From Aspidiotus rigidus (Eukaryota > Arthropoda > Insecta > Hemiptera > Diaspididae): DNA of 64,000 nt. Shown here in pieces: positions 1-64,000 of the stretch. The first letter of the stretch is position 1. Each line of letters opens with the position of its first letter. Under the pieces are notes generated by a model that saw nothing but the letters and a program-made list of their open reading frames with translations, had not been told where the DNA came from and did no database searches. The position numbers and the translations under genes were made by a program. The stretch covers positions 9,773,501 through 9,837,500 of the forward strand of contig JAVHKY010000054.1 of NCBI GenBank assembly GCA_035079385.1. Reading direction: 5' to 3'.

Positions 1-620
1 GAGATGCTGCTGTTTGCTGATGACCAAGTAGTCTTTGCTACTAATGAAGCAGACCTTCAGAAAGCGATGTTCAGCCTAAACGATGTAGCAGCTAGGTATG
101 AAATGAAAATATCGGGAAGAAAAACTAAGACTATGGCTTTTGAAGGAGAAAAACCAGTACGATCTAAGACGATAGTTAGCAACAAATTAATATAACAGAT
201 ACGTGAATTCAATTATCTGGGACGCCGTATAAATTATCAAGAAGAAGCCGATATCAATCAAGTAGCGTAAATTCCAACGGGCCGCTGGGTTGATGAAGCC
301 AAATGTAGAGCGGAAAGAATCAAGAGTCAAGAGTATACAAAACATTGGCGGTGCCGCAGCTGACGTTCGGTTGTGAAGCCTGGTTACCAAGAAAGGCGGA
401 TATAAAGCGAATCGAGTCAACGGAAATGCGATTTATGAGAAGGATTGCAGGCCTGATTTCAATCGACCGGGTTAGAAATGAGGAAATCCTTGAGAGACTC
501 CAAGTAACGCCGATCACGAACAAAATAATGGACTAACAAAGTATATATGAAGAGAGCACGTATTGCGGATGCCTGAGGAGCGAATGCCGAAACAGATGCT
601 CAGGGGAAGCGCAGCAGAGG
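1..620 (+). pseudogene. Non-LTR retrotransposon reverse transcriptase remnant
   Basis: Two open pieces (4-195 and 345-536) in different frames are the RT palm and the region after it. The first carries the catalytic motif FADDQ followed by a KISGRKTKTMAF stretch, typical of the thumb side of insect non-LTR RTs. The second has the GCEAW...RRIAG...DRVRNEEI pattern of the C-terminal domain. A third piece near 550-600 reads HVLRMPEERMPKQML, another motif of this family. Stops and frameshifts separate the pieces, and the 5' part lies outside the window. The exact clade is not resolved. This is a dead element fragment, not a host gene. Confidence 0.85.
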
Positions 621-699
621 TCATCTAACGAAGAGGTGGTCAGACGGCTATTTTTGAAGGGGAACGGATCGAACGATCTATCCACTCCGATGGAATAAG

Positions 700-1188
700 G
701 AGAAGATCAAAACTCAAAACTCCGATCCCTATTTTTTACAACAGAGTGATGTTCACAAATTGAATTGTGGAGACTACAATGCTGTACACATCGGACAAAC
801 CGGTAGACCACTTACAGAAGAGCCAGAGAGCATGAGAGCGCTTGGAAATCCAAAATGACTAACGCGTTCAAGACGAGAAGTGCTAACCACCATTTCGACT
901 TCGGACACTCCTTCAATCGTGACGATTACAAAGGTGCGAAAAAAATCGCAAATTAGATAAACTGGAGGAAATTGAAATTTGTACTCACGGCTATTACGAA
1001 AACATCAGCCTGGTCAACGATCTACAGGTCATCAGCCCCGACTTTCTGACACGACCATTCGTGAAAAATGATGATTTACGCCACTCGAATTGACTTACGA
1101 GATCTTTTTACTTTTTTCGCTTCGTTTTACTTTGTACTTATGATGTGATGAGACCTACTATCATCACGAAACCGGTCTATAAGCCTTG
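700..1188 (+). pseudogene. Penelope-like element 3' fragment with GIY-YIG endonuclease
   Basis: Translation around 750-830 gives KLNCGDYNAVHIGQTGR, the start of the GIY-YIG endonuclease domain found at the C-terminus of PLE proteins. It is followed by a broken HHFDFGHSF segment. In PLEs this nuclease nicks the target for RT priming. No RT lies upstream, so this is a 5'-truncated copy. It sits immediately before the fuller copy at 1189-7459 and supplies that copy's left pseudo-LTR, a common PLE arrangement. The left boundary is uncertain. Confidence 0.75.
1132..1188 (+). ncRNA. Degenerate hammerhead ribozyme-like motif
   Basis: The GAAA-CCGG-TC signature (the 3' half of a minimal hammerhead) occurs at 1168-1177. 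Before it, GATGA...TCATC can pair as stem II. The conserved CUGANGA box is not intact, because the nearest match has two changed bases. The position matches the better motif at 7325-7364 relative to the downstream 87-bp repeat. Hammerheads are known from PLE pseudo-LTRs. This copy is probably inactive. Confidence 0.45.
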
Positions 1189-1275
1189 TAATAAAGTAGA
1201 TTTGTACGTTTGGAAAATCCTTTTTCAATATTAGTGCTCTACCTACACCTCACTCACTCATTACTCATTATGAGT
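1189..1275 (+). repeat. Left direct pseudo-LTR segment of PLE
   Basis: These 87 bp recur at 7373-7459 in the same orientation with about three mismatches. Both copies follow a hammerhead-like motif. Direct pseudo-LTRs flanking a PLE are a known feature of the group. Confidence 0.85.
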
Positions 1276-2486
1276 AGCGCACCAGACGTGGTTAACAAGG
1301 TTTTTAAGTTTCTGAAGACCAAGGCCAAACTAAGAGTGACACATGTCAAGATTTGGTTCAATAACGAATGCTTGAGACGAGGCATTATTCCCAAGTATGC
1401 GACTATCAGGCTAACCAGGAAACAGCGCAGCAGTGAAACGTACTAAGACGCAAGCCGAAAGGTTCGGAGAGAAGAATGAAATTGATGAACTCTACAAGAA
1501 AATCACCAGGTTGAATGGTTTACTGTATGATTAATATTTCCATCTGTCTAGGCTACTCGGCCCGCTAAAACTTGAAGAAATTATGTTCGAAAAAGGAGGA
1601 CAGGGGAAGAAAGGAGAAGACTATGTGGAAAAACGAGTGGAAGCCCAAACAAAACAGATCAAGAAGAAGCTTGCCGAACTTACCCGGAAGACAGAAGAAA
1701 GAAAGGAAGAGACAGTGAGAGTTGAGCACAACTTTGCTGCCAGAACCGAGAACCTATCAAGCGTCACCTTCACAGAAGAAGAAAGAAGACTGCTGGACAA
1801 AGGCATCAAGTACGTGCAGCCAGAGAGGCTGAACCAGTGTAAGCTTGAAAGTATGGCCATTAGCTGCGAACAAGTAATCCAAACGATGGAACACGACGTG
1901 AGACCAGAAGCCCGGACCAAAATTGGGGAAGTGCTGTTGGACATCAAAGAGAATATGTGCCGAACCTGTGACAGAACGCAAGTAATGCAGAGGAAGGTCA
2001 CAAATCTACAAAAGAAGATCCGACAAAACAACCTGATTTTGACAAAGGCGGACAAAGGCAACACGGTAGTGGTAATGGAGAAGGAGGACTACACCCAAAA
2101 AGTGGAATCGTACATCGCAGTGAATGGAAGGGACCCAACACGGAAATACCAAGATGACCTAAAAGCTGTTTTGAAACGGAACAATGTACCCGGCAATGGA
2201 AGGACGCTTAAGATATACCCGGTTGCACCAAAACTCAAGGGGGTTATAAAACTCCACAAAGCGAACCGTCCGATGAGACCCCTGGTCAACAGCATTCAAT
2301 CACCATGCTAAAAGATAGCGAAGGTCGTAGCCACATTCCTGAAAGAAAACGACCAGTTTGCACCCAGACGAAGTATCAGAAACAACGGAGAGCTGATTGA
2401 GCAACTGGACAAGTTGGAAATCAAGAGTAACGACAAGCTGATATCTTTTGATGTGGCAAACATATTTGGTACCATACCGAAGGAGG
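1270..2486 (+). pseudogene. PLE protein N-terminal region (broken)
   Basis: 1270-1446 reads SSAPDVVNK...WFNNECLRRGIIPKYATIRL, and 1583-2310 continues with a lysine/glutamate-rich probable coiled coil, TEEERRLLDKGIKY, LTKADKGNTVVVM and KLHKANRPMRPLVNS. These are the conserved N-terminal blocks before the PLE RT fingers. A stop after SIQSPC interrupts the frame, but homology continues to ISFDVANIFGTIPKE just before the R1 insertion at 2487. The break between 1446 and 1583 is an in-frame stop or frameshift in a LYKKITRLNGLLYD segment. Domain order supports one decayed gene. Confidence 0.85.
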
Positions 2487-3620
2487 GCGGTGGAGAGCAG
2501 GGTAAACCGGGCCATAGAGGATGTGACGCGTTGGATCGAGTCGGCTGGACTTGAACTAGCAGCAAGTAAGATGGAGGCCATTTTATTCACGACCCGTCGG
2601 AAGTTCAAGCCACCCACCTTTCGCCTGCGAGGAGTGAAAATTGAAACCAAGAAGCAAATGAAATACCTGGGCATCTGGTTTGACTCAACGCTGAGCTTCA
2701 GGCACCATTTCCTGATGGCAGCGGAAAAGGCGGGCCGGGTAGTTGGATACCTAAGCCGCCTTATGAGGAACCTGGGAGGACCGAGAGAAGCAAGGAGAAG
2801 GATCATGATGAGCACCGCCTTGTCGATCCTCCTATATGGTGCGCCAGTATGGGCCGACTGCATGAAGATACCATACCGAAGAAGAGAGATGGTAAAGATC
2901 CAACGAAGAGCTGCGCTGAGGTGTGTTAGTGCCTACCGCACTGTCTCGACGGAGGCTCTTTGTGTATTAGCACGTTCACCACCAATCGAGCTCCTTGCTG
3001 AGGAGAGAGCGGTGGTGTTCGAAGCAAAGAAGAGAACGACGAGCAACCGAGAAGCTTTACGGGTCAAGCAGGAGGCCAGGCGCTCCTTGCTTGTAAAGTG
3101 GAAAGAAAGAATTGCCCAGAGTGAGCTGGGTACATGGACAACCCGTGTGCTAATACGCGACCTTGATGAGTGGATGAACCGACACCATGGTCAGCTGAAC
3201 TTTCACCTGACGCAGGTGTTAAGCGGCCATGGCTGCTTCAACAAGTACCTTCACGAGAAGTTAAGGAAAGTTGAGCAGGCAACGTGTTCGCACTGTAACC
3301 AAGGGCGGGATGATGGACCACAACACACCTTATTTGAGTGTGAGGCGTGGAGGCGTGAGCGGGACGAGCTTAGTCGGTCTCTCCAAGAGATCGGGGTAGA
3401 TGAAGCGCTCGACCCGAGTAGCCTGGTACCCACCATGCTAGGTTCCGAAGAAGCATGGAACCAGGTGTCTGCATTTGCGGCCACCATCATGAAGAGGAAG
3501 ATGGACCAGGAATGGAATAGGCAAATGCAGAACCATGCTATGGCCTACTCAACACCTGTGTACCATCAACATCCAGATCTGCAGGAAGAAGAGGAAGAAG
3601 GATACCATCCAGATTGTTAG
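2487..3620 (+). CDS. R1-type reverse transcriptase, C-terminal part
   Basis: The open frame starts inside the RT, just downstream of the catalytic aspartates (AVESRVNRAIEDVTRWIES). It continues through ASKMEAILFT, YLGIWFDSTLSFRHH, LMRNLGGPREARRR and SILLYGAPVWA, blocks characteristic of the R1 clade. A Cys/His cluster (CSHCNQG...HTLFEC) near 3288-3345 is the usual C-terminal zinc motif. The end is acidic (EEEEEG). The frame is uninterrupted for about 378 codons, which suggests a fairly young insertion, but endonuclease, ORF1 and the YADD motif are missing. An ATG at 2448 belongs to PLE DNA in another frame and is not the native start. Confidence 0.88.
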   Translation, partial: AVESRVNRAIEDVTRWIESAGLELAASKMEAILFTTRRKFKPPTFRLRGVKIETKKQMKYLGIWFDSTLSFRHHFLMAAEKAGRVVGYLSRLMRNLGGPREARRRIMMSTALSILLYGAPVWADCMKIPYRRREMVKIQRRAALRCVSAYRTVSTEALCVLARSPPIELLAEERAVVFEAKKRTTSNREALRVKQEARRSLLVKWKERIAQSELGTWTTRVLIRDLDEWMNRHHGQLNFHLTQVLSGHGCFNKYLHEKLRKVEQATCSHCNQGRDDGPQHTLFECEAWRRERDELSRSLQEIGVDEALDPSSLVPTMLGSEEAWNQVSAFAATIMKRKMDQEWNRQMQNHAMAYSTPVYHQHPDLQEEEEEGYHPDC

Positions 3621-4040
3621 GGCCTTTATAGTTGTTGAAAGAATCTCGCGTTTATATGGTTGCTCCGCGTCCTCTATTCCGGTGAACTTACTACGGTACG
3701 TTCACTGTTCATGTCTAACGAGCACCATACAGTGAGATTCACGCAACAGCGGCTTATTACGCCTGATGTGATGTGATAGTGTCGTTTTTGTGATGTGAGT
3801 GTGTTCTCTAGTGCTGTTCTTTTTGTGCGTGCCAGGGGGGCATCGCAGCTTGGCGGTTGCCAAAGCAACTTGGCAGTTGCCGAGTAGAAGAGGGGGTTCG
3901 CGTAGGAGATTCTTCCTTCACTGAAGTTATACCCGAAAGGGTCGATTCCGGTGTTGGAGGAAACAATATTAAATGCATACGCAACCCGCACCTACTCCAT
4001 TATGGATGACGGGCGGTGCTGCACATGCGACACACAAGCG
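2487..4040 (+). mobile_element. 5'-truncated R1-type non-LTR retrotransposon with 13-bp target duplication
   Basis: The insert interrupts the PLE RT gene. The 13-mer ATACCGAAGGAGG is present at 2474-2486 and again at 4041-4053, and removing one copy plus the insert restores PLE homology (IPKEELL). The insert holds the RT C-terminal half and about 420 bp of 3' UTR, without a long poly(A). Truncation at the 5' end is typical of target-primed insertion. Confidence 0.9.
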
Positions 4041-4053
4041 ATACCGAAGGAGG

Positions 4054-4540
4054 AACTTCTCATCTGCTCAAAAACAACAGATACCATGGGAACGCCGATG
4101 GGCCGAAGTACGCCAACATAGTGGAAGAGATCTTGAGCCAGAACTACTGCCGCTTTAATAACAGGTTCTATACAGTCAGGAAAGGGGACTTGCGATGGAA
4201 CCACCGCTGTCACCAATACTGATGGAGATATTCATGAATGATATGGAAAACAAGATATTGAAGGGCAGCAAGTTCAGAAAGTCGATCAAACACTGGGCCA
4301 GATATGTAGATGATGTCCTAATTGTGTGGTCAGGCACTGATAGACAGGTGGATCTATTCCTTTCAGAAATGAACGTGATGAATGAGAGCATCAAATTTAC
4401 AGTGGAAAAAGGTAATGAGACCATCGACTATCTAGACCTTACACTCACACTGGAGAACAATAGGATAGAATACAAAATCTACAGGAAGCCGACGCTTGCT
4501 TACACCATCATCCCAAATGACTCCTACCACCACCCTTTCA
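4054..4540 (+). pseudogene. PLE reverse transcriptase core (broken)
   Basis: Homology resumes right after the R1 target duplication in a shifted frame. It then runs open from 4195 as PPLSPILMEIFMNDME, with the catalytic YVDD in HWARYVDDVLIVWSG, then YLDLTLTLENN and IYRKPTLAYTIIPNDSYHHP. This is the PLE palm and thumb. It is cut at 4540 by the minisatellite; the open frame runs on to 4683 only because the repeat happens to be open. Confidence 0.87.
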
Positions 4541-4840
4541 TATATAGCTCGAGACTCGAAATTCTTCTAAGTCCCCCCCCCCCTATTATATATAGCTCGA
4601 GACTTGAAATTCTTCCAAGTCCCCCTCCTATCATATATAGCTCGAGACTCGAAATTCTTCTAGGTCCCCCTTATCATATATAGCTCGAGACTCGAAATTC
4701 TTCTATGTCCCCCTCCTTTCATATATAGCTCGAACTCGAAATTCTTCTAGGTCCCCCTCCTATCATATATAGCTCGAGACTTGAAATTCTTCTCCCCCTC
4801 CTTTCATATATAGCTCGAGACTCGAAATTTTTTCCAAGTC
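4541..4840 (+). repeat. About 45-bp minisatellite, seven imperfect units
   Basis: The unit core is ATATATAGCTCGAGACT-CGAAATTCTTC followed by a C-rich block (CCCCCTCC). Units vary between about 41 and 47 bp through C-tract and small indels. The same unit forms the regular array at 5753-6058 and appears singly at 54740-54790. It interrupts the PLE RT. Confidence 0.9.
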
Positions 4841-4845
4841 ACGTA

Positions 4846-4908
4846 ACCTAACCTAACCTGCGGACGCAGACGCGGACGTTTTCTGCCGGACGCGGACGTT
4901 TTCTTAGG
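4846..4908. repeat. Short telomere-like run and CGGACG minisatellite
   Basis: TAACCTAACCTAACC at about 4846-4860 equals three units of the insect telomere repeat TTAGG on the other strand. It is followed by degenerate CGGACGC units like those next to the ends of the inverted-repeat family (compare 6066-6105 and 6830-6850). Three units are too few to call a former telomere. Confidence 0.55.
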
Positions 4909-5301
4909 ATGCAATCTCCTAACAAAATGGATAGTGGGTTCCCCGCTAACAAGGTCAAAGACCACTATGAGACGTGGCTCCACACAGACAACCTTCCAAG
5001 AACAGCGTCTGGTAAAATTAAGAAAGCCTCCCTCGATGAAGTGGCTCGATGGATTTCATCTGCATGGGGAGAAATGAGTGCCGATGTGATACAGAGATCA
5101 TTCAAGAAATGCTGCATTACCAACAACATGGATGGGTCAGAAGATGACTGCTTGTGGGAAGAAGAAGGTGAAGATATTTCCGAAAGTGAATCAGATGAAA
5201 GTGATTTTTTTTTCAGAGGAAGACGCGAGCAGCAGCAACGAAGAGTACATTCCTACCTATTTGTACACCTATTAAGAATTATTAATCTATCTGGTATGTA
5301 A
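4909..5301 (+). pseudogene. Pogo/Tigger-type DDE transposase, C-terminal fragment
   Basis: The 130-codon frame reads VKDHYETWL, SGKIKKASLDEVARWISSAWGEMS, VIQRSFKKCCITNNMDGSEDD and LWEEEGED. This is the conserved tail after the catalytic domain of pogo/Tigger-like transposases. The DDE residues lie upstream of the break and are absent. The last about 25 residues (after FFFRG) are probably out of the native frame. It follows the minisatellite and is followed by a GCGCGTTATATTCGG-type end. Confidence 0.75.
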
Positions 5302-5374
5302 AATTTCATAAATTACAAGCAATATTTTTGAATTTGATGTATTTCAAGCAATAATTTCAATGCGCGTTATATTC

Positions 5375-5462
5375 GGAGTTTAATTTTTTTTCTAAAACGA
5401 CACCTCAAAATCCTTCCTGCGCGTTATATTCGGGTGCGCATTATAATCGGTAAGATATGGTA
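5375..5462 (+). repeat. Probable terminal repeat of the pogo-like element
   Basis: A GCGCGTTATATTCGG block is repeated at about 5355 and 5420 and is followed by GCGCATTATAATCGGTAAG. This resembles ends of pogo-like transposons and lies at the boundary where PLE homology resumes. The left partner is missing, so assignment is by position and resemblance. Confidence 0.45.
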
Positions 5463-5693
5463 ATAAAGGTGTTCAATGGCTACGATGTAAATGTGGGTCA
5501 ACCCATGTTGAAGAGAATCAGCAACCAAAGGACAAAGAAAGCTTGAGCTGAGTGTACAAGCTCAGTTGTGAACAGTGCGAGGGCATCTACATCGCTGAGA
5601 CTGGGAGAAAGTTTGAGATCAGGAAAAAGGAGCACAAAAAGTCGAGGGAGAAAGAAAAATTACGGCTTCCTTAACGAAGTTAAACGAGGAACG
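5463..5693 (+). pseudogene. PLE GIY-YIG endonuclease fragment
   Basis: Around 5550-5650 the frame reads VYKLSCEQCEGIYIAETGRKFEIRKKEHKKSR, with the CxxC pair and the GIY...ETGR core of PLE endonucleases (GQTGR/GETSR in relatives). It continues the PLE after the pogo/minisatellite interruption and is cut at about 5690 by the next insertion. Confidence 0.8.
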
Positions 5694-6139
5694 CAGGGAA
5701 CCTGTTTTATGATTCGAATGAGATTTGGTATTGAAAATTCAAGGAAGCCTAGATCATATATAGCTCGAGAGTCGAAATTTTTCTAAGTCCCCCTTCTATC
5801 ATATATAGCTCGAGAGTCGAAATTTTTCTAAGTTCCCCTCCTATCATATATAGCTCGAGAGTCGAAATTTTTCTAAGTCCCCCTTCTATCATATATAGCT
5901 CGAGAGTCGAAATTTTTCTAAGTTCCCCTCCTATCATATATAGCTCGAGAGTCGAAATTTTTCTAAGTCCCCCTTCTATCATATATGGCTCGAGAGTCGA
6001 AATTTTTCTAAGTCCCTCTCCTATCATATATGGCTCGAGGGTCGAAATTTTTCTAAGTTTTTCGCTGGACGGCGGACGGCGGACGGCGCACGGCGGACGC
6101 CAGATTTCTCAAATAGCCCCCCATAAAACAGGTTCCCTG
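5694..6139. mobile_element. Inverted-repeat element A with internal 45-bp array
   Basis: Left end CAGGGAACCTGTTTTATG (5694-5711) and right end CATAAAACAGGTTCCCTG (6122-6139) are exact inverted copies. TTAA follows the right end at 6140. Inside are a 45-bp array and, next to the right end, CGGACGG repeats. No ORF is present. It interrupts PLE sequence. TTAA flanking suggests piggyBac-like mobilisation, but that is an inference; the left TTAA lies about 10 bp outside. Confidence 0.75.
5753..6058. repeat. Exact-period 45-bp minisatellite, seven units
   Basis: The TAGCTCGAG (or TGGCTCGAG) anchor falls at 5761, 5806, 5851, 5896, 5941, 5986 and 6031, a strict 45-bp step. Units alternate between a CCCCCTTCTA and a TCCCCTCCTA ending, giving a 90-bp higher-order dimer over most of the array. 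The minus strand is open throughout because 45 is a multiple of three; that frame is not taken as a gene. Confidence 0.95.
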
Positions 6140-6230
6140 TTAAAAGGCAAGTCATTGTTTAAAAAAAACTCGCAGCCCACACAGTTAGCTGCTCGGAATT
6201 GCCTTCATTAACTCTGTTAATTGAGGCAAA

Positions 6231-6898
6231 CAGGGAACCTGTTTTATGGGAGTAATCATGTGAGTGTCATTTTTTGCTTTTTGTCGTCTCAAGTAGTGTG
6301 AACTTTGTTCCTCACCACCTCGAGATCTCTTCTCATTAGGTCAAGTTCTAGCTATTTATTTTTACAGCCTGTGTGGTACCCCCGGTAGGCCTATCCTGTT
6401 ATCAGTTCGGAGATCTGATGACGTCACGATTTGATGACGTCATAGGCTGATGGCGTCACACGATCTAATGACGTGATCTGGTGACGTTACGATGGAGATC
6501 TGTGACGTCACGATCATCGTGCCATCACTATCTGATGACGTCACAGAGCTAGTAAAACCACTAATACAGACCTCCTAGACCTATAGTATAAAGGAAGCCT
6601 AAGACCTAGTACAGAGCTAGGACAAACTGCTAGTATAAGCTATTGATAAAGATCTTGTAGGCTTATGGTATGAAGGATGCCTAGACCTAGTATAAAGGAG
6701 GCTTGGACCTAGTATACGCCTAGTATAATACGTAGTATAAACCTAGTATAATATACTGCATGAAGCAGAGAGGATAAGTCCCCCTCCTATCACTTCATCA
6801 AAATTTTTCTAAGTCTCTTTTTCTTGCCGGACGGCGCCCGGCGTCCGTCATTTTCCTTCAGTTTACCCCCCCCCCCCCCCCATAAAACAAGTTCCCTG
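6231..6898. mobile_element. Inverted-repeat element B, CRE-rich
   Basis: Left end CAGGGAACCTGTTTTATGGG (6231-6250) is matched at the right by CATAAAACAAGTTCCCTG (6881-6898), followed by TTAA. The interior has several TGACGTCA palindromes (6415-6545), then short CCTAGTATA-type repeats (6560-6770), one partial 45-bp unit and a GC-rich CGGACGGCG block. It has no coding capacity. It shares ends and layout with element A and with copies near 9788, 27820, 42435, 49018, 54670 and 56920. Confidence 0.75.
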
Positions 6899-7324
6899 TT
6901 AAAACACTGTAACGAAGAAAATTACGATGGAGATGGAATATTTGAAGTCATACATGTAGAGAATCGCACAAAGAGAAGAAAACTCTGAGAACAAATGGAT
7001 AAAGAAAGCCTGCCTCTTGAACAATGTAATAACATTTGACAGCAAAAAATGATTCGGCCTGGTGATTGGAAAAGAGAAGAAGAACAGAACCAACCAATGA
7101 GACGGCAGGAATCCAGGTAGCCAATAGAAACGCAACATTTAGGACAATAGATTGAATCAATCACTAAGCAGTATGTTTTAGCCAATAAGAACACAATGTC
7201 ATATGATTGTAAGAATAAGTTTTTAAGAAGAGAACCAACCACAACACAGCATTGTTATAGCTAATCAGATCACAGTATTATACTATAAAAAACTCATGGT
7301 TAAGGCCTTGTTCTCCAGTGGCGA
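6899..7324 (+). other. PLE 3' region
   Basis: After element B the PLE resumes. FEVIHVENRTKRRKL-like residues just after 6935 resemble the end of the PLE C-terminal domain, followed by untranslated sequence leading to the hammerhead. Small minus-strand frames here have no recognisable content. Confidence 0.55.
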
Positions 7325-7364
7325 TACAACTGATGATGGGATAACACCCGAAAGTACTCTTGTA
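7325..7364 (+). ncRNA. Hammerhead ribozyme (PLE type)
   Basis: All core elements are present in order: stem I strand TACAA (7325-7329), CTGATGA (7330-7336), stem II GGG/CCC with an unpaired U before it (7337-7349), GAAA (7350-7353), a 4-nt palindrome GTAC (7354-7357), TC with predicted cleavage after C7359, and TTGTA (7360-7364) pairing perfectly with the first strand. Minimal hammerheads with tiny self-complementary stem III loops are known from PLE pseudo-LTRs and are thought to act as dimers. It lies just upstream of the right pseudo-LTR segment. Confidence 0.8.
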
Positions 7365-7372
7365 AAAGCAAC

Positions 7373-7459
7373 TAATAAAGTAGATTTGTACATTTGGAAA
7401 ACCCTTTTTCAATATTAGTGCTCTACTTACACCTCACTCACTCATTACTCATTATGAGT
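7373..7459 (+). repeat. Right direct pseudo-LTR segment of PLE
   Basis: Second copy of the 87-bp segment at 1189-1275, same orientation, about three mismatches. It marks the end of the recognisable PLE. Confidence 0.85.
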
Positions 7460-9775
7460 TCCGATAATTCCATAGAACAGGTTGCAGGTTAAAATTTTGG
7501 GTATGTAGTTAGTTTTTCCCGGATACCACACGACGTACGACCAATTTTTCAGAATCAAGAATCATGCTCTGTTGCGATACCATTCAATCAGAAACATAAT
7601 GACGACGGTACAAAAAATTCAACCCCCTCCTGTGTCGTTTATCCTCACGTACGATATGAACTCAATCTAAGGTAGGAACCAACGGTTGAAGATTATTAAT
7701 ATCCTTCGGCCAAAAGTTGATGGTTAATTTTTCACAGGTTTGCAACTTGTTATTTCATCTTAGGCTCATGAGTTTCTTCCCATTTTTCGAACGACCATCC
7801 GGAGTTTTAACAGTATCAGCAAGTTTCCTCCTCTGTCCTCACTATTCCGCCACCGGTGGCTGGAACTTTCATTCAATTGATGCTATATGGGTAAGTACGA
7901 ATAATATGTGCCACCGGGGTAGAAGAGAAACCGCTTTTCAGCAAAAGCAGTCAGAAGTATAATCAAACGGGTATAAAATAATTTCATTCGGAATACGCTA
8001 GGTCTACAAAATATTAAAATTTTAGCGAAAAATTTCGAATACTAACGATGTCGTGGGAGTTCCTGGCTTCGCATACGGAATCTCTGTATTTCTCACCGGA
8101 ATTCGCGTTCGCGACTTGGTTGGCTGCTCCGGTCTCTACAACAATTCGATAAAATTACGATTACATTAACATTTTATAGAATGGTGCCGATATTTATTGC
8201 GGCAAATTTGTCGACGCGTCAGTCGCTCAAAAAGACCGCGTGGCGAAATGCCATCCGTATCGCGAAGTTATCGAAGTATGAAATCATTTCGCGTTATTAC
8301 ATCGCCCGCTAACATAGCCGAAGTGGCGGTCTACGTGGTTCAATAAATGGATATACATCCCCGATGGGATTCATTTCGCTCTTTTTTCCCGCCATCATCT
8401 TTCTCTCTCCGAGTCTTTTCTCTGCTCTCCTTGTTTTCTTTATTTTTCTTAAACAGCGGTCGCGGTATCGTAAAGTATACGTTTACGTCGCGTTTACCAA
8501 GTCGTAAAGATTTTTCTAAAAAAGTACGTATATTGTTCTACACGAAGAACGCGCGGTAAATTTAAATTTTTCATCCTCTCGTCAGATATTAATATTTTTA
8601 GTACAAGCGTCAATATCGGAAAATATGTGAACGTTATATAAAACTGAAAATATACACGATGCAATAAATTGTCGTACACAGTTGATGACAGATGAGTCTC
8701 TTCACACATGCTGTACCCGATAAATACAGCGCACATAGTATTCTGCTCGAACCCTAGCTGCGGATGATAATAAAATTTTCTGACTGTACAAGGTATACAT
8801 AGCGAGGGTATTCACACATGAGAATTGATTCTATTCTATCTATTTTCCCATTCTAGCCATTCGAAGATTCGATTAACGTGGACAACATCATCGACGGGTA
8901 GGAAAAGAGGAGAAAACTTGGTTTCATTTATGATACGTATATAAGCACCTTATGTACTGTGACTTTCAAGTTGGTAAGTGGGTCAAGAATATACTCTAAA
9001 GGTTTTCGTTGCAGACTATCTTGGAGTACACATGTACACATGATAACTTATTCGCGAGAGAAGTTCTTCCCCAATGTACCTTCAATCCACGTTCAGTTGA
9101 AAGTTTCGAATTTCGTTTGATAGTATTCCATCAATTTTCCAGCTCGAGCGTTCGACAGCTATAAGGTGTCGAAATTTTTCTTCGTTTTTCTGAAACGGTT
9201 CCCGTCACGGAATTAACGATCTTATATATCCGCAATATTATTAAAATAAATTGGTTTATGTTAAACGCAATCTTATTGTTAATAGCGAGTCATTTTTTTT
9301 TTTTTACCTCCGCTTGTCATTTATTTATCATTTTTTCTTATAAAAACTATCAACCGTTAAAGAATCAAACAATTTCATTTGGTTCTGTTCAATGGAATCT
9401 CCAAGTCTCTTAGTACAAATAAACAAATTTTGGGATGGAAAATTCTTTATCTTCACCGAAGTTTCTTACTTGTTAGCGAGAATGAACTCGAGAGAAAATA
9501 CAAGATAGATTCTATTATAAAAATAGGTGCCATAAAACGACTGAAAGACAAGAGAATTTTTTGACATAAAAAAGCTAATTCACTTTTATAAACCGTAAAT
9601 CTCAAATCGGAATTCACCCACACGATGATTTTCATCGTTCAATAAATGTAGGTGTGACCCTAACTTAAGGGTAATCGCAATAAATTTGCCCTCTTTGAGA
9701 TGGACCGGAGGCGACGCTGATTTCTTGCCGTCAATTTACAGTGAGAGAAAATTTCTAACCTATAACCAAGTTAAA
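7460..9775. other. No recognisable gene
   Basis: Only short frames without recognisable motifs (for example 7717-7962 and 8347-8559, the latter with a hydrophobic serine/phenylalanine-rich stretch). No RNA gene or transposon end was recognised. It may be unique intergenic or intronic DNA. Confidence 0.5.
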
Positions 9776-10010
9776 CGATGGGTGGCAGGCAACCTGTTTT
9801 ATGGGCCACGTTGGATATTGTGACGTCACAAGGCTGACCAATGACGTCACAGGCCCGGACTTTGGATCTACAATAAAAGGGGAATTTTGAAAAACTAATC
9901 GATGTCGTCATCGGATTGTGACGTCACAAGGGTAACCTACGACGCCATCAAACTCCGACGTCATAGGCCCGGATTTTGAATCTATCCTATATATAAGATC
10001 CATGACGTGG
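9776..10010 (+). repeat. Left end of the CRE-rich inverted-repeat family (copy C)
   Basis: CAGGCAACCTGTTTTATGGG at 9788 matches the left terminus of elements A and B. TGACGTCA follows at about 9828, 9843 and 9919, together with GGCCCGGA-T-TTTG repeats. No matching right end is seen, so the copy is truncated. The preceding AAGTTAAACGA is also found before element A. Confidence 0.65.
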
Positions 10011-10902
10011 ACGCACTTTTTTCTGCCATCATATTTCTCATACTTCCGTTCAACCTACAGAGCTGGAATTTTCTCTGATAACGCTTTACTGTGCGTAGTT
10101 TGTGACAAAAATCTGAAACCTTAATATTCTGCAAACGCAGAGCTATAAAACTAAAAAAACTATAAAATTAGGCGTACAACGACTAAATCTAGCTAAAAAA
10201 AATACATCACAAAACGAGGATGTCTAAAAGAGTTGTCGAACGAAACCGTCGCTATTATTCCTGCGAAGGGTCGCCTAGTTTTTTTCTTAGGACATTGGAA
10301 ACTGAGGATTATACAGACGGAAATTGCCGATATAGTCGAGGCTGCATGGGTTAACTACAATCTTCCTACTTTTTTCCTTTTCTTATTCGACATCCAAGAC
10401 TGGCCTCAAAATAAATCCTCTTTCAAAAGTCAAAGTGAAAAAAAATATATATTGTATGTACATTGTAGACAGCAATCGCTGATGGATACAAAACTTACAA
10501 TCATCGATCGCGATTGCAAAAAATAATAAATAATAATGTGTTCTGAATTCTCTATTAATTTTGCAATTAATTTAATATTAAAGGCATGTACATGTAAGAA
10601 AGAAAAAAAAAAAAAAATTAAATTTCTCCTCCCTCCGATCCTTGATTAGGTACATACTGAAAAGTATTTAATATTGATCGGTTAAAATGCGCTTTATTAT
10701 AGAAGGAAGTGATTAGATAAGGCCGTAGTGGGATTTAGTAGGGTTTCAAGTGAGGGATTTGGGAGTACTTTGTACACTGAAGTATAAGGGCCATAAATCC
10801 TGCGAAAAATACCGAAAAAGAATACTTTTGTTGGTCGGAAACTAAAATCTTGCTCCTGGCAGAGTAGGACAGAATTGACTATAACAGCAAGCGGTTTAAA
10901 CG
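10011..10902. other. No recognisable gene
   Basis: AT-rich sequence with one 97-codon frame (10233-10526) that contains no motif I recognise. No repeat of note. Confidence 0.45.
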
Positions 10903-10939
10903 AATCCGTTCCTTCAAGTTACGGCTATCCATAATAAAA

Positions 10940-12845
10940 CGTGAAAGACGAATACTCCGACGTGGAGGAAAACATGCAAACCGCAGAAAATTCAAAGACG
11001 ACGAGCGCTTTCGGTTAAATAACCATCTTCAAGCCTGAAATGAAAGCAACTGACGAACAAAAGAGATGAACGAGGTATTAAGATCGTCCAAACGAGAAAT
11101 CACGGTGTGAGTCACAAACCAGTTCGATCAGGCCATCTTCCGGAATGTACGAATTGAGTACAGTGATACCGTCAGTGTTGACATGACGAATTATCTCTAT
11201 ATTCTCGAGGGCGATACGCTTACGGTAGGAATTCTCCTTATGGGGGAGCTTTTCGGATCCCTCGCGGAAGCTGTGACCACTGTTTATTAAGTGATCGGCG
11301 AAAGCTGACTCCTCTAAGTGTCCCTTCTTCCAAGACTTCAGGTGCTCAGCTACTCTAACTTTCACTTGGCGGCTGGTCTCACCAATATAAAAGCCTCCAC
11401 AATCCTCACACTCCAACTTATACACACCACTCCTCTCATCGACAGGTATGGGGTCCTTCAGTCTCACAAACAACCTCTTGACTATGGTAGGGTTGTAAAA
11501 CGCGGTTCTGAAGCCAAACGGGCGAAGGGCCCGACCCAATTGCGAAGAGAACTTCCCCAGGAAAGGGAGACTGATCCATCGCAAACGGCGATCACGGATC
11601 GTGTCTCGGGGGAGGGAGGTGGTGGAATCCAGGAGGCTCCTGTAACTTTCCTCCGAACCATCAGGTCAACGTCGACATTGACCCCATTCACTCTAGCCAG
11701 GTGTTTTATAGTACGTACTTCTTTCTTAAAAGCAGACTGACTCAACGGAATACGAGTCAGTCTGTGAACTAGGCTATGAAAAGCAGCCATCTTGTGAGCA
11801 ACAGGACCGAACGAACCACCGTGGACTAAAACATCGGTCGTAGTATCTTTCCTGTAAATTACAAACTTATGGATACCGTCTACTATAGAGATCGATAAAT
11901 CCAAGAAGTTAATGGAAAATACCCCTATTTCCATAGTAAATTTGATGGAAGGGTACCAGGAATTGAGATACCTCAGAAACTCACCAAGGAGATCTGGGTG
12001 ACCAGTCCAGGTACATAGAACGTCATCAACGTACCTGTGTCAATAGTGAATATGATTGAGTAACACCTGGTTCGAGGAAAAAAGGTCAAGTTCAAACTTA
12101 GACATGAAAACGTCGGAGATAAGAGAGCCTAAAGGTGATCCAATAGGGATCCCTACTTCATCAGGGAACTCGAAAAATTTCCCTTCAAATTTACAGTAGT
12201 TGGGGGACCAGCAAGTATTTAGAAGATCGAAGAATTCGTGAAGCTCATTATGAGGAATGTTGACTTTGACAAGTAGCTCACCCATACGCTGGATAATAGC
12301 AGCCTTAGGAATATTCGGGAACAAACCAACAACATCAAACGAGCAGATGGTCGTTCCCGGGGGAAGATTTACATCCATGAGGACGTCAGTTAAAGAGGCC
12401 GAATTCAAGACCGAATGAGGGGATTCAAAATCAATTCGATTTTTGAACCAATGGTCAAGGAATTTGTCAAGGAGGTAGGTAGGAGAGGAGACGAACGAAA
12501 CAACGGGTCGCATCGGGGTATTGTTCTTATGCACTATAGGCAGCCCGTACAGGAAGGGGGTGTGGAGTTAGGAACAAGGAGGGCTTTTTTCAAAGCAGGA
12601 GTTTTGATAACAGCCTCACTCCTGTTGATGGCACTCCTAACTTCTTTGACGTGCTTGGGAAAGCTGAAATCCTCACTCACTCTCTTTAGCACCACACTGC
12701 TGTAGGACTTCATGGACCTTAGAAGAATAGGCCGATCTCTCCATCACTACAACAGCGTTGCCCTTGTCAGCCTTCGTGACGATCAAATCTGCCTCTTTCA
12801 TCTTCCTCCTTAAACCCTGAATCACTTCTCCCAATTTATTACTCA
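10940..12845 (-). pseudogene. PLE reverse transcriptase plus GIY-YIG (broken)
   Basis: On the minus strand the order is PRMSN (5' break at about 12845), LIVTKADKGNAVVVME, frameshifts, then LYGLPIVHKNNTPMRPVVSF, ICSFDVVGLFPNIP, IPIGSPLGSLISDVFMSKFE (12534-12040), ISIVDGIHKFVIYRK (11934-11482) and a GIY-YIG domain VYKLECEDCGGFYIGETSR ending IPEDGLIELV (11584-11078). The YVDD region around 12030 is interrupted by a stop. At least four frame breaks are visible. Confidence 0.88.
10990..11040 (-). ncRNA. Hammerhead-like motif in PLE 3' UTR
   Basis: On the minus strand: TTGAAGA (consensus CTGANGA with the first base changed), a perfect GGTT-ATTT-AACC stem II after a single U, GAAA, palindrome GCGC, then TC. 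Stem I can form about three pairs. The change at core position C3 probably lowers or removes activity. Identical in the copy at 40705-40750. Confidence 0.5.
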
Positions 12846-12865
12846 TGCGAGGGAGGGGACGACCG

Positions 12866-13766
12866 ATGTTTTAGTCCATGGTGGTTCGTTCGGTCCTATT
12901 GCTCACAAGATGGCTGCTTTTCATAGCCTAGTTCACAGACTGACTCGTATTCCGTTGAGTCAGTCTGCTTTTAAGAAAGAAGTACGTACTATAAAACACC
13001 GGACTAGAGTGAATGGGGTCAATGTCGACGTTGACGTGATGGTTCGGAGGAAAGTTACAAGGAGCCTCCTGGATTCCACCACCTCCCTCCCCCGAGACAC
13101 GATCCGTGATCGCCGTTTGCGATGGATCAGTCTCCCTTTCCTGGGGAAGTTCTCTTCGCAATTGGGTCGGGCCCTTCGCCCGTTTGGCTTCAGACCCGCG
13201 TTTTACAACCCTACCACAGTCAAGAGGTTGTTTGTGAGACTGAAGGACCCCATACCTGTCGATGAGAGGAGTGGTGTGTATAAGTTGGAGTGTGAGGATT
13301 GTGGAGGCTTTTATATTGGTGATACCAGCCGCCAAATGAAAGTTAGAGTAGCTGAGTACCTGAAGTCTTGGTAAAAGGGACACTTAGGGGAGTCAGCTTT
13401 CGCCGATCACTTAATAAACAGTGGCCACAGCTTCCGCGAGGGATCCGAAAAGCTCCTCCATAAGGAGAATTCCTACCGTAAGCGTATCGCCCTCGAGAAT
13501 GTAGAGATAATTCGTCATCTCAACACTGACGGTATCACTGTACTCAATTCGTACATTCCGGAAGTTGGCCTGATCGAACTGGTTTATGACTCACACCGTG
13601 ATTTCTCGTTTGGACGATCTTAATACCTCGTTCATCTCTTTTGTTCGTCAGTTGCTTTCATTTCAGGCTTGAAGATGGTTATTTAATCGAAAGCGCTGGT
13701 CGTCTTTTAATTTTCTGCGGTTTGCATGTTTTACTCCACGTCGGAGTATTCGTCTTTCACGTTTCA
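12866..13766 (+). pseudogene. 5'-truncated PLE copy: thumb, GIY-YIG and 3' UTR
   Basis: Starts with CGATGTTTTAGTCCATGG and is open at 12910-13374 (MAAFHSLVHRLTRIPLSQSAF ... VYKLECEDCGGFYIGDTSRQ). A stop after LKSW breaks the frame, but homology continues through SAFADHLINSGHSF and IPEVGLIELVYDS to about 13620, followed by the 3' UTR. It shares its 5' breakpoint with the copy whose 5' end is near 41562. Confidence 0.85.
13665..13705 (+). ncRNA. Degenerate hammerhead-like motif in PLE 3' UTR
   Basis: Same layout as at 10990-11040, but stem II is weakened (AATC instead of AACC) and the base at the cleavage position is G, which hammerheads do not cut. Probably inactive. Confidence 0.45.
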
Positions 13767-15300
13767 CTCTAATGCTCCTAGTCTTCCAAAATCAAAGTCA
13801 ACCTTGCATATACTTGGTCTCAGTTATTCGTAATGCAATGATAATAATGATAAACACCAATGGATGATCTCGATCTAATTCAGAGACTTCAAAAATTTCT
13901 ATTCAAGAGAAAAGAAAACGCTGAATTATATTTCCAAAGGCAGCGGAGACTATGACCTAGTTTAAGAACTTCCCCGCACCCGGCTAGAAAAAGTGGTCCT
14001 ATCTTCCACAGGACTAAATAAATTTTAGAAAAATGTTGACTCGGAAACTACATGAATACGTAAGATAGCAGACCTACTGCCGCTCACTTATCAAAAACGA
14101 AAGCGAACTAATTCTGGAGAAACGCTTAGAACTCGAAGATATGAGATTTTTAAGCGGGGCTGTACACATACTCGCCTCGTTAGACCCGGCAAATGGGTCG
14201 AGTGCAGGAATTAAGTGAGCCGTAACCCGGGTGTAATTTCACTACTGCCATCTAAGGATAGATTATCAGCGATAAAACTCGAGCTTTAAGCTATTTGACA
14301 GTACATTGCAAGTGAAAGACCACGAACGTTCAGAGCTCGAAGTTTCTACATTAGAAAATCACTCTGTACTTTAGAATTGCAGGTATATTTCACTGCATCG
14401 CCGTATATGGAATCGTAGCTTTTTCGTTTAAATTCCTCCGGCTGAACCCATTCCGGTAAAGTAGCGGAATGTTCTTTCTCTTCTTCCGCGAGCACTTTTC
14501 TCAACACACACACACACTGTATGCGACGATTATACGTTAGCATTATTGTCGTGCGATTTATTTATACAATCATAATTTCGTGATATGTACACAGTATAGT
14601 GGCGTACGCATCGTGGAGTTATTAAATTTCATGTCGAAAAGAGCGAGCGGCTGTCATTTAAAATGACACGTACAGTGTTAGGCACACGTTTATCGTATTC
14701 GCCCAGAATAAGTTCGTAGTTCCGCTCCATCATTAATGTCCACTTTAACGCGACAAAAGTTTTCGCTCCTGTTGTTGGTTTATTGTAAGTTGTGCGTACG
14801 TACGCCGGATTACACTCGCGATAGACCTACCGCACGACACGACGACGGCGGGCGCTTATATGTATTATACTACCGAGCGCGCCAGCTACACAATTCTGAT
14901 TTTTCGATGCACGATATCGTTTACTAAGTTGTAACTGTCACCCGGGTTCGTTGGTTTCGGACGAAAAAATTTATGCGCCGTAAAGGGTTAAAATAGCAAC
15001 GATTGCTGAACACAATATACTTGCAGAGAACGAGAAATAGGGAAGCAACAGTAAAAGTGAGAAAATCGATAATTCAGCGTGAATGAAAAAATATGTCCCG
15101 CCGTCTCGATTGTCACAGAAGATTCTAATAAACAACGCGTGACAACTGGAACGAAGGAGTATATTTTGGAAAATGTGGATTTTTGAACATTTTTTATAAA
15201 AATCTAGTCCTATTCACGGGTGGGCAAACTTTTCGAATCCACGTGCCTCGTCTACAAAAACTGACACTTACTATTGGTCGCGTCTAAAAAGGGACAGTCG
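13767..15300. other. No recognisable gene
   Basis: Small frames only (14346-14543, 14736-14927), none with a known motif. A short CA run lies at about 14507. No transposon ends seen. Confidence 0.45.
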
Positions 15301-16500
15301 CTCAAAATAGGTGCATTAAATTGATGCTCGCGCTTGATCTGGCACAATCGCCCGATAAACGACGAAGTCGATTTACGATTGACAACCTCCGTCGACGAAT
15401 AATCGACGTCAAAGCGACCGAGAATTCCCTTGGTTCAAAGACTTGGTCAAAATTGCGTCCATATTTAATTGTTGAAATCGATCTCAGGTCAACGTCGGTA
15501 TCAAATCGATCTCGAATCGACTTCTCAAAATTTGACTGCTCTGTTGTGTCGATTTCAAGTCAATTTGTAGTTCTCTGCAGTAATGTACATTGGTCAATTT
15601 TAAATCGATCTCACATCAACATCAATCTTGAGCCGACTTCTCCAAATTCTTCTGACGACCGAAAATCAACTTCTGTGTTGGGTCAATTTCAAGTTAACTT
15701 ATAATTCTCTGGTTATACACGGTGGTAATTGATATCAATTTTGAGTAAAATTTCCAAATTTCTTATTGACCTGAAAAAATGACTACTATGTAGGGTCAAT
15801 TTCGAGGCTAGTCAACTTTAAACTGATCTGAAACCAGTCAATTTCAAATCGACTTCTTCAAATTCTTCTTTGACCTGAAATCAACTGCTCCGCTGGGTTA
15901 ATTTTAAGTCGATTTGTAGTTCTTTGGTAATGTGAAGTCGACCTGAAATCAACGTCGATTTCGTGTCGATTTGTTCAAATTATTTCATAAATTAACAGTC
16001 AATTTTCATTTCTGTGGGAATGCATGCCGGGTGATTGTAAATTGACCTCAAATTGATGTCAATCTGGAGTCGATATACAGTCACCCCTTACAAGCATTCT
16101 GTGTGTTCTGTAACTTTGCTACTCGCAAACAGAATTTGTAGTCATAATTGTATAACGAAACCCTTGAGCATCTTCATTATGTTCGACCAGTCCAACAATA
16201 AACAAACCGACGCAATTTTGACGTTGATTAATTTGAGTCAACAATGGAATGTAAAACCAATTTTCGACTCGATTTTGAAACTCTATCGAATCGTGCACTT
16301 GAAATTTTCGAAACTAGGTACTTCGATTGCTTGGCCGACGAGAGACGTATAATCGACCCAAAACTGACGTCGATTCTCAGTCGACATCAATCTGTAAGAT
16401 CGAGGGTCGACTAAATTTCGACGATGACGATGAGTCGGTGGTAAAAAAGAGTAGTCGATTTTGAGTCGATCATCAGACATTTAAGGTCGACTTGCGGTCG
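15300..16500. repeat. Degenerate GTCGA/TCAATTT-rich tandem repeat
   Basis: A phrase like CTG-TC-TGTTGGGTCAATTT-AAGTCAATTTGTAGTTCT-TGG recurs near 15540, 15670, 15790, 15885 and 15990 at roughly 100-135 bp spacing. Between the copies lie ATCGATCTCAAATCAACGTC-type stretches. Units are strongly diverged. A frame at 15321-15704 runs through it and is not believed to be a gene. A related region lies at 25080-25860. Confidence 0.6.
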
Positions 16501-16549
16501 AATTTTTCGGAAAAGCGAGTCAATTTTAATTTCTTAGAGGATATTTTTG

Positions 16550-16860
16550 AAAACATTAAAAAAAAATATATTATAAAGGAAATTTTTTATATTTAAATTC
16601 AAATAAATTGATACAAATTATTCCTACTACATAAATATTTCATTTCTTTATTTTCATAATATGAAAAAAAATAATTTATAGACCTATTAATATTAATTTA
16701 TATATTAAATATAAATTTTAATTCATAAATTAAATTTAAAAAATTTTATGAAAATAAATAAAATTAATATTATTCAACAATAAATTTATTTTAATAAATT
16801 ATTACATATTAATTTTTTTTTTATTATCAATATAATAATTATTATTAATGTTCCTACAAT
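16550..16860. other. Extremely AT-rich block
   Basis: About 300 bp of almost pure A/T with mixed TAAT/ATTAAT runs, unlike the flanks. It may be simple sequence or a decayed mitochondrial insertion; I could not identify a mitochondrial gene in it. Confidence 0.4.
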
Positions 16861-17280
16861 CTACGAGTACAGGCGGTTCATCAGGCGGTTAGGCGCTTGT
16901 TTTCACAATTGGTAAAAAATGGACTACTGAAATAGAATTATGGGCGTACCTAATCCCGACCAAAATTAATGGCGATTGCACTTTTTAAAATTAGGATATC
17001 CCGGGCCGGGAATTTACGGGGAGAGGAGGCAGGATGAAAATATACCACCAAATCTCTGAAAAAGGCTCAAGCGATGCGGTTTGATCATATTTTTTAAGCA
17101 ATCAAATATTCCCTGCCCCTCAAAATGTACTTATAAATACGCGTCTGCATTCGGAACGGTACAACTTGAACTGTTTTCAATCATCAGTCGTGACTCATGA
17201 GTTGCCTTTCTTTTCTTCCTCCGCAGTTGAAATTTTTTATAGTGTTGAAAGTACCCTTTCTCTAAGTAACTATCGTCTTG

Positions 17281-17352
17281 GAGAAATATACTCGCAAATA
17301 CTAGAACCGCCCCTAGTATTTGTGTTCTTTACTCTTTGCGAGTATATTTCTC
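17281..17352. repeat. Nested inverted repeat
   Basis: GAGAAATATACTCGCA (17281-17296) is exactly complementary to 17337-17352. Inside it CAAATACTAG (17295-17304) pairs with CTAGTATTTG (17313-17322). The transcript could fold into an imperfect hairpin of about 72 nt. Confidence 0.7.
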
Positions 17353-17959
17353 TATGACGGATGACCGTAAAATTAAAAAACGCATTGATTCTAACTATCG
17401 TCTTTTATTTTGACATCACGCTCTTATTTTTGTTAATCCCTTCTCTCTCAAGACTATACTAAAAATCATTCCCTGATAACTTTACATTCTCCCACTTATA
17501 TAATGTCATGCCCCCAAAGTAATATTCTTTTCACCTCCCTCCAACCCCACGCACTGATGACGTCACTTTTTTCTTCAACTCGTGGTTTTTCTTGACATTC
17601 AATGAACTAAGCTTGAACCCGGTTCACAGGGAGAGAGATTTGAAGAGTCTTAACCTAAAAACCTCCTTTGAGCTTGGTTTTTGACGCCCAGAGTAGCAAT
17701 TTATCTCAAAACTCCATAATTATAGTTGAAGGTTTAGAACTCAACTTCCTTTGGTCTCACCTGTACAGAGGCAAATAGCTCCGTTCAAATCTCCCTTTAC
17801 AAAGGGTCCGAACGCAAAATTTTTTCGTGTCCTTGCAGTAGGATTTTCGCGTCTTTCCCGGGTTCGCTCAAGTGTAGGGAGAAGTTTTCTCATGGCAATC
17901 TGACAACAGAAAAAGTATGATTGGTCTTCTATTGGTATAACATCAGCGAGCATTTTCGC

Positions 17960-18245
17960 ATATTCTATTGCTTTGATCAAACGCGGAGCGGTTGCCGTTT
18001 TCTCCCCGCGAGCTCACAACAGAAAAACTCTTTTCGCTATCATTCGCTTCCATGGGCGTGGCATAACAAGAATTTTCATAAATTTCCCCTCTCATTCAAA
18101 TTCCGGGTCAAAGTTGTGCACTCACCACCGACTGACAACAGATGCTCCCCTGCTTCGACTGAACGCGGGGCGATCACCGTTCTCTCACGGCGGACTCGCA
18201 ACTGAAAAACTCTTATCGCTATCATTCCCTTCCATCCGCATAACA
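17960..18245. repeat. Two-copy diverged tandem duplication (about 182 bp period)
   Basis: The phrase ACGCGG-GCG-T--CCGTT-TCTC-C followed by CAAC-GAAAAACTCTT-TCGCTATCATTC-CTTCCAT occurs near 17980 and 18160. The overlapping short frames are not conserved between the copies and are not called. Confidence 0.6.
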
Positions 18246-19260
18246 TGAGTAGATTTTCTCGATTTTCTATAATTTCCAGTCGACCGTTCCAGCGACTGGA
18301 GAATTTGTTGACTATTTTTTTTTTAACCCGACGGATATGTTTACATAAAAATGGACCTAGGTAATAATTAATGAATGACATATCAAAACTCACGGTTCTC
18401 TGGGTAGTGGATCTTCTGGACTATTTGTAATTTTCAGAAGGTTCCAGTGGCTGGAGAATTTTTTGACTATTTGTGGAGGTATCTGTAAAAAGGGCCTCCG
18501 TTCCATAAGAAATACATTGAACGGAGGCCCTTTTTACAGATACCTCCTCATTTTTTTCAAACTCGGTGGACGTGTTTACACTATAATCGACCTAATTGAT
18601 GAACGAAATACCGAAACTCATGGTCCTCGAGAGTGAAAAAGTGGATTATCTCGATTTTTTGTCATCTCCAGGACGTTCCAGCGTTTGCAGAATTTTTGGA
18701 CCATTTTTTTCAAACTCGGCGGACATTTTTTCGTAAGAACTGACCTATTTGATGAATGAAATACCAAAGTTCACTGTCCTCCAGGGTGAAAAAGTGGATT
18801 TTATCGATTGTTTGTCACCTCCAGAACGTTCTAGCGAATGGAGAATTTTTTGACCTTTTCTTTCGAACACGGCGGATGTGTTTACATGCGAATCGACCTA
18901 ATTGATGAACAGAATACTAAAACTCACGGTCCTCCAGGGTGAAAAAGTGAATTTTTTGGATTATTTGTCATTTCCAAAACGTTCCAGCGCCTGGAGAATT
19001 TTTTGACTTTTTTTTTAAATTCGGCGGACATGTTTACTTAAGAATTGACGTAATTGATGAATGAAATATAAAAAATCGCAGTTTTCCAGGTTGAAAAAGT
19101 GGATTTTCTCACTTCTCTACTATTTTCAGACTGTTCCAGCGACTGGAGAATTTTTCAACTATTTTTCTCAATCTAACGTACTCCACCTAATTGGTGGACG
19201 TGTTTACATAAAAATTGACCAAACCGATAAACGAAATACTGAAAATATATTTTTGGTCTA
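18243..19260. repeat. 153-bp satellite array, about six units
   Basis: The GTTCCAGCG anchor occurs at 18285, 18441, 18675, 18828 (GTTCTAGCG), 18981 and 19133. Spacing is 152-156 bp except for one 234-bp interval that contains an 81-bp insertion. Each unit has CTGGAGAATTTTTTGAC, CTCGGCGGAC-TGTTTACAT, a TAATTGATGAATGAAATAC phrase and CAGGGTGAAAAAGTGGATT. Units are moderately diverged. Confidence 0.9.
18475..18547. repeat. Perfect 29-bp-stem hairpin inserted in the satellite
   Basis: 18475-18503 is the exact reverse complement of 18519-18547 with a 15-nt loop. It accounts for the extra 81 bp in the second satellite interval and has no counterpart in the other units. It could be a tiny foldback insertion or a small-RNA-type hairpin; no flanking target duplication is clear. 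Confidence 0.9.
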
Positions 19261-21229
19261 TCTACATTCCCGTTTCATCCCACGGAGGAGTGCGTATTTT
19301 TCAGCTCGAACATTGACTATTGATTCCCCGCGGTCTATTGGGGTAGCAGTCATGGTTCACCCCGCTATTCATAGAAAAATCACAGAAATTCATTAAATAT
19401 TGATTTTTTTGGGAATGTTGCACCTCACCGAGAACTATGGTACTCATGTATGTTATAGTAGAGGGTACGGCGCTTCAAATGAATGATTTTCCCAGGTTCC
19501 TCCCCCCCCCCCCGATTTTTTCTTTTATTCGAGTTTGAAGTTTTGTTATCGCTAGAAACTAGGGGAAATATGAATCATTTTTTTTGAAAAAAATACCATG
19601 GATGAACGTTCACATATACTAAAATGTCCCCAAGCTTCATCGCTGTGCGATCATTATTGCCTGAGATAGATCCATTTGGATTGTAGGTCTAAAAATGACT
19701 CTGCAGCCCATGTGGGTGGGCGGATGGGTCCAATTTTTTGGATTTCGAGTTTTCTCATTGGGGACAACATTTTGACGAACATTTGAAACATTTTCCGACC
19801 AAGGCCATTTCCCCCCCTTACCCGCCTAGAGCCTTTAATTGCAATTTGGGGTGGAATGAAAGAGAATGTTGTGAACTGGGATTAGAGGAAGTTGTAACAC
19901 AGAGGTGTGAGAAACTCTGATTTACATGTATATTTCGCGAATGCAATAAAGAGTAATATACGGATGAACGTCACGAATAGGAATTACTCTTCATAAATTT
20001 CTGTACATCTTGTTGAACACGCCATCATTGGAAAAATGTTCTCCTAAAAGCGATGTTTACGCATTGAAAAATGAAGATTACGCTCCCTTTTTAAAACTCC
20101 TATCGTTTCGATGGAATAAAAACGCTTATTCTTCTCTTATAGGCTTACACGCGATAAAATTATGGCACTTAGTCAACGACGACGAGGGCGCACGACGTCA
20201 CCTTCTCGCTAGAACGCCACCTGTTCAACATTTCGCGCATTTGAAATTGCAACCGTCTGAACAATTTATAAACTCAAGTGATAGCTTCTTGGCTACAGCT
20301 GGCTGTCATCATGGGAAATTATTGTAATGCATCTTCCTAATTACCGAAAATGATTGAGAAATGAATATTTATACTCGTAATTTGCGGGAATTCTTTGCAC
20401 GATTTTGAAAACGCCAACGACTATTGCCGGTCACGTTAGAAGGCGGTAAAATTTTTATTACGGATTCGCCCCAGATTTAAGTCGTATGCAAATGCGTACC
20501 CGTTCAATTCAAAAAGAATATCGTATATCCTTAATATACTAGTACGCCCGCGCCATCGGCGCGATATATTTATGAAGTTCATTATATCTTGTTAATAATA
20601 CCAGCCTGAGCGTATCTATGGATTTCGAAAGTTTTTGTCCATTAAGTTCTTTACCCTGTAGTTAAACTTTGCCAACCTAAAACACTTTCAAATAGATGAA
20701 AGCCTTTTTCAATTACGTTGACTAAACAAGACGATGTTGGTAAAACAAAAGGTAAAATATGACCTTTGTAGGAGAGTGATATAAACTTGGCGTCTAATTC
20801 TGAGCAATGTACATCGAGCTCGTCCGGCGAGGAGATAATTGTTGATATGGCAGAAAAGCACGCCTCTTAAATGGCAGTCTATGTACACTATAGAAGATCC
20901 GTTTTGTCTTAGTTCGCCAGAGTAAATTTTCAATTAATTAGCGAAAGAAAAATGAGGGAACGCGATTTATCGAGGCGAAGTAAACATCTGTTCGGAGCAG
21001 AAGTAATTATATAACGTTAAAAACAATAAGAATTTCTGCGTCTGACTGTAAACACTAAAAGCCTCTTTTGTGTTGATGATCTATCGTTAAGGAGGAGACC
21101 TTTCGAAAGATTTCAATCGGAATGTGGTATTTAAAGGAGGGCATCCTTTAAGTTTTCTCGAAAACTGTAGCCGCAAATTCGAATGAGAAATAGCGAATTT
21201 TTACTGACTCATCGCCGAAATAACCGAAC
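19261..21229. other. No recognisable gene
   Basis: Contains a C-run near 19503 and several short frames (19738-19920, 20010-20327, 20709-20933) without motifs I recognise. No repeat family or RNA gene identified. Confidence 0.45.
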
Positions 21230-21241
21230 AAGAAAAGTGGA
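21230..21241 (+). repeat. Left target-site duplication of I-type element
   Basis: AAGAAAAGTGGA here is repeated exactly at 24941-24952, directly after the poly(A)-like tail of the element. Confidence 0.9.
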
Positions 21242-23010
21242 GTCTCCATCCCACAACTACACTCACATCCTATCACCTTCTGCTCAGTATACATCCCCCC
21301 TTCACACAACACAAACTTTTTTGATATAGCCGACCTCATCCAATCCCTCCCTCCCCCTTATGTAATTGGGGGGGACTTTAACGCTCACAGTTTCACCTGG
21401 GGTCTTATCTCCAGTACATTTCGTACAAATTCACGCGGCAACATATTAGACAACCTACTCACCTCTAACAACGATCTAACTCTTCTCAACATTCCCGGGA
21501 TCCCTACTCACCTTAACTCTACTTCTGGCTCCCTTTCAGCAATTGACCTCTGCTTATCCCTCTCACCCAAACTCACATGGTCTACCCACCCCGATTTATG
21601 CGACAGCGACCACTTCCCAATTTTAATTCAATCACAATCTCTATCCAATGAAAATTTCTCAACTCCCTCTCGCTGGCTTATTAACAAAGCAAACTGGGAT
21701 CTCTTTTACGACCTTACTTCAAATACCTCCTCCCTCCCAGACCCCTCCAACTGTTCCACAGCCCTACAAACTTTCACAAAATTCATTACCGACTCCGCAG
21801 AATCTTCCATACCGCGCTCTTCAGGAAAAAAGAAACCAAATCAAGTTCCATGGTGGTCAAATGAGGTCCAACTAGCCATCAAAAACCGCAAAAAAGCCCT
21901 CCGCACGTACAACTCCACTCGCACCCAATCCGACTTGATCCTATACAAAAAAGCCCCCGCGAAAGCGAGAGTCCTGGTCCGTTCCGGTAAGAAACAGTCC
22001 TGGAGTACATTTGTAGCGGGGTTGAACCATCCTGTGTCTATCTCCACCATGTGGAGAAATATTAAAAAACTCACGGGTAATGGTTCTTTTCGTTCTATCA
22101 GCCAACTAAAAACAGATCACTCAATAACCTCAGACCCTCTACTCATCTCCGAAATCCTAGCTAAACATTATACCTCAGTATCCTCCAACACTAACTACGA
22201 CTCCGACTTTTTAGAATACAAACTCCAACAAGAAAAATTTGATATATCTTTTGATCCTCCTTCAAATGAACCTCTTCCATACAACCTCCCCATCTCCGAA
22301 AACGAACTATCGAATACTATAAATAAAAATCTGAGAAACGCCTCCCCCGGACTTGACAACATTCACGCGGCCATGATAAAGAATCTCCATCCAAACTCGC
22401 TCACTTATCTCCTTTCTTTATTCAACTCTATTTTTTCACAAAACATCTATCCTGTCTTCTGGAAAACAGTCATCATTCTCCCCATATTGAAACCTGGCTC
22501 GGACCCTCTCCTCCCTGCCTCATATCGCCCCATAGCTCTTTCTAGCGTTCTTGGCAAATTATTTCAAAAAATTCTGAACAAAAGACTCTTGTGGTATCTA
22601 GAATCCAATAACATCCTCTCTCCCTTCCAATATGGCTTCAGAAAAGGTCGAAACACTATACAACCCCTTTATGATCTCCAATCTCAAATCAACGATGTCA
22701 CCAATAACAAATCCTCCCTACACTCTATCTTCTTTGATCTCCAAGAGGCCTTTCCCCGGGTATGGAGACACCTCATCTCTACCGAACTTTACGAAATTGG
22801 TCTCCGAGGCCACCTCCCTAACATCCTACAAACTTTTCTCAACGACAGAACCCTTCTAGTAAGAATCAATAACATAACCTCCCCTCCCCTTCCGGTCCAA
22901 AATGGAGTCCCTCAAGGAGAAGTCTTCAGTGTCTTACTTTTTCTAATAGCAATAAATGATATCACCAAATGTGTAAACCCCCCCCCCCCTCACCCAGCGT
23001 CTTTTCGCTG
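21242..23010 (+). pseudogene. I-type ORF2: endonuclease and reverse transcriptase
   Basis: The frame enters in the endonuclease at about 21270 and reads IHPPFTQHKLF, VIGGDFNAHSFTWG, SAIDLCLSL and CDSDHFPILI (catalytic D and SDH motifs present). A linker VPWWSNEVQLAIKNRKKALR follows, then the RT: SPGLDNIHAAMIK, WKTVIILPILKPG, SYRPIALSSVLGK, FQYGFRKGRNT, FFDLQEAFPRVW and NGVPQGEVFSVLLF. The frame is lost at the poly-C run (about 22979-22991), right before the catalytic FADD. Initiation is outside the truncated copy. Confidence 0.92.
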
Positions 23011-24675
23011 ATGACTATAACATCACTATCCGTTCAGCAAATCCACAAAGAGCCCACAGACTCCTACAGGATACCCTTAACTCAATCACTACATGGACAT
23101 CAAAAAGAGGATTCAGATTTTCTTCCTCGAAAACCTACTCAGTTATTTTCAAAAAAAGAAATCCTATCCCCTCCTTACCTCCTCTAATTCTACAAAACTT
23201 CCAAATCCCATCTCGTAACTACGGCAAACTTCTCGGCTTACATTTTGACCAAAAACTTACCTGGGCCCCCCACATTAAAACCCTCAAAGCCAAATGCACA
23301 CGCGCTCTAAACATAATAAAATACATATCTCACCCATCTAAAGGCTGCAACAGAAAGTTACTCCTTCTTCTATACAAAAGTCTTATTCGCTCAAAATTAG
23401 ATTATGGTTCCCCGATCTACAACACAGCAAAAAAAACCGTCCTTGCCTTACTCGACCCCATCCAGACATCTTCTCTCAGGATTGCCCTGGGAGCTTATCG
23501 CACCAGCCCCAAACTTAGCCTATGTGCAGAAGCCCCAGATCCTCCCCTTCACTTTCGAAGGCTCATCCTAACCTCCAACTTTTTATCCTCTGTAGCACAA
23601 TTCCCACAACTTCCAATCTTTAAACGAATCTTTCACCACAATCACAACCAATCCTCCACCAAACATATTCGCCTTCAATTCAATCATCTGATCAACAAAC
23701 CGTTCATAGCACATCCCCTAGAACCCATATACACAACCTTCCCCCCTTGGACTTTCCCTCAACCTAAAATACGCCTAGATCTCACAGAAATCCCAAAATC
23801 TGACAAACCTGGTTTTACCCAACATATCAACCAACTACTTCAAGAATACCCTGACCATTCACTTTGCCTCACCGATGGGTCGAAAACATCTACTAAAGCA
23901 GCTTACGCATATTCCATCGACGGGGAAATATATTCTCATCGCATCCGAAATATAGCCTCTATTTCTACAGCCGAACTGATGGCCATTTTTTCCTGCCTTT
24001 CCCACCTCTCTCAACTACCCCCAAACGGTAAATTCATTATTCTCACTGACTCACTTTCTTCACTCCACTCCCTTACAGACGCATACAACTCTAACCCTAT
24101 AATCTAACGCATCTTCCTCACACTACACACTTTAGAAACAATCAACACTCAAATTATCTTCATATGGATCCCTGGACACACCAATTTCCCCGACCACGAC
24201 GCAGTTGATCAAGCTGCTAAACAAGCTACCTCCCTCAGTCAAATAACTGATAATTCACCCCTACCAACCCTAGATTACAAAAATTACTATCGTTCTCTCA
24301 TCACACAATCATGGAACACTCTTTGGGAAAATCAAACAAATAATAAACTTCTCAGTATCAAAAAAACCCCGGTTCCTTGGGTATCCTCCATTCAAAACAC
24401 AAGAAGAGAAGAAGTAATTCTCTCTCGTCTCAGAATTGGTCACACAAAAATTACTCACGCCCACCTCATCAGTCCCTACATCCTAACCCCTCCCTCATGT
24501 CCCCACTGTCAAAAAGACAAATTAACAGTGGAACACTTTTTTTCATGCCCCAGACTTTTTCCCCTTCGCTCTTCTTCGGATACCCCCTCTTCACTCACCC
24601 ACGCACTCAAAAACAACCAGGACATCATTTCGAATACCCTACATTACCTAAGACAAACTGACTTTTACGCTCACA
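22992..24675 (+). pseudogene. I-type ORF2 continued: RT palm, thumb, RNase H, zinc motif
   Basis: In the next frame: LFADDYNITIR (catalytic motif), YGKLLGLHFDQKLTW, RSKLDYGSPIYN, then RNase H with LCLTDGSKTSTKAAYAYS, STAELMAIFSCL, ILTDSLSSLHSL and FIWIPGHTNFPDHDAVDQAAK. A TAA at about 24105 replaces a probable glutamine codon in RNase H. The C-terminus has RLRIGHTKITHAHL and the CPHCQKDKLTVEHFFSC zinc motif, ending near 24675. Confidence 0.9.
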
Positions 24676-25079
24676 TCTGAACACGTACATCGACTATACC
24701 TCTACAACCTTCTACATACACACATTGTAAACTTTTACACACCATTACCTGAAGCAGTTACACTCGACATTATATTCCATCCTCTTATCCTTCCTCACTT
24801 TCCGTTACTCTACCAACTTCCTTAAAACCTCCCTTTCTCATGTGTTATTTATAATATTCATAACTTTTGTAACGCCGAGCCAACAGCCCTCGTGAAGCTC
24901 TAGTGCTCGTAAAAATAAAAAAAAATAAAAAAAAAAAAAAAAGAAAAGTGGATGAAACAAATATCAAATATCCTTTTCTCTTGTGTTCCTGTTTAAATTA
25001 CTTGAAATTATTTAACAAAATTTCACTCAACTCCTACTTAGGACAAAACGTGCGAACATGAGATCCCTTCCATTGAGGT

Positions 25080-25860
25080 GAGCATCTGATGAATCAAATC
25101 GACGTCACGTCATATTGACTCATCGTTTTGACCAGAAATAAACTCAGAATCTACGAGTTCATCAAGCACTGCAAAAAGGGGAGACGGGTGACAGATGAGT
25201 CAAAATGGGTCGCTTCGAGTGATAAATTTGAAATGAAGTCGATAAGAGTCGAGTTAGTGTCAAAGTCGGCGTGCGTTAATTTGAAGTTTGTATTGAGGAT
25301 TTCGACATGAATTTGTGGTCGATTCGAAGTCCTCTACCTTGTTTTAGAAGTTTTAGATATCGACGACGACGTTAGCAAATTATTTGAAGTCCATCAAGCA
25401 TGTGAAGAGGTTGAATTAAAATCGACAACAGATTGACGTAACTCATCAATTGAAATCTGGTCAACAAATCTAATCTTATGACGTTTCCATATCGACATCG
25501 GCGTATAGTTGATTTCAAACGTAGAATCGAGAATTCCGATATCAATCTGAGGTCGATTCAAAGTCAGAGCTGTTTATCGATGCAATAGACTAGAGCAGTC
25601 AATTTCATCAGGTCGATAAAAAATTTGAGAGAACGCTTCGAAATCATCTTGAAATGAACGTGCGACAAATGAGTTGAAATGGAGTCGACCTTAATTCATA
25701 CGATTGATCGACGCAATTTCGACCAGAATTAGGAGGGAAGTCTATCATTATTGAATTTTGACTCGATTTCTTGCGACGGCTGTATGTAACACAGAATTGA
25801 CCACAAATGGATGATCGACATGATTCATGAAGCTATTTTATGAAAGTGTATTTCGATGTC
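25080..25860. repeat. GTCGA-rich degenerate repeat, second region
   Basis: Similar in composition to 15300-16500. The phrase GA-TTCGACATGAATTTGTGGTCGATTCGAAGTC near 25290 recurs diverged near 25530 (GA-TTCCGATATCAATCTGAGGTCGATTCAAAGTC). No gene is supported. Confidence 0.5.
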
Positions 25861-26194
25861 GATTATCGATTTTTGTTTTAGGGCTGTAGCAAGCATCAAT
25901 TACTGGACTTAATTTCAAGCCCCGATCCTCTATGTAGAGGACTTGGAAAAAGTTTGAGCTACGAACCTCTAAGTATGAGAAACTTAGGACAGTTCTGAGT
26001 TGTGAACCACTAGAGAGGCTCAAAAATTTCAAGCTATAAAATTATTAACTAGGAGTCTGCTCGGAGGAGAATTTTAGGGAAAGACTCTTTATGTTCAGGC
26101 TAATTTCAAGCTCTGAAGGTGTCCGTAACCAATTTTTTTGACATTTTTCGGTCTCTTGAATACTTGTCGGTCCCCTAACTATTGTAAATTCGAG

Positions 26195-27300
26195 GGGAAA
26201 TGTTTCGAGTTCCTTGATGAAGTAGGTATTCCCTATTGGATCACCTTTAGGTTCTCTCATCTCCAAAATTTTCATGTCCAAGTATGAACTTGACCTCTTT
26301 TCCTCGAACCATGTGTTTCTTAATCACATTTACTATTGGCACACCGTTGATGACGTTCTACGCACGTGGACTGGTCCTCCAGATCTCCTTGGTGCGTTTT
26401 TAAGGTATCTCAATTCCTGGTACCCTTCCATAATAAAAATTTACTTCGCAAATAAGGGGATCTTCCATCAAATTTTTGAATTTATCTATCTCTGTAATAG
26501 ACGGTATCCATAAGTTTGGAATATACAGGAAAGATACTACGACCGATGTTTTAGTCCACGGAGCGTCATTCTGTCCTGTTGCTCATAAGATAGCGGCTTT
26601 TAATAGCCTAGTTCACAGACTGACTCGTATTCCTTTGAGTCAGTCTGCCTTCAAGAAAGAGTTACTGACAATAAGACACCTGGCCAGAGTGAATAGGGTC
26701 AATGTCGAAGTTGACGTGATGGTTCGGACGAAACTTCTTGATTCCATCACACCCCTCCCCATGATACGATCCTTGATCGTCGTATGCGTTGGATCAGTCT
26801 CCCTATCCTGTGGAAGTTCTCCCTCCAATTGGGTCGGGCCCTCCGCCTGTTTGGTTTCAGACCAGCTTTTTACAACCCTACCACTGTTAAAGGGTTGTTT
26901 GTGAGGCTGAAGGACCCCATACCCGTTGATGAGAGGAGCGGTGTTTATAAGATGGAGTGCAGGGATCGTAGAGGCTTCTATATTGGTGAGACCATCCGCC
27001 AGATGAAGGTGAGAGTAGCTGAGCACCTGAAGTCTTGGAATAAGGGACACTTGGAGGGAGTCAGCTTTTGCTGACCATTTAATAAATAGCGGCCACAGTT
27101 TCCGTGAGAGATCGGAAAGGCTCCTCCATAAGAACCTACCGTAAACGTATCGCCCTCGAGCACATAGAGATAATGCGTCACCTCAACACTGATGGTATTA
27201 CTGTACTTGACTCGTACATACTAACCGAAAGCGCTCGACGTTTTAATTTTTCTGCAGTTTTTGTATCTTTTACTGTCCCTTTTGAGTGCCTTTTTTTTCA
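26195..27300 (+). pseudogene. PLE remnant: RT palm to GIY-YIG and 3' end
   Basis: Pieces in several frames read FEFLDEVGIP, MSKYELDLFSSNHVFLNHIYYW (26274), a VDDVLRTWTG catalytic region in which the usual tyrosine is changed to threonine, IDGIHKFGIYRKDTTTDVL (26476-26580), LVHRLTRIPLSQSAF, then GIY-YIG VYKMECRDRRGFYIGETIRQ (26784-27074) and RKRIALEHIEIMRHLNTDGITVLDSYI. The 3' end near 27215 has CCGAAAGCGCTC, the 3' half of a hammerhead whose 5' half is deleted. It is more diverged than the copies at 10.9 and 40.6 kb. Confidence 0.85.
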
Positions 27301-27309
27301 ATTAAGGTG

Positions 27310-27476
27310 ACGGTATCCTCGAAGGTACGAGCCATCTTTTTGAGGAGAGAACGAAGGATACGAAGGCACGTAACGGAAAACACACCCGAAACAAAGTTCG
27401 AACTACCGATTATTAGGAAGAGAGGAACGCACAGAATTTAATAATAAATGATATATTAAAGATCGGTCGAAAATAA

Positions 27477-27507
<31 letters not shown>

Positions 27508-27679
27508 AGAAAAAGAATCGTCGAAACTGAATTTGGAGAAAAAGGCCGTCAGAATTAAGTAAATTTTACGTTAAAAACTACGTTAAAACAAAGAGAAAAG
27601 TCGAAAAAAGTCGAAAAAGTACAAGGACAATAATATTTAATAACGAAAATAATTTTGCTACTATAGGAGAGGGACTTGT
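27310..27679. other. No recognisable gene; long T-run
   Basis: A T-run of about 25 at 27478-27503 with A-rich flanks. No coding potential recognised. Confidence 0.5.
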
Positions 27680-27838
27680 AAAAATTTTAGCCTCCGAACC
27701 TGTGACGTCACGATCTAACGACGTCGTCCGACCCGGTAACATCACGATCCGATGACGTCATTTTCGCCGGACGATACAGGACTTACGGCACAAATTTTTC
27801 GAAGCCCGCCCCCTCCCCATAGAACAGGTTCTCTGTCA
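27680..27838. repeat. Right end of the CRE-rich inverted-repeat family (copy D)
   Basis: TGACGTCA occurs at about 27703 and 27756, then a GCCGGACG block, and finally CATAGAACAGGTTCTCTG, a diverged form of the right terminus of elements A and B. No left end is seen. Confidence 0.6.
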
Positions 27839-27972
27839 AAAAGGTCTCAAACTTCAACCACCTCTCAGAAATTTTGGTATAACTACGCCACTGCGGGGAT
27901 TCAAGGCAATGGGGGCGTCTGGTCACGGAACAAATGAAACTCATCTTTGTCATAAATACATTCAGTGAAGGA

Positions 27973-27978
27973 ATTACC
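27973..27978 (+). repeat. Left 6-bp target-site duplication of the palindromic element
   Basis: ATTACC here and at 32339-32344, directly flanking the two termini. Six bp is the target duplication length known for Polinton/Maverick elements. Confidence 0.85.
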
Positions 27979-28021
27979 AGTAGTAAATGGGGCGGCCTAA
28001 GCCGAATAACTGGCAAACTCT

Positions 28022-28100
28022 GACGTCACTGGGCTACTTCAGTACACCATGGCGTTTGAGGACATGTCCTGAAAAGCCATTGGGCTACTTGAATACACTG
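28022..28100. repeat. Subterminal repeats in the palindromic element
   Basis: TGGGCTACTT followed by CAGTACAC or GAATACAC occurs twice (about 28029 and 28083), flanking a GGACATGTCC palindrome, with TGACGTCA at about 28022 and 28104. The right arm mirrors this at 32205-32295. Subterminal repeats can be integrase-binding sites, but that is not shown here. Confidence 0.6.
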
Positions 28101-28272
28101 TAATGACGTCATTTTTTGCCTGTTTTTCGTACTAGGCAGCCCCGCTGCATTGAACGCGAACAACACACTACACGTTTGTTTGAAATACTTTATTATAATG
28201 AACAGTTATTTATGTTTTGTATATTTACGATTGTGTTTTACTCGTGGTAGAATAATAATGATAGTGTGTGGA

Positions 28273-29199
28273 CTAAAATTTAGTACGTTGTAATTCCGGT
28301 TCGTAGAATGTGCTTTTGATACGTTGATCGTTGATATTTTTCAGAACGTATGTAGGTGGTTGCGTATATCTTACACCGCTGATAATAAATACTTGTCGAC
28401 TCCAGTTTGTGTACTCGTATTTGTTTTGAAATTTATGTTTTTTCAACGAATGTTGCGTTTGATCTTTGATAGAGGAAGAATTGGCTTTGAAGGTTGATAT
28501 ACGTACACGATCTCCAACTTTAAATTTAGGTTTAATAAAACGAAAATTGCAAGGTACAATTCCATTGTACGATTGTTGGTAAATTTTTTTTTCGTTTTCT
28601 TTTTTCGACGCCTCCAACGGTGTTGTTTTAATTGTTCTGTGAACGTCTTCTTCGTTATACTGTTTCACAATGGAGGGTAATAAGTTGACCCAATGTTTAT
28701 TTCGATTTACCATACGAAATTTTTCGTTTACAGTTCTGATAACACGTTCGGCGATACATGATTTCTCTTTATTAAGCGTATGATACAATTTGATATTATA
28801 TTTTTCGAGAACACTTCTCGTTTCCCTCGATATGAATTCCGTTCCACGGTCAGTCCACAAAAATTTCGGCTTTCTTTTTGAGGTTTTAATTACTTTCTCC
28901 AGCTCGCGGCTTGTTTCTATACCGGATTTATTTTTCAATGGAAGTAACCATAAAAATTTGGAAAAACAATCTATCAAAACTAAAATATACCGGAATTTGG
29001 CGTAGTTGACGGGAGATTTTTTTTTGGTCGTTCCTTTACGCGGTCTTCCTCTACGTTCAATTCTAAGGTTTTCTTCAGAAAATTTCATCATGTGCATTGT
29101 ATCGGCAGCCCATATTTCGTCTATATGTTGTACAACGATCGAACGTCTCGGGAATTTATTAACTACACGTCGATATAATTCTCTCGCCAACTCGGTCAT
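28273..29199 (-). CDS. Polinton-type integrase, left arm
   Basis: This 308-residue protein has a DDE core: D33 in WAADTMHM, YILVLIDCFSKFLWLLPLK, D117 in FLWTDRGTEF and E151 in CIAERVIRT. The C-terminal domain reads FKVGDRVRIS...PPTYVLKNINDQ, then FYEPELQ, the ending typical of Polinton integrases. Such enzymes insert element DNA and generate the 6-bp duplication. The HHCC zinc domain expected upstream is not present. Relative to the right arm it lacks 3 codons (after KFR). The start overlaps the stop of the upstream frame as ATGA. The frame is intact, and it is transcribed toward the element end. Confidence 0.9.
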   Translation of the reverse strand: MTELARELYRRVVNKFPRRSIVVQHIDEIWAADTMHMMKFSEENLRIERRGRPRKGTTKKKSPVNYAKFRYILVLIDCFSKFLWLLPLKNKSGIETSRELEKVIKTSKRKPKFLWTDRGTEFISRETRSVLEKYNIKLYHTLNKEKSCIAERVIRTVNEKFRMVNRNKHWVNLLPSIVKQYNEEDVHRTIKTTPLEASKKENEKKIYQQSYNGIVPCNFRFIKPKFKVGDRVRISTFKANSSSIKDQTQHSLKKHKFQNKYEYTNWSRQVFIISGVRYTQPPTYVLKNINDQRIKSTFYEPELQRTKF

Positions 29200-29507
29200 T
29201 CTTCTTCTTCTTTCCTACTTCTTTGTTTATTCTTCTTCTTCTTTTTTTCTCTTTTTTGTCGTCTTCGTCGAACGTCTATGTTTCTGTTTCGGTGATGAAG
29301 AAAAAAAGAACAACAGTTATTACTACAATGAGTATTTCGCGAGATTATTAGTATAAGAAACTTTAGAAATATTGTTGTGGCTATACTGATACAATTTCCA
29401 TCGGAAGAATCGCAGGTATTTAAAGAACAGGTAGAGCTATCCTCGGATTCAGTCGTACGATTGTCTTCTTTCGTAGACGATTGCATGGTATCGCGTTCTT
29501 CTCGCAT
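29196..29507 (-). CDS. Small membrane-like basic protein upstream of integrase, left arm
   Basis: This frame encodes 103 residues with a Ser/Thr/Asp-rich start, one hydrophobic segment (ISIATTIFLKFLILIIS, about residues 41-57), a short Cys/His stretch (THCSNNCCSFFLHH) and a strongly basic tail ending RSRKEEEE. It is not recognised. Its stop overlaps the integrase start by ATGA, so coupled translation, frameshifting or splicing into the integrase is possible. The mirror copy at 30802-31113 is identical. Confidence 0.5.
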   Translation of the reverse strand: MREERDTMQSSTKEDNRTTESEDSSTCSLNTCDSSDGNCISIATTIFLKFLILIISRNTHCSNNCCSFFLHHRNRNIDVRRRRQKREKKKKKNKQRSRKEEEE

Positions 29508-29635
29508 TTTTATTTATTTGTTTTCTTACTTTCCTCCGTATGTATAAACCAAACAAAAAAACAAAAAATGGTTTCTCAAGAAAACGTCGTTTCTTTTTTG
29601 ATTACTATACCAATTGAACACATCCCCCATACGTT

Positions 29636-30199
29636 ATGGCAAGCCTAAGGCTGGGCAGTGAACTACATCACTGCCCAGCTTGGTTTCACACCAGGAAAGG
29701 GGCGAAGAGAAATTTGGCACGACTGGCGTACAGATACACGATGTATCATAGGAACCCGCGACAACTAAGGAGAGATGGAGGGGTTGCGCTATTCCCGCCA
29801 CCCGGTAGGCGTGTGGATTATTGTTTAATGGAGAAGGTGGCGAGAGTCACTTATCAACCACCGCCACCACCGCCGCCATTTACACCCATTTCCGTACCAC
29901 CGTCGTCGTCTTTCTTCACTTATGGACCACCACCACCGCCGCCATTGGTTACGCCAACGCCGCCACCGTCGTCGTCGTACTTCAATACTTCCGCGGGACC
30001 ATCGTCATGTACCTGCCAAGCACCTGACGGCCAAGCTGCCATGCAGCCTGTGGAGCAGGCAGCCTGGCAGACTGTGGAGCAGGCAGCCTGGCAGCCTGAC
30101 ACTCGACCGTCAGAGGAGGCTGCAGTCGCAGCGTCCGGACCCCTCCCCCTCCAGTTGGAGGGGGAGGGGTCCGGACGCTGCGACTGCAGCCTCCTCTGA
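29636..30199 (+). CDS. Proline-rich protein running across the palindrome centre
   Basis: 187 residues: a basic N-terminal part (residues 1-50, KGAKRNLARLAYRYTMYHRN), then polyproline blocks (QPPPPPPPF, YGPPPPPPL), PSSSYFNTS, and a repeat QPVEQAAWQTVEQAAWQ. The final residues come from the opposite arm, so the native C-terminus was lost when the palindrome formed. It diverges from the integrase gene. The family is not recognised; it may be a structural gene of the parent Polinton. Confidence 0.5.
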   Translation: MASLRLGSELHHCPAWFHTRKGAKRNLARLAYRYTMYHRNPRQLRRDGGVALFPPPGRRVDYCLMEKVARVTYQPPPPPPPFTPISVPPSSSFFTYGPPPPPPLVTPTPPPSSSYFNTSAGPSSCTCQAPDGQAAMQPVEQAAWQTVEQAAWQPDTRPSEEAAVAASGPLPLQLEGEGSGRCDCSLL

Positions 30200-30673
30200 C
30201 GGTCGAGTGTCAGGCTGCCAGGCTGCCTGCTCCACAGTCTGCCAGGCTGCCTGCTCCACAGGCTGCATGGCAGCTTGGCCGTCAGGTGCTTGGCAGGTAC
30301 ATGACGATGGTCCCGCGGAAGTATTGAAGTACGACGACGACGGTGGCGGCGTTGGCGTAACCAATGGCGGCGGTGGTGGTGGTCCATAAGTGAAGAAAGA
30401 CGACGACGGTGGTACGGAAATGGGTGTAAATGGCGGCGGTGGTGGCGGTGGTTGATAAGTGACTCTCGCCACCTTCTCCATTAAACAATAATCCACACGC
30501 CTACCGGGTGGCGGGAATAGCGCAACCCCTCCATCTCTCCTTAGTTGTCGCGGGTTCCTATGATACATCGTGTATCTGTACGCCAGTCGTGCCAAATTTC
30601 TCTTCGCCCCTTTCCTGGTGTGAAACCAAGCTGGGCAGTGATGTAGTTCACTGCCCAGCCTTAGGCTTGCCAT
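30110..30673 (-). CDS. Mirror copy of the proline-rich protein
   Basis: Predicted protein identical to the copy at 29636-30199, encoded on the opposite strand. The two frames overlap tail to tail by 90 bp across the centre. Transcripts of both would be complementary over the whole arm. Confidence 0.5.
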   Translation of the reverse strand: MASLRLGSELHHCPAWFHTRKGAKRNLARLAYRYTMYHRNPRQLRRDGGVALFPPPGRRVDYCLMEKVARVTYQPPPPPPPFTPISVPPSSSFFTYGPPPPPPLVTPTPPPSSSYFNTSAGPSSCTCQAPDGQAAMQPVEQAAWQTVEQAAWQPDTRPSEEAAVAASGPLPLQLEGEGSGRCDCSLL

Positions 30674-30801
30674 AACGTATGGGGGATGTGTTCAATTGGT
30701 ATAGTAATCAAAAAAGAAACGACGTTTTCTTGAGAAACCATTTTTTGTTTTTTTGTTTGGTTTATACATACGGAGGAAAGTAAGAAAACAAATAAATAAA
30801 A

Positions 30802-31113
30802 ATGCGAGAAGAACGCGATACCATGCAATCGTCTACGAAAGAAGACAATCGTACGACTGAATCCGAGGATAGCTCTACCTGTTCTTTAAATACCTGCGAT
30901 TCTTCCGATGGAAATTGTATCAGTATAGCCACAACAATATTTCTAAAGTTTCTTATACTAATAATCTCGCGAAATACTCATTGTAGTAATAACTGTTGTT
31001 CTTTTTTTCTTCATCACCGAAACAGAAACATAGACGTTCGACGAAGACGACAAAAAAGAGAAAAAAAGAAGAAGAAGAATAAACAAAGAAGTAGGAAAGA
31101 AGAAGAAGAATGA
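30802..31113 (+). CDS. Small membrane-like basic protein upstream of integrase, right arm
   Basis: Identical in sequence to the left-arm copy (103 residues, one hydrophobic segment, basic tail). The stop overlaps the integrase ATG at 31110 (ATGA). Function unknown. Confidence 0.5.
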   Translation: MREERDTMQSSTKEDNRTTESEDSSTCSLNTCDSSDGNCISIATTIFLKFLILIISRNTHCSNNCCSFFLHHRNRNIDVRRRRQKREKKKKKNKQRSRKEEEE

Positions 31114-32044
31114 CCGAGTTGGCGAGAGAATTATATCGACGTGTAGTTAATAAATTCCCGAGACGTTCGATCGTTGTACAACATATAGACGAAATATGGG
31201 CTGCCGATACAATGCACATGATGAAATTTTCTGAAGAAAACCTTAGAATTGAACGTAGAGGAAGACCGCGTAAAGGAACGACCAAAAAAAAATCTCCCGT
31301 CAACTACGCCAAATTCCGGTATATTTTAGTTTTGATAGATTGTTTTTCCAAATTTTTATGGTTACTTCCATTGAAAAATAAATCCGGTATAGAAACAAGC
31401 CGCGAGCTGGAGAAAGTAATTAAAACCTCAAAAAGAAAGCCGAAATTTTTGTGGACTGACCGTGGAACGGAATTCATATCGAGGGAAACGAGAAGTGTTC
31501 TCGAAAAATATAATATCAAATTGTATCATACGCTTAATAAAGAGAAATCATGTATCGCCGAACGTGTTATCAGAACTGTAAACGAAAAATTTCGTATATT
31601 ATTCGAGGTAAATCGAAATAAACATTGGGTCAACTTATTACCCTCCATTGTGAAACAGTATAACGAAGAAGACGTTCACAGAACAATTAAAACAACACCG
31701 TTGGAGGCGTCGAAAAAAGAAAACGAAAAAAAATTTACCAACAATCGTACAATGGAATTGTACCTTGCAATTTTCGTTTTATTAAACCTAAATTTAAAGT
31801 TGGAGATCGTGTACGTATATCAACCTTCAAAGCCAATTCTTCCTCTATCAAAGATCAAACGCAACATTCGTTGAAAAAACATAAATTTCAAAACAAATAC
31901 GAGTACACAAACTGGAGTCGACAAGTATTTATTATCAGCGGTGTAAGATATACGCAACCACCTACATACGTTCTGAAAAATATCAACGATCAACGTATCA
32001 AAAGCACATTCTACGAACCGGAATTACAACGTACTAAATTTTAG
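31110..32044 (+). pseudogene. Polinton-type integrase, right arm (frameshifted)
   Basis: Same gene as in the left arm with D33, D117 and the ER motif intact. It has three extra codons (after KFR) and one fewer A in an A-run near 31730 (8 versus 9). The missing base shifts the frame after about residue 211, so the open frame ends at 31874 and the C-terminal domain (to 32044) is read in another frame. A homopolymer sequencing error is an alternative explanation. Confidence 0.85.
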
Positions 32045-32338
32045 TCCACACACTATCATTATTATTCTACCACGAGTAAAACACAATCGTAAATATACAA
32101 AACATAAATAACTGTTCATTATAATAAAGTATTTCAAACAAACGTGTAGTGTGTTGTTCGCGTTCAATGCAGCGGGGCTGCCTAGTACGAAAAACAGGCA
32201 AAAAATGACGTCATTACAGTGTATTCAAGTAGCCCAATGGCTTTTCAGGACATGTCCTCAAACGCCATGGTGTACTGAAGTAGCCCAGTGACGTCAGAGT
32301 TTGCCAGTTATTCGGCTTAGGCCGCCCCATTTACTACT

Positions 32339-32344
32339 ATTACC
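32339..32344 (+). repeat. Right 6-bp target-site duplication of the palindromic element
   Basis: ATTACC, matching 27973-27978. Confidence 0.85.
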
Positions 32345-33845
32345 AATAAGTCGAAATGGAATCAGAAAGTAGATGTGGAGTTAGTTTCATAGGAACTCTA
32401 TCAATTACACGGATTGATATAATTTTTCTAGCGAAATAGGACGAGGAATAATTGCATTCATGGAATTCCTTCGGGATACTTCATACACCTACACACTTTA
32501 TAGGCCTTATTTCACAGGTGGGACTCTCATCTCTGGTTATTCTTTAATAAAAGTGTTCACTCGATTGAAAACTAATCCGAGTATACGATCGCTGCCTTTC
32601 GCACTCAAAGGCGAGACGAGTACAAGTTTGTTGAAACTGTTGCATACTTCGAAACGATGAAGGGATAAGATTTCGCCGTCTCAAACACCTACTCAATATT
32701 ATACAACTGTAATCGTATTCCCAGTTTTTGACGGCTACTGTAACGAATATTAATGTTTCCGCGATTCTATTCATCTGAATAGTTCGAAAATACGATAAAA
32801 TAATGTGGAAAAATACGAAAATAAATTGAAAATAGGTATAATTTCAGTCCAATAGAAAAGGACACGTACCACTTGACAACAATAATTCCAATTTCAGAGG
32901 ATAGATTAGGTACAGCCGACAACTTTTTTTCTTCTTTTCTTTGAAGATATGTCAGCTTGTTTGTTGTACGCTGCACAATATCACCTCTTTTTTCTTAAAG
33001 GATACGAGTTCCCTGGATCGAGAGTACACCGGTCTTTGTACCACTTGATCCGAAAGTAATATTAAAAAAAGGAAAGCAAGGAAGGAAAAGAAATTTACGT
33101 AATCCTTATTTTGCAATTTCTCCTTCCAGGCAATGCGGATGACACGCGAGAAACGAGCACCCGACAATATTACGAAATAACGAGAAGAAACAACGAAAAA
33201 ATAAATCCTGTACAACAACGCAGGTACGTGAATATTATTACTGGTGGCACTTGTCTCTTGACAATTTTCTAATGCGTGTGTAACCGAAATTCCGCTCTTT
33301 TCACTTTCCTTGACGTCATCAAATAGGTACGCTACAAAGTATTATCCCGATATGAGTCAAGCCTATACATATACGTGGTCAGTATTCACGATTTCGTTCA
33401 AAAAAAAGTAAATATGAAGGGTCAACTATGGCAAGCTTTGTACTCGTATAGCCAGTATTTTTTTGTATAATCGATGAACGATAATCAACTTCGCGTGTTA
33501 GTTCGTACATGCGATCCTCGGAGAATTTCTCTATCAACAGGAATGTAACGATTTTTTCCCCCTTTCTATAACCAAAAGCTCTTTTACTTAAAGGATTCAA
33601 AAGTGAATAGAAAAATGACGTTATCTCAAGAAGAAAACTAGACCAAATCGGCTTTCTTATAAGCCGAAGAATTCCATATAGTCTACGACAAACATTATCT
33701 CTATGGCCAGTAGTACCAGGATGACGTACAGTCCTAGTGGGACATGGACTAAAGAAAATAGCAAGCTGAAAAAAATAACGAATATTTTGAAATTCTCATA
33801 TTTTATACTCCAAACTTACGAAAGAGAAAAATATGGTCAGAAAAA
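32345..33845. other. No recognisable gene
   Basis: AT-rich sequence with short frames (32460-32660, 32952-33218, 33379-33600) and no known motif. One isolated TGACGTCA lies near 33315. Confidence 0.45.
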
Positions 33846-34143
33846 GATTGTTACAGTAAAAACGCCTAATGCAACTGAACGAGAAGGACGGCGAAAATAT
33901 TTTCTCTTTCAATACGTATAACCACAGGAAGGAGGTGGACATTTTCAGAAGAGATTGTGGAAAAAAAGACAAGAAAAAAATTATTTCACTTCATTTAGGA
34001 CTCAGTGGCCTGGGGTGCCGCGAGTTGGACGTGAAAATAAGTTATGAATGAGCCGAAAATATGAATGAGACCGACATACAAAAGTACTGACAGAAATAGA
34101 AACTATTGTAGAGCGGAAACAGAGGAAAACTAATTGAAACATT
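33846..34143 (+). repeat. Left about 300-bp direct repeat flanking the Jockey element
   Basis: Near-copy of 35546-35868 in the same orientation. It ends exactly where the element begins (ATTGAAACATT at both right edges). It lacks about 25 bp present in the right copy around 35710-35735 and has scattered substitutions. Confidence 0.88.
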
Positions 34144-35545
34144 ATACCTTACATACATATACAACGCATGTATTCGTCTTCACTACTTTCCAAAAAATTG
34201 GAAAAGAGCTAAAGTGATCATGCTACCCAAACCTGGCAAACCGCCTGACAGTCCAGACTCGTTCCGGCCAATCTCATTACTGCCGACCCTATCAAAAATA
34301 TTTGAGAAACTGATATGCAAGAGGCTACTATCGATCCTGTCCAAGCTTAATATCGTACCCGATCACCAATTTGGCTTTCGTGCCTAACATGCCGCCATTG
34401 AGCAGGTACATCGTGTTACTACTACAATCAGGGATGCCCTCGAAGCCAAGGAATTCTGCCCGGCTGTATTCCTTGACGTGAGCCAAGCATTCGATAGAGT
34501 ATGGATAGATGGACTGCTCCATAAAATAAGCAAGTACTTACCTAACCAACACGTCAAGTTACTCCAGTCTTACCTTAGTGACAGGACGTTAGCCACGTCA
34601 ACAACCCGTACGATCTCTGCAGGCGTCCCCCAGGGCAGTGTACTAGGAGCACTACTCTACACACTCTGCACAGCTGACATCCCTCAAAAAAAAGGAACTA
34701 CCATTGCGACCTTTGCAGACGACACAGCTATTCTGTCAACTGATCCGAACCACAGTATCACAAATCAGCGACTCCAGAAGGCAGTGGACAAGGTAACTAC
34801 TTGGGCCAAACGCTGGAAGATACAGTTGAATTCGACCAAATCAGTCAAAGTAGACTATGCACTACGACCACACGCACCAGCTCCAATTCATCTAGACAAC
34901 CAGCTCACACCAACTGACACTCACGCCAAGTACTTAGGCATCCATTTGGACTCCAAATTAACGTGGAAAGTACATATCCTCAAGAAAAGAGAAGAAGTCA
35001 AAGCTCGACTCCGCACTATGTTCTGGCTGCTTCGCGCCAGAAGCAAACTTTCACTCGGAAATAAACGACTCTTGGACATTACGATATTACGCCCAGTGTG
35101 GTCTTACGGTGCTCCAATCTGGGGTTGTGCAGCAGATTCCAACCTACTTATCTTACAACGACTTCAGAACCTGACCCTGAGGAAGATTACTGGAGCCCCC
35201 TGGTTCATAAATAACCATTCTCTCCACCAGGACTTGGAAATATCAACAGTCAAAGAAGTGGTAGGCAAGCTGGCCTACTCCTACGAACGCCGACTTCACC
35301 GTCACTCCAACATCCTGGCGATTCAATTACTAGAAGAGCCACCTATCTTAAGACTTAAAAGAAGAATCCAGGCGACTGTGTGACATACCAGTAAAATTTT
35401 CAACTTAAGTTATGCTAAGATAAGTTAACGACTGCACGACTTTATCGTAACATGTCACAATCTTCTGTCACTCGTACATGTTAATGTAACACTATCTTAC
35501 AGTTCATGTAAAAATATAAATAAAAAAAAAAAAAAAAAAAAAAAA
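34144..35545 (+). mobile_element. Jockey-type non-LTR retrotransposon, 5'-truncated
   Basis: RT-only fragment with 3' UTR and a poly(A) run at 35521-35545. The right flanking repeat starts at the base after the A-run, and the left repeat ends at the first base of the element, so the 300-bp repeats behave like a very long target-site duplication. Confidence 0.88.
34185..35383 (+). pseudogene. Jockey-type reverse transcriptase
   Basis: Reads FPKNWKRAKVIMLPKPGK, FRPISLLPTLSKIFEKL, HQFGFRA then a stop (about 34386), AIEQVHRV, AVFLDVSQAFDRVW, ISAGVPQGSVLGALLY, TFADDTAILST (catalytic), YLGIHLDSKLTWKVHI, VWSYGAPIWGCA and APWFINNHSLHQDL. The block after the FADD is the Jockey signature. The open part (34478-35383) has no breaks; one premature stop inactivates the fragment. 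Confidence 0.92.
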
Positions 35546-35868
35546 GATTATTACAGTAAAAACGCCTAATGCAACTGAAAGAGAAAGACAGCGAAAATAT
35601 TTTTTCTTTCAATACGTAACCACCACAGGAAGGAGGTGGACATTTTCAGAAGAGATTGTGGAAAACAAGACAAGAAAAAAATTATTTCACTTCATTTAGG
35701 ACTCAGTGGTTCCCAGCCGGACCAACTCGTCACCCTGGGGTGCCACGAGTTGGATATGAAAATAAGTTATGAATGAGCCAAAAATATGAATGTGACCGAC
35801 ATACAATAGTACTGACAGAAATAGAAACTATTGTAGATCGGAAACAGAGGAAAACTAATTGAAACATT
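35546..35868 (+). repeat. Right about 300-bp direct repeat flanking the Jockey element
   Basis: Second copy of 33846-34143, starting right after the poly(A). It probably retains the ancestral length, because the left copy shows a deletion. Confidence 0.88.
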
Positions 35869-36094
35869 GCGTAATCTAGTAGGTAATAAGTTTGATGCGT
35901 TCCTGCATTTTGCATTGAAAGAACGACCATCGTCTAGGGTATTTACCAGAATGAGAAAATAAAAAATCTAGTACTTTCCGAGATTTTTAGGGGACCTGAC
36001 CGGAATTTTTCGGGGTCGTTTCCAAAACATTTTTTTCTCTTCACGGGATATTGGAAATTATATCAATTTTTTGTAGAACAATTTTTCCATTAAT

Positions 36095-36106
36095 TTTCTC
36101 ATGAAG
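36095..36106 (+). repeat. Left 12-bp target duplication of PLE-B
   Basis: TTTCTCATGAAG, repeated exactly at 42315-42326. Confidence 0.85.
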
Positions 36107-36154
36107 AAGAGGATACTCAAAGGAGTAACACGAAAGAAGATGCAAAGGACAGCA

Positions 36155-36215
36155 CGAAATATTGAAAACACGAGCGCGAGCGCTTTCGGCTAATCAGCCA
36201 TTCTCGAAGTGTGGG
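36155..36215 (-). ncRNA. Degenerate hammerhead-like motif at the PLE-B 3' end
   Basis: On the minus strand a GGCT-GATT-AGCC stem II is followed by GAAA, the palindrome GCGC and TC, as in the other PLE copies. The upstream box reads CGAGAA rather than CTGANGA. Probably inactive. Confidence 0.4.
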
Positions 36216-36289
36216 AAGAACTGAACCGAACACCAATAAGAACAAGCGACATCAAACGGAATCACGACCGAAGCTACGAGTCATCGAAA

Positions 36290-36345
36290 TGTGAATCATT
36301 CTCGTAGACTAATTCGATCAATCCTTCTTCAGGAATTTTAGTCAT
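36290..36345 (-). pseudogene. PLE-B C-terminal end
   Basis: The minus strand reads KIPEEGLIELVYENDSHFDDS, matching the end of related PLE proteins (IPEDGLIELV). It is separated from the rest of the GIY-YIG domain by the I-type insertion. Confidence 0.75.
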
Positions 36346-37065
36346 TTCCGACTCCCTATCATCACTCGACGCCATATCCAACCACACTTCCTCCCACCCA
36401 CTCATAAGTCGTATACACACTCTCATTAACACCTTCCATACCATCCCCATCCCATTATTCTTCATCTGGGTACCTGGTCACAAGGGTATCCCAGGAAACG
36501 AAAATGTCGACAAAGCAGCCAAACTAGCCACCCATAACCCATCAGTCAACCGCTCTTTCCTCCCCTCACGCTCAGATCTCTCCAAACACATCAACAAATT
36601 CATCACTCAAGCATGGTTCACCCATTGGTCTGATCTCAAATCACACTCAAACAAACTAGCCCAAATTAAAAATATTCCCACCGCATGAGACTCTTCAAAT
36701 CTGTCAACACGCAGAGAAGAAATAGTCATCACTCGTCTCAGAATCGGCCACACCAGACCCACTCACACCCATCTCATCTCTCATCTTATGCCTCTCTCAT
36801 GCCCTCACTGCGAATCTGAACACCCCCTATCCGTTCAACACATCTTCTGCTGCCCCAACTTGACCCAACTCCGTAATTCCTTATCCATCCCCCACAACCA
36901 TACAGAAGCACTTTCAGATCTCTTTCCCTCCATCCCTAACATATTCAACTTTTTACAACAAGTCAACTTCCTCTCACGCATATAATCACACAATCTAGCC
37001 GAGCTCATAGCCCTGAAGGCAGGCTGCTAGTAGCTCGTTAATTAAAATGAAAAAAAAAAAAAAAA
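36346..37065 (+). mobile_element. I-type non-LTR fragment: RNase H end and zinc motif
   Basis: The plus strand reads DSLSSLDAISNH, LFFIWVPGHKGIPGNENVDKAAKLA (RNase H), RREEIVITRLRIGHTRPTHTHL and CPHCESEHPLSVQHIFCC (zinc motif), with one stop at about 36686. It ends IFNFLQQVNFLSRI at 36985, then a 3' UTR and an A-run near 37050-37065. It splits PLE-B coding sequence. The target duplication is short and uncertain. Confidence 0.85.
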
Positions 37066-37219
37066 TGTACCTGTTCAAAAAGGCAACGCTATTATTATAC
37101 CGATGTCGGAGGATTTTTATTTCCTCAAGGACCAGACGTTTGAAGTACGAGTTTTCCCTATGAAGGAGGTCTTCGGACCCCTCTTTAAAATTGTGACCAC
37201 TTTCGATCAAATGATCAGC
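37066..37219 (-). pseudogene. PLE-B GIY-YIG domain, middle part
   Basis: The minus strand reads ADHLIESGHNFKEGSEDLL and VLEEIKILRHRYNNSVAFLNRY. It continues the domain cut at 39256 by the PLE6 insertion, and is itself cut by the I-type fragment. Confidence 0.8.
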
Positions 37220-37232
37220 AAAGGCTGACTCC
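37220..37232 (+). repeat. Left 13-bp target duplication of PLE6
   Basis: AAAGGCTGACTCC, repeated at 39243-39255. It encodes part of the GESAF motif of PLE-B. Confidence 0.88.
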
Positions 37233-37524
37233 ATGATGAATGCATTCTTCAAAAATACGAGTCATCGTAATTATCGATGGGAAGCACAGACACATAACAA
37301 GTTCACAACTAGAATTCACGTAATTGAATCACAACATCAAATAACCGAAAAGATAAATTTACTGAAAATTAGACATATAGACCTCAATTACGAGGTAAAC
37401 CGAAACTAAACGTACAAATCAAACGGTCGAAAGTTCAAAATTTAAACAAGATTCCAAATATAAGTTACATAGGGTTAAAAATTACAAAAAAAAAAAAATT
37501 AAAAATTAAAAATTAGAGAAGTCT

Positions 37525-37592
37525 AGTTGTGTAATATACTACGACCGGTTTCGGATCGAGGTGTTCGAACCATCTTCAGGTGTGGACTGAGC
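37525..37592 (-). ncRNA. Hammerhead ribozyme motif of PLE6
   Basis: The minus strand has a canonical CTGAAGA box, a single U, stem II GG-U-UCGA / UCGA-U-CC with loop ACACC, GAAA, palindrome CCGG, then TC. Stem I shows only two adjacent base pairs before an internal loop. It lies between the GIY-YIG domain and the left inverted terminus, the position of pseudo-LTR hammerheads. Confidence 0.65.
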
Positions 37593-37599
37593 AAAGCGA

Positions 37600-38920
37600 T
37601 GAAACAATTAAGACGTCTGACGGGATGGAAATATGTAATTCAGGTTGTGGTTGGTACTGATGACTCATATTCGAGATACCAACGAATGAGAGGATTTAGA
37701 AACGTGGCCTGCAAGTCGTTTAGTAAGTTTTCCCCGTGTTCTTTGAAAGCTGCAACCGATTCGTACTCTTTGAGCCTATTCATGCGTGAGCCTTTGTTGC
37801 AGGGGTGAACCAGGGATGCAGAGATTCTCTCAACTTCATGTCCCTCCTCTTGGCAATGACGGAAAACTGCTGATCTTTCTGCGGTGGATTTATGTTCCTT
37901 AATTCGCTTCGACAGAGTTCTCCCCGTTTGTCCGATGTAGATAGCTGGACAGTCCCCACATTTGACTTTGTAGACCCCTGATTGGTCATTGTGAGAATCT
38001 TCTCTTTCAGCCGGATTAGATTACTAATTGTAGAGACGGGGTAGAACCCTGTACGGTAGCCGTAGTTCTTGAGATCCCTAGCCAACATTTTAGAGGGACG
38101 ACCTAAATACGGTAAGCGGATCCATCGTTTCCTGGAGGCTTCATCCGTGGGAGGGTTGGGAGCTGGAGAGTCGATTTGGGATTGATTCGTTGCGAGTAAG
38201 CGCCTCAATCTCTTCCGCTTAATCATGAGTCTGACGTCTACTCGCAGGTTATTTACTCTGGCGATTCTTTCTATGTTAGAGGTTTCTTTTTCGAAAGCAG
38301 CCTCGTCGAGGGGAATGGAGAGGAGGCGATGAATGGAGTCATGGATGGTGGCTAGTTTGTGGCACAAAGGATGATATGATTGATGATCTATGGACACTCC
38401 AGTAAAGGAAGACTTCCTATATATCTCAAACTTCGGAGTCAACATAGAGTCCATTTCCACCAGGGAGATTTCCAGGTCGAGGTAGCAGATCCGGTTCCCT
38501 CCCAGTTCCATGGTGAACGAAATTTCAGGGTGAAAGCTGTTGATGTGATCTAAAAACCTGTGAAGGTCGTCATCGGAACCATTCCAAACAACCAGGACAT
38601 CGTCCACGTATCTTCTCCAGAAGCTGACCGGCTGTGAAACGGGGGTAGACGACAAGACGGATGTCTCCAGGTGATCCATGAATACATTCGCAACCAAGAG
38701 GGAAAGCGACCCCCCCCCCCATCGGGAGGCCATCCGGAAACACGAACGTCTGACCGTTGAACCGGCACAAGTTAGAGGATAGACAGAGCGTAATGATGGA
38801 GGAGAACTCAGAGATGGTGTCCTCATGCACGTGCTGACTTTGAAGAAGCTTAGTCATTAATGTCATCGTCAGAGGTACCGGAATTTTGGTATACATAACG
38901 GGAGAATTTGGTGCTAGCAA
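37600..38920 (-). pseudogene. PLE6 reverse transcriptase and GIY-YIG (frameshifted)
   Basis: The minus strand reads VMYTKIPVPLTMTLMTKLL (38890), FNGQTFVFPDGLPMGG, then after a C-run frameshift the catalytic FWRRYVDDVLVVWNGSD, ISFTMELGGNRICYLDLEIS, IYRKSSFTGVSIDHQSYHP, IHRLLSIPLDEAAFEKE and GRPSKMLARDLKNYGYRTGFYP. A second frameshift near 37990 precedes GVYKVKCGDCPAIYIGQTGRTLSKRIKEHK, the GIY-YIG core. The RT fingers are missing. The subfamily differs from PLE-A and PLE-B. Confidence 0.87.
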
Positions 38921-39020
38921 AAGCAGATAAAGGAGAAACCATAGTTATCCTATCTAAAGTTGACTACCACCAACGAGTTATGGATTTTCTGAACGGGGCG
39001 GGAGCTACCCCGAAAAAGTT
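38908..39020 (+). pseudogene. Inverted N-terminal PLE block
   Basis: The plus strand reads LAKADKGETIVILSKVDYHQRVMDFLNGAG, the conserved KADKG block that should precede the RT. It is head to head with the minus-strand RT of PLE6 and is followed directly by the right inverted terminus. Confidence 0.75.
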
Positions 39021-39242
39021 CAGCCTTCACACGTACACCCTATGTAACTTATATTTGGAATCTTGTTTAAATTTTGAACTTTCGACCGTTTGATTTGTAC
39101 GTTTAGTTTCGGTTTACCTAGTAATTGAGGTCTATATGTCTAATTTTCAGTAAATTTATCTTTTCGGTTATTTGATGTTGTGATTCAATTACGGGAATTC
39201 TAGTTGTGAACTTGTTACGTGTCTGTGCTTCCCACCGATAAT

Positions 39243-39255
39243 AAAGGCTGACTCC
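39243..39255 (+). repeat. Right 13-bp target duplication of PLE6
   Basis: AAAGGCTGACTCC, matching 37220-37232. Confidence 0.88.
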
Positions 39256-40636
39256 CCTACTCTCTTTTTTATCCAAGCTTTTTTGTGTTCGTCAACTCTC
39301 ATTTGGAGTTGACGAGTGGTCATCCCTATATAGACGCTAGGGCAATCTCCACAAGCCACCCTATAAACCCCGCCCTTCTCGGCCACTGGAATAGGGTCCT
39401 TTAATTTGACGAAAGAGCTCTTAACTTTACTGTAATTATAGAAGGCTGGCCGAAAACCAAAGAGGCGGAGGATATGGCCCAACTGCGATGAAAACTTGCC
39501 CAGAAACGGGACCCCAATCTACCGCTTCCTACCATCGTGGTGCAAATCCCGAGGAAGGGAGGTCGTAGAGTCAATGCATTTCCTTGTGAGCCTCCTACGA
39601 ATCATAAGGTCAACATCGACCCTGACCTGATTTACTCTAGCCAGGTGCTTTAGCGTTATTAATTCTTTCTGGAAAGCGGTTTGACTCAAGAGGATATGAA
39701 TCAAGCGATGTACCAGGCTATTGAAAGTAGGCCTAGCAACTGTGTGGGCAACAGGTACGAATAAGGACCCGTGGATGGTAATATCGGTTGAGATAATTTT
39801 TCTGTAAATACCAAATTGATGGACGCCGTCAGTGACGGAAATAGACAGGTCCAAAAAGTTTATAATGGAGCCACCAATTTCCAATGTAAATTTTATGTAA
39901 TAATCAGGAAACTCGCCAAGGAGTTCTGTAAAACCGGTCCACGCACACAAAACGTCGTCAACGTACCTGTGCCAATAGTGTATACAACTCACAAACACCC
40001 GGCCTGAAGACAACAGGTCGCCCTCAAATTTAGACATAAAAACTTCTAAAATAAGAGAACCCAAAGGAGATCCAATAGGGATCCCCACCTCTTCAGGGAA
40101 CTCGTAAAATTTACTATTAAATTTACAAAAGTTCGGGAACCAACAGACCCTCAACAGGTCAAAGTATTCACCCATTTTCTCATGAGGGACACCAGATTTT
40201 ACAAGTAGCTCATCCATCCGCAGCATAGTAACAGCCTTTGGGATGTTGGGAAATAGCCCCACCACATCGAAGGAATATGAAGTTGAACCCAGAGGGAGGG
40301 AAACATCCTTCAGATTGTTGGCGAGGGTACACGAATTCAATACAGAATGGGGAGACTTGAACTCCACTCTAGATTTGAACCAGCGATCGAGAAATTTTGC
40401 ACGCGAGTAGGTCGAGGAGGCGACGAATGAGACTACGGGCCGCATAGGTACTCATTCCTTATGAATTTTTGGTAGCCCGTAAAGGAGGGGAGGAACTAGG
40501 TTAGGTTCCAAAATAGCTTTTTTGCGGTTAAAGGTTTCTTAATGATGAATTTACTCTTGTTAACGAGAAACCTAACCTCTTTTACAAAATTATGAAAGTT
40601 GAACTGGGCATTCTCCTGAGCTCCGCATTGGTTGAG
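39256..40636 (-). pseudogene. PLE-B reverse transcriptase and start of GIY-YIG
   Basis: The minus strand reads HDVLNQCGAQENAQFNFHNF (40636), NKSKFIIKKPLTAKK, MRPVVSFVASSTYSRAKFLDRWF (40445), SYSFDVVGLFPNIPKAV, IPIGSPLGSLILEVF, HRYVDDVLCAWTG (catalytic), INFLDLSISVTDG, IHILLSQTAFQKE, then, after a break at about 39515, GHILRLFGFRPAFYN and VYRVACGDCPSVYIGMTTRQ. The main frame (40445-39519) is open for 308 codons. Confidence 0.9.
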
Positions 40637-40648
40637 CACATCGTGGAC
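40637..40648 (+). repeat. Left 12-bp target duplication of PLE-A
   Basis: CACATCGTGGAC; the partner CACATCGTAGAC is at 41617-41628 with one mismatch. Both lie in the KV(H/Y)DV codons of PLE-B. Confidence 0.82.
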
Positions 40649-40699
40649 AATAAACGTGAAAGACGAATACTCCGACGTGGAGTAAACATGCAAACCGCA

Positions 40700-40752
40700 G
40701 AAAAATAAAAGACGACGAGCGCTTTCGGTTAAATAACCATCTTCAAGCCTGA
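40700..40752 (-). ncRNA. Hammerhead-like motif of PLE-A
   Basis: Same as at 10990-11040: TTGAAGA box, perfect GGTT-ATTT-AACC stem II, GAAA, GCGC, TC. Core position C3 is U. Confidence 0.5.
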
Positions 40753-40799
40753 AATGAAAGCAACTGACGAACAAAAGAGAAGAACGAGGTATTAAGGTC

Positions 40800-41560
40800 G
40801 TCCAAACGAGAAATCACGGTGTGAGTCATAAACCAGTTCGATCAGGCCAACTTCCGGAATGTACGAATTGAGTACAGTGATACCGTCAGTGTTGAGATGA
40901 CGAATTATCTCTATATTCTCGAGGGCGATACGCTTACGGTAGGAATTCTCCTTATGGAGGAGCTTTTCGAATCCCTCGCGGAAGCTGTGGCCACTGTTTA
41001 TTAAGTGATCGGCGAAAGCTGACTCCCCTAAGTGTCCCTTCTTCTAAGACTTCAGGTGCTCAGCTATTTTAACTTTCATTTGGCGGCTGGTCTCACCAAT
41101 ATAAAAGCCTCCACAATCCTCACACTCCAACTTATACACACCACTCCTCTCATCGACAGGTATGGGGTCCTTCAGTCTCACAAACAACCTCTTGACTGTG
41201 GTAGGGTTGTAAAACGCGGGTCTGAAGCCAAACGGGCGAAGGGCTCGACCCAATTGCAGGGAGAACTTCCCCAGGAAAGGGAGACTGATCCAACGCAAAC
41301 GGCGATCACGGATCGTGTCTCGGGGGAGGGAGGTGGTGGAATCCAGGAGGCTCCTTGTAGATTTCCTCCGAACCATCACGTCAACGTCGACATTGACCCC
41401 ATTCACTCTAGCCAGGTGTTTTATAGTGCGTACTTCTTTCTTAAAAGCAGACTGACTCAACGGAATACGAGTCAGTCTGTGAACTAGGCTATGAAAAGCA
41501 GCCATCTTGTGAGCAACAGGACCGAACGAACCACCATGGACTAAAACATCGGTCGGTTGA
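40800..41560 (-). pseudogene. PLE-A thumb and GIY-YIG
   Basis: The open frame 41505-41044 reads MAAFHSLVHRLTRIPLSQSAF, RLRWISLPFLGKFSLQLGRALRPFGFRPAFYN and GVYKLECEDCGGFYIGETSRQ. A stop after LKS is followed by the rest of the domain to IPEVGLIELV near 40850. Nearly identical to the copies at 10.9-13.8 kb. Confidence 0.87.
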
Positions 41561-41616
41561 GTATTCGTCTTTCACGTTTATTATGGATAGCCGTAACTTG
41601 AAGGAACGGATTCGTT

Positions 41617-42205
41617 CACATCGTAGACTTTGGAAGTGTAGGAAGACTTCTCCGTGACCTCAACGGCATTCCCTTTGTCAGCTTTCGTGACAATTAACTC
41701 AGCTTCCCTAATCTTCCTCTTCAAACCTTTAATCAATTCACTCCCAGCATTACTTACGCGCGGGCAAGGAGTGTCACGGACCATTTCGGCGCATTTTTCT
41801 TGGATATTAACACCAGAGCCGATTTTTATAGGGAGATCAGCCACAACGTTGGCCAAAGTCTCCTGATTTTTAAAAGGGGGGTAACCCAAACTTCAGACCT
41901 CTCTCCAGGATGGACAATTCGTCACCATTGAATTCGGTTTCACTATAATTTATGATACGTTGCTGAAATTGCTGAATGGTACCATCACCAATACGATCTT
42001 TTTCGCTAGCCAAAGCTTTAGAATTGGGGAGGAGGGAGGCAAGTTTACGATTCTTCCTATTCCTTAACTTAAGCTTAAAAGTGCGGCAAGCAGAATTAAT
42101 GGAGCGAATAAATGGATCGAACTCACCATGATGAAGCAGATCAGAAAGCCGGGAGTGAACCAGAAGATTGAGCCTCGTGGTAACGTTAAGGTGACCGTAT
42201 ACCAC
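41617..42205 (-). pseudogene. PLE-B N-terminal region
   Basis: The minus strand reads LNLLVHSRLSDLLHHGEFD, KLRNRKNRKLASLL, NGDELSILERGLKFGLPPF, then after a frameshift FKNQETLANVVADLPIKIG, LKRKIREAELIVTKADKGNAVEV and SYTSKVYD. This is the block before the PLE RT. It is separated from the RT by the PLE-A insertion. Confidence 0.85.
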
Positions 42206-42314
42206 CTCCTTAGCTCAGTACGTTTTCATGCGGTCCTTTGCACCTTCTTTCGTGTTACTCCTTCGAGTATCCTTCCATCATGCATGACCGTAATTTTATA
42301 CAAAAACGTATCGA

Positions 42315-42326
42315 TTTCTCATGAAG
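42315..42326 (+). repeat. Right 12-bp target duplication of PLE-B
   Basis: TTTCTCATGAAG, matching 36095-36106. Confidence 0.85.
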
Positions 42327-42429
42327 CTTGGCTGGGTTGACCTAGCTGAATAACGAAGCAGCCCGTCTAGCCTTTTACAAAGTCCGAGACTTTTCCGAGA
42401 CCGATAGACACCCTGGAAGTCGGTAGTAC

Positions 42430-42530
42430 TTTTAAAAGGGAACCTATTCTATGGGGGGTTTTTGAAAAATTTTCCGCGCGCCGTCCAACCAAAAACTTGA
42501 AAATATTTTGACCCTTGAGATGATTGCTTT
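42430..42530 (+). repeat. Left end of the CRE-rich inverted-repeat family (copy E)
   Basis: TTAAAAGGGAACCTATTCTATGG, GGGTTTTTGAAAAATTTTCC and GCGCCGTCCAACCAAAAACTT match the left end of copy G (54667). No right end was found. TTAA directly precedes the terminus. Confidence 0.6.
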
Positions 42531-45500
42531 TCAACAGCGAACGTATTCAATATAGGGAAGGTGTAAATTCTTGGTTGATTTCAAATCGACGCTGGACATG
42601 ACTCATAAGAGGCGTTTGATTGTCCCTGTAGGAAACCTATTTTCCATGATTTTGCATACCGTCTCAGTACTCTGGTTCTCCTTTCGACCTTCTTCCTCGT
42701 ATTTCCTGACGTTACCCTAGCTGCGTGATGTTCTAGTTTGCTCCTCGGGCCAACTGAACGGTTGAGGAAATTTCATTTCTCTTATCTACGATAGTTATTT
42801 TCTCTTTCGGCTGTTCAATTTGTCCTCTTTTTAGTTTGTTGTTTCAAATCCTGGTCTGACCGCTCATGTTTATCTTAGATTCACTTTCTAAAGGTCATTC
42901 TGACAAGGGTAGACGAGCACTGGGCTGTTTTTTTGGCTTATGAATGTCTATTGAGTGTGTTGACGTCCATTTTATGTCTGCAATTGTGACCATGCACGCA
43001 GGAAGATATGAATATCAAGTCATTTGTAGTATTGTTTTACTTTCCTCCTAACCCTTTCACGAAAGGATTAATTCGATATATGGTCGTTTCGTTAACGTTT
43101 CCAAATATGCAATTCCATTAATTAGTCATCGTGATATTTTCCAATACAATAATGTCATCTTCTATGTATGCACAGAATTTATACTTTCGATTTCAGAAAA
43201 TTTTACGCGTCTGGAATAATTTCGAACAGCTTACAAAACTTTCACTATTTTCATCACAACTCTCTCACAAACAAATTAGGAGAAAACAGAAATAATAATG
43301 ATCATAAAAGATATTTTTTAGCTTCTAAAATTTTGTACTAGAAAAATTAAATGTCATATGTGTGATGATGACCTTAACGAGTGTGACAGTTTTCTGAAAA
43401 TTTATGTAAAAACTTAGTCAACTATTGAAATCCTAATCTGAAGATTTATTCTCCGAAAAGTGAGGATTACCACAACTTGTCTGAAAAGTTTTTGATATAT
43501 TTTTATTTTTGGAGAACCAACATTTTTTGTGATGTTTAAGCTTCTCGTGACTCTTGTACATCATGTACTTTGCGAAGAACGTGAATGCAAAAAAAGAAAA
43601 ATATATAGAAAAACGGCGAACTTCACAAATAGATGCCTTACTTTTCTGCGCCGAGGAAGGAAAACATTGTTCTCATACTCGTTGTATTTACAAAAGTAGT
43701 GCAGGAAAACGTACTTTCGATTCTGAAAAGGTGAAAATAAATACTTATGAGTATTGGTTGAGAAAAATATTTTAAAGATGTAGCTTATTCTTTGTAGTTT
43801 CGCCGTTCGCTCTTCATTTGAAATTCTGTACGTGAGTAGGGTATTTCTTGAAAAAAAAAAAAAAAAAAAAACCACTTGAAAAAGTAATGGTGAGAACTAC
43901 CGTCATCGTTTGTTTGATACCGTGTCTTTAACGAATGTTTAACTGATGAAAGTTTTCATGAACCGAACTTCAACAACACTTTTGCACTCGCGAAAAATCA
44001 GAGAAATAAAATGTTACGAACTTGAACTCTGTTGCTGATATACACGTGTTTATGCCCACACGTTTTCAAAATGGGAAACTAAAATAGGTAACGACAAGAA
44101 CAGCAGCAGCAGCTTATAGCGCTTTAATTTTTTAAACTCGCGATACATTTATCTTATATCGAAACTTTATAAATAAAATGACGAAATCATTCCATTCTGG
44201 AATTATAGCGACCTCTACTGTAGATGAGGTAATTCCCGTAAAATATCTTGAAAACTACAGGATTTCATTGTCAATCGGCGTATTTGGGGTAACGAATTTC
44301 GCCGCCAAAAGAAAGTCTGAAACGACCACTTTTATACAGAAGTCATTGAAGTCTTGTGGCAAAAAGGAAATCCATATCATTTGGAACACTCGGTTAAAGA
44401 TTTAAAACACGTATGAAATTTATTGTCTATTTCAGCCACCTTAAGCAGTAAGAAAGAGTACATAGAAATAAGAAGGAGACGAAAGAAGATCAGAGAAAAA
44501 TTGAATTGACTGAAGCTCTCACGGCTGGTGAAATTATTTGATCCAGAAATTTTTGGTGTCAAGATTAAAAGCTTGACCACAATCGTATCGTATATAGTCT
44601 CAGAGTACCCTGTAGTGACCTTGATAGTGTCAAGCAAATCCATAGAATCAAAATCTCATGCTTTAGAAATCTTTAAAATTCAATAGCCTTGAAGTTGGTA
44701 ATTTTTTCGAAGTCTCTCTGCTTTACGAAGTTTGAAGCTGAAAATTTTCCACATCCTACACTCATCATAGGGCTTTAAGATCGAGAATTTTTTCCATCCC
44801 CAGGCTTCCTAAACGCCTTTGGAGGTGAAAATGTTTTAAAGATTCACTACTACTGCAGTGCTGATTGGACGAGACTTGTTCTCGTTTCCAAATTTTTTCA
44901 AGTTTCGTCGTATAATTTCCACTTTCTCATAGGACAGTTTCGGATATCAGAATTTCCTTTTCTGTATTTTCTGTACGAGCACAGTGACTATTTTCAATGC
45001 GTTCAATTTTACTTCTCCATCTCTCTCTCGAAAGTCGATATTTGCGTTTGTTGAAAAAAGGAGTGAGAGAGAGAAGAGAAAGAAAAACAATTTCTTCTTC
45101 CTCATTGAAAATGCGGCTCATCTTCATTCCGCGAGAAAAAACGAGAGCACTCCGCGACGCATTTTTCTTCCTACGTGGTCAAAGTAAAGTGTGGCTGTCC
45201 TGATTTCAAATCCTTTTTTTCAAAAATATATTATATAGCGCGTGTAGTTCTTTCGTGACTTGCTGTTATAACTAAGAGAATCGTCACTCTCCTTATCATT
45301 TTGCCGTATGATTCAACAAGTTCTGAACTGCCGTGAAAATTTACGCTATTTATACCTTAAAACTTTCCGAATAATGTCAGAATCTGCAAACTCCCATCTA
45401 CAAGAGAGAAATAAACGCTTAAACTTCCACTGTTTTGTCTCATTGTTTACCATGTTCAGAGGTCTTCTTAGTTTGGTTATAATAAGTATGGATCGGGTCA

Positions 45501-46018
45501 TTGATATTATGGAAAAATCGAAATTGGGTTCTGCTTGTCTTCTGGATCCTCCCCCAAGGACTGTAGGGAGAAAGAGGTGTCATTAACTTTTCATTTGTTA
45601 TTCTCACTGCAAAAGGAGATGGTCCTAATCAGGCGTGGCCAATCAGATACCGGGAATCTGGCGAAAAAAAGAGGGGTGAGAATAAGAAAAGAATCAAAAT
45701 TAAGCGTCAAGAACAAAATATCAACTACATTAATTTAGGCGATATCTGAACCTATTTTATTGGGAAATATACGGATTTTGCATTTTTAATATCCGTACCG
45801 GTACCCCACCCCATTATTAAAAGTCTAAGAGTCCGGGTGGTCCCCCTGCGGGACCGCGATCGCGAGGCCTATCCCCTAAAAAATCTCAAACCCTCGACTC
45901 GATCCAGAAATCTGGGAGGCTGAGTTCGAGTTTCCCTGTCCTAGCATACAGTCGCAGTATGTAGAAAATTATTAGGGTTATTCAAAACAACAAAATAAAT
46001 TATTATTTTATATTTTTA
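42531..46018. other. No recognisable gene
   Basis: AT-rich, with an A-run near 43850-43872 and many short frames (43554-43775, 44178-44405, 44984-45203, 45308-45586) lacking known motifs. 45740-45960 (TTTTTAATATC-GTACCGGTAC, TAGCATACAGT-CAGTATG) resembles 56510-56660, so it is probably part of the CRE-rich repeat family. Confidence 0.45.
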
Positions 46019-46891
46019 TCATATTTTAATTTTTCTCAATTTCTTGAGTTGTCTGTCATTAGTTTGAAGAACACCAGGGGATCGGGGAATTTGTAATTGA
46101 AGGAAGTTTGGTGCATGGTTGAAAGGAACAAAGGCTGTGCCATGATGAGATGATCTGAGAACGCGGTAGAAATATTTTAAATCGGAAACCGGAGAGGAAG
46201 AGCGATCAGTGATTGCGGGGGAGAGCAAAGCTTGCTTGGCAACCAGACCCACTGCGTCGTGTTCCGGTAGTCCGATATGACCAAGGATCCAGAGGAAAAC
46301 AGTAGAAGACAGAGATGATGAACGATAGGATTGGAAGAATAGGAATTCTGTATGACTTAGAGAGAGGAGAGAAAGGAGGTGGAATTTACAGGGTTGAGGG
46401 AGAAGAGTGGGGTGATTAAGGCAAGAATAGATGGCACACAGTTCAGCAGAATATATATGGAGGTCGAGTTTTTTTTTACGAAAGAGGGAGATTTCACCAT
46501 TCATGGAGAAGGTGTAGCCGGTTCTGGACCCCGATTTGGATCTGTATGTAAAGCCGAGGTTATGGGAGGGGAAGTCATAAGCAATTATGTCTTTAATGTG
46601 TCTTATGTAGATCACGTTGGGCGATTTCAGTAGGTTGGCCAGGTCCGGGCGAATGCAAAGAGGTGAAAATGTCCATGCAGGGGTGGATGAGAAGATGGGG
46701 AGAGGAGACTGAAATTTGAAATGGTGATCTAGATAAAATTGTGACGAGAAGAGTAGAGAATTTTCGGAGAGTGACGCCCTCGAAAATTTAGAAATTATTA
46801 GAACTATATTCGTCATCAGTAAAATATTGTTAACTACATTATCCCTTGGAATCACATCGCAGAAACTCTTTACTCGACGTAGGTTAATCAT
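46019..46891 (-). pseudogene. I-type non-LTR RNase H fragment
   Basis: This 290-codon minus-strand frame contains the RNase H region: FTYRSKSGSRTGYTFSMNG (usual TDGSK start altered to TYRSK), IYSAELCAIYSCL and FLWILGHIGLPEHDAVGLVAKQA. The upstream PAWTFSPLCIRPDLANLL resembles the linker in the I-type element at 21242-24940. RT and zinc motif are absent. The first about 40 residues are probably not native. Loss of the first catalytic Asp suggests a dead fragment. Confidence 0.8.
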
Positions 46892-46974
46892 ATTTCATTC
46901 CGTCAATTTCATATTTTTACCGCTGTTGCAGTCCGTATTGTATTATTCTTTCTTTTTTTTATACGATGTCGTTC

Positions 46975-47020
46975 TTTTTCTCTGATGATGATCGTTTGAT
47001 CGAAACCGGTCATAAATTTG
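46975..47020 (+). ncRNA. Hammerhead ribozyme motif without a coding PLE nearby
   Basis: Canonical CTGATGA (46982-46988), one U, stem II GATC-GTTT-GATC (46990-47001), GAAA (47002-47005), palindrome CCGG, and TC with predicted cleavage after 47011. Stem I pairs are partial (T-A, mismatch, three T-A). It has the PLE pattern, but no PLE protein remnant was recognised within about 3 kb. Confidence 0.6.
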
Positions 47021-47049
47021 CAAATATTATATGATTCCGTAACGAACTC

Positions 47050-49013
47050 CTTCATTCATAATCACTCCAGAGACTTCTAAAAATTTTGTTCAAAAGCTAT
47101 AATTTCTGACTGGTGAGATTTGGAAAATTTTTGATTCAGAGTCAAAGTCATAGTCTTCCAGGAGAGACCTACTCGCTCAGCTAAATTGTGGTTCCCAAAA
47201 GGGTAGGGTCTCTAATCTTTTTTACATACTTAGAAAAATTTCGACTGTCTGACCCGATATAGAAATTTGGGCTCTGACCTACTTTAGAGACACATCAAAA
47301 TCTTGGCTTTGATTCCTATGACCATAAATGATTGTAGGGCTGGAAAAAATGTTGATTTTGGACCTATGTAGAAGAGGGAAACTCGAAAATAATTTTAATC
47401 TCAAATCATACGTATGAGAACGAGATTGACCTACTAGGAAACTTACTCTTGAAGTCGTCTAGAACAAAATTCAACATTGTGCTCCCCTCTTGAAATAATA
47501 ATTTTATTAATGTTGACTACTTGAATAAAAATATTCATATTAAAATTTGTACATTCCCCATAAAACGCATTCCCTAATCGCCTTTCAATCAACGCAATGG
47601 AAAAAAAAAAAACGCGAGCAGCATAAGAAGCGAGCTGCGAGTTTTTTTTTTTCTTTGTTTTTGATCTGAAGAATATCCAGAATTTTTCGAAACGTCTAAA
47701 AACTTTGTCCATCAAAATTACTTCATTTCTACATGTATTCTTCAGTCACAGAACTGGAGCTCTAAACTATTCAATTCTTCAATTGAATATGAATTGAAGC
47801 TGTGTTCGGCCGAATTTTACTTTCTACTTCGATTACAGTCGACCACAATGTGTGAAGCGTACACAAAATTCTCACTACCTATCTATAAATCATTTCAATT
47901 CAAGAAAATGAAAATAACGGTAATTTTTACGTTCACAATTATACCTAGGTATGATCAATATTTTGAAATTTCTTCAGTCTCATTATTTCTTTTCATCATC
48001 TAAAATTTTACTTTCGAAACAGGTTTCCCGCATAGCTTATGAAATTGCGAACTCCACGAGCCACGAAAATTTTTCTAATCTTCCGTTTCTTAGAATTTTT
48101 CACGAGTGGGTGACAGAAAACCGGTGTACTTCATGACCTGAATTCGAGTACCGGTATTCGAGTGTTACGGATTTTAAATACATTATTTACGATCACAAAA
48201 AATCATTCTTTTTAATCGAATCATCGTCACGCGACACTTCGATTAATTTTAACAATCAAGTTCATGCAGTAATTATACGAGTATAATCGTAAAGGTATAC
48301 CAAGGACAATAAAGTGAAAATTTCGGAAGATGATTCGAGTAAATTCACAAGTAACAAATTTTTCATATCCTATGGGCGAAACCGTGTTTCGGGGCGCCAG
48401 TAAGATCCTTGAACGCAGGCGCGGATCTACAGGGGCACCTAAAACTCAAATTAGATGGAAAAGAATGTGAAATTCGAGGGCACGAAAAAGTCGTTTGGTT
48501 CCATTTTTTCCTGCATTTTCCCTTCTATACCCTCCCCATTCGGGAGAAAATAAAGGACAGCAATGACAAACAAAGGGAAGGTCTCTTCTTTTTAAAATCC
48601 TGATCAAGATCCGCATCTCCGTATAACGGCCGAGACGATAAGCGTCAAAAATAAGGAAAACCCTGCACTTTTTGAAGAACAAGAGTTCTCTCACTGTCAA
48701 TAATCATATTCGATCGGGAGACATGCTTGCAGAACCTAGAACCCTCTCAAGAGGGCGATTTTCCCCAAGAATTCACGTTTTTTTAAACTATCGGACAGAA
48801 TAACACAGAGCCTATTTTAGGTATTTTGCCGCTCTGGGAGAATTTATCTAAGTTACTAACATAAAATCCCACTGAGGCCGCATGCTCAATTGAATTCCTT
48901 TTCTTCTTCTGATCATATCCACACGTAGGCTTTGTATAATTTCTTAACATTGCCCTTAACATTCAATTGTCAACCTGAGACTTTTTGAGTCATCTGTTGC
49001 TCTGAATTACATT
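47050..49013. other. No recognisable gene
   Basis: AT-rich with small frames (47443-47715, 47794-48003, 48409-48603) lacking motifs. An A/T run lies near 47600-47650. No repeat ends recognised. Confidence 0.45.
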
Positions 49014-49017
49014 TTAA

Positions 49018-49462
49018 CAGGAAACCTGTTTTATCGGGGAGTTTTTCAGAAAAAACGTACGCCGTTCATCATCCGCCGGACTGGCCGTTAACGCTCGGAG
49101 GTCAACATTTTTTTCAAGTCCCTTCTCCTATCATATTATATAGTTTGGGGGTGGGATCTCTGACATGACAGTTTGATGACGTCATCGGCCAAACTCCTGA
49201 CGTCACAATCTGATGACGTCATAGGTAGGTTTTTTTTCCAAGTCCTTCTGTTATCATATTATAGGGTAATTGGGAGGCGAGGCGTGTGACCTCCTAATCT
49301 GATGACGTCATAGATCATTTTTTCAAGTTCCGTCCTATTACATACAGATATAGCTCTAAAGTCCGGGCCTGTGACTTCACAATTTGATAATGTCATAGGT
49401 CAGCCTTGCGACGTCAAAATCTACATTTTTCAGATCTAAGGTGCCCCATAAAACAGGTTTTG
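49018..49462. mobile_element. Inverted-repeat element F, CRE-rich
   Basis: Left end CAGGAAACCTGTTTTATCGG, preceded by TTAA (49014-49017); right end CCCATAAAACAGGTTTTG at about 49445-49462. Inside are a GCCGGACTGGCCG block, a diverged 45-bp minisatellite unit (TCAAGTCCCTTCTCCTATCAT) three times, and TGACGTCA at about 49176, 49198, 49213 and 49304. Non-coding. Confidence 0.7.
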
Positions 49463-49689
49463 TTTACATAATGGAGATAGTGCATCCGTTTTTTGATAAA
49501 CAAATTTTTTTTCTTTCGTAGGGTGGATTATCCTCCTAAAGGCATTATGGAGATCTGAAAATGTGGCTCATGATCGAATTTCATGATTCTCAAAGAATTA
49601 TACCAAATTTTCTAATAATTACAATGGAAACTATGTGTCACGCAGTACCAAGAGTGGCAGTAGGGGACAGCCAGGCCGACCATAGAGAT

Positions 49690-50656
49690 GGTGAGACGAC
49701 CACGATTTCTCCAAGCCAACCTCCAGCACTCTCGCTTAGCTCAAGATATGGTATGGCAGAGAGTGTCTGAACTGAAGGTTGACATAGTCATCAGGAGCGA
49801 ACCCTACTAGGTGGATGGGATTGGGGGATGGTACATAGACCGTACTGGCTGGGCGACCATATGTGTGTGCCCTGACAGCCCAATTTCAGCAGGGTAGGTA
49901 GAGCAAGGGGAGGGGTATGTAGCTGTGGTACTCGGAAAGACCACAGTTTACAGCTGTTACTTCTCCCCTAATCGGCCATTGGAAGAGTTTGAAGACTACC
50001 TGAACCTGCTAGATGACAGTATGTCCAGGAGACGCGGAGAGGAATGTATAATGGCTGGCGAATTCAATGCCTGGTCGGAGGAATGGCGCTCTGGCCGGCC
50101 TGACCCGAGAGGATACGCCCTAAGGGGGTGGATTGCCGACAAAGGACTCCAAATGATGAATGTTGGCACCACTCCCACTAGATTCCATCAGGGTTATGGG
50201 TCCCGAGTGGATGTCACCTTCGGGTCACAAGGCCTGGCCCGCTGGATCATGGGCTGGGTGGTACTGGATAAGGAGTCAGGGAGAGACCATCGGTACATAA
50301 GTTTCTCCCTCCACCGTGAAGCTGTGGTCGCTGCTCCACAAAAGCTGGGAAGAAGATGGGCAACCAGGAAGCCAGATCAAGATCAGCTACAAGCTAGCTA
50401 CCTGGTCCTCACTTGGAACAAACAAGAGGAGAAAGAACAGGACACAGAGGTGGCAGTGGACACGATGCTCCGCACAGTAACGTGTGCTTGCCACACTATC
50501 ATGCCCAGATGCGGTCCACCAAAGAAGAGAGGGCCAGTGTACTGGTGGATCAGCAAAATTGCCCAACTCCACAAGGAGAGCGACCATCAGCGCCGGGTAT
50601 ATCAGCGTAGTAGAGGCCGCCGCCAGCACCAGTACCACCATATACAGGGCGCTTAG
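49690..50656 (+). pseudogene. R1-type endonuclease domain (5' part of ORF2)
   Basis: The start near 49700 reads LQANLQHSRLAQDMVWQRVSELK, then a stop in SEPY (about 49808), WYIDRTGWATICVCPDSP, and after a frame change the open frame 49925-50656: TTVYSCYFSPNRPLEEFEDYL, CIMAGEFNAWS (the usual Asp of GDFNA is Glu), RGYALRGWIADKGLQMMNVG, SRVDVTFGSQGLARWIMGW and ESGRDHRYISF (catalytic DH kept). The linker PKKRGPVYWWISKIAQLHKE precedes the missing RT. It ends at a purine microsatellite. Confidence 0.87.
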
Positions 50657-50699
50657 GAGGGAGCGCCCACAGAAGAAAGAAAAAAAAAAAAGAGGGCAA

Positions 50700-50905
50700 G
50701 CTCAAGACAAAAGCCAGAAGAAGAAGAAAAAGAAGAGGAGGAGGAGGAGGAGGAGGAGGAGGAAGAGGAAGAGGAAGAGGAAGAGGAAGAGGAAGAGGAA
50801 GAGGAAGAGGAAGAGGAAGAGGAAGAGGAAGAGGAAGAGGAAGAGGAAGAGGAAGAGGAAGAGGAAGAGGAAGAGGAAGAGGAAGAGGAAGAGGAAGAGG
50901 AAGAG
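50700..50905. repeat. GAGGAA hexanucleotide microsatellite
   Basis: A run of GAAGAA/GAGGAG grades into about 24 perfect GAGGAA units (about 50757-50905). It is open in several frames on both strands (Lys/Arg, Ser or Leu/Phe polymers); these are artefacts. It abuts the R1 endonuclease fragment. Confidence 0.95.
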
Positions 50906-50965
50906 ATCTCCACGTGAGAAGCCAGAGTCGCGAAGCATTGCTGGTGAGCTCCTAATGAGTTCCCA

Positions 50966-51295
50966 GTGGTGACTGAAAGCTCTGGTGGAGGAGTTGATAC
51001 GCGTGCGTCTCTGGTACAGGACTATCTGAATTCCAGGTTGAGTGCTGAGCGCTCCCCGGTCAGTAGGGTGGACATAGTGGTCTCATTGACGGATATTGCA
51101 CAGCGCGCGGAACCCCAAGAGAAATGGAGGCAGGCCACTCTTAATTCGAGCCCTCTCGACTACCGACGCAATGCCCTAAGAGGTGGATACCGGTGCCGGA
51201 GGTGCGGTTTTTCGGTGACCACTTTGGACGTGCGTGCACGCTCATACGCCCCCCGTTTCTCAAAGGCGATGTGTAAACATGCAATAAATGTCTAA
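50966..51295 (+). CDS. Unrecognised short frame after the microsatellite
   Basis: 109 codons in a locally GC-richer stretch, ending GYRCRRCGFSVTTLDVRARSYAPRFSKAMCKHAINV. It contains one CxxC pair and is Arg/Ser-rich. I do not recognise the family; it may be a piece of an element or chance. An AATAAA lies at its 3' end (about 51280). Confidence 0.3.
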   Translation: MVTESSGGGVDTRASLVQDYLNSRLSAERSPVSRVDIVVSLTDIAQRAEPQEKWRQATLNSSPLDYRRNALRGGYRCRRCGFSVTTLDVRARSYAPRFSKAMCKHAINV

Positions 51296-51299
51296 TACA

Positions 51300-53090
51300 A
51301 TTTAGCACCTCCCTCGGACGCTCATTTTACTAAAATGTTATCTCAATGACAATATTCTGCAGACAGCCCGTTGTGAAAAGATTTTGTTGCAGAATAATTC
51401 AAGAAAAATGACAAAATTGTCAAAAATAGTTGAAAATCAAAAAAAAGAAATTTGGATATTCCGCGCTGGAGGCTTCTAATTGGTCAACATTGGAAACATA
51501 TCGTGCTACTTGATGGGAAATTTCACGTAGCATAATTTTGGACTGAGGTACTTTCACCGTATCTATGTTCTGTTATCCAGTATTTCGAAACCAAAAATAA
51601 GGATTTAGGGGGAAAATTGCTTGCCTGCGAGCGTCTTTTATCAAAAAGCGCAGGTTTCAGTCGCTTATCGTCTCCACTATGAAATTATTCGACGCGGAGC
51701 AAAAGTCAAGATTTCGACTTTATTAGAATTCTCTCGGGCCTACGATTATCCCATCATAATAATAAAAAGTTTTTCTCATTCCTACGCTACTTTCAAAAAT
51801 GAAACTCACCGTGTCCATTGCAATCTTCAGAACCTCTTTTACTCTTACATACACGACTACTGAACTCGCATCCCATATTTTTGGTATTATGCGGCAGCCT
51901 GTTACAAACGGGCGCGCGATGTTGATTTATCGTTGGTTTGCTGAAAAATCAAATTCCATTTTCAATATTCGTCACTGAAACAAGGAATGAAAGAAAGAAA
52001 AACTAAATAAGTGAAAAAGTGTTTACAACGCTACTTGACGCCGTAGAGCTGGTGCTGAATACAGAAATTTCGTAAATGGAGCTCATTTTCATGCACGGTT
52101 TGAGCGAAACAACTTCCAACAGAAAGCACCCCGAAGATGGAAAACGAAAATGTTATTGTTTTCAAAATACCCGGCGATACGAATGCGTAACAATCGTAAC
52201 ACGGATTTTTCTACCCTTCTCTCGAAAAACTTGTACAATATTTTCATCAATAGTGAACATGAATTCTTCAAATTAGGCGAAGCGAGCGAGAAAGAGATCA
52301 AAAAGTTAAGAAGAAAGAGGGGTGAAAAAAAAGTTGTGACAGTCGTTTCAACCGATATTCGCTCATTTTATTTCATCAGTAGGTATTAAAGAGAATAAAA
52401 CGCGAATGGCAGATTCCATATAATTAAATATAACTTCGTGATTTATAATAATAGCCCATGAAACGTAGAATACCGTCCGTCGACATGATATTTACGATCA
52501 TCAGTATTTCTTCAATAATACTTTTTTGAAAAATATTTTTTTTTTTTATATTTTTGGTCGACGATTCGTTATAAACGTTAATGTTTCCTCATTTTTTTAA
52601 TTAAATCGCACCGAAAGCGATTCTAAAATTATTTTTCGGGATTCATTTCATTATAGTTTTTCCTGATTTCATTACTTTTACGCCAATCTCGTACATGGAA
52701 AATAATATTCAAGAATGAGCTTTTGTACGTTTATAATATTATTCTATTCGTGGACTACTGAACAGCAGACAGTAAAATTCCTTTGCGTAGCTTTAGTAAC
52801 AGCGTGAGCTTTATATAATCCATGTACTCGTAGGTATAACAAAACGTGAATGATATTAGAAATAATATAAGGTCGACGTTTAAAAATTTTCATTAAATTT
52901 CAGGTTAGGAAATTTTGACATGGAATTCCAGTTAAGGAATTTCTTTCGCTATTTTTGCACTGTAATTTTTCACCAGAAGCTTTCGAAAATTTAAAAGTCC
53001 AAATGCAGCAGTATATTGATGACAGAAATCTTGTTTGTCACGTTAGGTTAGGTTCCTATAATTATTCGAGATTGTAAGATAAGAAAAATA
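51300..53090. other. No recognisable gene
   Basis: AT-rich with short frames only (51621-51863, 52076-52276, 52150-52389). A T-run lies near 52540. GTTAGGTTAGG at about 53042 is two telomere-like units. Confidence 0.45.
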
Positions 53091-53099
53091 GGAAGATCG

Positions 53100-53312
53100 G
53101 AGGTCTTCAAGCTCACTGTCCCACTTGGAAATTCAACATCTCCGGACAGGGCGTGGTAACCTTGCTCCAATCCTCATGTTCTTGAAAGTTTTTGTATGCC
53201 TAAAAATTATACCTAAATTTCTATTGGCTTTAGCCTTGACCTTCTGTACCTGTTGACTAAAATTCAAGTCACTACTTAGCTGGACTCCCAAATCCCCAAG
53301 TTCTAAAGTCAA
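53100..53312 (-). pseudogene. Non-LTR RT fragment (C-terminal side)
   Basis: The minus strand reads DLGVQLSSDLNFSQQVQKVKAKANRNLGIIFRHTKTF, matching the DLGV...LSF...H...KAN..LG..R pattern after the RT palm of CR1/Jockey-like elements. It is short and followed by a stop. Clade unresolved. Confidence 0.55.
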
Positions 53313-53662
53313 ATTTTATATCATGAATGTATAACAAGTGTCCACTCATCAAACAACATAGCGTGACATAGCGCTATGGACTATCGTGCCATGACGTCAC
53401 GCGTGAGCGATTGAGTGAGCTCTTACAAAAAATAGTGATTTTAATACAGTCGGCCTTTGCAACGTGCGCCGACCCTTAAAGTAGTTGCCTCCAGGTGGCC
53501 TTTGTCATCACCGACTCTTGTATCAAGCCAGAATATGAAAAAATTTGCAACATCTTTTGGGAAATTTATGTATGCTCTTATGGAATATTCTGGAAAAACA
53601 TATAATGAGGAACACGTTGACCATTAATTTAATTGATTTGTACATAAATAGTATTCGATTCC

Positions 53663-54121
53663 GTGGAGGGGAGGGGGGGTGTGAATGAATATACGAAAAG
53701 AGTAAAAAATTCTAAATTTTTTGAGCTCGGTCTCGTTAAGATTAATCAACTATACAAAGCAAGTTATAACCGTTTGAAAATAAAAAGTCTAATACGAGAC
53801 AAAACGTGGTACAAGATAAAACTTGGGTACTGTATTTTTATCGCCGTGACGTTGTCAAGTTTCATATTCCTGACTGATACTAGAGGCGCTCCACGGCCTA
53901 GACTCTATACGAGGCCGGAAGGTAGCGATGTCACAACGTTGCATTCCAAGATCAATGGATACAGATTTACATGGATGCTTATGGGGAGAAACGGTAAAAT
54001 TCGAATCCGTGCGCAAATAAAACGGGGTTTTTGGAAAAGATCAAACGGTTTTCTATTTTTCGAGCCCTATTTTAGAAAAAATGGTGCAGTACAAGAGGAG
54101 TTATCATCGTTTGAAAAATAA
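53663..54121 (+). CDS. Hypothetical 152-residue frame with one hydrophobic segment
   Basis: An uninterrupted frame rich in Lys/Arg/Tyr with one hydrophobic stretch (LGYCIFIAVTLSSFIFL, about residues 54-70). I do not recognise it. Part of the DNA around 53740-53830 is repeated, diverged, at 54080-54150 (TTAT-A-CGTTTGAAAA-TAAAAA-TC), a period of about 335 bp, so the frame may simply cross a repeat. Expression is unproven. Confidence 0.25.
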   Translation: MEGRGGVNEYTKRVKNSKFFELGLVKINQLYKASYNRLKIKSLIRDKTWYKIKLGYCIFIAVTLSSFIFLTDTRGAPRPRLYTRPEGSDVTTLHSKINGYRFTWMLMGRNGKIRIRAQIKRGFWKRSNGFLFFEPYFRKNGAVQEELSSFEK

Positions 54122-54666
54122 AAATCAGATAGGGTATAAAGTGCGGTACAGTTCATGTATCCCACCAATGGACATGATGAGAATAGTAGGTGGTCCCGCG
54201 TGTTTTCAATTTTCAATGAACCCTACAATAATATTCTCCTTTTCAAGCTCACAATTTTAGTCTTTTGGGTTTTTTGAAATTGTGAATGAACCAGTAATCT
54301 TTCCGAGCCAACCATTTCCTCTCTAATTCCATGAGTAATTCTGCTCCATAGGCATAAGCTTGTCCGCAACCAGATTTCACTGAAGCACCAGCACTTTGTC
54401 GGCAATCATGATTCGACTTTCATTCACGATGATGCCGGCTTTCTTAGAAGGCGCGCGAGCTCTAGGGCCTGCGATTATTGCGAGCCCCAACAGTTCTTCT
54501 GGCTATCGAGTTCATCAGGGCACCACAGATTGCACATGAAACGCGGCCACACCATGCGCTTCTTCAGGAATTTGGGTCGACGGGGCAGTCCAGATCAGGC
54601 CTGTAGAGAAGAGGGTAATTTGGTAATTTTGTTCCCTGACCCGGGTTGTTTAGGGGGCCCACAGGG
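54122..54666. other. No recognisable gene
   Basis: A GC-richer patch at 54430-54660 has repeat-like composition but no identified element. Confidence 0.4.
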
Positions 54667-54795
54667 CTCACATTTTAAGAGGAACCTGTTTTATGGGGGG
54701 CTTTTTGAGAAATTTGCCGTCCGCCGTCCAGCGAAAAACTTGGAAAAATTTCGACTCTCGAGCCATATACTCGTATGATAGAAGGGGGACTTATT
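54667..54795 (+). repeat. Left end of the CRE-rich inverted-repeat family (copy G)
   Basis: TTAAGAGGAACCTGTTTTATGG begins at about 54675 and is followed by GGGGCTTTTTGAGAAATTTG, CCGTCCGCCGTCCAGCG and a single 45-bp minisatellite unit in reverse orientation (to about 54795). It matches the right side of element A in inverse. No right end is seen. Confidence 0.65.
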
Positions 54796-54799
54796 TTCT

Positions 54800-56455
54800 T
54801 TAAAAAAAGGTAAAAATGTAAAGTTAATCGCAAGCGAAACGAGCGAAAAATTTTGGGGAGCCCGCGGTTCCATTTTTCCGGGACCCGGAATTCCTATCGA
54901 CCGCCCTAGTCCAGACCAACTTATCTATTGAACATTTTGTACGAAATTTTACAAGAGGTAATTTTTTGCGTCCAAAAGATTTTCCTCCGAGCTAATAAGA
55001 ATAAGCTTCGATGAAATAAATATTAACGTATGACATTTACAGAGGAGGGTCGGAGAGTCAAGAGAACAAGAGAGGGATTCGGCAATATTGAATTTTAAAG
55101 CGGAAAATGACCTCTGATGGAAAACTTCAACAAGTTTACTGAAAAAAAAGCCAGTATTCCTGTCATTCATACTCGTCACAAAAATTTTTGCCTGTGAGAA
55201 AAATGCAAAGAAAATTACGCATAATATTTCTCTCAAAGGTACGTTTTTTCGTCAATGCCGATTCATCTACATCGCATGAGCGAATCTAAATACCTTCCTC
55301 GGATAATCACGCACCGTACTATATTATTTATATAATTTTTGCAAACTGCTCGTAATTTTCAAAGACAGCGTACCATAATAAAAGCTTTGTTATTACGCGG
55401 TTCACGAGATTTACCGCAAAATTTCACGCTAAATTTTCATCCTCGAGGAAACTCGACGAAATTTCGCGCAAAATCTCTGTTTCCCTTTAGCATCAGACTT
55501 TGAGGTGTTGAAAGCTTAAAAGCTCGACAGCTGCCGTTTTGATAAACCGTCAAGACGAGAGACCCGCAATCCTTCGCTTATCTGTGATCAAAGACGTATT
55601 ACGGCGATACCCGACCAGAATTATTAGTGTATACTTCGGATATTTTCGTACAGATTCATCAGGATTAATAATTCTCAACTCTTGGTATTTTACGTTTCGA
55701 AATGAGTGTGCAAAAAAAAAATTCCCCCAAGCGACACGTTGCACACAGACGAAATCACTACTTCAAAAATTTTAGTTTCATAGTTACGTACTGTAATTTT
55801 ATTTCTCGTAGGTACTTCGCATCGCCAACCGGGGAATTTACGGATAAAGTTATTCTCCCAATTATAGAGTTGCAGCAGCTCTCATCATTAACGCCAGAAT
55901 TTTGATAGCGGAATGTACCGCGTCGACTATGTATAGCGCAATCGTAAATAATGGTCGGTACCCTGCTTGGAAACCTTACTCGTACTTTGATGAACTTTTT
56001 ATGTGCAGTCGTACATAAAAAACTTGCTATCAACGAACACTTTTTTTCCCCAACTCATTTTTACAGACCTTATTTTCAGTCAACCGAAGGAAGAGGGAAA
56101 AGTAACGCAGAAAGAAAATTGAGAAAATGTGAGAATTAGAAACGTTGATTTCAGGTTGATGGACGAAACTCAGTCGAGGCAAGATTTGATGAAAAGATTC
56201 CAGAATGTAGAAATATTAAATTTAATGTATTGTGGTATGATATTCTTACGAATAAGCGACTATTGTGAGAAAGTCTGTTAAGTAAGAGATTATGATTAAG
56301 ATATATCTAAGAGAAATTCATTATGCTATGTATTCTTACCTAAGGACAAAAAAGAATCAGTGTTTAAATGAATCACTGAAGTGAAAAATATGAAAAGAAA
56401 CACCCAGCTACATTTATGAGAACGAGTGTTTGCATGACGTTAAAAGCCATACCAT
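54800..56455. other. No recognisable gene
   Basis: AT-rich sequence with short frames (54949-55236, 55539-55775, 55758-56033) and no recognised motif or repeat. Confidence 0.45.
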
Positions 56456-56459
56456 AAGA

Positions 56460-57260
56460 AGGAACTGTTCCTACCTCAAAACTACATTTAGTCCAAAAAA
56501 TTTGTTTTTGAGCATTTTTAATATCTTTACCGGTACTCTACGTCTCTACCCTATGCCACTGATGGAAATTCGCGAAGCCGTCCGTTTGATGGACTGAGCC
56601 GTACCTTCGACCCAATCCCAAAATTTGCGAGTCCGAGTGTCTTAGCATACAGTATAGTATACAGATACAAAGCTATGCTCGCTGTAAACTAAGCCTAAAC
56701 TAGCTTGATTGGACTTAAAACTAGGCCTACTATTGATTAACATACAGTATGTGTATATTAGGCCTAAACTAGAACTACCATATGGCTATACTCGTCGTAA
56801 ACTAGGCTCAAGCAAGACTTGAACTACCCGTCTCAGTTTGACGACGGGCCTGTGCCGTCATAATTAGAAAACGTCATAGGACAGCTTTGAAGTACATTGT
56901 TCAGATCCCACGTGCGCCTCATAAAACAGGTTCCCTGATAAGAGAAAAATATTGATGACGTCACTAGCTAATGACGCACGAATGGTGATGACGTCCCGAG
57001 CTTGACGGCGTCACAATTAAATTCGACGGATAGTGATGACGTCACTAGGAGGTTTAAACTGGCTGATGTCTTTACTGTGCCTTTTTATCCGCTATCGAAA
57101 ATTTGCAAGTTGGGAACTGGATTTTCCCTTTTTTATGTCTTTACCGGCATCGACAAGGCGCCCAAGCCGTCTACATTGAAAATCTGCGAGTCCAAGAGTG
57201 AGTTGAACACCCCCATCCCTCAGGAAATTTGCGAGGAATCCTCCACTTGATCCGGAATAG
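56460..57260. repeat. CRE-rich repeat family, right end plus related sequence (copy H)
   Basis: Right terminus CATAAAACAGGTTCCCTG at about 56920-56938, preceded by TAGGCCTAAACTAG-type short repeats as in element B. Beyond it lie TGACGTCA motifs (about 56957, 57038) and a second copy of the TTTACCGG-C / GCGAGTCC-AGTG phrase found at 56530-56640. The short frame at 57002-57250 lies in this repeat and is not called. Confidence 0.6.
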
Positions 57261-57759
57261 TTAGCTAATTATACCAGACTAGGATTGAGAGAGAACGAGC
57301 GTAGCGAATGAGCCCGCGAGAGCTAGTCAGCCTAAAATATGTATACTAGACGTCACGGATGTTGATGACTTCACAAAGAGGTTCAAGCTGGTTGATGACT
57401 TCACTGGTAGCTTAATCGAGCAACTATAAGAAGATATTAAAAATGATCTTAGTTAATTTGGCTCCACCAGAACATTTTTCCATCATTTTATTTACGAGCT
57501 ATTCAATAGCTAAGATTGTCAGCTCGACGGGCGGAAAGAGATTTATTGTGAGGAAAGGACAGTGCGAGGTTTAATAATTGTAAGGAACGCGAATCCATGC
57601 TTGAGTTGTTTTGTAAAGCTTCAATAGGAAGAAAGGAATATTAAGTGGTGAGGAGTGAGGGACAGGAGAGAAGTGGAAAATCTGATTTTCAATATTTTCA
57701 AAAACTTTTTCATCCCCAAAACCTCTTTGAGTCCTTGACACTAGAAAATTTCGTGCAAT

Positions 57760-58440
57760 AATTTAATTTAAGTTTAATAATAATAGAAAATAAATTTAAT
57801 AATTTTTTTAATAATTTTTTTTTTTTAATTAAATTAAATTTTATTTTTTATTTCAATTTCTAAATTAAATTTTATAATAATAAATTTTTGGTGAGATTTA
57901 TTAGGTTTAATATCTTTATTATTAATCATTTATAATAAAAATAAAAATTTTAGTCATGTTATTCAATCGGTTAGGTGTATTTTTATAGTAATTTTTAATT
58001 TTTTTATTTATTCTAAAAGTAATTTAATATTAAATTTCAATCTTAATATTAATTTAATTTCATTAAATAATTAATTTTTTAAAAATTAAAATTATTTATT
58101 AAAATTTATAATTTTTTTATTTTATTTTAATTATTATTTATACAGTATTAATTATAATTGATAGATGGTTAAATAATAATAATAATAAAACATTAATAAT
58201 TTAATAATTTTTTTCATGATTTTTCAAAATTTCATTTCATTTCATTTTATTTTTTATATTTTTAAATATTATTATTTTATTTTTATTTTTTAATTAAATT
58301 TAATTTTGAAAATTTTATTAATTATATTTTTTAAAATTAATTTTATATTTGAGTTTAATTGGAATGATTTATTATTCAATATCAATTTTTTTAGTTTTAG
58401 ATTTAAAATTATCAATTGCTATAAAATATAAATAATTGAT
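57760..58440. other. Extremely AT-rich block
   Basis: About 680 bp of almost pure A/T. One frame near 58350-58430 reads LIGMIYYSISIFLVLDLKLSI, hydrophobic like insect mitochondrial proteins, but I could not assign a gene. Mitochondrial insertion or simple sequence. Confidence 0.4.
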
Positions 58441-58671
58441 GAAGCTCCTATTATGACATGGTAATTAGATTGAGATTGCCGGTGTTCACAGTGACTTTAA
58501 TTGAGAAGAAGAGAGATCCATTTTCTGCTCCTTTCCAGCGGGGTTTCTTGGATGTCTCGCACACGCGACTGTCACCAAAACATGTCGACTCCCTCCACAA
58601 ACTACCCAACTCTTACCATAGAAATATAAAATTCACAGCAGTGGTAATACCGTAATAGGTGGAGATTCTAT

Positions 58672-58994
58672 AAAGGGTATAGCCGGGTAAGATGGTGAAA
58701 AGTGCCCCCAAACGAAATCGAATTCTGAGCTTGGTGTATGGTGGGACTATGCTTAAAACTCGCCAATTCCAATTTTCAGACCCCTAGCTCACTCCAGTGG
58801 CTCTGGGCAACAAAATATGTGATTTTTCTTTAAAAAATTGTAAACAATTTGGTAATGTAAAAATGAAAAAAAGGTATGAAGTATATTGTGGTGTGTTGTG
58901 AGACGTTTTTAAAGAAAAAAAATTTTGGTTTTTTGCATCAATTTTGGACCTCTGCGATCGATTTTAAGATTTAAAAATGGGATAAAATCCTATT
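58672..58994. repeat. Left 323-bp terminal inverted repeat
   Basis: Reverse complement of 60738-61060. Confidence 0.9.
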
Positions 58995-59150
58995 ATTCTG
59001 AATAGACTTATACTAGACGAAGAAGGGGGCGAACGAGCGATTACTAGCTTAGTATACTAGGCCTCATTCCTAATATACAGTATACAAGTTGACTAATGAA
59101 ATATAAAGACATGAAACATGATCTTCATTTATTTGGCTACGCCAGAAAAT

Positions 59151-59354
59151 TTTTAGATCACTTTCTGTCATCTCTAGAAAATCCAATATATCTGCTTATG
59201 TTATTTTTTCAAATAACGATTTTCTTCTCGTCCAACGGTTCCCTTCCACCTCTGCAGCCAGCGAATTTTCTTTCTGTTGACTTTTTTTCTCCATCTCTAT
59301 AAAAATTTCCTCCGCAAGCTCTTGATCAGAAGCTTGAAACCGCTTACTGAACAT
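59151..59354. repeat. Inverted copy of transposase sequence
   Basis: Reverse complement of 59741-59941 apart from a 3-bp indel and rare substitutions. It places part of the transposase gene in antisense upstream of the sense copy, so the transcript could fold back. Confidence 0.85.
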
Positions 59355-59423
59355 CGTTGTTGGAACTCTTTTGATGAGTGACATACGTACCATCGAAAAT
59401 TAAAACCAAATGACGCTCAAATT

Positions 59424-59699
59424 ATGAAGGAAGCCTTGCAAGATGGTAATGGCCTGAAGAGCCTGATGCGGAAAAACGATCATTGTGTTGTTGATCGCGG
59501 CTTTAGAGATGTTGAAGCATCCCTGAGGGAGCTCGGTTATTTAGTTTGTATGCCAGCTCTAAAAGGGAAACGTAAGCAATTGACAACTCAGGAGGCAAAT
59601 GAATCTCGTAAAGTAACTAGAGTTCGTTGGGTAGTGGAGGTCTCCCACGGCGACATTGGCCAGAAGTTCAAGTTACTTCATAATCAGGTTGATAAATAA
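59424..59699 (+). pseudogene. DDE-type transposase, catalytic-region fragment
   Basis: 91 codons: CVVDRGFRDVEASLRELGYLV (second catalytic Asp), CMPALKGKRKQLTTQEANESRKVTRVRWVVEVSHGDIGQ (catalytic Glu region) and FKLLHNQV. The pattern fits DDE_Tnp_4-like transposases of IS5/ISL2EU-related eukaryotic elements. The first catalytic Asp and N-terminus are missing. A stop at 59697 separates it from the next frame. Confidence 0.7.
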
Positions 59700-59740
59700 C
59701 TTCTGCCGAGTCTCGGGACAAGGCATGCTTACTCCATAAT

Positions 59741-60337
59741 ATGTTCAGTAAGCGGCTTCAAGCTTCTGATCAAGAGCTTGCGGAGGAAATTTTTATAGAG
59801 ATGGAGAAAAAAAGTCAACAGAAAGAAAATTCGCTGGCTGTAGAGGTGGAAGGGAACCGTTGGACGAGAAGATCGTTATTTGAAAAAATAACATAAGCAG
59901 ATATATTGGATTTTCCAGAGATGACAGAAAGTGATCTAAAAGTGCCTTTCACAGGCACCTACCAATTGAAGCAAGCCGTTTCCTATCTCGCAGAGATGAT
60001 GGACGACGATAATAGTATAAATGCAGAGTTTCTAAAAGAAAATAAAAATATTATACAGTTTTCCGTCCAATCGCGGCATATTAATTCTAAGAAGTATAAA
60101 TGTTTTATCGATTATGTGCCAAATTCAATAGGTTCTGCCAGCATAAAGCGGTATTGCTGCGAATGCGCCAATGGTCTCAGAACTGTTGGTTGCTGCTCAC
60201 ATGTTGCATCTATTATATATTACCTCAGCCACGCACGATATTTGTCAAAAATTGTAAGGCCAGCGGAAATATTGAGTAAATTGTTTCACATTAAGAATAC
60301 GGTCGCAGTGATAAATGAGGATAGCGATGAAGATTGA
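59741..60337 (+). pseudogene. DDE-type transposase C-terminal part with SWIM-like zinc motif
   Basis: Starting with MFSKRFQASDQELAEEIFIEME, broken by a stop near 59897, then open at 59906-60337: FPEMTESDLKVPFTGTYQLKQAVSYL, FSVQSRHINSKKYKCFIDY, and RYCCECANGLRTVGCCSHVA, which fits C-x-C-x8-C-x-H of SWIM zinc fingers. Arrangement and order match the C-terminal region of the same transposase family. The end is acidic (NEDSDED). Confidence 0.72.
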
Positions 60338-60737
60338 GATACCAAGTTGAGGTACCTATGCTTAGGATATTTGTCTCAATCTAAATCTGTATAAGTTATA
60401 TATTCTAGAGTTTTCATGCATGTATATTTTACAATTTAAACTTATTCTAATCTATTTTTACTATTTTTTTATGATGTAAGAACTGGTGAGTGAGGGAGAT
60501 AAGGGAGGGGGCTTGAAGTTGATTTATGCAAAAACTAGCAGCCGGGCCATCATACTTCATATTTACAGTCAAATTTCCCTCGGGGAATGTCCATAATAAT
60601 ATCTAATTCCAATATTATTAAACTAAATTCAACTTTTAAATACCGTCCCCCCCACGTATCGAGCTGAAATTTTTATATGTTATGTGAATAGATGCAGATT
60701 ATCACATATTAAAAAATTGGCTTGGTGCGGCCCCTTA
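60338..60737. other. Non-coding interior of the DDE transposon
   Basis: Sequence between transposase stop and right terminal repeat; no motif noticed. Confidence 0.6.
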
Positions 60738-61060
60738 AATAGGATTTTATCCCATTTTTAAATCTTAAAATCGATCGCAGAGGTCCAAAATTGATGCAAA
60801 AAACCAAAATTTTTTTTCTTTAAAAACGTCTCACAACACACCACAATATACTTCATACCTTTTTTTCATTTTTACATTACCAAATTGTTTACAATTTTTT
60901 AAAGAAAAATCACATATTTTGTTGCCCAGAGCCACTGGAGTGAGCTAGGGGTCTGAAAATTGGAATTGGCGAGTTTTAAGCATAGTCCCACCATACACCA
61001 AGCTCAGAATTCGATTTCGTTTGGGGGCACTTTTCACCATCTTACCCGGCTATACCCTTT
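60738..61060. repeat. Right 323-bp terminal inverted repeat
   Basis: Reverse complement of 58672-58994. Confidence 0.9.
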
Positions 61061-61089
61061 GTTGGTCCAAAAATTCTTCTAAACATTTT

Positions 61090-61945
61090 GAATTCGAGAT
61101 CTATAGGGAAGTACCATGAATGCCCAATCTTTTCATCTAGCTCGTAACAAACATACCGCATACTTCGCCATGATCCATCGATTAATTGCCGTTCCTCTCA
61201 ACAAATACGATTTCAAAAGGAACTCCAAACTATTAAGGTACTAGCCAAAACGAGCGATATAGTTCTGAACGTCGATACAGTTTTCCATAGAAAACTTAGA
61301 GCTAAGGCACTGAACAAAACTTCTCACCAGCTCCCTGAATCGCAAGCTGAAAATTTCAATTCTGAGGAAAATTTTCCTACAGAATCGCTTCAGCTCTTTC
61401 GAAAATCAACTGCCGCGCGACCTTCTACTTCATCCGTACTGTACGCTTCCTCATCAAAGTCAAATGGCGCCTATCGACTGGAAAGTCAGAATTGTGATGT
61501 CAAATACCTTGGACAAACTTCCGCATTAAGATGCACGAAGTCATCAGAGCTTGAAACCAAAACAACTTCACTGGACACTCTTACTTCGTCGCTCATCTCC
61601 TCAAATCTGATCATAGACGCCGACTTCGGGGGGGGGGGGGTGGATGACACTTTTTGCCTCTCCAATAATTTCTCTGGAGGGGCATTGCTCCGCCCACCAA
61701 TAATTTGACCAAAAAAAAAATGAATTTTATCAATTTGTGAATTGAATTACCAGAATATGAACGATAGTTCTTAATGTTGCCTCCCCAATAATTTTCCAAA
61801 GTCGGCGCCTCTCTGAATCCGAACACTACTTTGAGCATGACACCAATGTGTCACTCCTCCATTAAAATGATCACCCTGGAGTCCTTTGAGAACTTGAGAA
61901 GGTAGAAATATTCAAGCATATTAGTGGATTAACGAATGATTTAAT
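61090..61945 (+). pseudogene. PLE remnant: thumb and GIY-YIG
   Basis: In shifting frames: KHTAYFAMIHRLIAVPLNKYDF, LQTIKVLAKTSDIVLNVDTVFHRKL, then YRLESQNCDVKYLGQTS (GIY-YIG with one Cys changed to Ser), and after a MITE-like insertion SESEHYFEHDTNVSLLH and LEKVEIFKHI. Multiple frame breaks. A separate, old PLE subfamily that lies next to the DDE transposon. Confidence 0.72.
61615..61810. mobile_element. About 196-bp MITE-like insertion in the PLE remnant
   Basis: Ends AGACGCCGACTTCGG (61615) and CCAAAGTCGGCGCCT (to 61810) are imperfect inverted repeats. Inside are two copies of GCCTC-CCAATAATTT-C and a G-run. PLE homology continues on both sides. No coding capacity. Confidence 0.55.
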
Positions 61946-62039
61946 TTCTAATGACGATTTTATTGCGCGTTTCTATGAGTAGACTTAAGTCGATGCTCCT
62001 TTTACTACGCATACATCGAGCCTGTGTTCTTTCTTGTCA

Positions 62040-62400
62040 TCTTTTTTTTTTTCTTTTTTCTTTATTTTATACACCCTTTATTATTAAAAAAAAAAAAAAA
62101 AAAAACATTACAAAACAAGGAAGAGAAAAACAAAATTACAGAAATTTAGAAGAAAGAAAAAAAATACAAAAATAGAAAAAATAATAATAAAAAATAAAAT
62201 AAAATAAAATAAACAGGTTGTTGGAGGATAGTAACTAGGCCTTACCTCGTGCAACAAATTTGTTATGAAGTATGTAAGTCAAATTGTGATGGATTCCGGA
62301 AGATTTTTAAGGAAATTAAAGATATGCGGGAAAATTGATAATTCTTCGGATGAGAGAAGGCTTAATATTGTTGGACTGATGATGTAGTCTATCTTTTCCG
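62040..62400 (-). pseudogene. Probable I-type non-LTR 3' end
   Basis: The minus strand near 62290-62360 reads NYQFSRIF-FLKNLPESITI then stop, resembling the C-terminus of the I-type fragment at 36346-37065 (IFNFLQQVNFLSRI). It is followed by a 3' UTR and a long A/T-rich tail region (62040-62220). Weak match. Confidence 0.35.
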
Positions 62401-64000
62401 ATTGCGCGAAACCGCCGGTCTCGATAAATATTCATTACATATACGTGTCCAATAACGTTTTTTCAATTCTAGAAATGCCTCGAATTAATTTCATCTACGG
62501 AAGTAAACTAGGGAGGATATCGAGGAGTTATCACGCAAATATTATCCTCATGCATTTTCAATAGAACCGTTCGTAGCAGCAAGCTTTTCTGACCAACATC
62601 CAGCGGCACGGGGAGATGAGGAAGGGGTCGACGATTATAACCCCAGGAACAAAATCCGTTCATCTTCTAGCATATTCAACATCATAGATTTTGATTTCTT
62701 GACCTTTACAAGGTCAAAACCTTTCTGAAAAAAAGCTCATGAGAAGTTCATGACGTCACTCCCAAGAATACCAACATTACAATTCAAGAAAAGATATTAT
62801 ATAGCCTCTCCAAGTGACAGCGGTGAAAATCTTTGCAGAATTGTTTTCAAGTTCGGAATCTGTAACAAAGTTCTAGTGAGTTCTTTGACTTCTGAGGTTT
62901 TCCATTTATGTGCAAACTGGCAGACTTTAATCATAGGTGCGCGTGGTAGAAAGCAATTTTAGTTTGATTGTCTTGATTTTTTTTTGAAGATTATAATCTT
63001 CCGATTGTAAATAGTGATGTTTTACAGTAATATGCAATCATGTGTACGTGAAATCGTGAACATCATTCGATCTGATGGTTACGTATTTTTGTTTATTGTT
63101 TAGGCTACTTCTCAACCTGTACCTATATTAATACAAAAAGTTCATTCGGGTCATCAATGGGGGAAAACAAAACAAGCGGCGTGATTGAGTTCGACCGAGG
63201 ATGACGTAAGCTTCCGATGCTGCGGTATGTAAATATAGTGGTCTTTGCCGCCGAAGTAGCACCACCAGCTTTGTACATGTACCTAATTTAACTTGCAATA
63301 AAAGCAAAACACAAATTCTCCGCTTGGTTACACATTTCCATTACAATCATCGACTTGTTCTCCACTAAAATGAGTTTGTATAAATTGTGCAGCATAGCGT
63401 ACGCAGTATACCAGACTTGTAGAACTGTGGACCTCCACACTTACAGGCCGCATGCAAAAATTGACTTTATATTACACAGGCTGGTACTTCGAAATCGACC
63501 AGTAAACGATGAATAGGTGTTTTTATATTGATGCTGTTTGGTTTTTGTTTAATGGGTGTTGATTTTACAGCGCGGCGGCGTTTATCTCTCAGGATGATAT
63601 CGCGGCGTGGAGAGGTTATTCAAAGTTATAATATTTCGGAGGATAATGCGCGACGAAATGGCGAATAAGTCTATAGTAAAATGAAAACATTCGAAAATAC
63701 TTGACATAACCCTCATTTTCGGTGCCGCGCTCGCTAGGCCCTATAAACTTACCTACGTTATTAATCTGGTGAGTGTAATTTCCTGTTTCAAAAGTGCGTT
63801 TAAAGTGCTCTCGTTGAAATACGTATACTGTACGGTAATACGTTTTGACGACAATGCAAAAGGCGAGAGCAGATATCAAATAATTCCATATTGAATAAGC
63901 GTCAACTGATGTAAATTGTAAATACACGAGTAGGTTAGTGTATACATTATACGGTTTATTTAAGTGTGAAGCTCTTTTCGAGTCGCTTTGCCTCTTCGAG
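62401..64000. other. No recognisable gene
   Basis: Short frames (62750-62962 +, 63616-63927 -). The latter has 103 codons with a hydrophobic stretch (YLISALAFCIVV) but no motif I recognise. An isolated TGACGTCA lies near 62752. Confidence 0.4.

Follow-up and report, generated by a model that had tools for sequence, protein, structure and literature searches.

Within the window, the whole 64,000-nt stretch of Aspidiotus rigidus DNA analysed here, sequence self-comparison delimits a palindrome of 4,360 bp at positions 27979-32338 (Table 1). Its two arms are reverse complements arranged around a GT centre, and no substitution separates them over 2,174 aligned positions. Two indels distinguish them: a T run near 28584 is one base longer in one arm than in the other, and nine nucleotides of the right arm have no counterpart in the left. 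The element runs from AGTAGTAAATGG to CCATTTACTACT and has the AG-starting ends of Polintons, AGTAGT...ACTACT. Both ends are identical over their outer 175 nt and are flanked by direct ATTACC repeats that form a 6-bp target-site duplication. The mirror symmetry stops at the element termini, and the sequence past ATTACC is not mirrored. One genome end is mirrored, with its terminus on both sides, as in a snapback molecule. The architecture given in the preliminary description, namely mirror arms of about 2.18 kb, a 2-bp centre, AG...CT ends and ATTACC flanks, is confirmed.

Each arm carries a Polinton-type integrase, recognized by the Pfam domain rve (E 2.7e-11 in the left copy and 1.7e-11 in the right), by its relatives and by 99% identity to the integrase of a full Polinton on C12 of the same genome. 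A full-length open frame exists in the left arm only and lacks three residues relative to C12, whereas the right-arm frame is broken; the earlier statement that each arm has an integrase holds for the domain and not for two whole genes. In a Pfam scan of the four longest gene-like frames of the element, PolB was not found, nor were capsid, ATPase or protease genes or a P-type transposase, rve being found instead. The integrase frames contain no zinc-finger family (Pfam, E 0.1), and the inner frame of the arm has no homologue at E 0.001. IMG/VR returned no relative when queried with the right-arm integrase frame, its nearest relative and an alignment of six. The structure model of the integrase is poor (mean pLDDT 54.7), and a 17-nt terminal pattern that matches one 543-kb contig was dismissed as a chance match.

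Table 1. Features of the palindromic element and its flanks, in window positions
Feature	Position	Strand	Basis
Left ATTACC target-site duplication	27973..27978	.	sequence comparison
Left arm, 2,175 nt	27979..30153	.	self-comparison
Left terminal 171-nt repeat, quasi-palindrome, DNA hairpin fold -38.3 kcal/mol, z -5.9; assigned to integrase-end type	27979..28149	+	
Left arm, outer segment; 29 substitutions in 1,610 positions against integrase end of the C12 full Polinton	27979..29621	.	
Polinton-type integrase, open, 308 aa	28273..29199	-	frame and Pfam
103-aa frame, left arm; next to its integrase, the full Polinton has a near-identical frame (L021 963-1292)	29196..29507	-	
Left arm, inner segment; 5' part of proline-rich gene, inverted against the outer segment relative to the full element	29622..30153	+	
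Palindrome centre GT, 2 nt	30154..30155	.	
Right arm, 2,183 nt	30156..32338	.	self-comparison
Right arm, inner segment, mirror of 29622-30153	30156..30687	-	
103-aa frame, right-arm copy	30802..31113	+	
Integrase, right-arm copy, broken, 254 aa	31110..31874	+	frame and Pfam
Nine nucleotides confined to the right arm	31598..31606	+	
Right terminal 171-nt repeat	32168..32338	-	
Right ATTACC target-site duplication	32339..32344	.	

The C12 Polinton is a parent-like full copy. It spans 26,010 bp within a TATCTA duplication, its integrase frame is open, and separately fetched pieces of it contain PolB (PF03175), DJR capsid-type, PLA2-like and TBP domains. This element and the window arm share the arm's outer 1,643 bp, with 1.8% substitutions, which bears out the Polinton derivation proposed earlier and gives a positive outcome to the suggested search for full Polintons sharing the arm. 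The inner 532 bp match another Polinton gene, which in the full copy is separated from the integrase end by about 10 kb and has the opposite orientation. This source is a proline-rich gene with a 282-aa frame in L022, and the GC content of the inner segment is 50-68% as against 31-47% further out. The arm is therefore a composite of an outer integrase end and an inverted inner gene part, and not a single Polinton end as had been assumed. The junction between the two, at 29621/29622, coincides with an inverted repeat of 10 bp in C12. This match was noticed post hoc, and the C12 pieces, 25,504 nt in all, contain three such sites, this one included. The terminal repeats of the window element show 6 differences in 174 positions from the integrase end of C12 and 30 in 173 from its other end, the first base that distinguishes the two end types lying at about position 27. 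Judged by sequence, the element has an end of the integrase-end type on either side, and the suggested head-to-head duplication of one end is supported.

Based on these observations, we propose that the window element is probably a Polinton/Maverick deletion genome of the symmetric snapback (fold-back) type that was inserted into the chromosome. A free Polinton in linear form would be undergoing replication from its integrase end when the nascent strand leaves its template and joins the inverted part of the proline-rich gene at the 10-bp inverted repeat. About 530 nt further on, the strand would fold back and copy itself out to the terminus. The product would be a double-stranded palindrome that has the same integrase-bearing end at either terminus and that a Polinton integrase, its own or supplied by a helper, could insert like a full element, duplicating 6 bp. 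We infer that the molecule was extrachromosomal and copied by protein-primed PolB, and likewise which integrase acted on it. Insertion as a unit, as earlier suggested, is supported by the ATTACC duplication, and the snapback origin by two further, independent palindromes whose fold-back points fall at short inverted repeats in their relatives. The inverted inner segment demands one additional switch in the snapback model. For the window centre the explanation is weaker than for the other two turns, because C12 lacks an inverted repeat there that could prime a 2-nt turn.

The second palindrome, C29:2778274-2784507, belongs to another Polinton family. It measures 6,234 bp, its arms show no substitution in 3,113 positions and two indels, both arms carry identical open integrase frames, and the target duplication is GACAGC. 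Five adjacent host repeat units align across the insertion point as paralogous empty sites, and in two of these alignments GACAGC is present once. Three non-palindromic relatives (L028-L030) have TGGTT-AATG-AACCA at the turning point, as predicted by fold-back priming. The third palindrome, at 8.18 Mb on C29, is older and consists of 1.88 kb with a 50-nt loop and a CTTCAG duplication. A related non-palindromic copy on C35 has GCAG/CTGC, read by eye, at the corresponding turning point. Two copies of this palindrome exist; as they share their flanks, we count them not as two insertions but as a single one that was duplicated together with the flanking sequence. Short inverted repeats at the turn in non-palindromic relatives, found for the 2.78-Mb and 8.18-Mb palindromes and not for the window centre, are the mark expected of fold-back priming. 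We also rejected simple gap repair plus end joining: in two of the three palindromes the stops are mirror-matched to within 2 or 4 nt, which would hardly be expected of two copying tracts that end independently. We read these palindromes, all three from one genome assembly, as defective Polinton genomes that formed outside the chromosome and integrated afterwards. Two loci of partly palindromic appearance and with unclear ends, C55:707359-709786 and C55:536923, were left out of the palindrome count.

Could the symmetry have arisen in place? A full Polinton at ATTACC whose far half later gave way to the integrase half copied in inverted orientation would retain its 6-bp duplication, and paralogous empty sites would survive as well; the terminal repeats would be an available switching site. 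Furthermore, the 8.18-Mb palindrome lies where 3 kb of its locus are duplicated in inverted orientation, which indicates that palindromes accompany chromosomal rearrangement here. The route would pass through chromosomal fold-back or break repair, and the left flank would be reached by a switch at the terminal repeats. However, the terminal repeats at both ends of the element are of the integrase-end type, and the first base separating the end types would confine an in-place switch to the outermost ~26 bp. Conversion would also need a copy-back ending exactly at the terminus, independently in three insertions of two families, and we consider it unlikely. An inverted chimera from amplification or reads, assembled as a palindrome, could explain why the mirror is almost perfect, but it would be expected to mirror the flank, whereas the flanks of this element are unlike each other and bear the 6-bp duplication as a direct repeat. 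In addition, the arms differ by the 9-nt indel, the fetched loci sit on contigs of 2 to 28 Mb, and the three palindromes have three different duplications, one with paralogous empty sites, all of which makes an artefact highly improbable. Least credible is an unrelated cut-and-paste transposon with long terminal repeats, of the Foldback/Galileo (P superfamily) or Ginger2/TDD type, to which we give practically no chance. Very long inverted terminal repeats are indeed described for Foldback/Galileo (PMC3573991, PMC3688188), and a Gypsy-like integrase domain also for Ginger elements (PMC2836005). However, Foldback/Galileo elements are described in the same sources with a P-superfamily transposase and are not Polinton-derived, and the window element has AGTAGT ends and not the TGTNR termini of Ginger2/TDD, whose N-terminal zinc finger was not found by Pfam at E 0.1 either. 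Its integrase family, its terminal repeat and the parent-like element bearing PolB and capsid-type domains are all Polinton.

The preliminary description had raised a distinct self-mobilising class, in which mini-Polintons with two integrases transpose as palindromes and propagate as a lineage of their own. In favour of such a lineage, the integrase frame is open in one window arm and in both arms of the 2.78-Mb palindrome, and the integrase end is kept in all three palindromes. Against it, the matches listed include no palindrome at a second transposition site, all three centres differ, and the 8.18-Mb copies hold only part of the integrase gene. The class is thus not borne out, and a self-propagating lineage seems very improbable. 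Recurrent new formation from full Polintons fits better than propagation, given that the 8.18-Mb pair is one insertion, that no second copy with the window centre, which had been suggested as a check, is among the matches listed for this genome, and that the 6.2-kb palindrome is one of 13 full-probe insertions of its family listed (40 of 130 candidates scored).

Protein-primed linear replication is known to mirror one end, as in the palindromic defective genomes of adenovirus and the short palindromic DNA of phage phi29; unlike the window element, those molecules are not known to be integrated. In vertebrate Mavericks, (AGT)2//(ACT)2 ends and 6-bp duplications are described, intact copies measure 12.7-24.6 kb, and the end repeats have been tied to protein-primed ‘jumping back’ (PMC8097293). 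The window element resembles Polintons/Mavericks in its ends, 6-bp duplication, integrase type and full relative in the genome (PMC8097293, PMC4046053), but is 4.36 kb long, consists of two mirrored integrase-end arms, and PolB, capsid and protease genes were not found in it. Symmetric and asymmetric snapback genomes and deletion genomes are reported for AAV, and the likeness extends to one genome end mirrored with or without a loop, alongside two-ended deletion genomes (PMC8235507). AAV, however, is described as replicating by rolling hairpin and as packaging these molecules in particles (PMC8235507), whereas the palindromes here are inserted in the chromosome and derive from an element whose polymerase is of the protein-primed type. 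In Podospora, invertron plasmids such as pAL2-1 are likewise linear and protein-primed with inverted terminal repeats, and inverted repeats are reported for their integrated forms; they are mitochondrial, and the repeats consist of flanking mtDNA and not of plasmid (PMC1864894). Among the titles and abstract openings listed, mostly of journals outside subscription, we found no description of a palindromic, fold-back or snapback Polinton.

What would integrated snapbacks tell us about Polintons? In the accounts of PMC4046053 and PMC8097293, the replication mode, including free linear genomes, has so far been inferred from genes and ends. Integrated snapbacks whose turns can be read against parent-like copies constitute a replication footprint that is directly testable in one organism, and through them the life cycle of a transposon-virus of eukaryotes comes to include genomes of the defective-interfering type. 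The three mirror elements of this genome look like fossils of faulty, virus-style replication. We speculate, while holding it less likely than not, that Polintons here replicate off the chromosome as linear genomes in the germ line and yield symmetric and asymmetric snapbacks and two-ended deletions like linear DNA viruses, and that these defective products integrate via the Polinton integrase; palindromes that keep the integrase could then be helper-dependent satellites or natural hairpin-RNA loci through which the parent Polinton is silenced. Elsewhere, the signature to search for is a pair of inverted Polinton integrases a few kb apart within one 6-bp duplication. The same genome also holds four ordinary deletion derivatives with 6-bp duplications. 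A 174-bp element on C56 was considered as a fold-back and rejected, because its two ends are of different types, which makes it an ordinary two-ended deletion.

Three palindromic insertions from two Polinton families carry the integrase end on both sides, stop at their termini and are flanked by 6-bp target-site duplications, which suggests that linear molecules turned back on themselves during replication and then integrated. We infer that a polymerase, a free molecule and an integrase took part in forming and inserting these palindromes. The palindrome in the window was borne out as first described, with no substitution between its arms over 2,174 aligned positions, two indels and a centre of 2 nt. 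Mirror symmetry is absent beyond the ATTACC repeats and hence stops at the ends of the element; by chance alone, 6 bp would match once in 4,096 cases, and the palindrome is beyond chance. The rival explanation, conversion of an element in place at its chromosomal site, we regard as unlikely. Because the two terminal repeats of a full Polinton on contig C12 of the same genome differ, an end can be assigned to one type or the other. The window element shows the integrase-end type on both sides (6/174 differences, vs 30/173 from the other C12 end), and typing discriminates, since the short C56 element, an ordinary two-ended deletion, carries both end types.

What is the origin of the window arm? 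Searching the genome with it (441.1 Mb, 102 contigs; 29/29 candidates scored, counts being lower bounds) recovered the C12 Polinton, the full element sharing the arm that the preliminary description had called for. The claim that the arm is one Polinton end holds for its outer 1,643 bp, which show 29 substitutions over 1,610 positions, plus 7 indels, against the C12 integrase end. The inner 532 bp instead align with the 5' portion of a proline-rich C12 gene about 10 kb away, in opposite relative orientation (22 substitutions/457 positions, with gaps), so that the arm as a whole has been rearranged and is no simple Polinton end. In C12 the junction falls on a 10-bp inverted repeat, noticed post hoc and one of three such sites (arms ≥9 bp, loops ≤6 nt) across the 25,504 nt of sequence pieces from this element; the C12 copy has no priming repeat at the window centre. 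A Polinton-type integrase is present in each arm as proposed, although the frame is open only on the left, where it lacks three residues relative to the C12 copy, and is broken on the right. Between the window and C12 integrase genes there are 7 silent and 3 replacement codon differences in addition to the absent residues. Four frames of the element were scanned, and none of them held a PolB or capsid gene; reverse-transcriptase domains of retrotransposons lie elsewhere in the window. The term 'TATA-binding protein', relevant to a TBP-like gene near the C12 integrase, had zero occurrences among the literature matches listed.

The second family came from a query with the integrase protein (at least 163 matches; 128/799 candidates scored). 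Among the matches listed, many Polinton-type integrases are in open frames, and opposite-strand pairs less than 8 kb apart occur at four loci: the window, two copies at C29 8.18 Mb, and C29 2.78 Mb. The arms of the last show 0/3,113 substitutions and 2 indels, each with an open, identical integrase frame (44% identity to that of the window), and a protease-like frame matches PF00770 at E 0.021, under the curated cut-off. Three non-palindromic relatives (L028–L030) read TGGTT-AATG-AACCA-AGTGC at the turn and the palindrome TGGTT-AATG-AACCA-GTAAT, the product that would be expected if AACCA paired with TGGTT and copied back. It sits in a host tandem repeat; alignments to five adjacent units of this repeat run through the insertion point (82–86%), with a single GACAGC in two inspected alignments. 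A 2,317-nt arm probe (40/130 candidates scored) matched at least 12 additional loci from end to end (98–100%), one arm each, three of which (L028–L030) were read; this family thus shows recent activity, and the palindrome accounts for one of 13 full-probe insertions among the matches listed. In several Polinton families, copies that are nearly identical and have an open integrase frame are numerous (for example, a 2,316-nt arm probe gave a rounded 100% at C50, C33 and C12 loci), which suggests recent activity.

A census with the 171-bp terminal repeat (15/15 candidates scored) gave 30 matches at 10 loci, all inspected. The C29 8.18-Mb pair shares an inverted match over 2,980 bp including flank (97%), and its duplications are reverse complements of each other; it is thus one insertion, duplicated later. 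Its arms differ at 22/910 and 26/915 positions, making it older than the window palindrome. All arm comparisons made there are about 2–3% different, as if insertion and duplication had been close in time. The loop is 50 nt. In the C35 relative, GCAG lies opposite CTGC at the turn (by eye), the arrangement that priming from a folded-back strand end would predict.

Coordinates and properties of the features (Mb, position on contig; R, locus of the 171-bp repeat)
Feature	Location	Size	Duplication	Remarks
Window palindrome (R)	window 27979-32338 (27973-32344 with duplications)	4,360 bp	ATTACC	termini AGTAGT...ACTACT
Terminal quasi-palindrome	window 27979-28149	171 bp		DNA fold -38.3 kcal/mol (z -5.9)
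Transposon-like stretch	window 58672-61060			323-bp inverted repeats
Frame in that stretch	window 59897-60334			SWIM-like cysteine pattern, by eye; no Pfam match at E 0.01
Full Polinton (R)	C12:5223977-5249986	26,010 bp	TATCTA	integrase frame open; in separately fetched pieces, PolB (PF03175, two frames), double-jelly-roll (PF21738) and PLA2-like (PF08398) domains
TBP-like gene near integrase	L021:2-382 (-), C12 Polinton			PF00352, E 8.1e-23; PDB TBP chains, 4e-30
TBP-like frame, by eye	L018:1472-1999 (-), C39			adjoins L018 integrase
Palindrome pair (two R)	C29 8.18 Mb (L010/L011, C29:8174500-8191500)	1,880 and 1,889 bp	CTTCAG	inside 3-kb inverted duplication of locus
Two-ended deletion (R)	C35	1,599 bp	CACTGT	non-palindromic
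Two-ended deletion (R)	C56	174 bp	TTAATC	
Solitary element resembling window terminus (R)	C41	175 bp	none clear	
Solitary element resembling window terminus (R)	C3	173 bp	none clear	
Fragments (R)	C23; C29 12.57 Mb			
Second-family palindrome	C29:2778274-2784507	6,234 bp	GACAGC	4-nt centre
Deletion derivative, related type	C3 3.32 Mb		GTTATT	
Deletion derivative, related type	C41 3.25 Mb		TGAATT	
Inverted arms	L031 (C55:705500-711800)	arms about 0.6-0.7 kb		
Inverted arms	L034 (C55:535000-539500)	arms about 0.6-0.7 kb		
Opposed integrase matches	C74:532864-548083	about 15 kb apart		

A bias of palindromes to the integrase end is only suggestive at n=3, as they were sought partly with integrase and integrase-end queries, and those of the other end are detectable only via a shared terminal repeat. 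The preliminary description had also envisaged a self-mobilising class; the key evidence for one would be a palindrome at two transposition sites, and among the matches listed no palindrome occupies two. No palindromic, fold-back or snapback Polinton was described in the literature among the matches listed. Vertebrate Mavericks have ends of (AG)3 or (AGT)2 type, linked to protein-primed 'jumping back' (PMC8097293). A study of AAV (PMC8235507) describes symmetric snapbacks, comparable to the window and C29 2.78-Mb palindromes; looped asymmetric snapbacks, resembling that at C29 8.18 Mb; and two-ended deletion genomes, similar to C35, C56, C3 3.32 Mb and C41 3.25 Mb. At the two C55 loci both arms are related to a Polinton integrase end and the middle is incompletely mirrored; these are possibly older asymmetric snapbacks.
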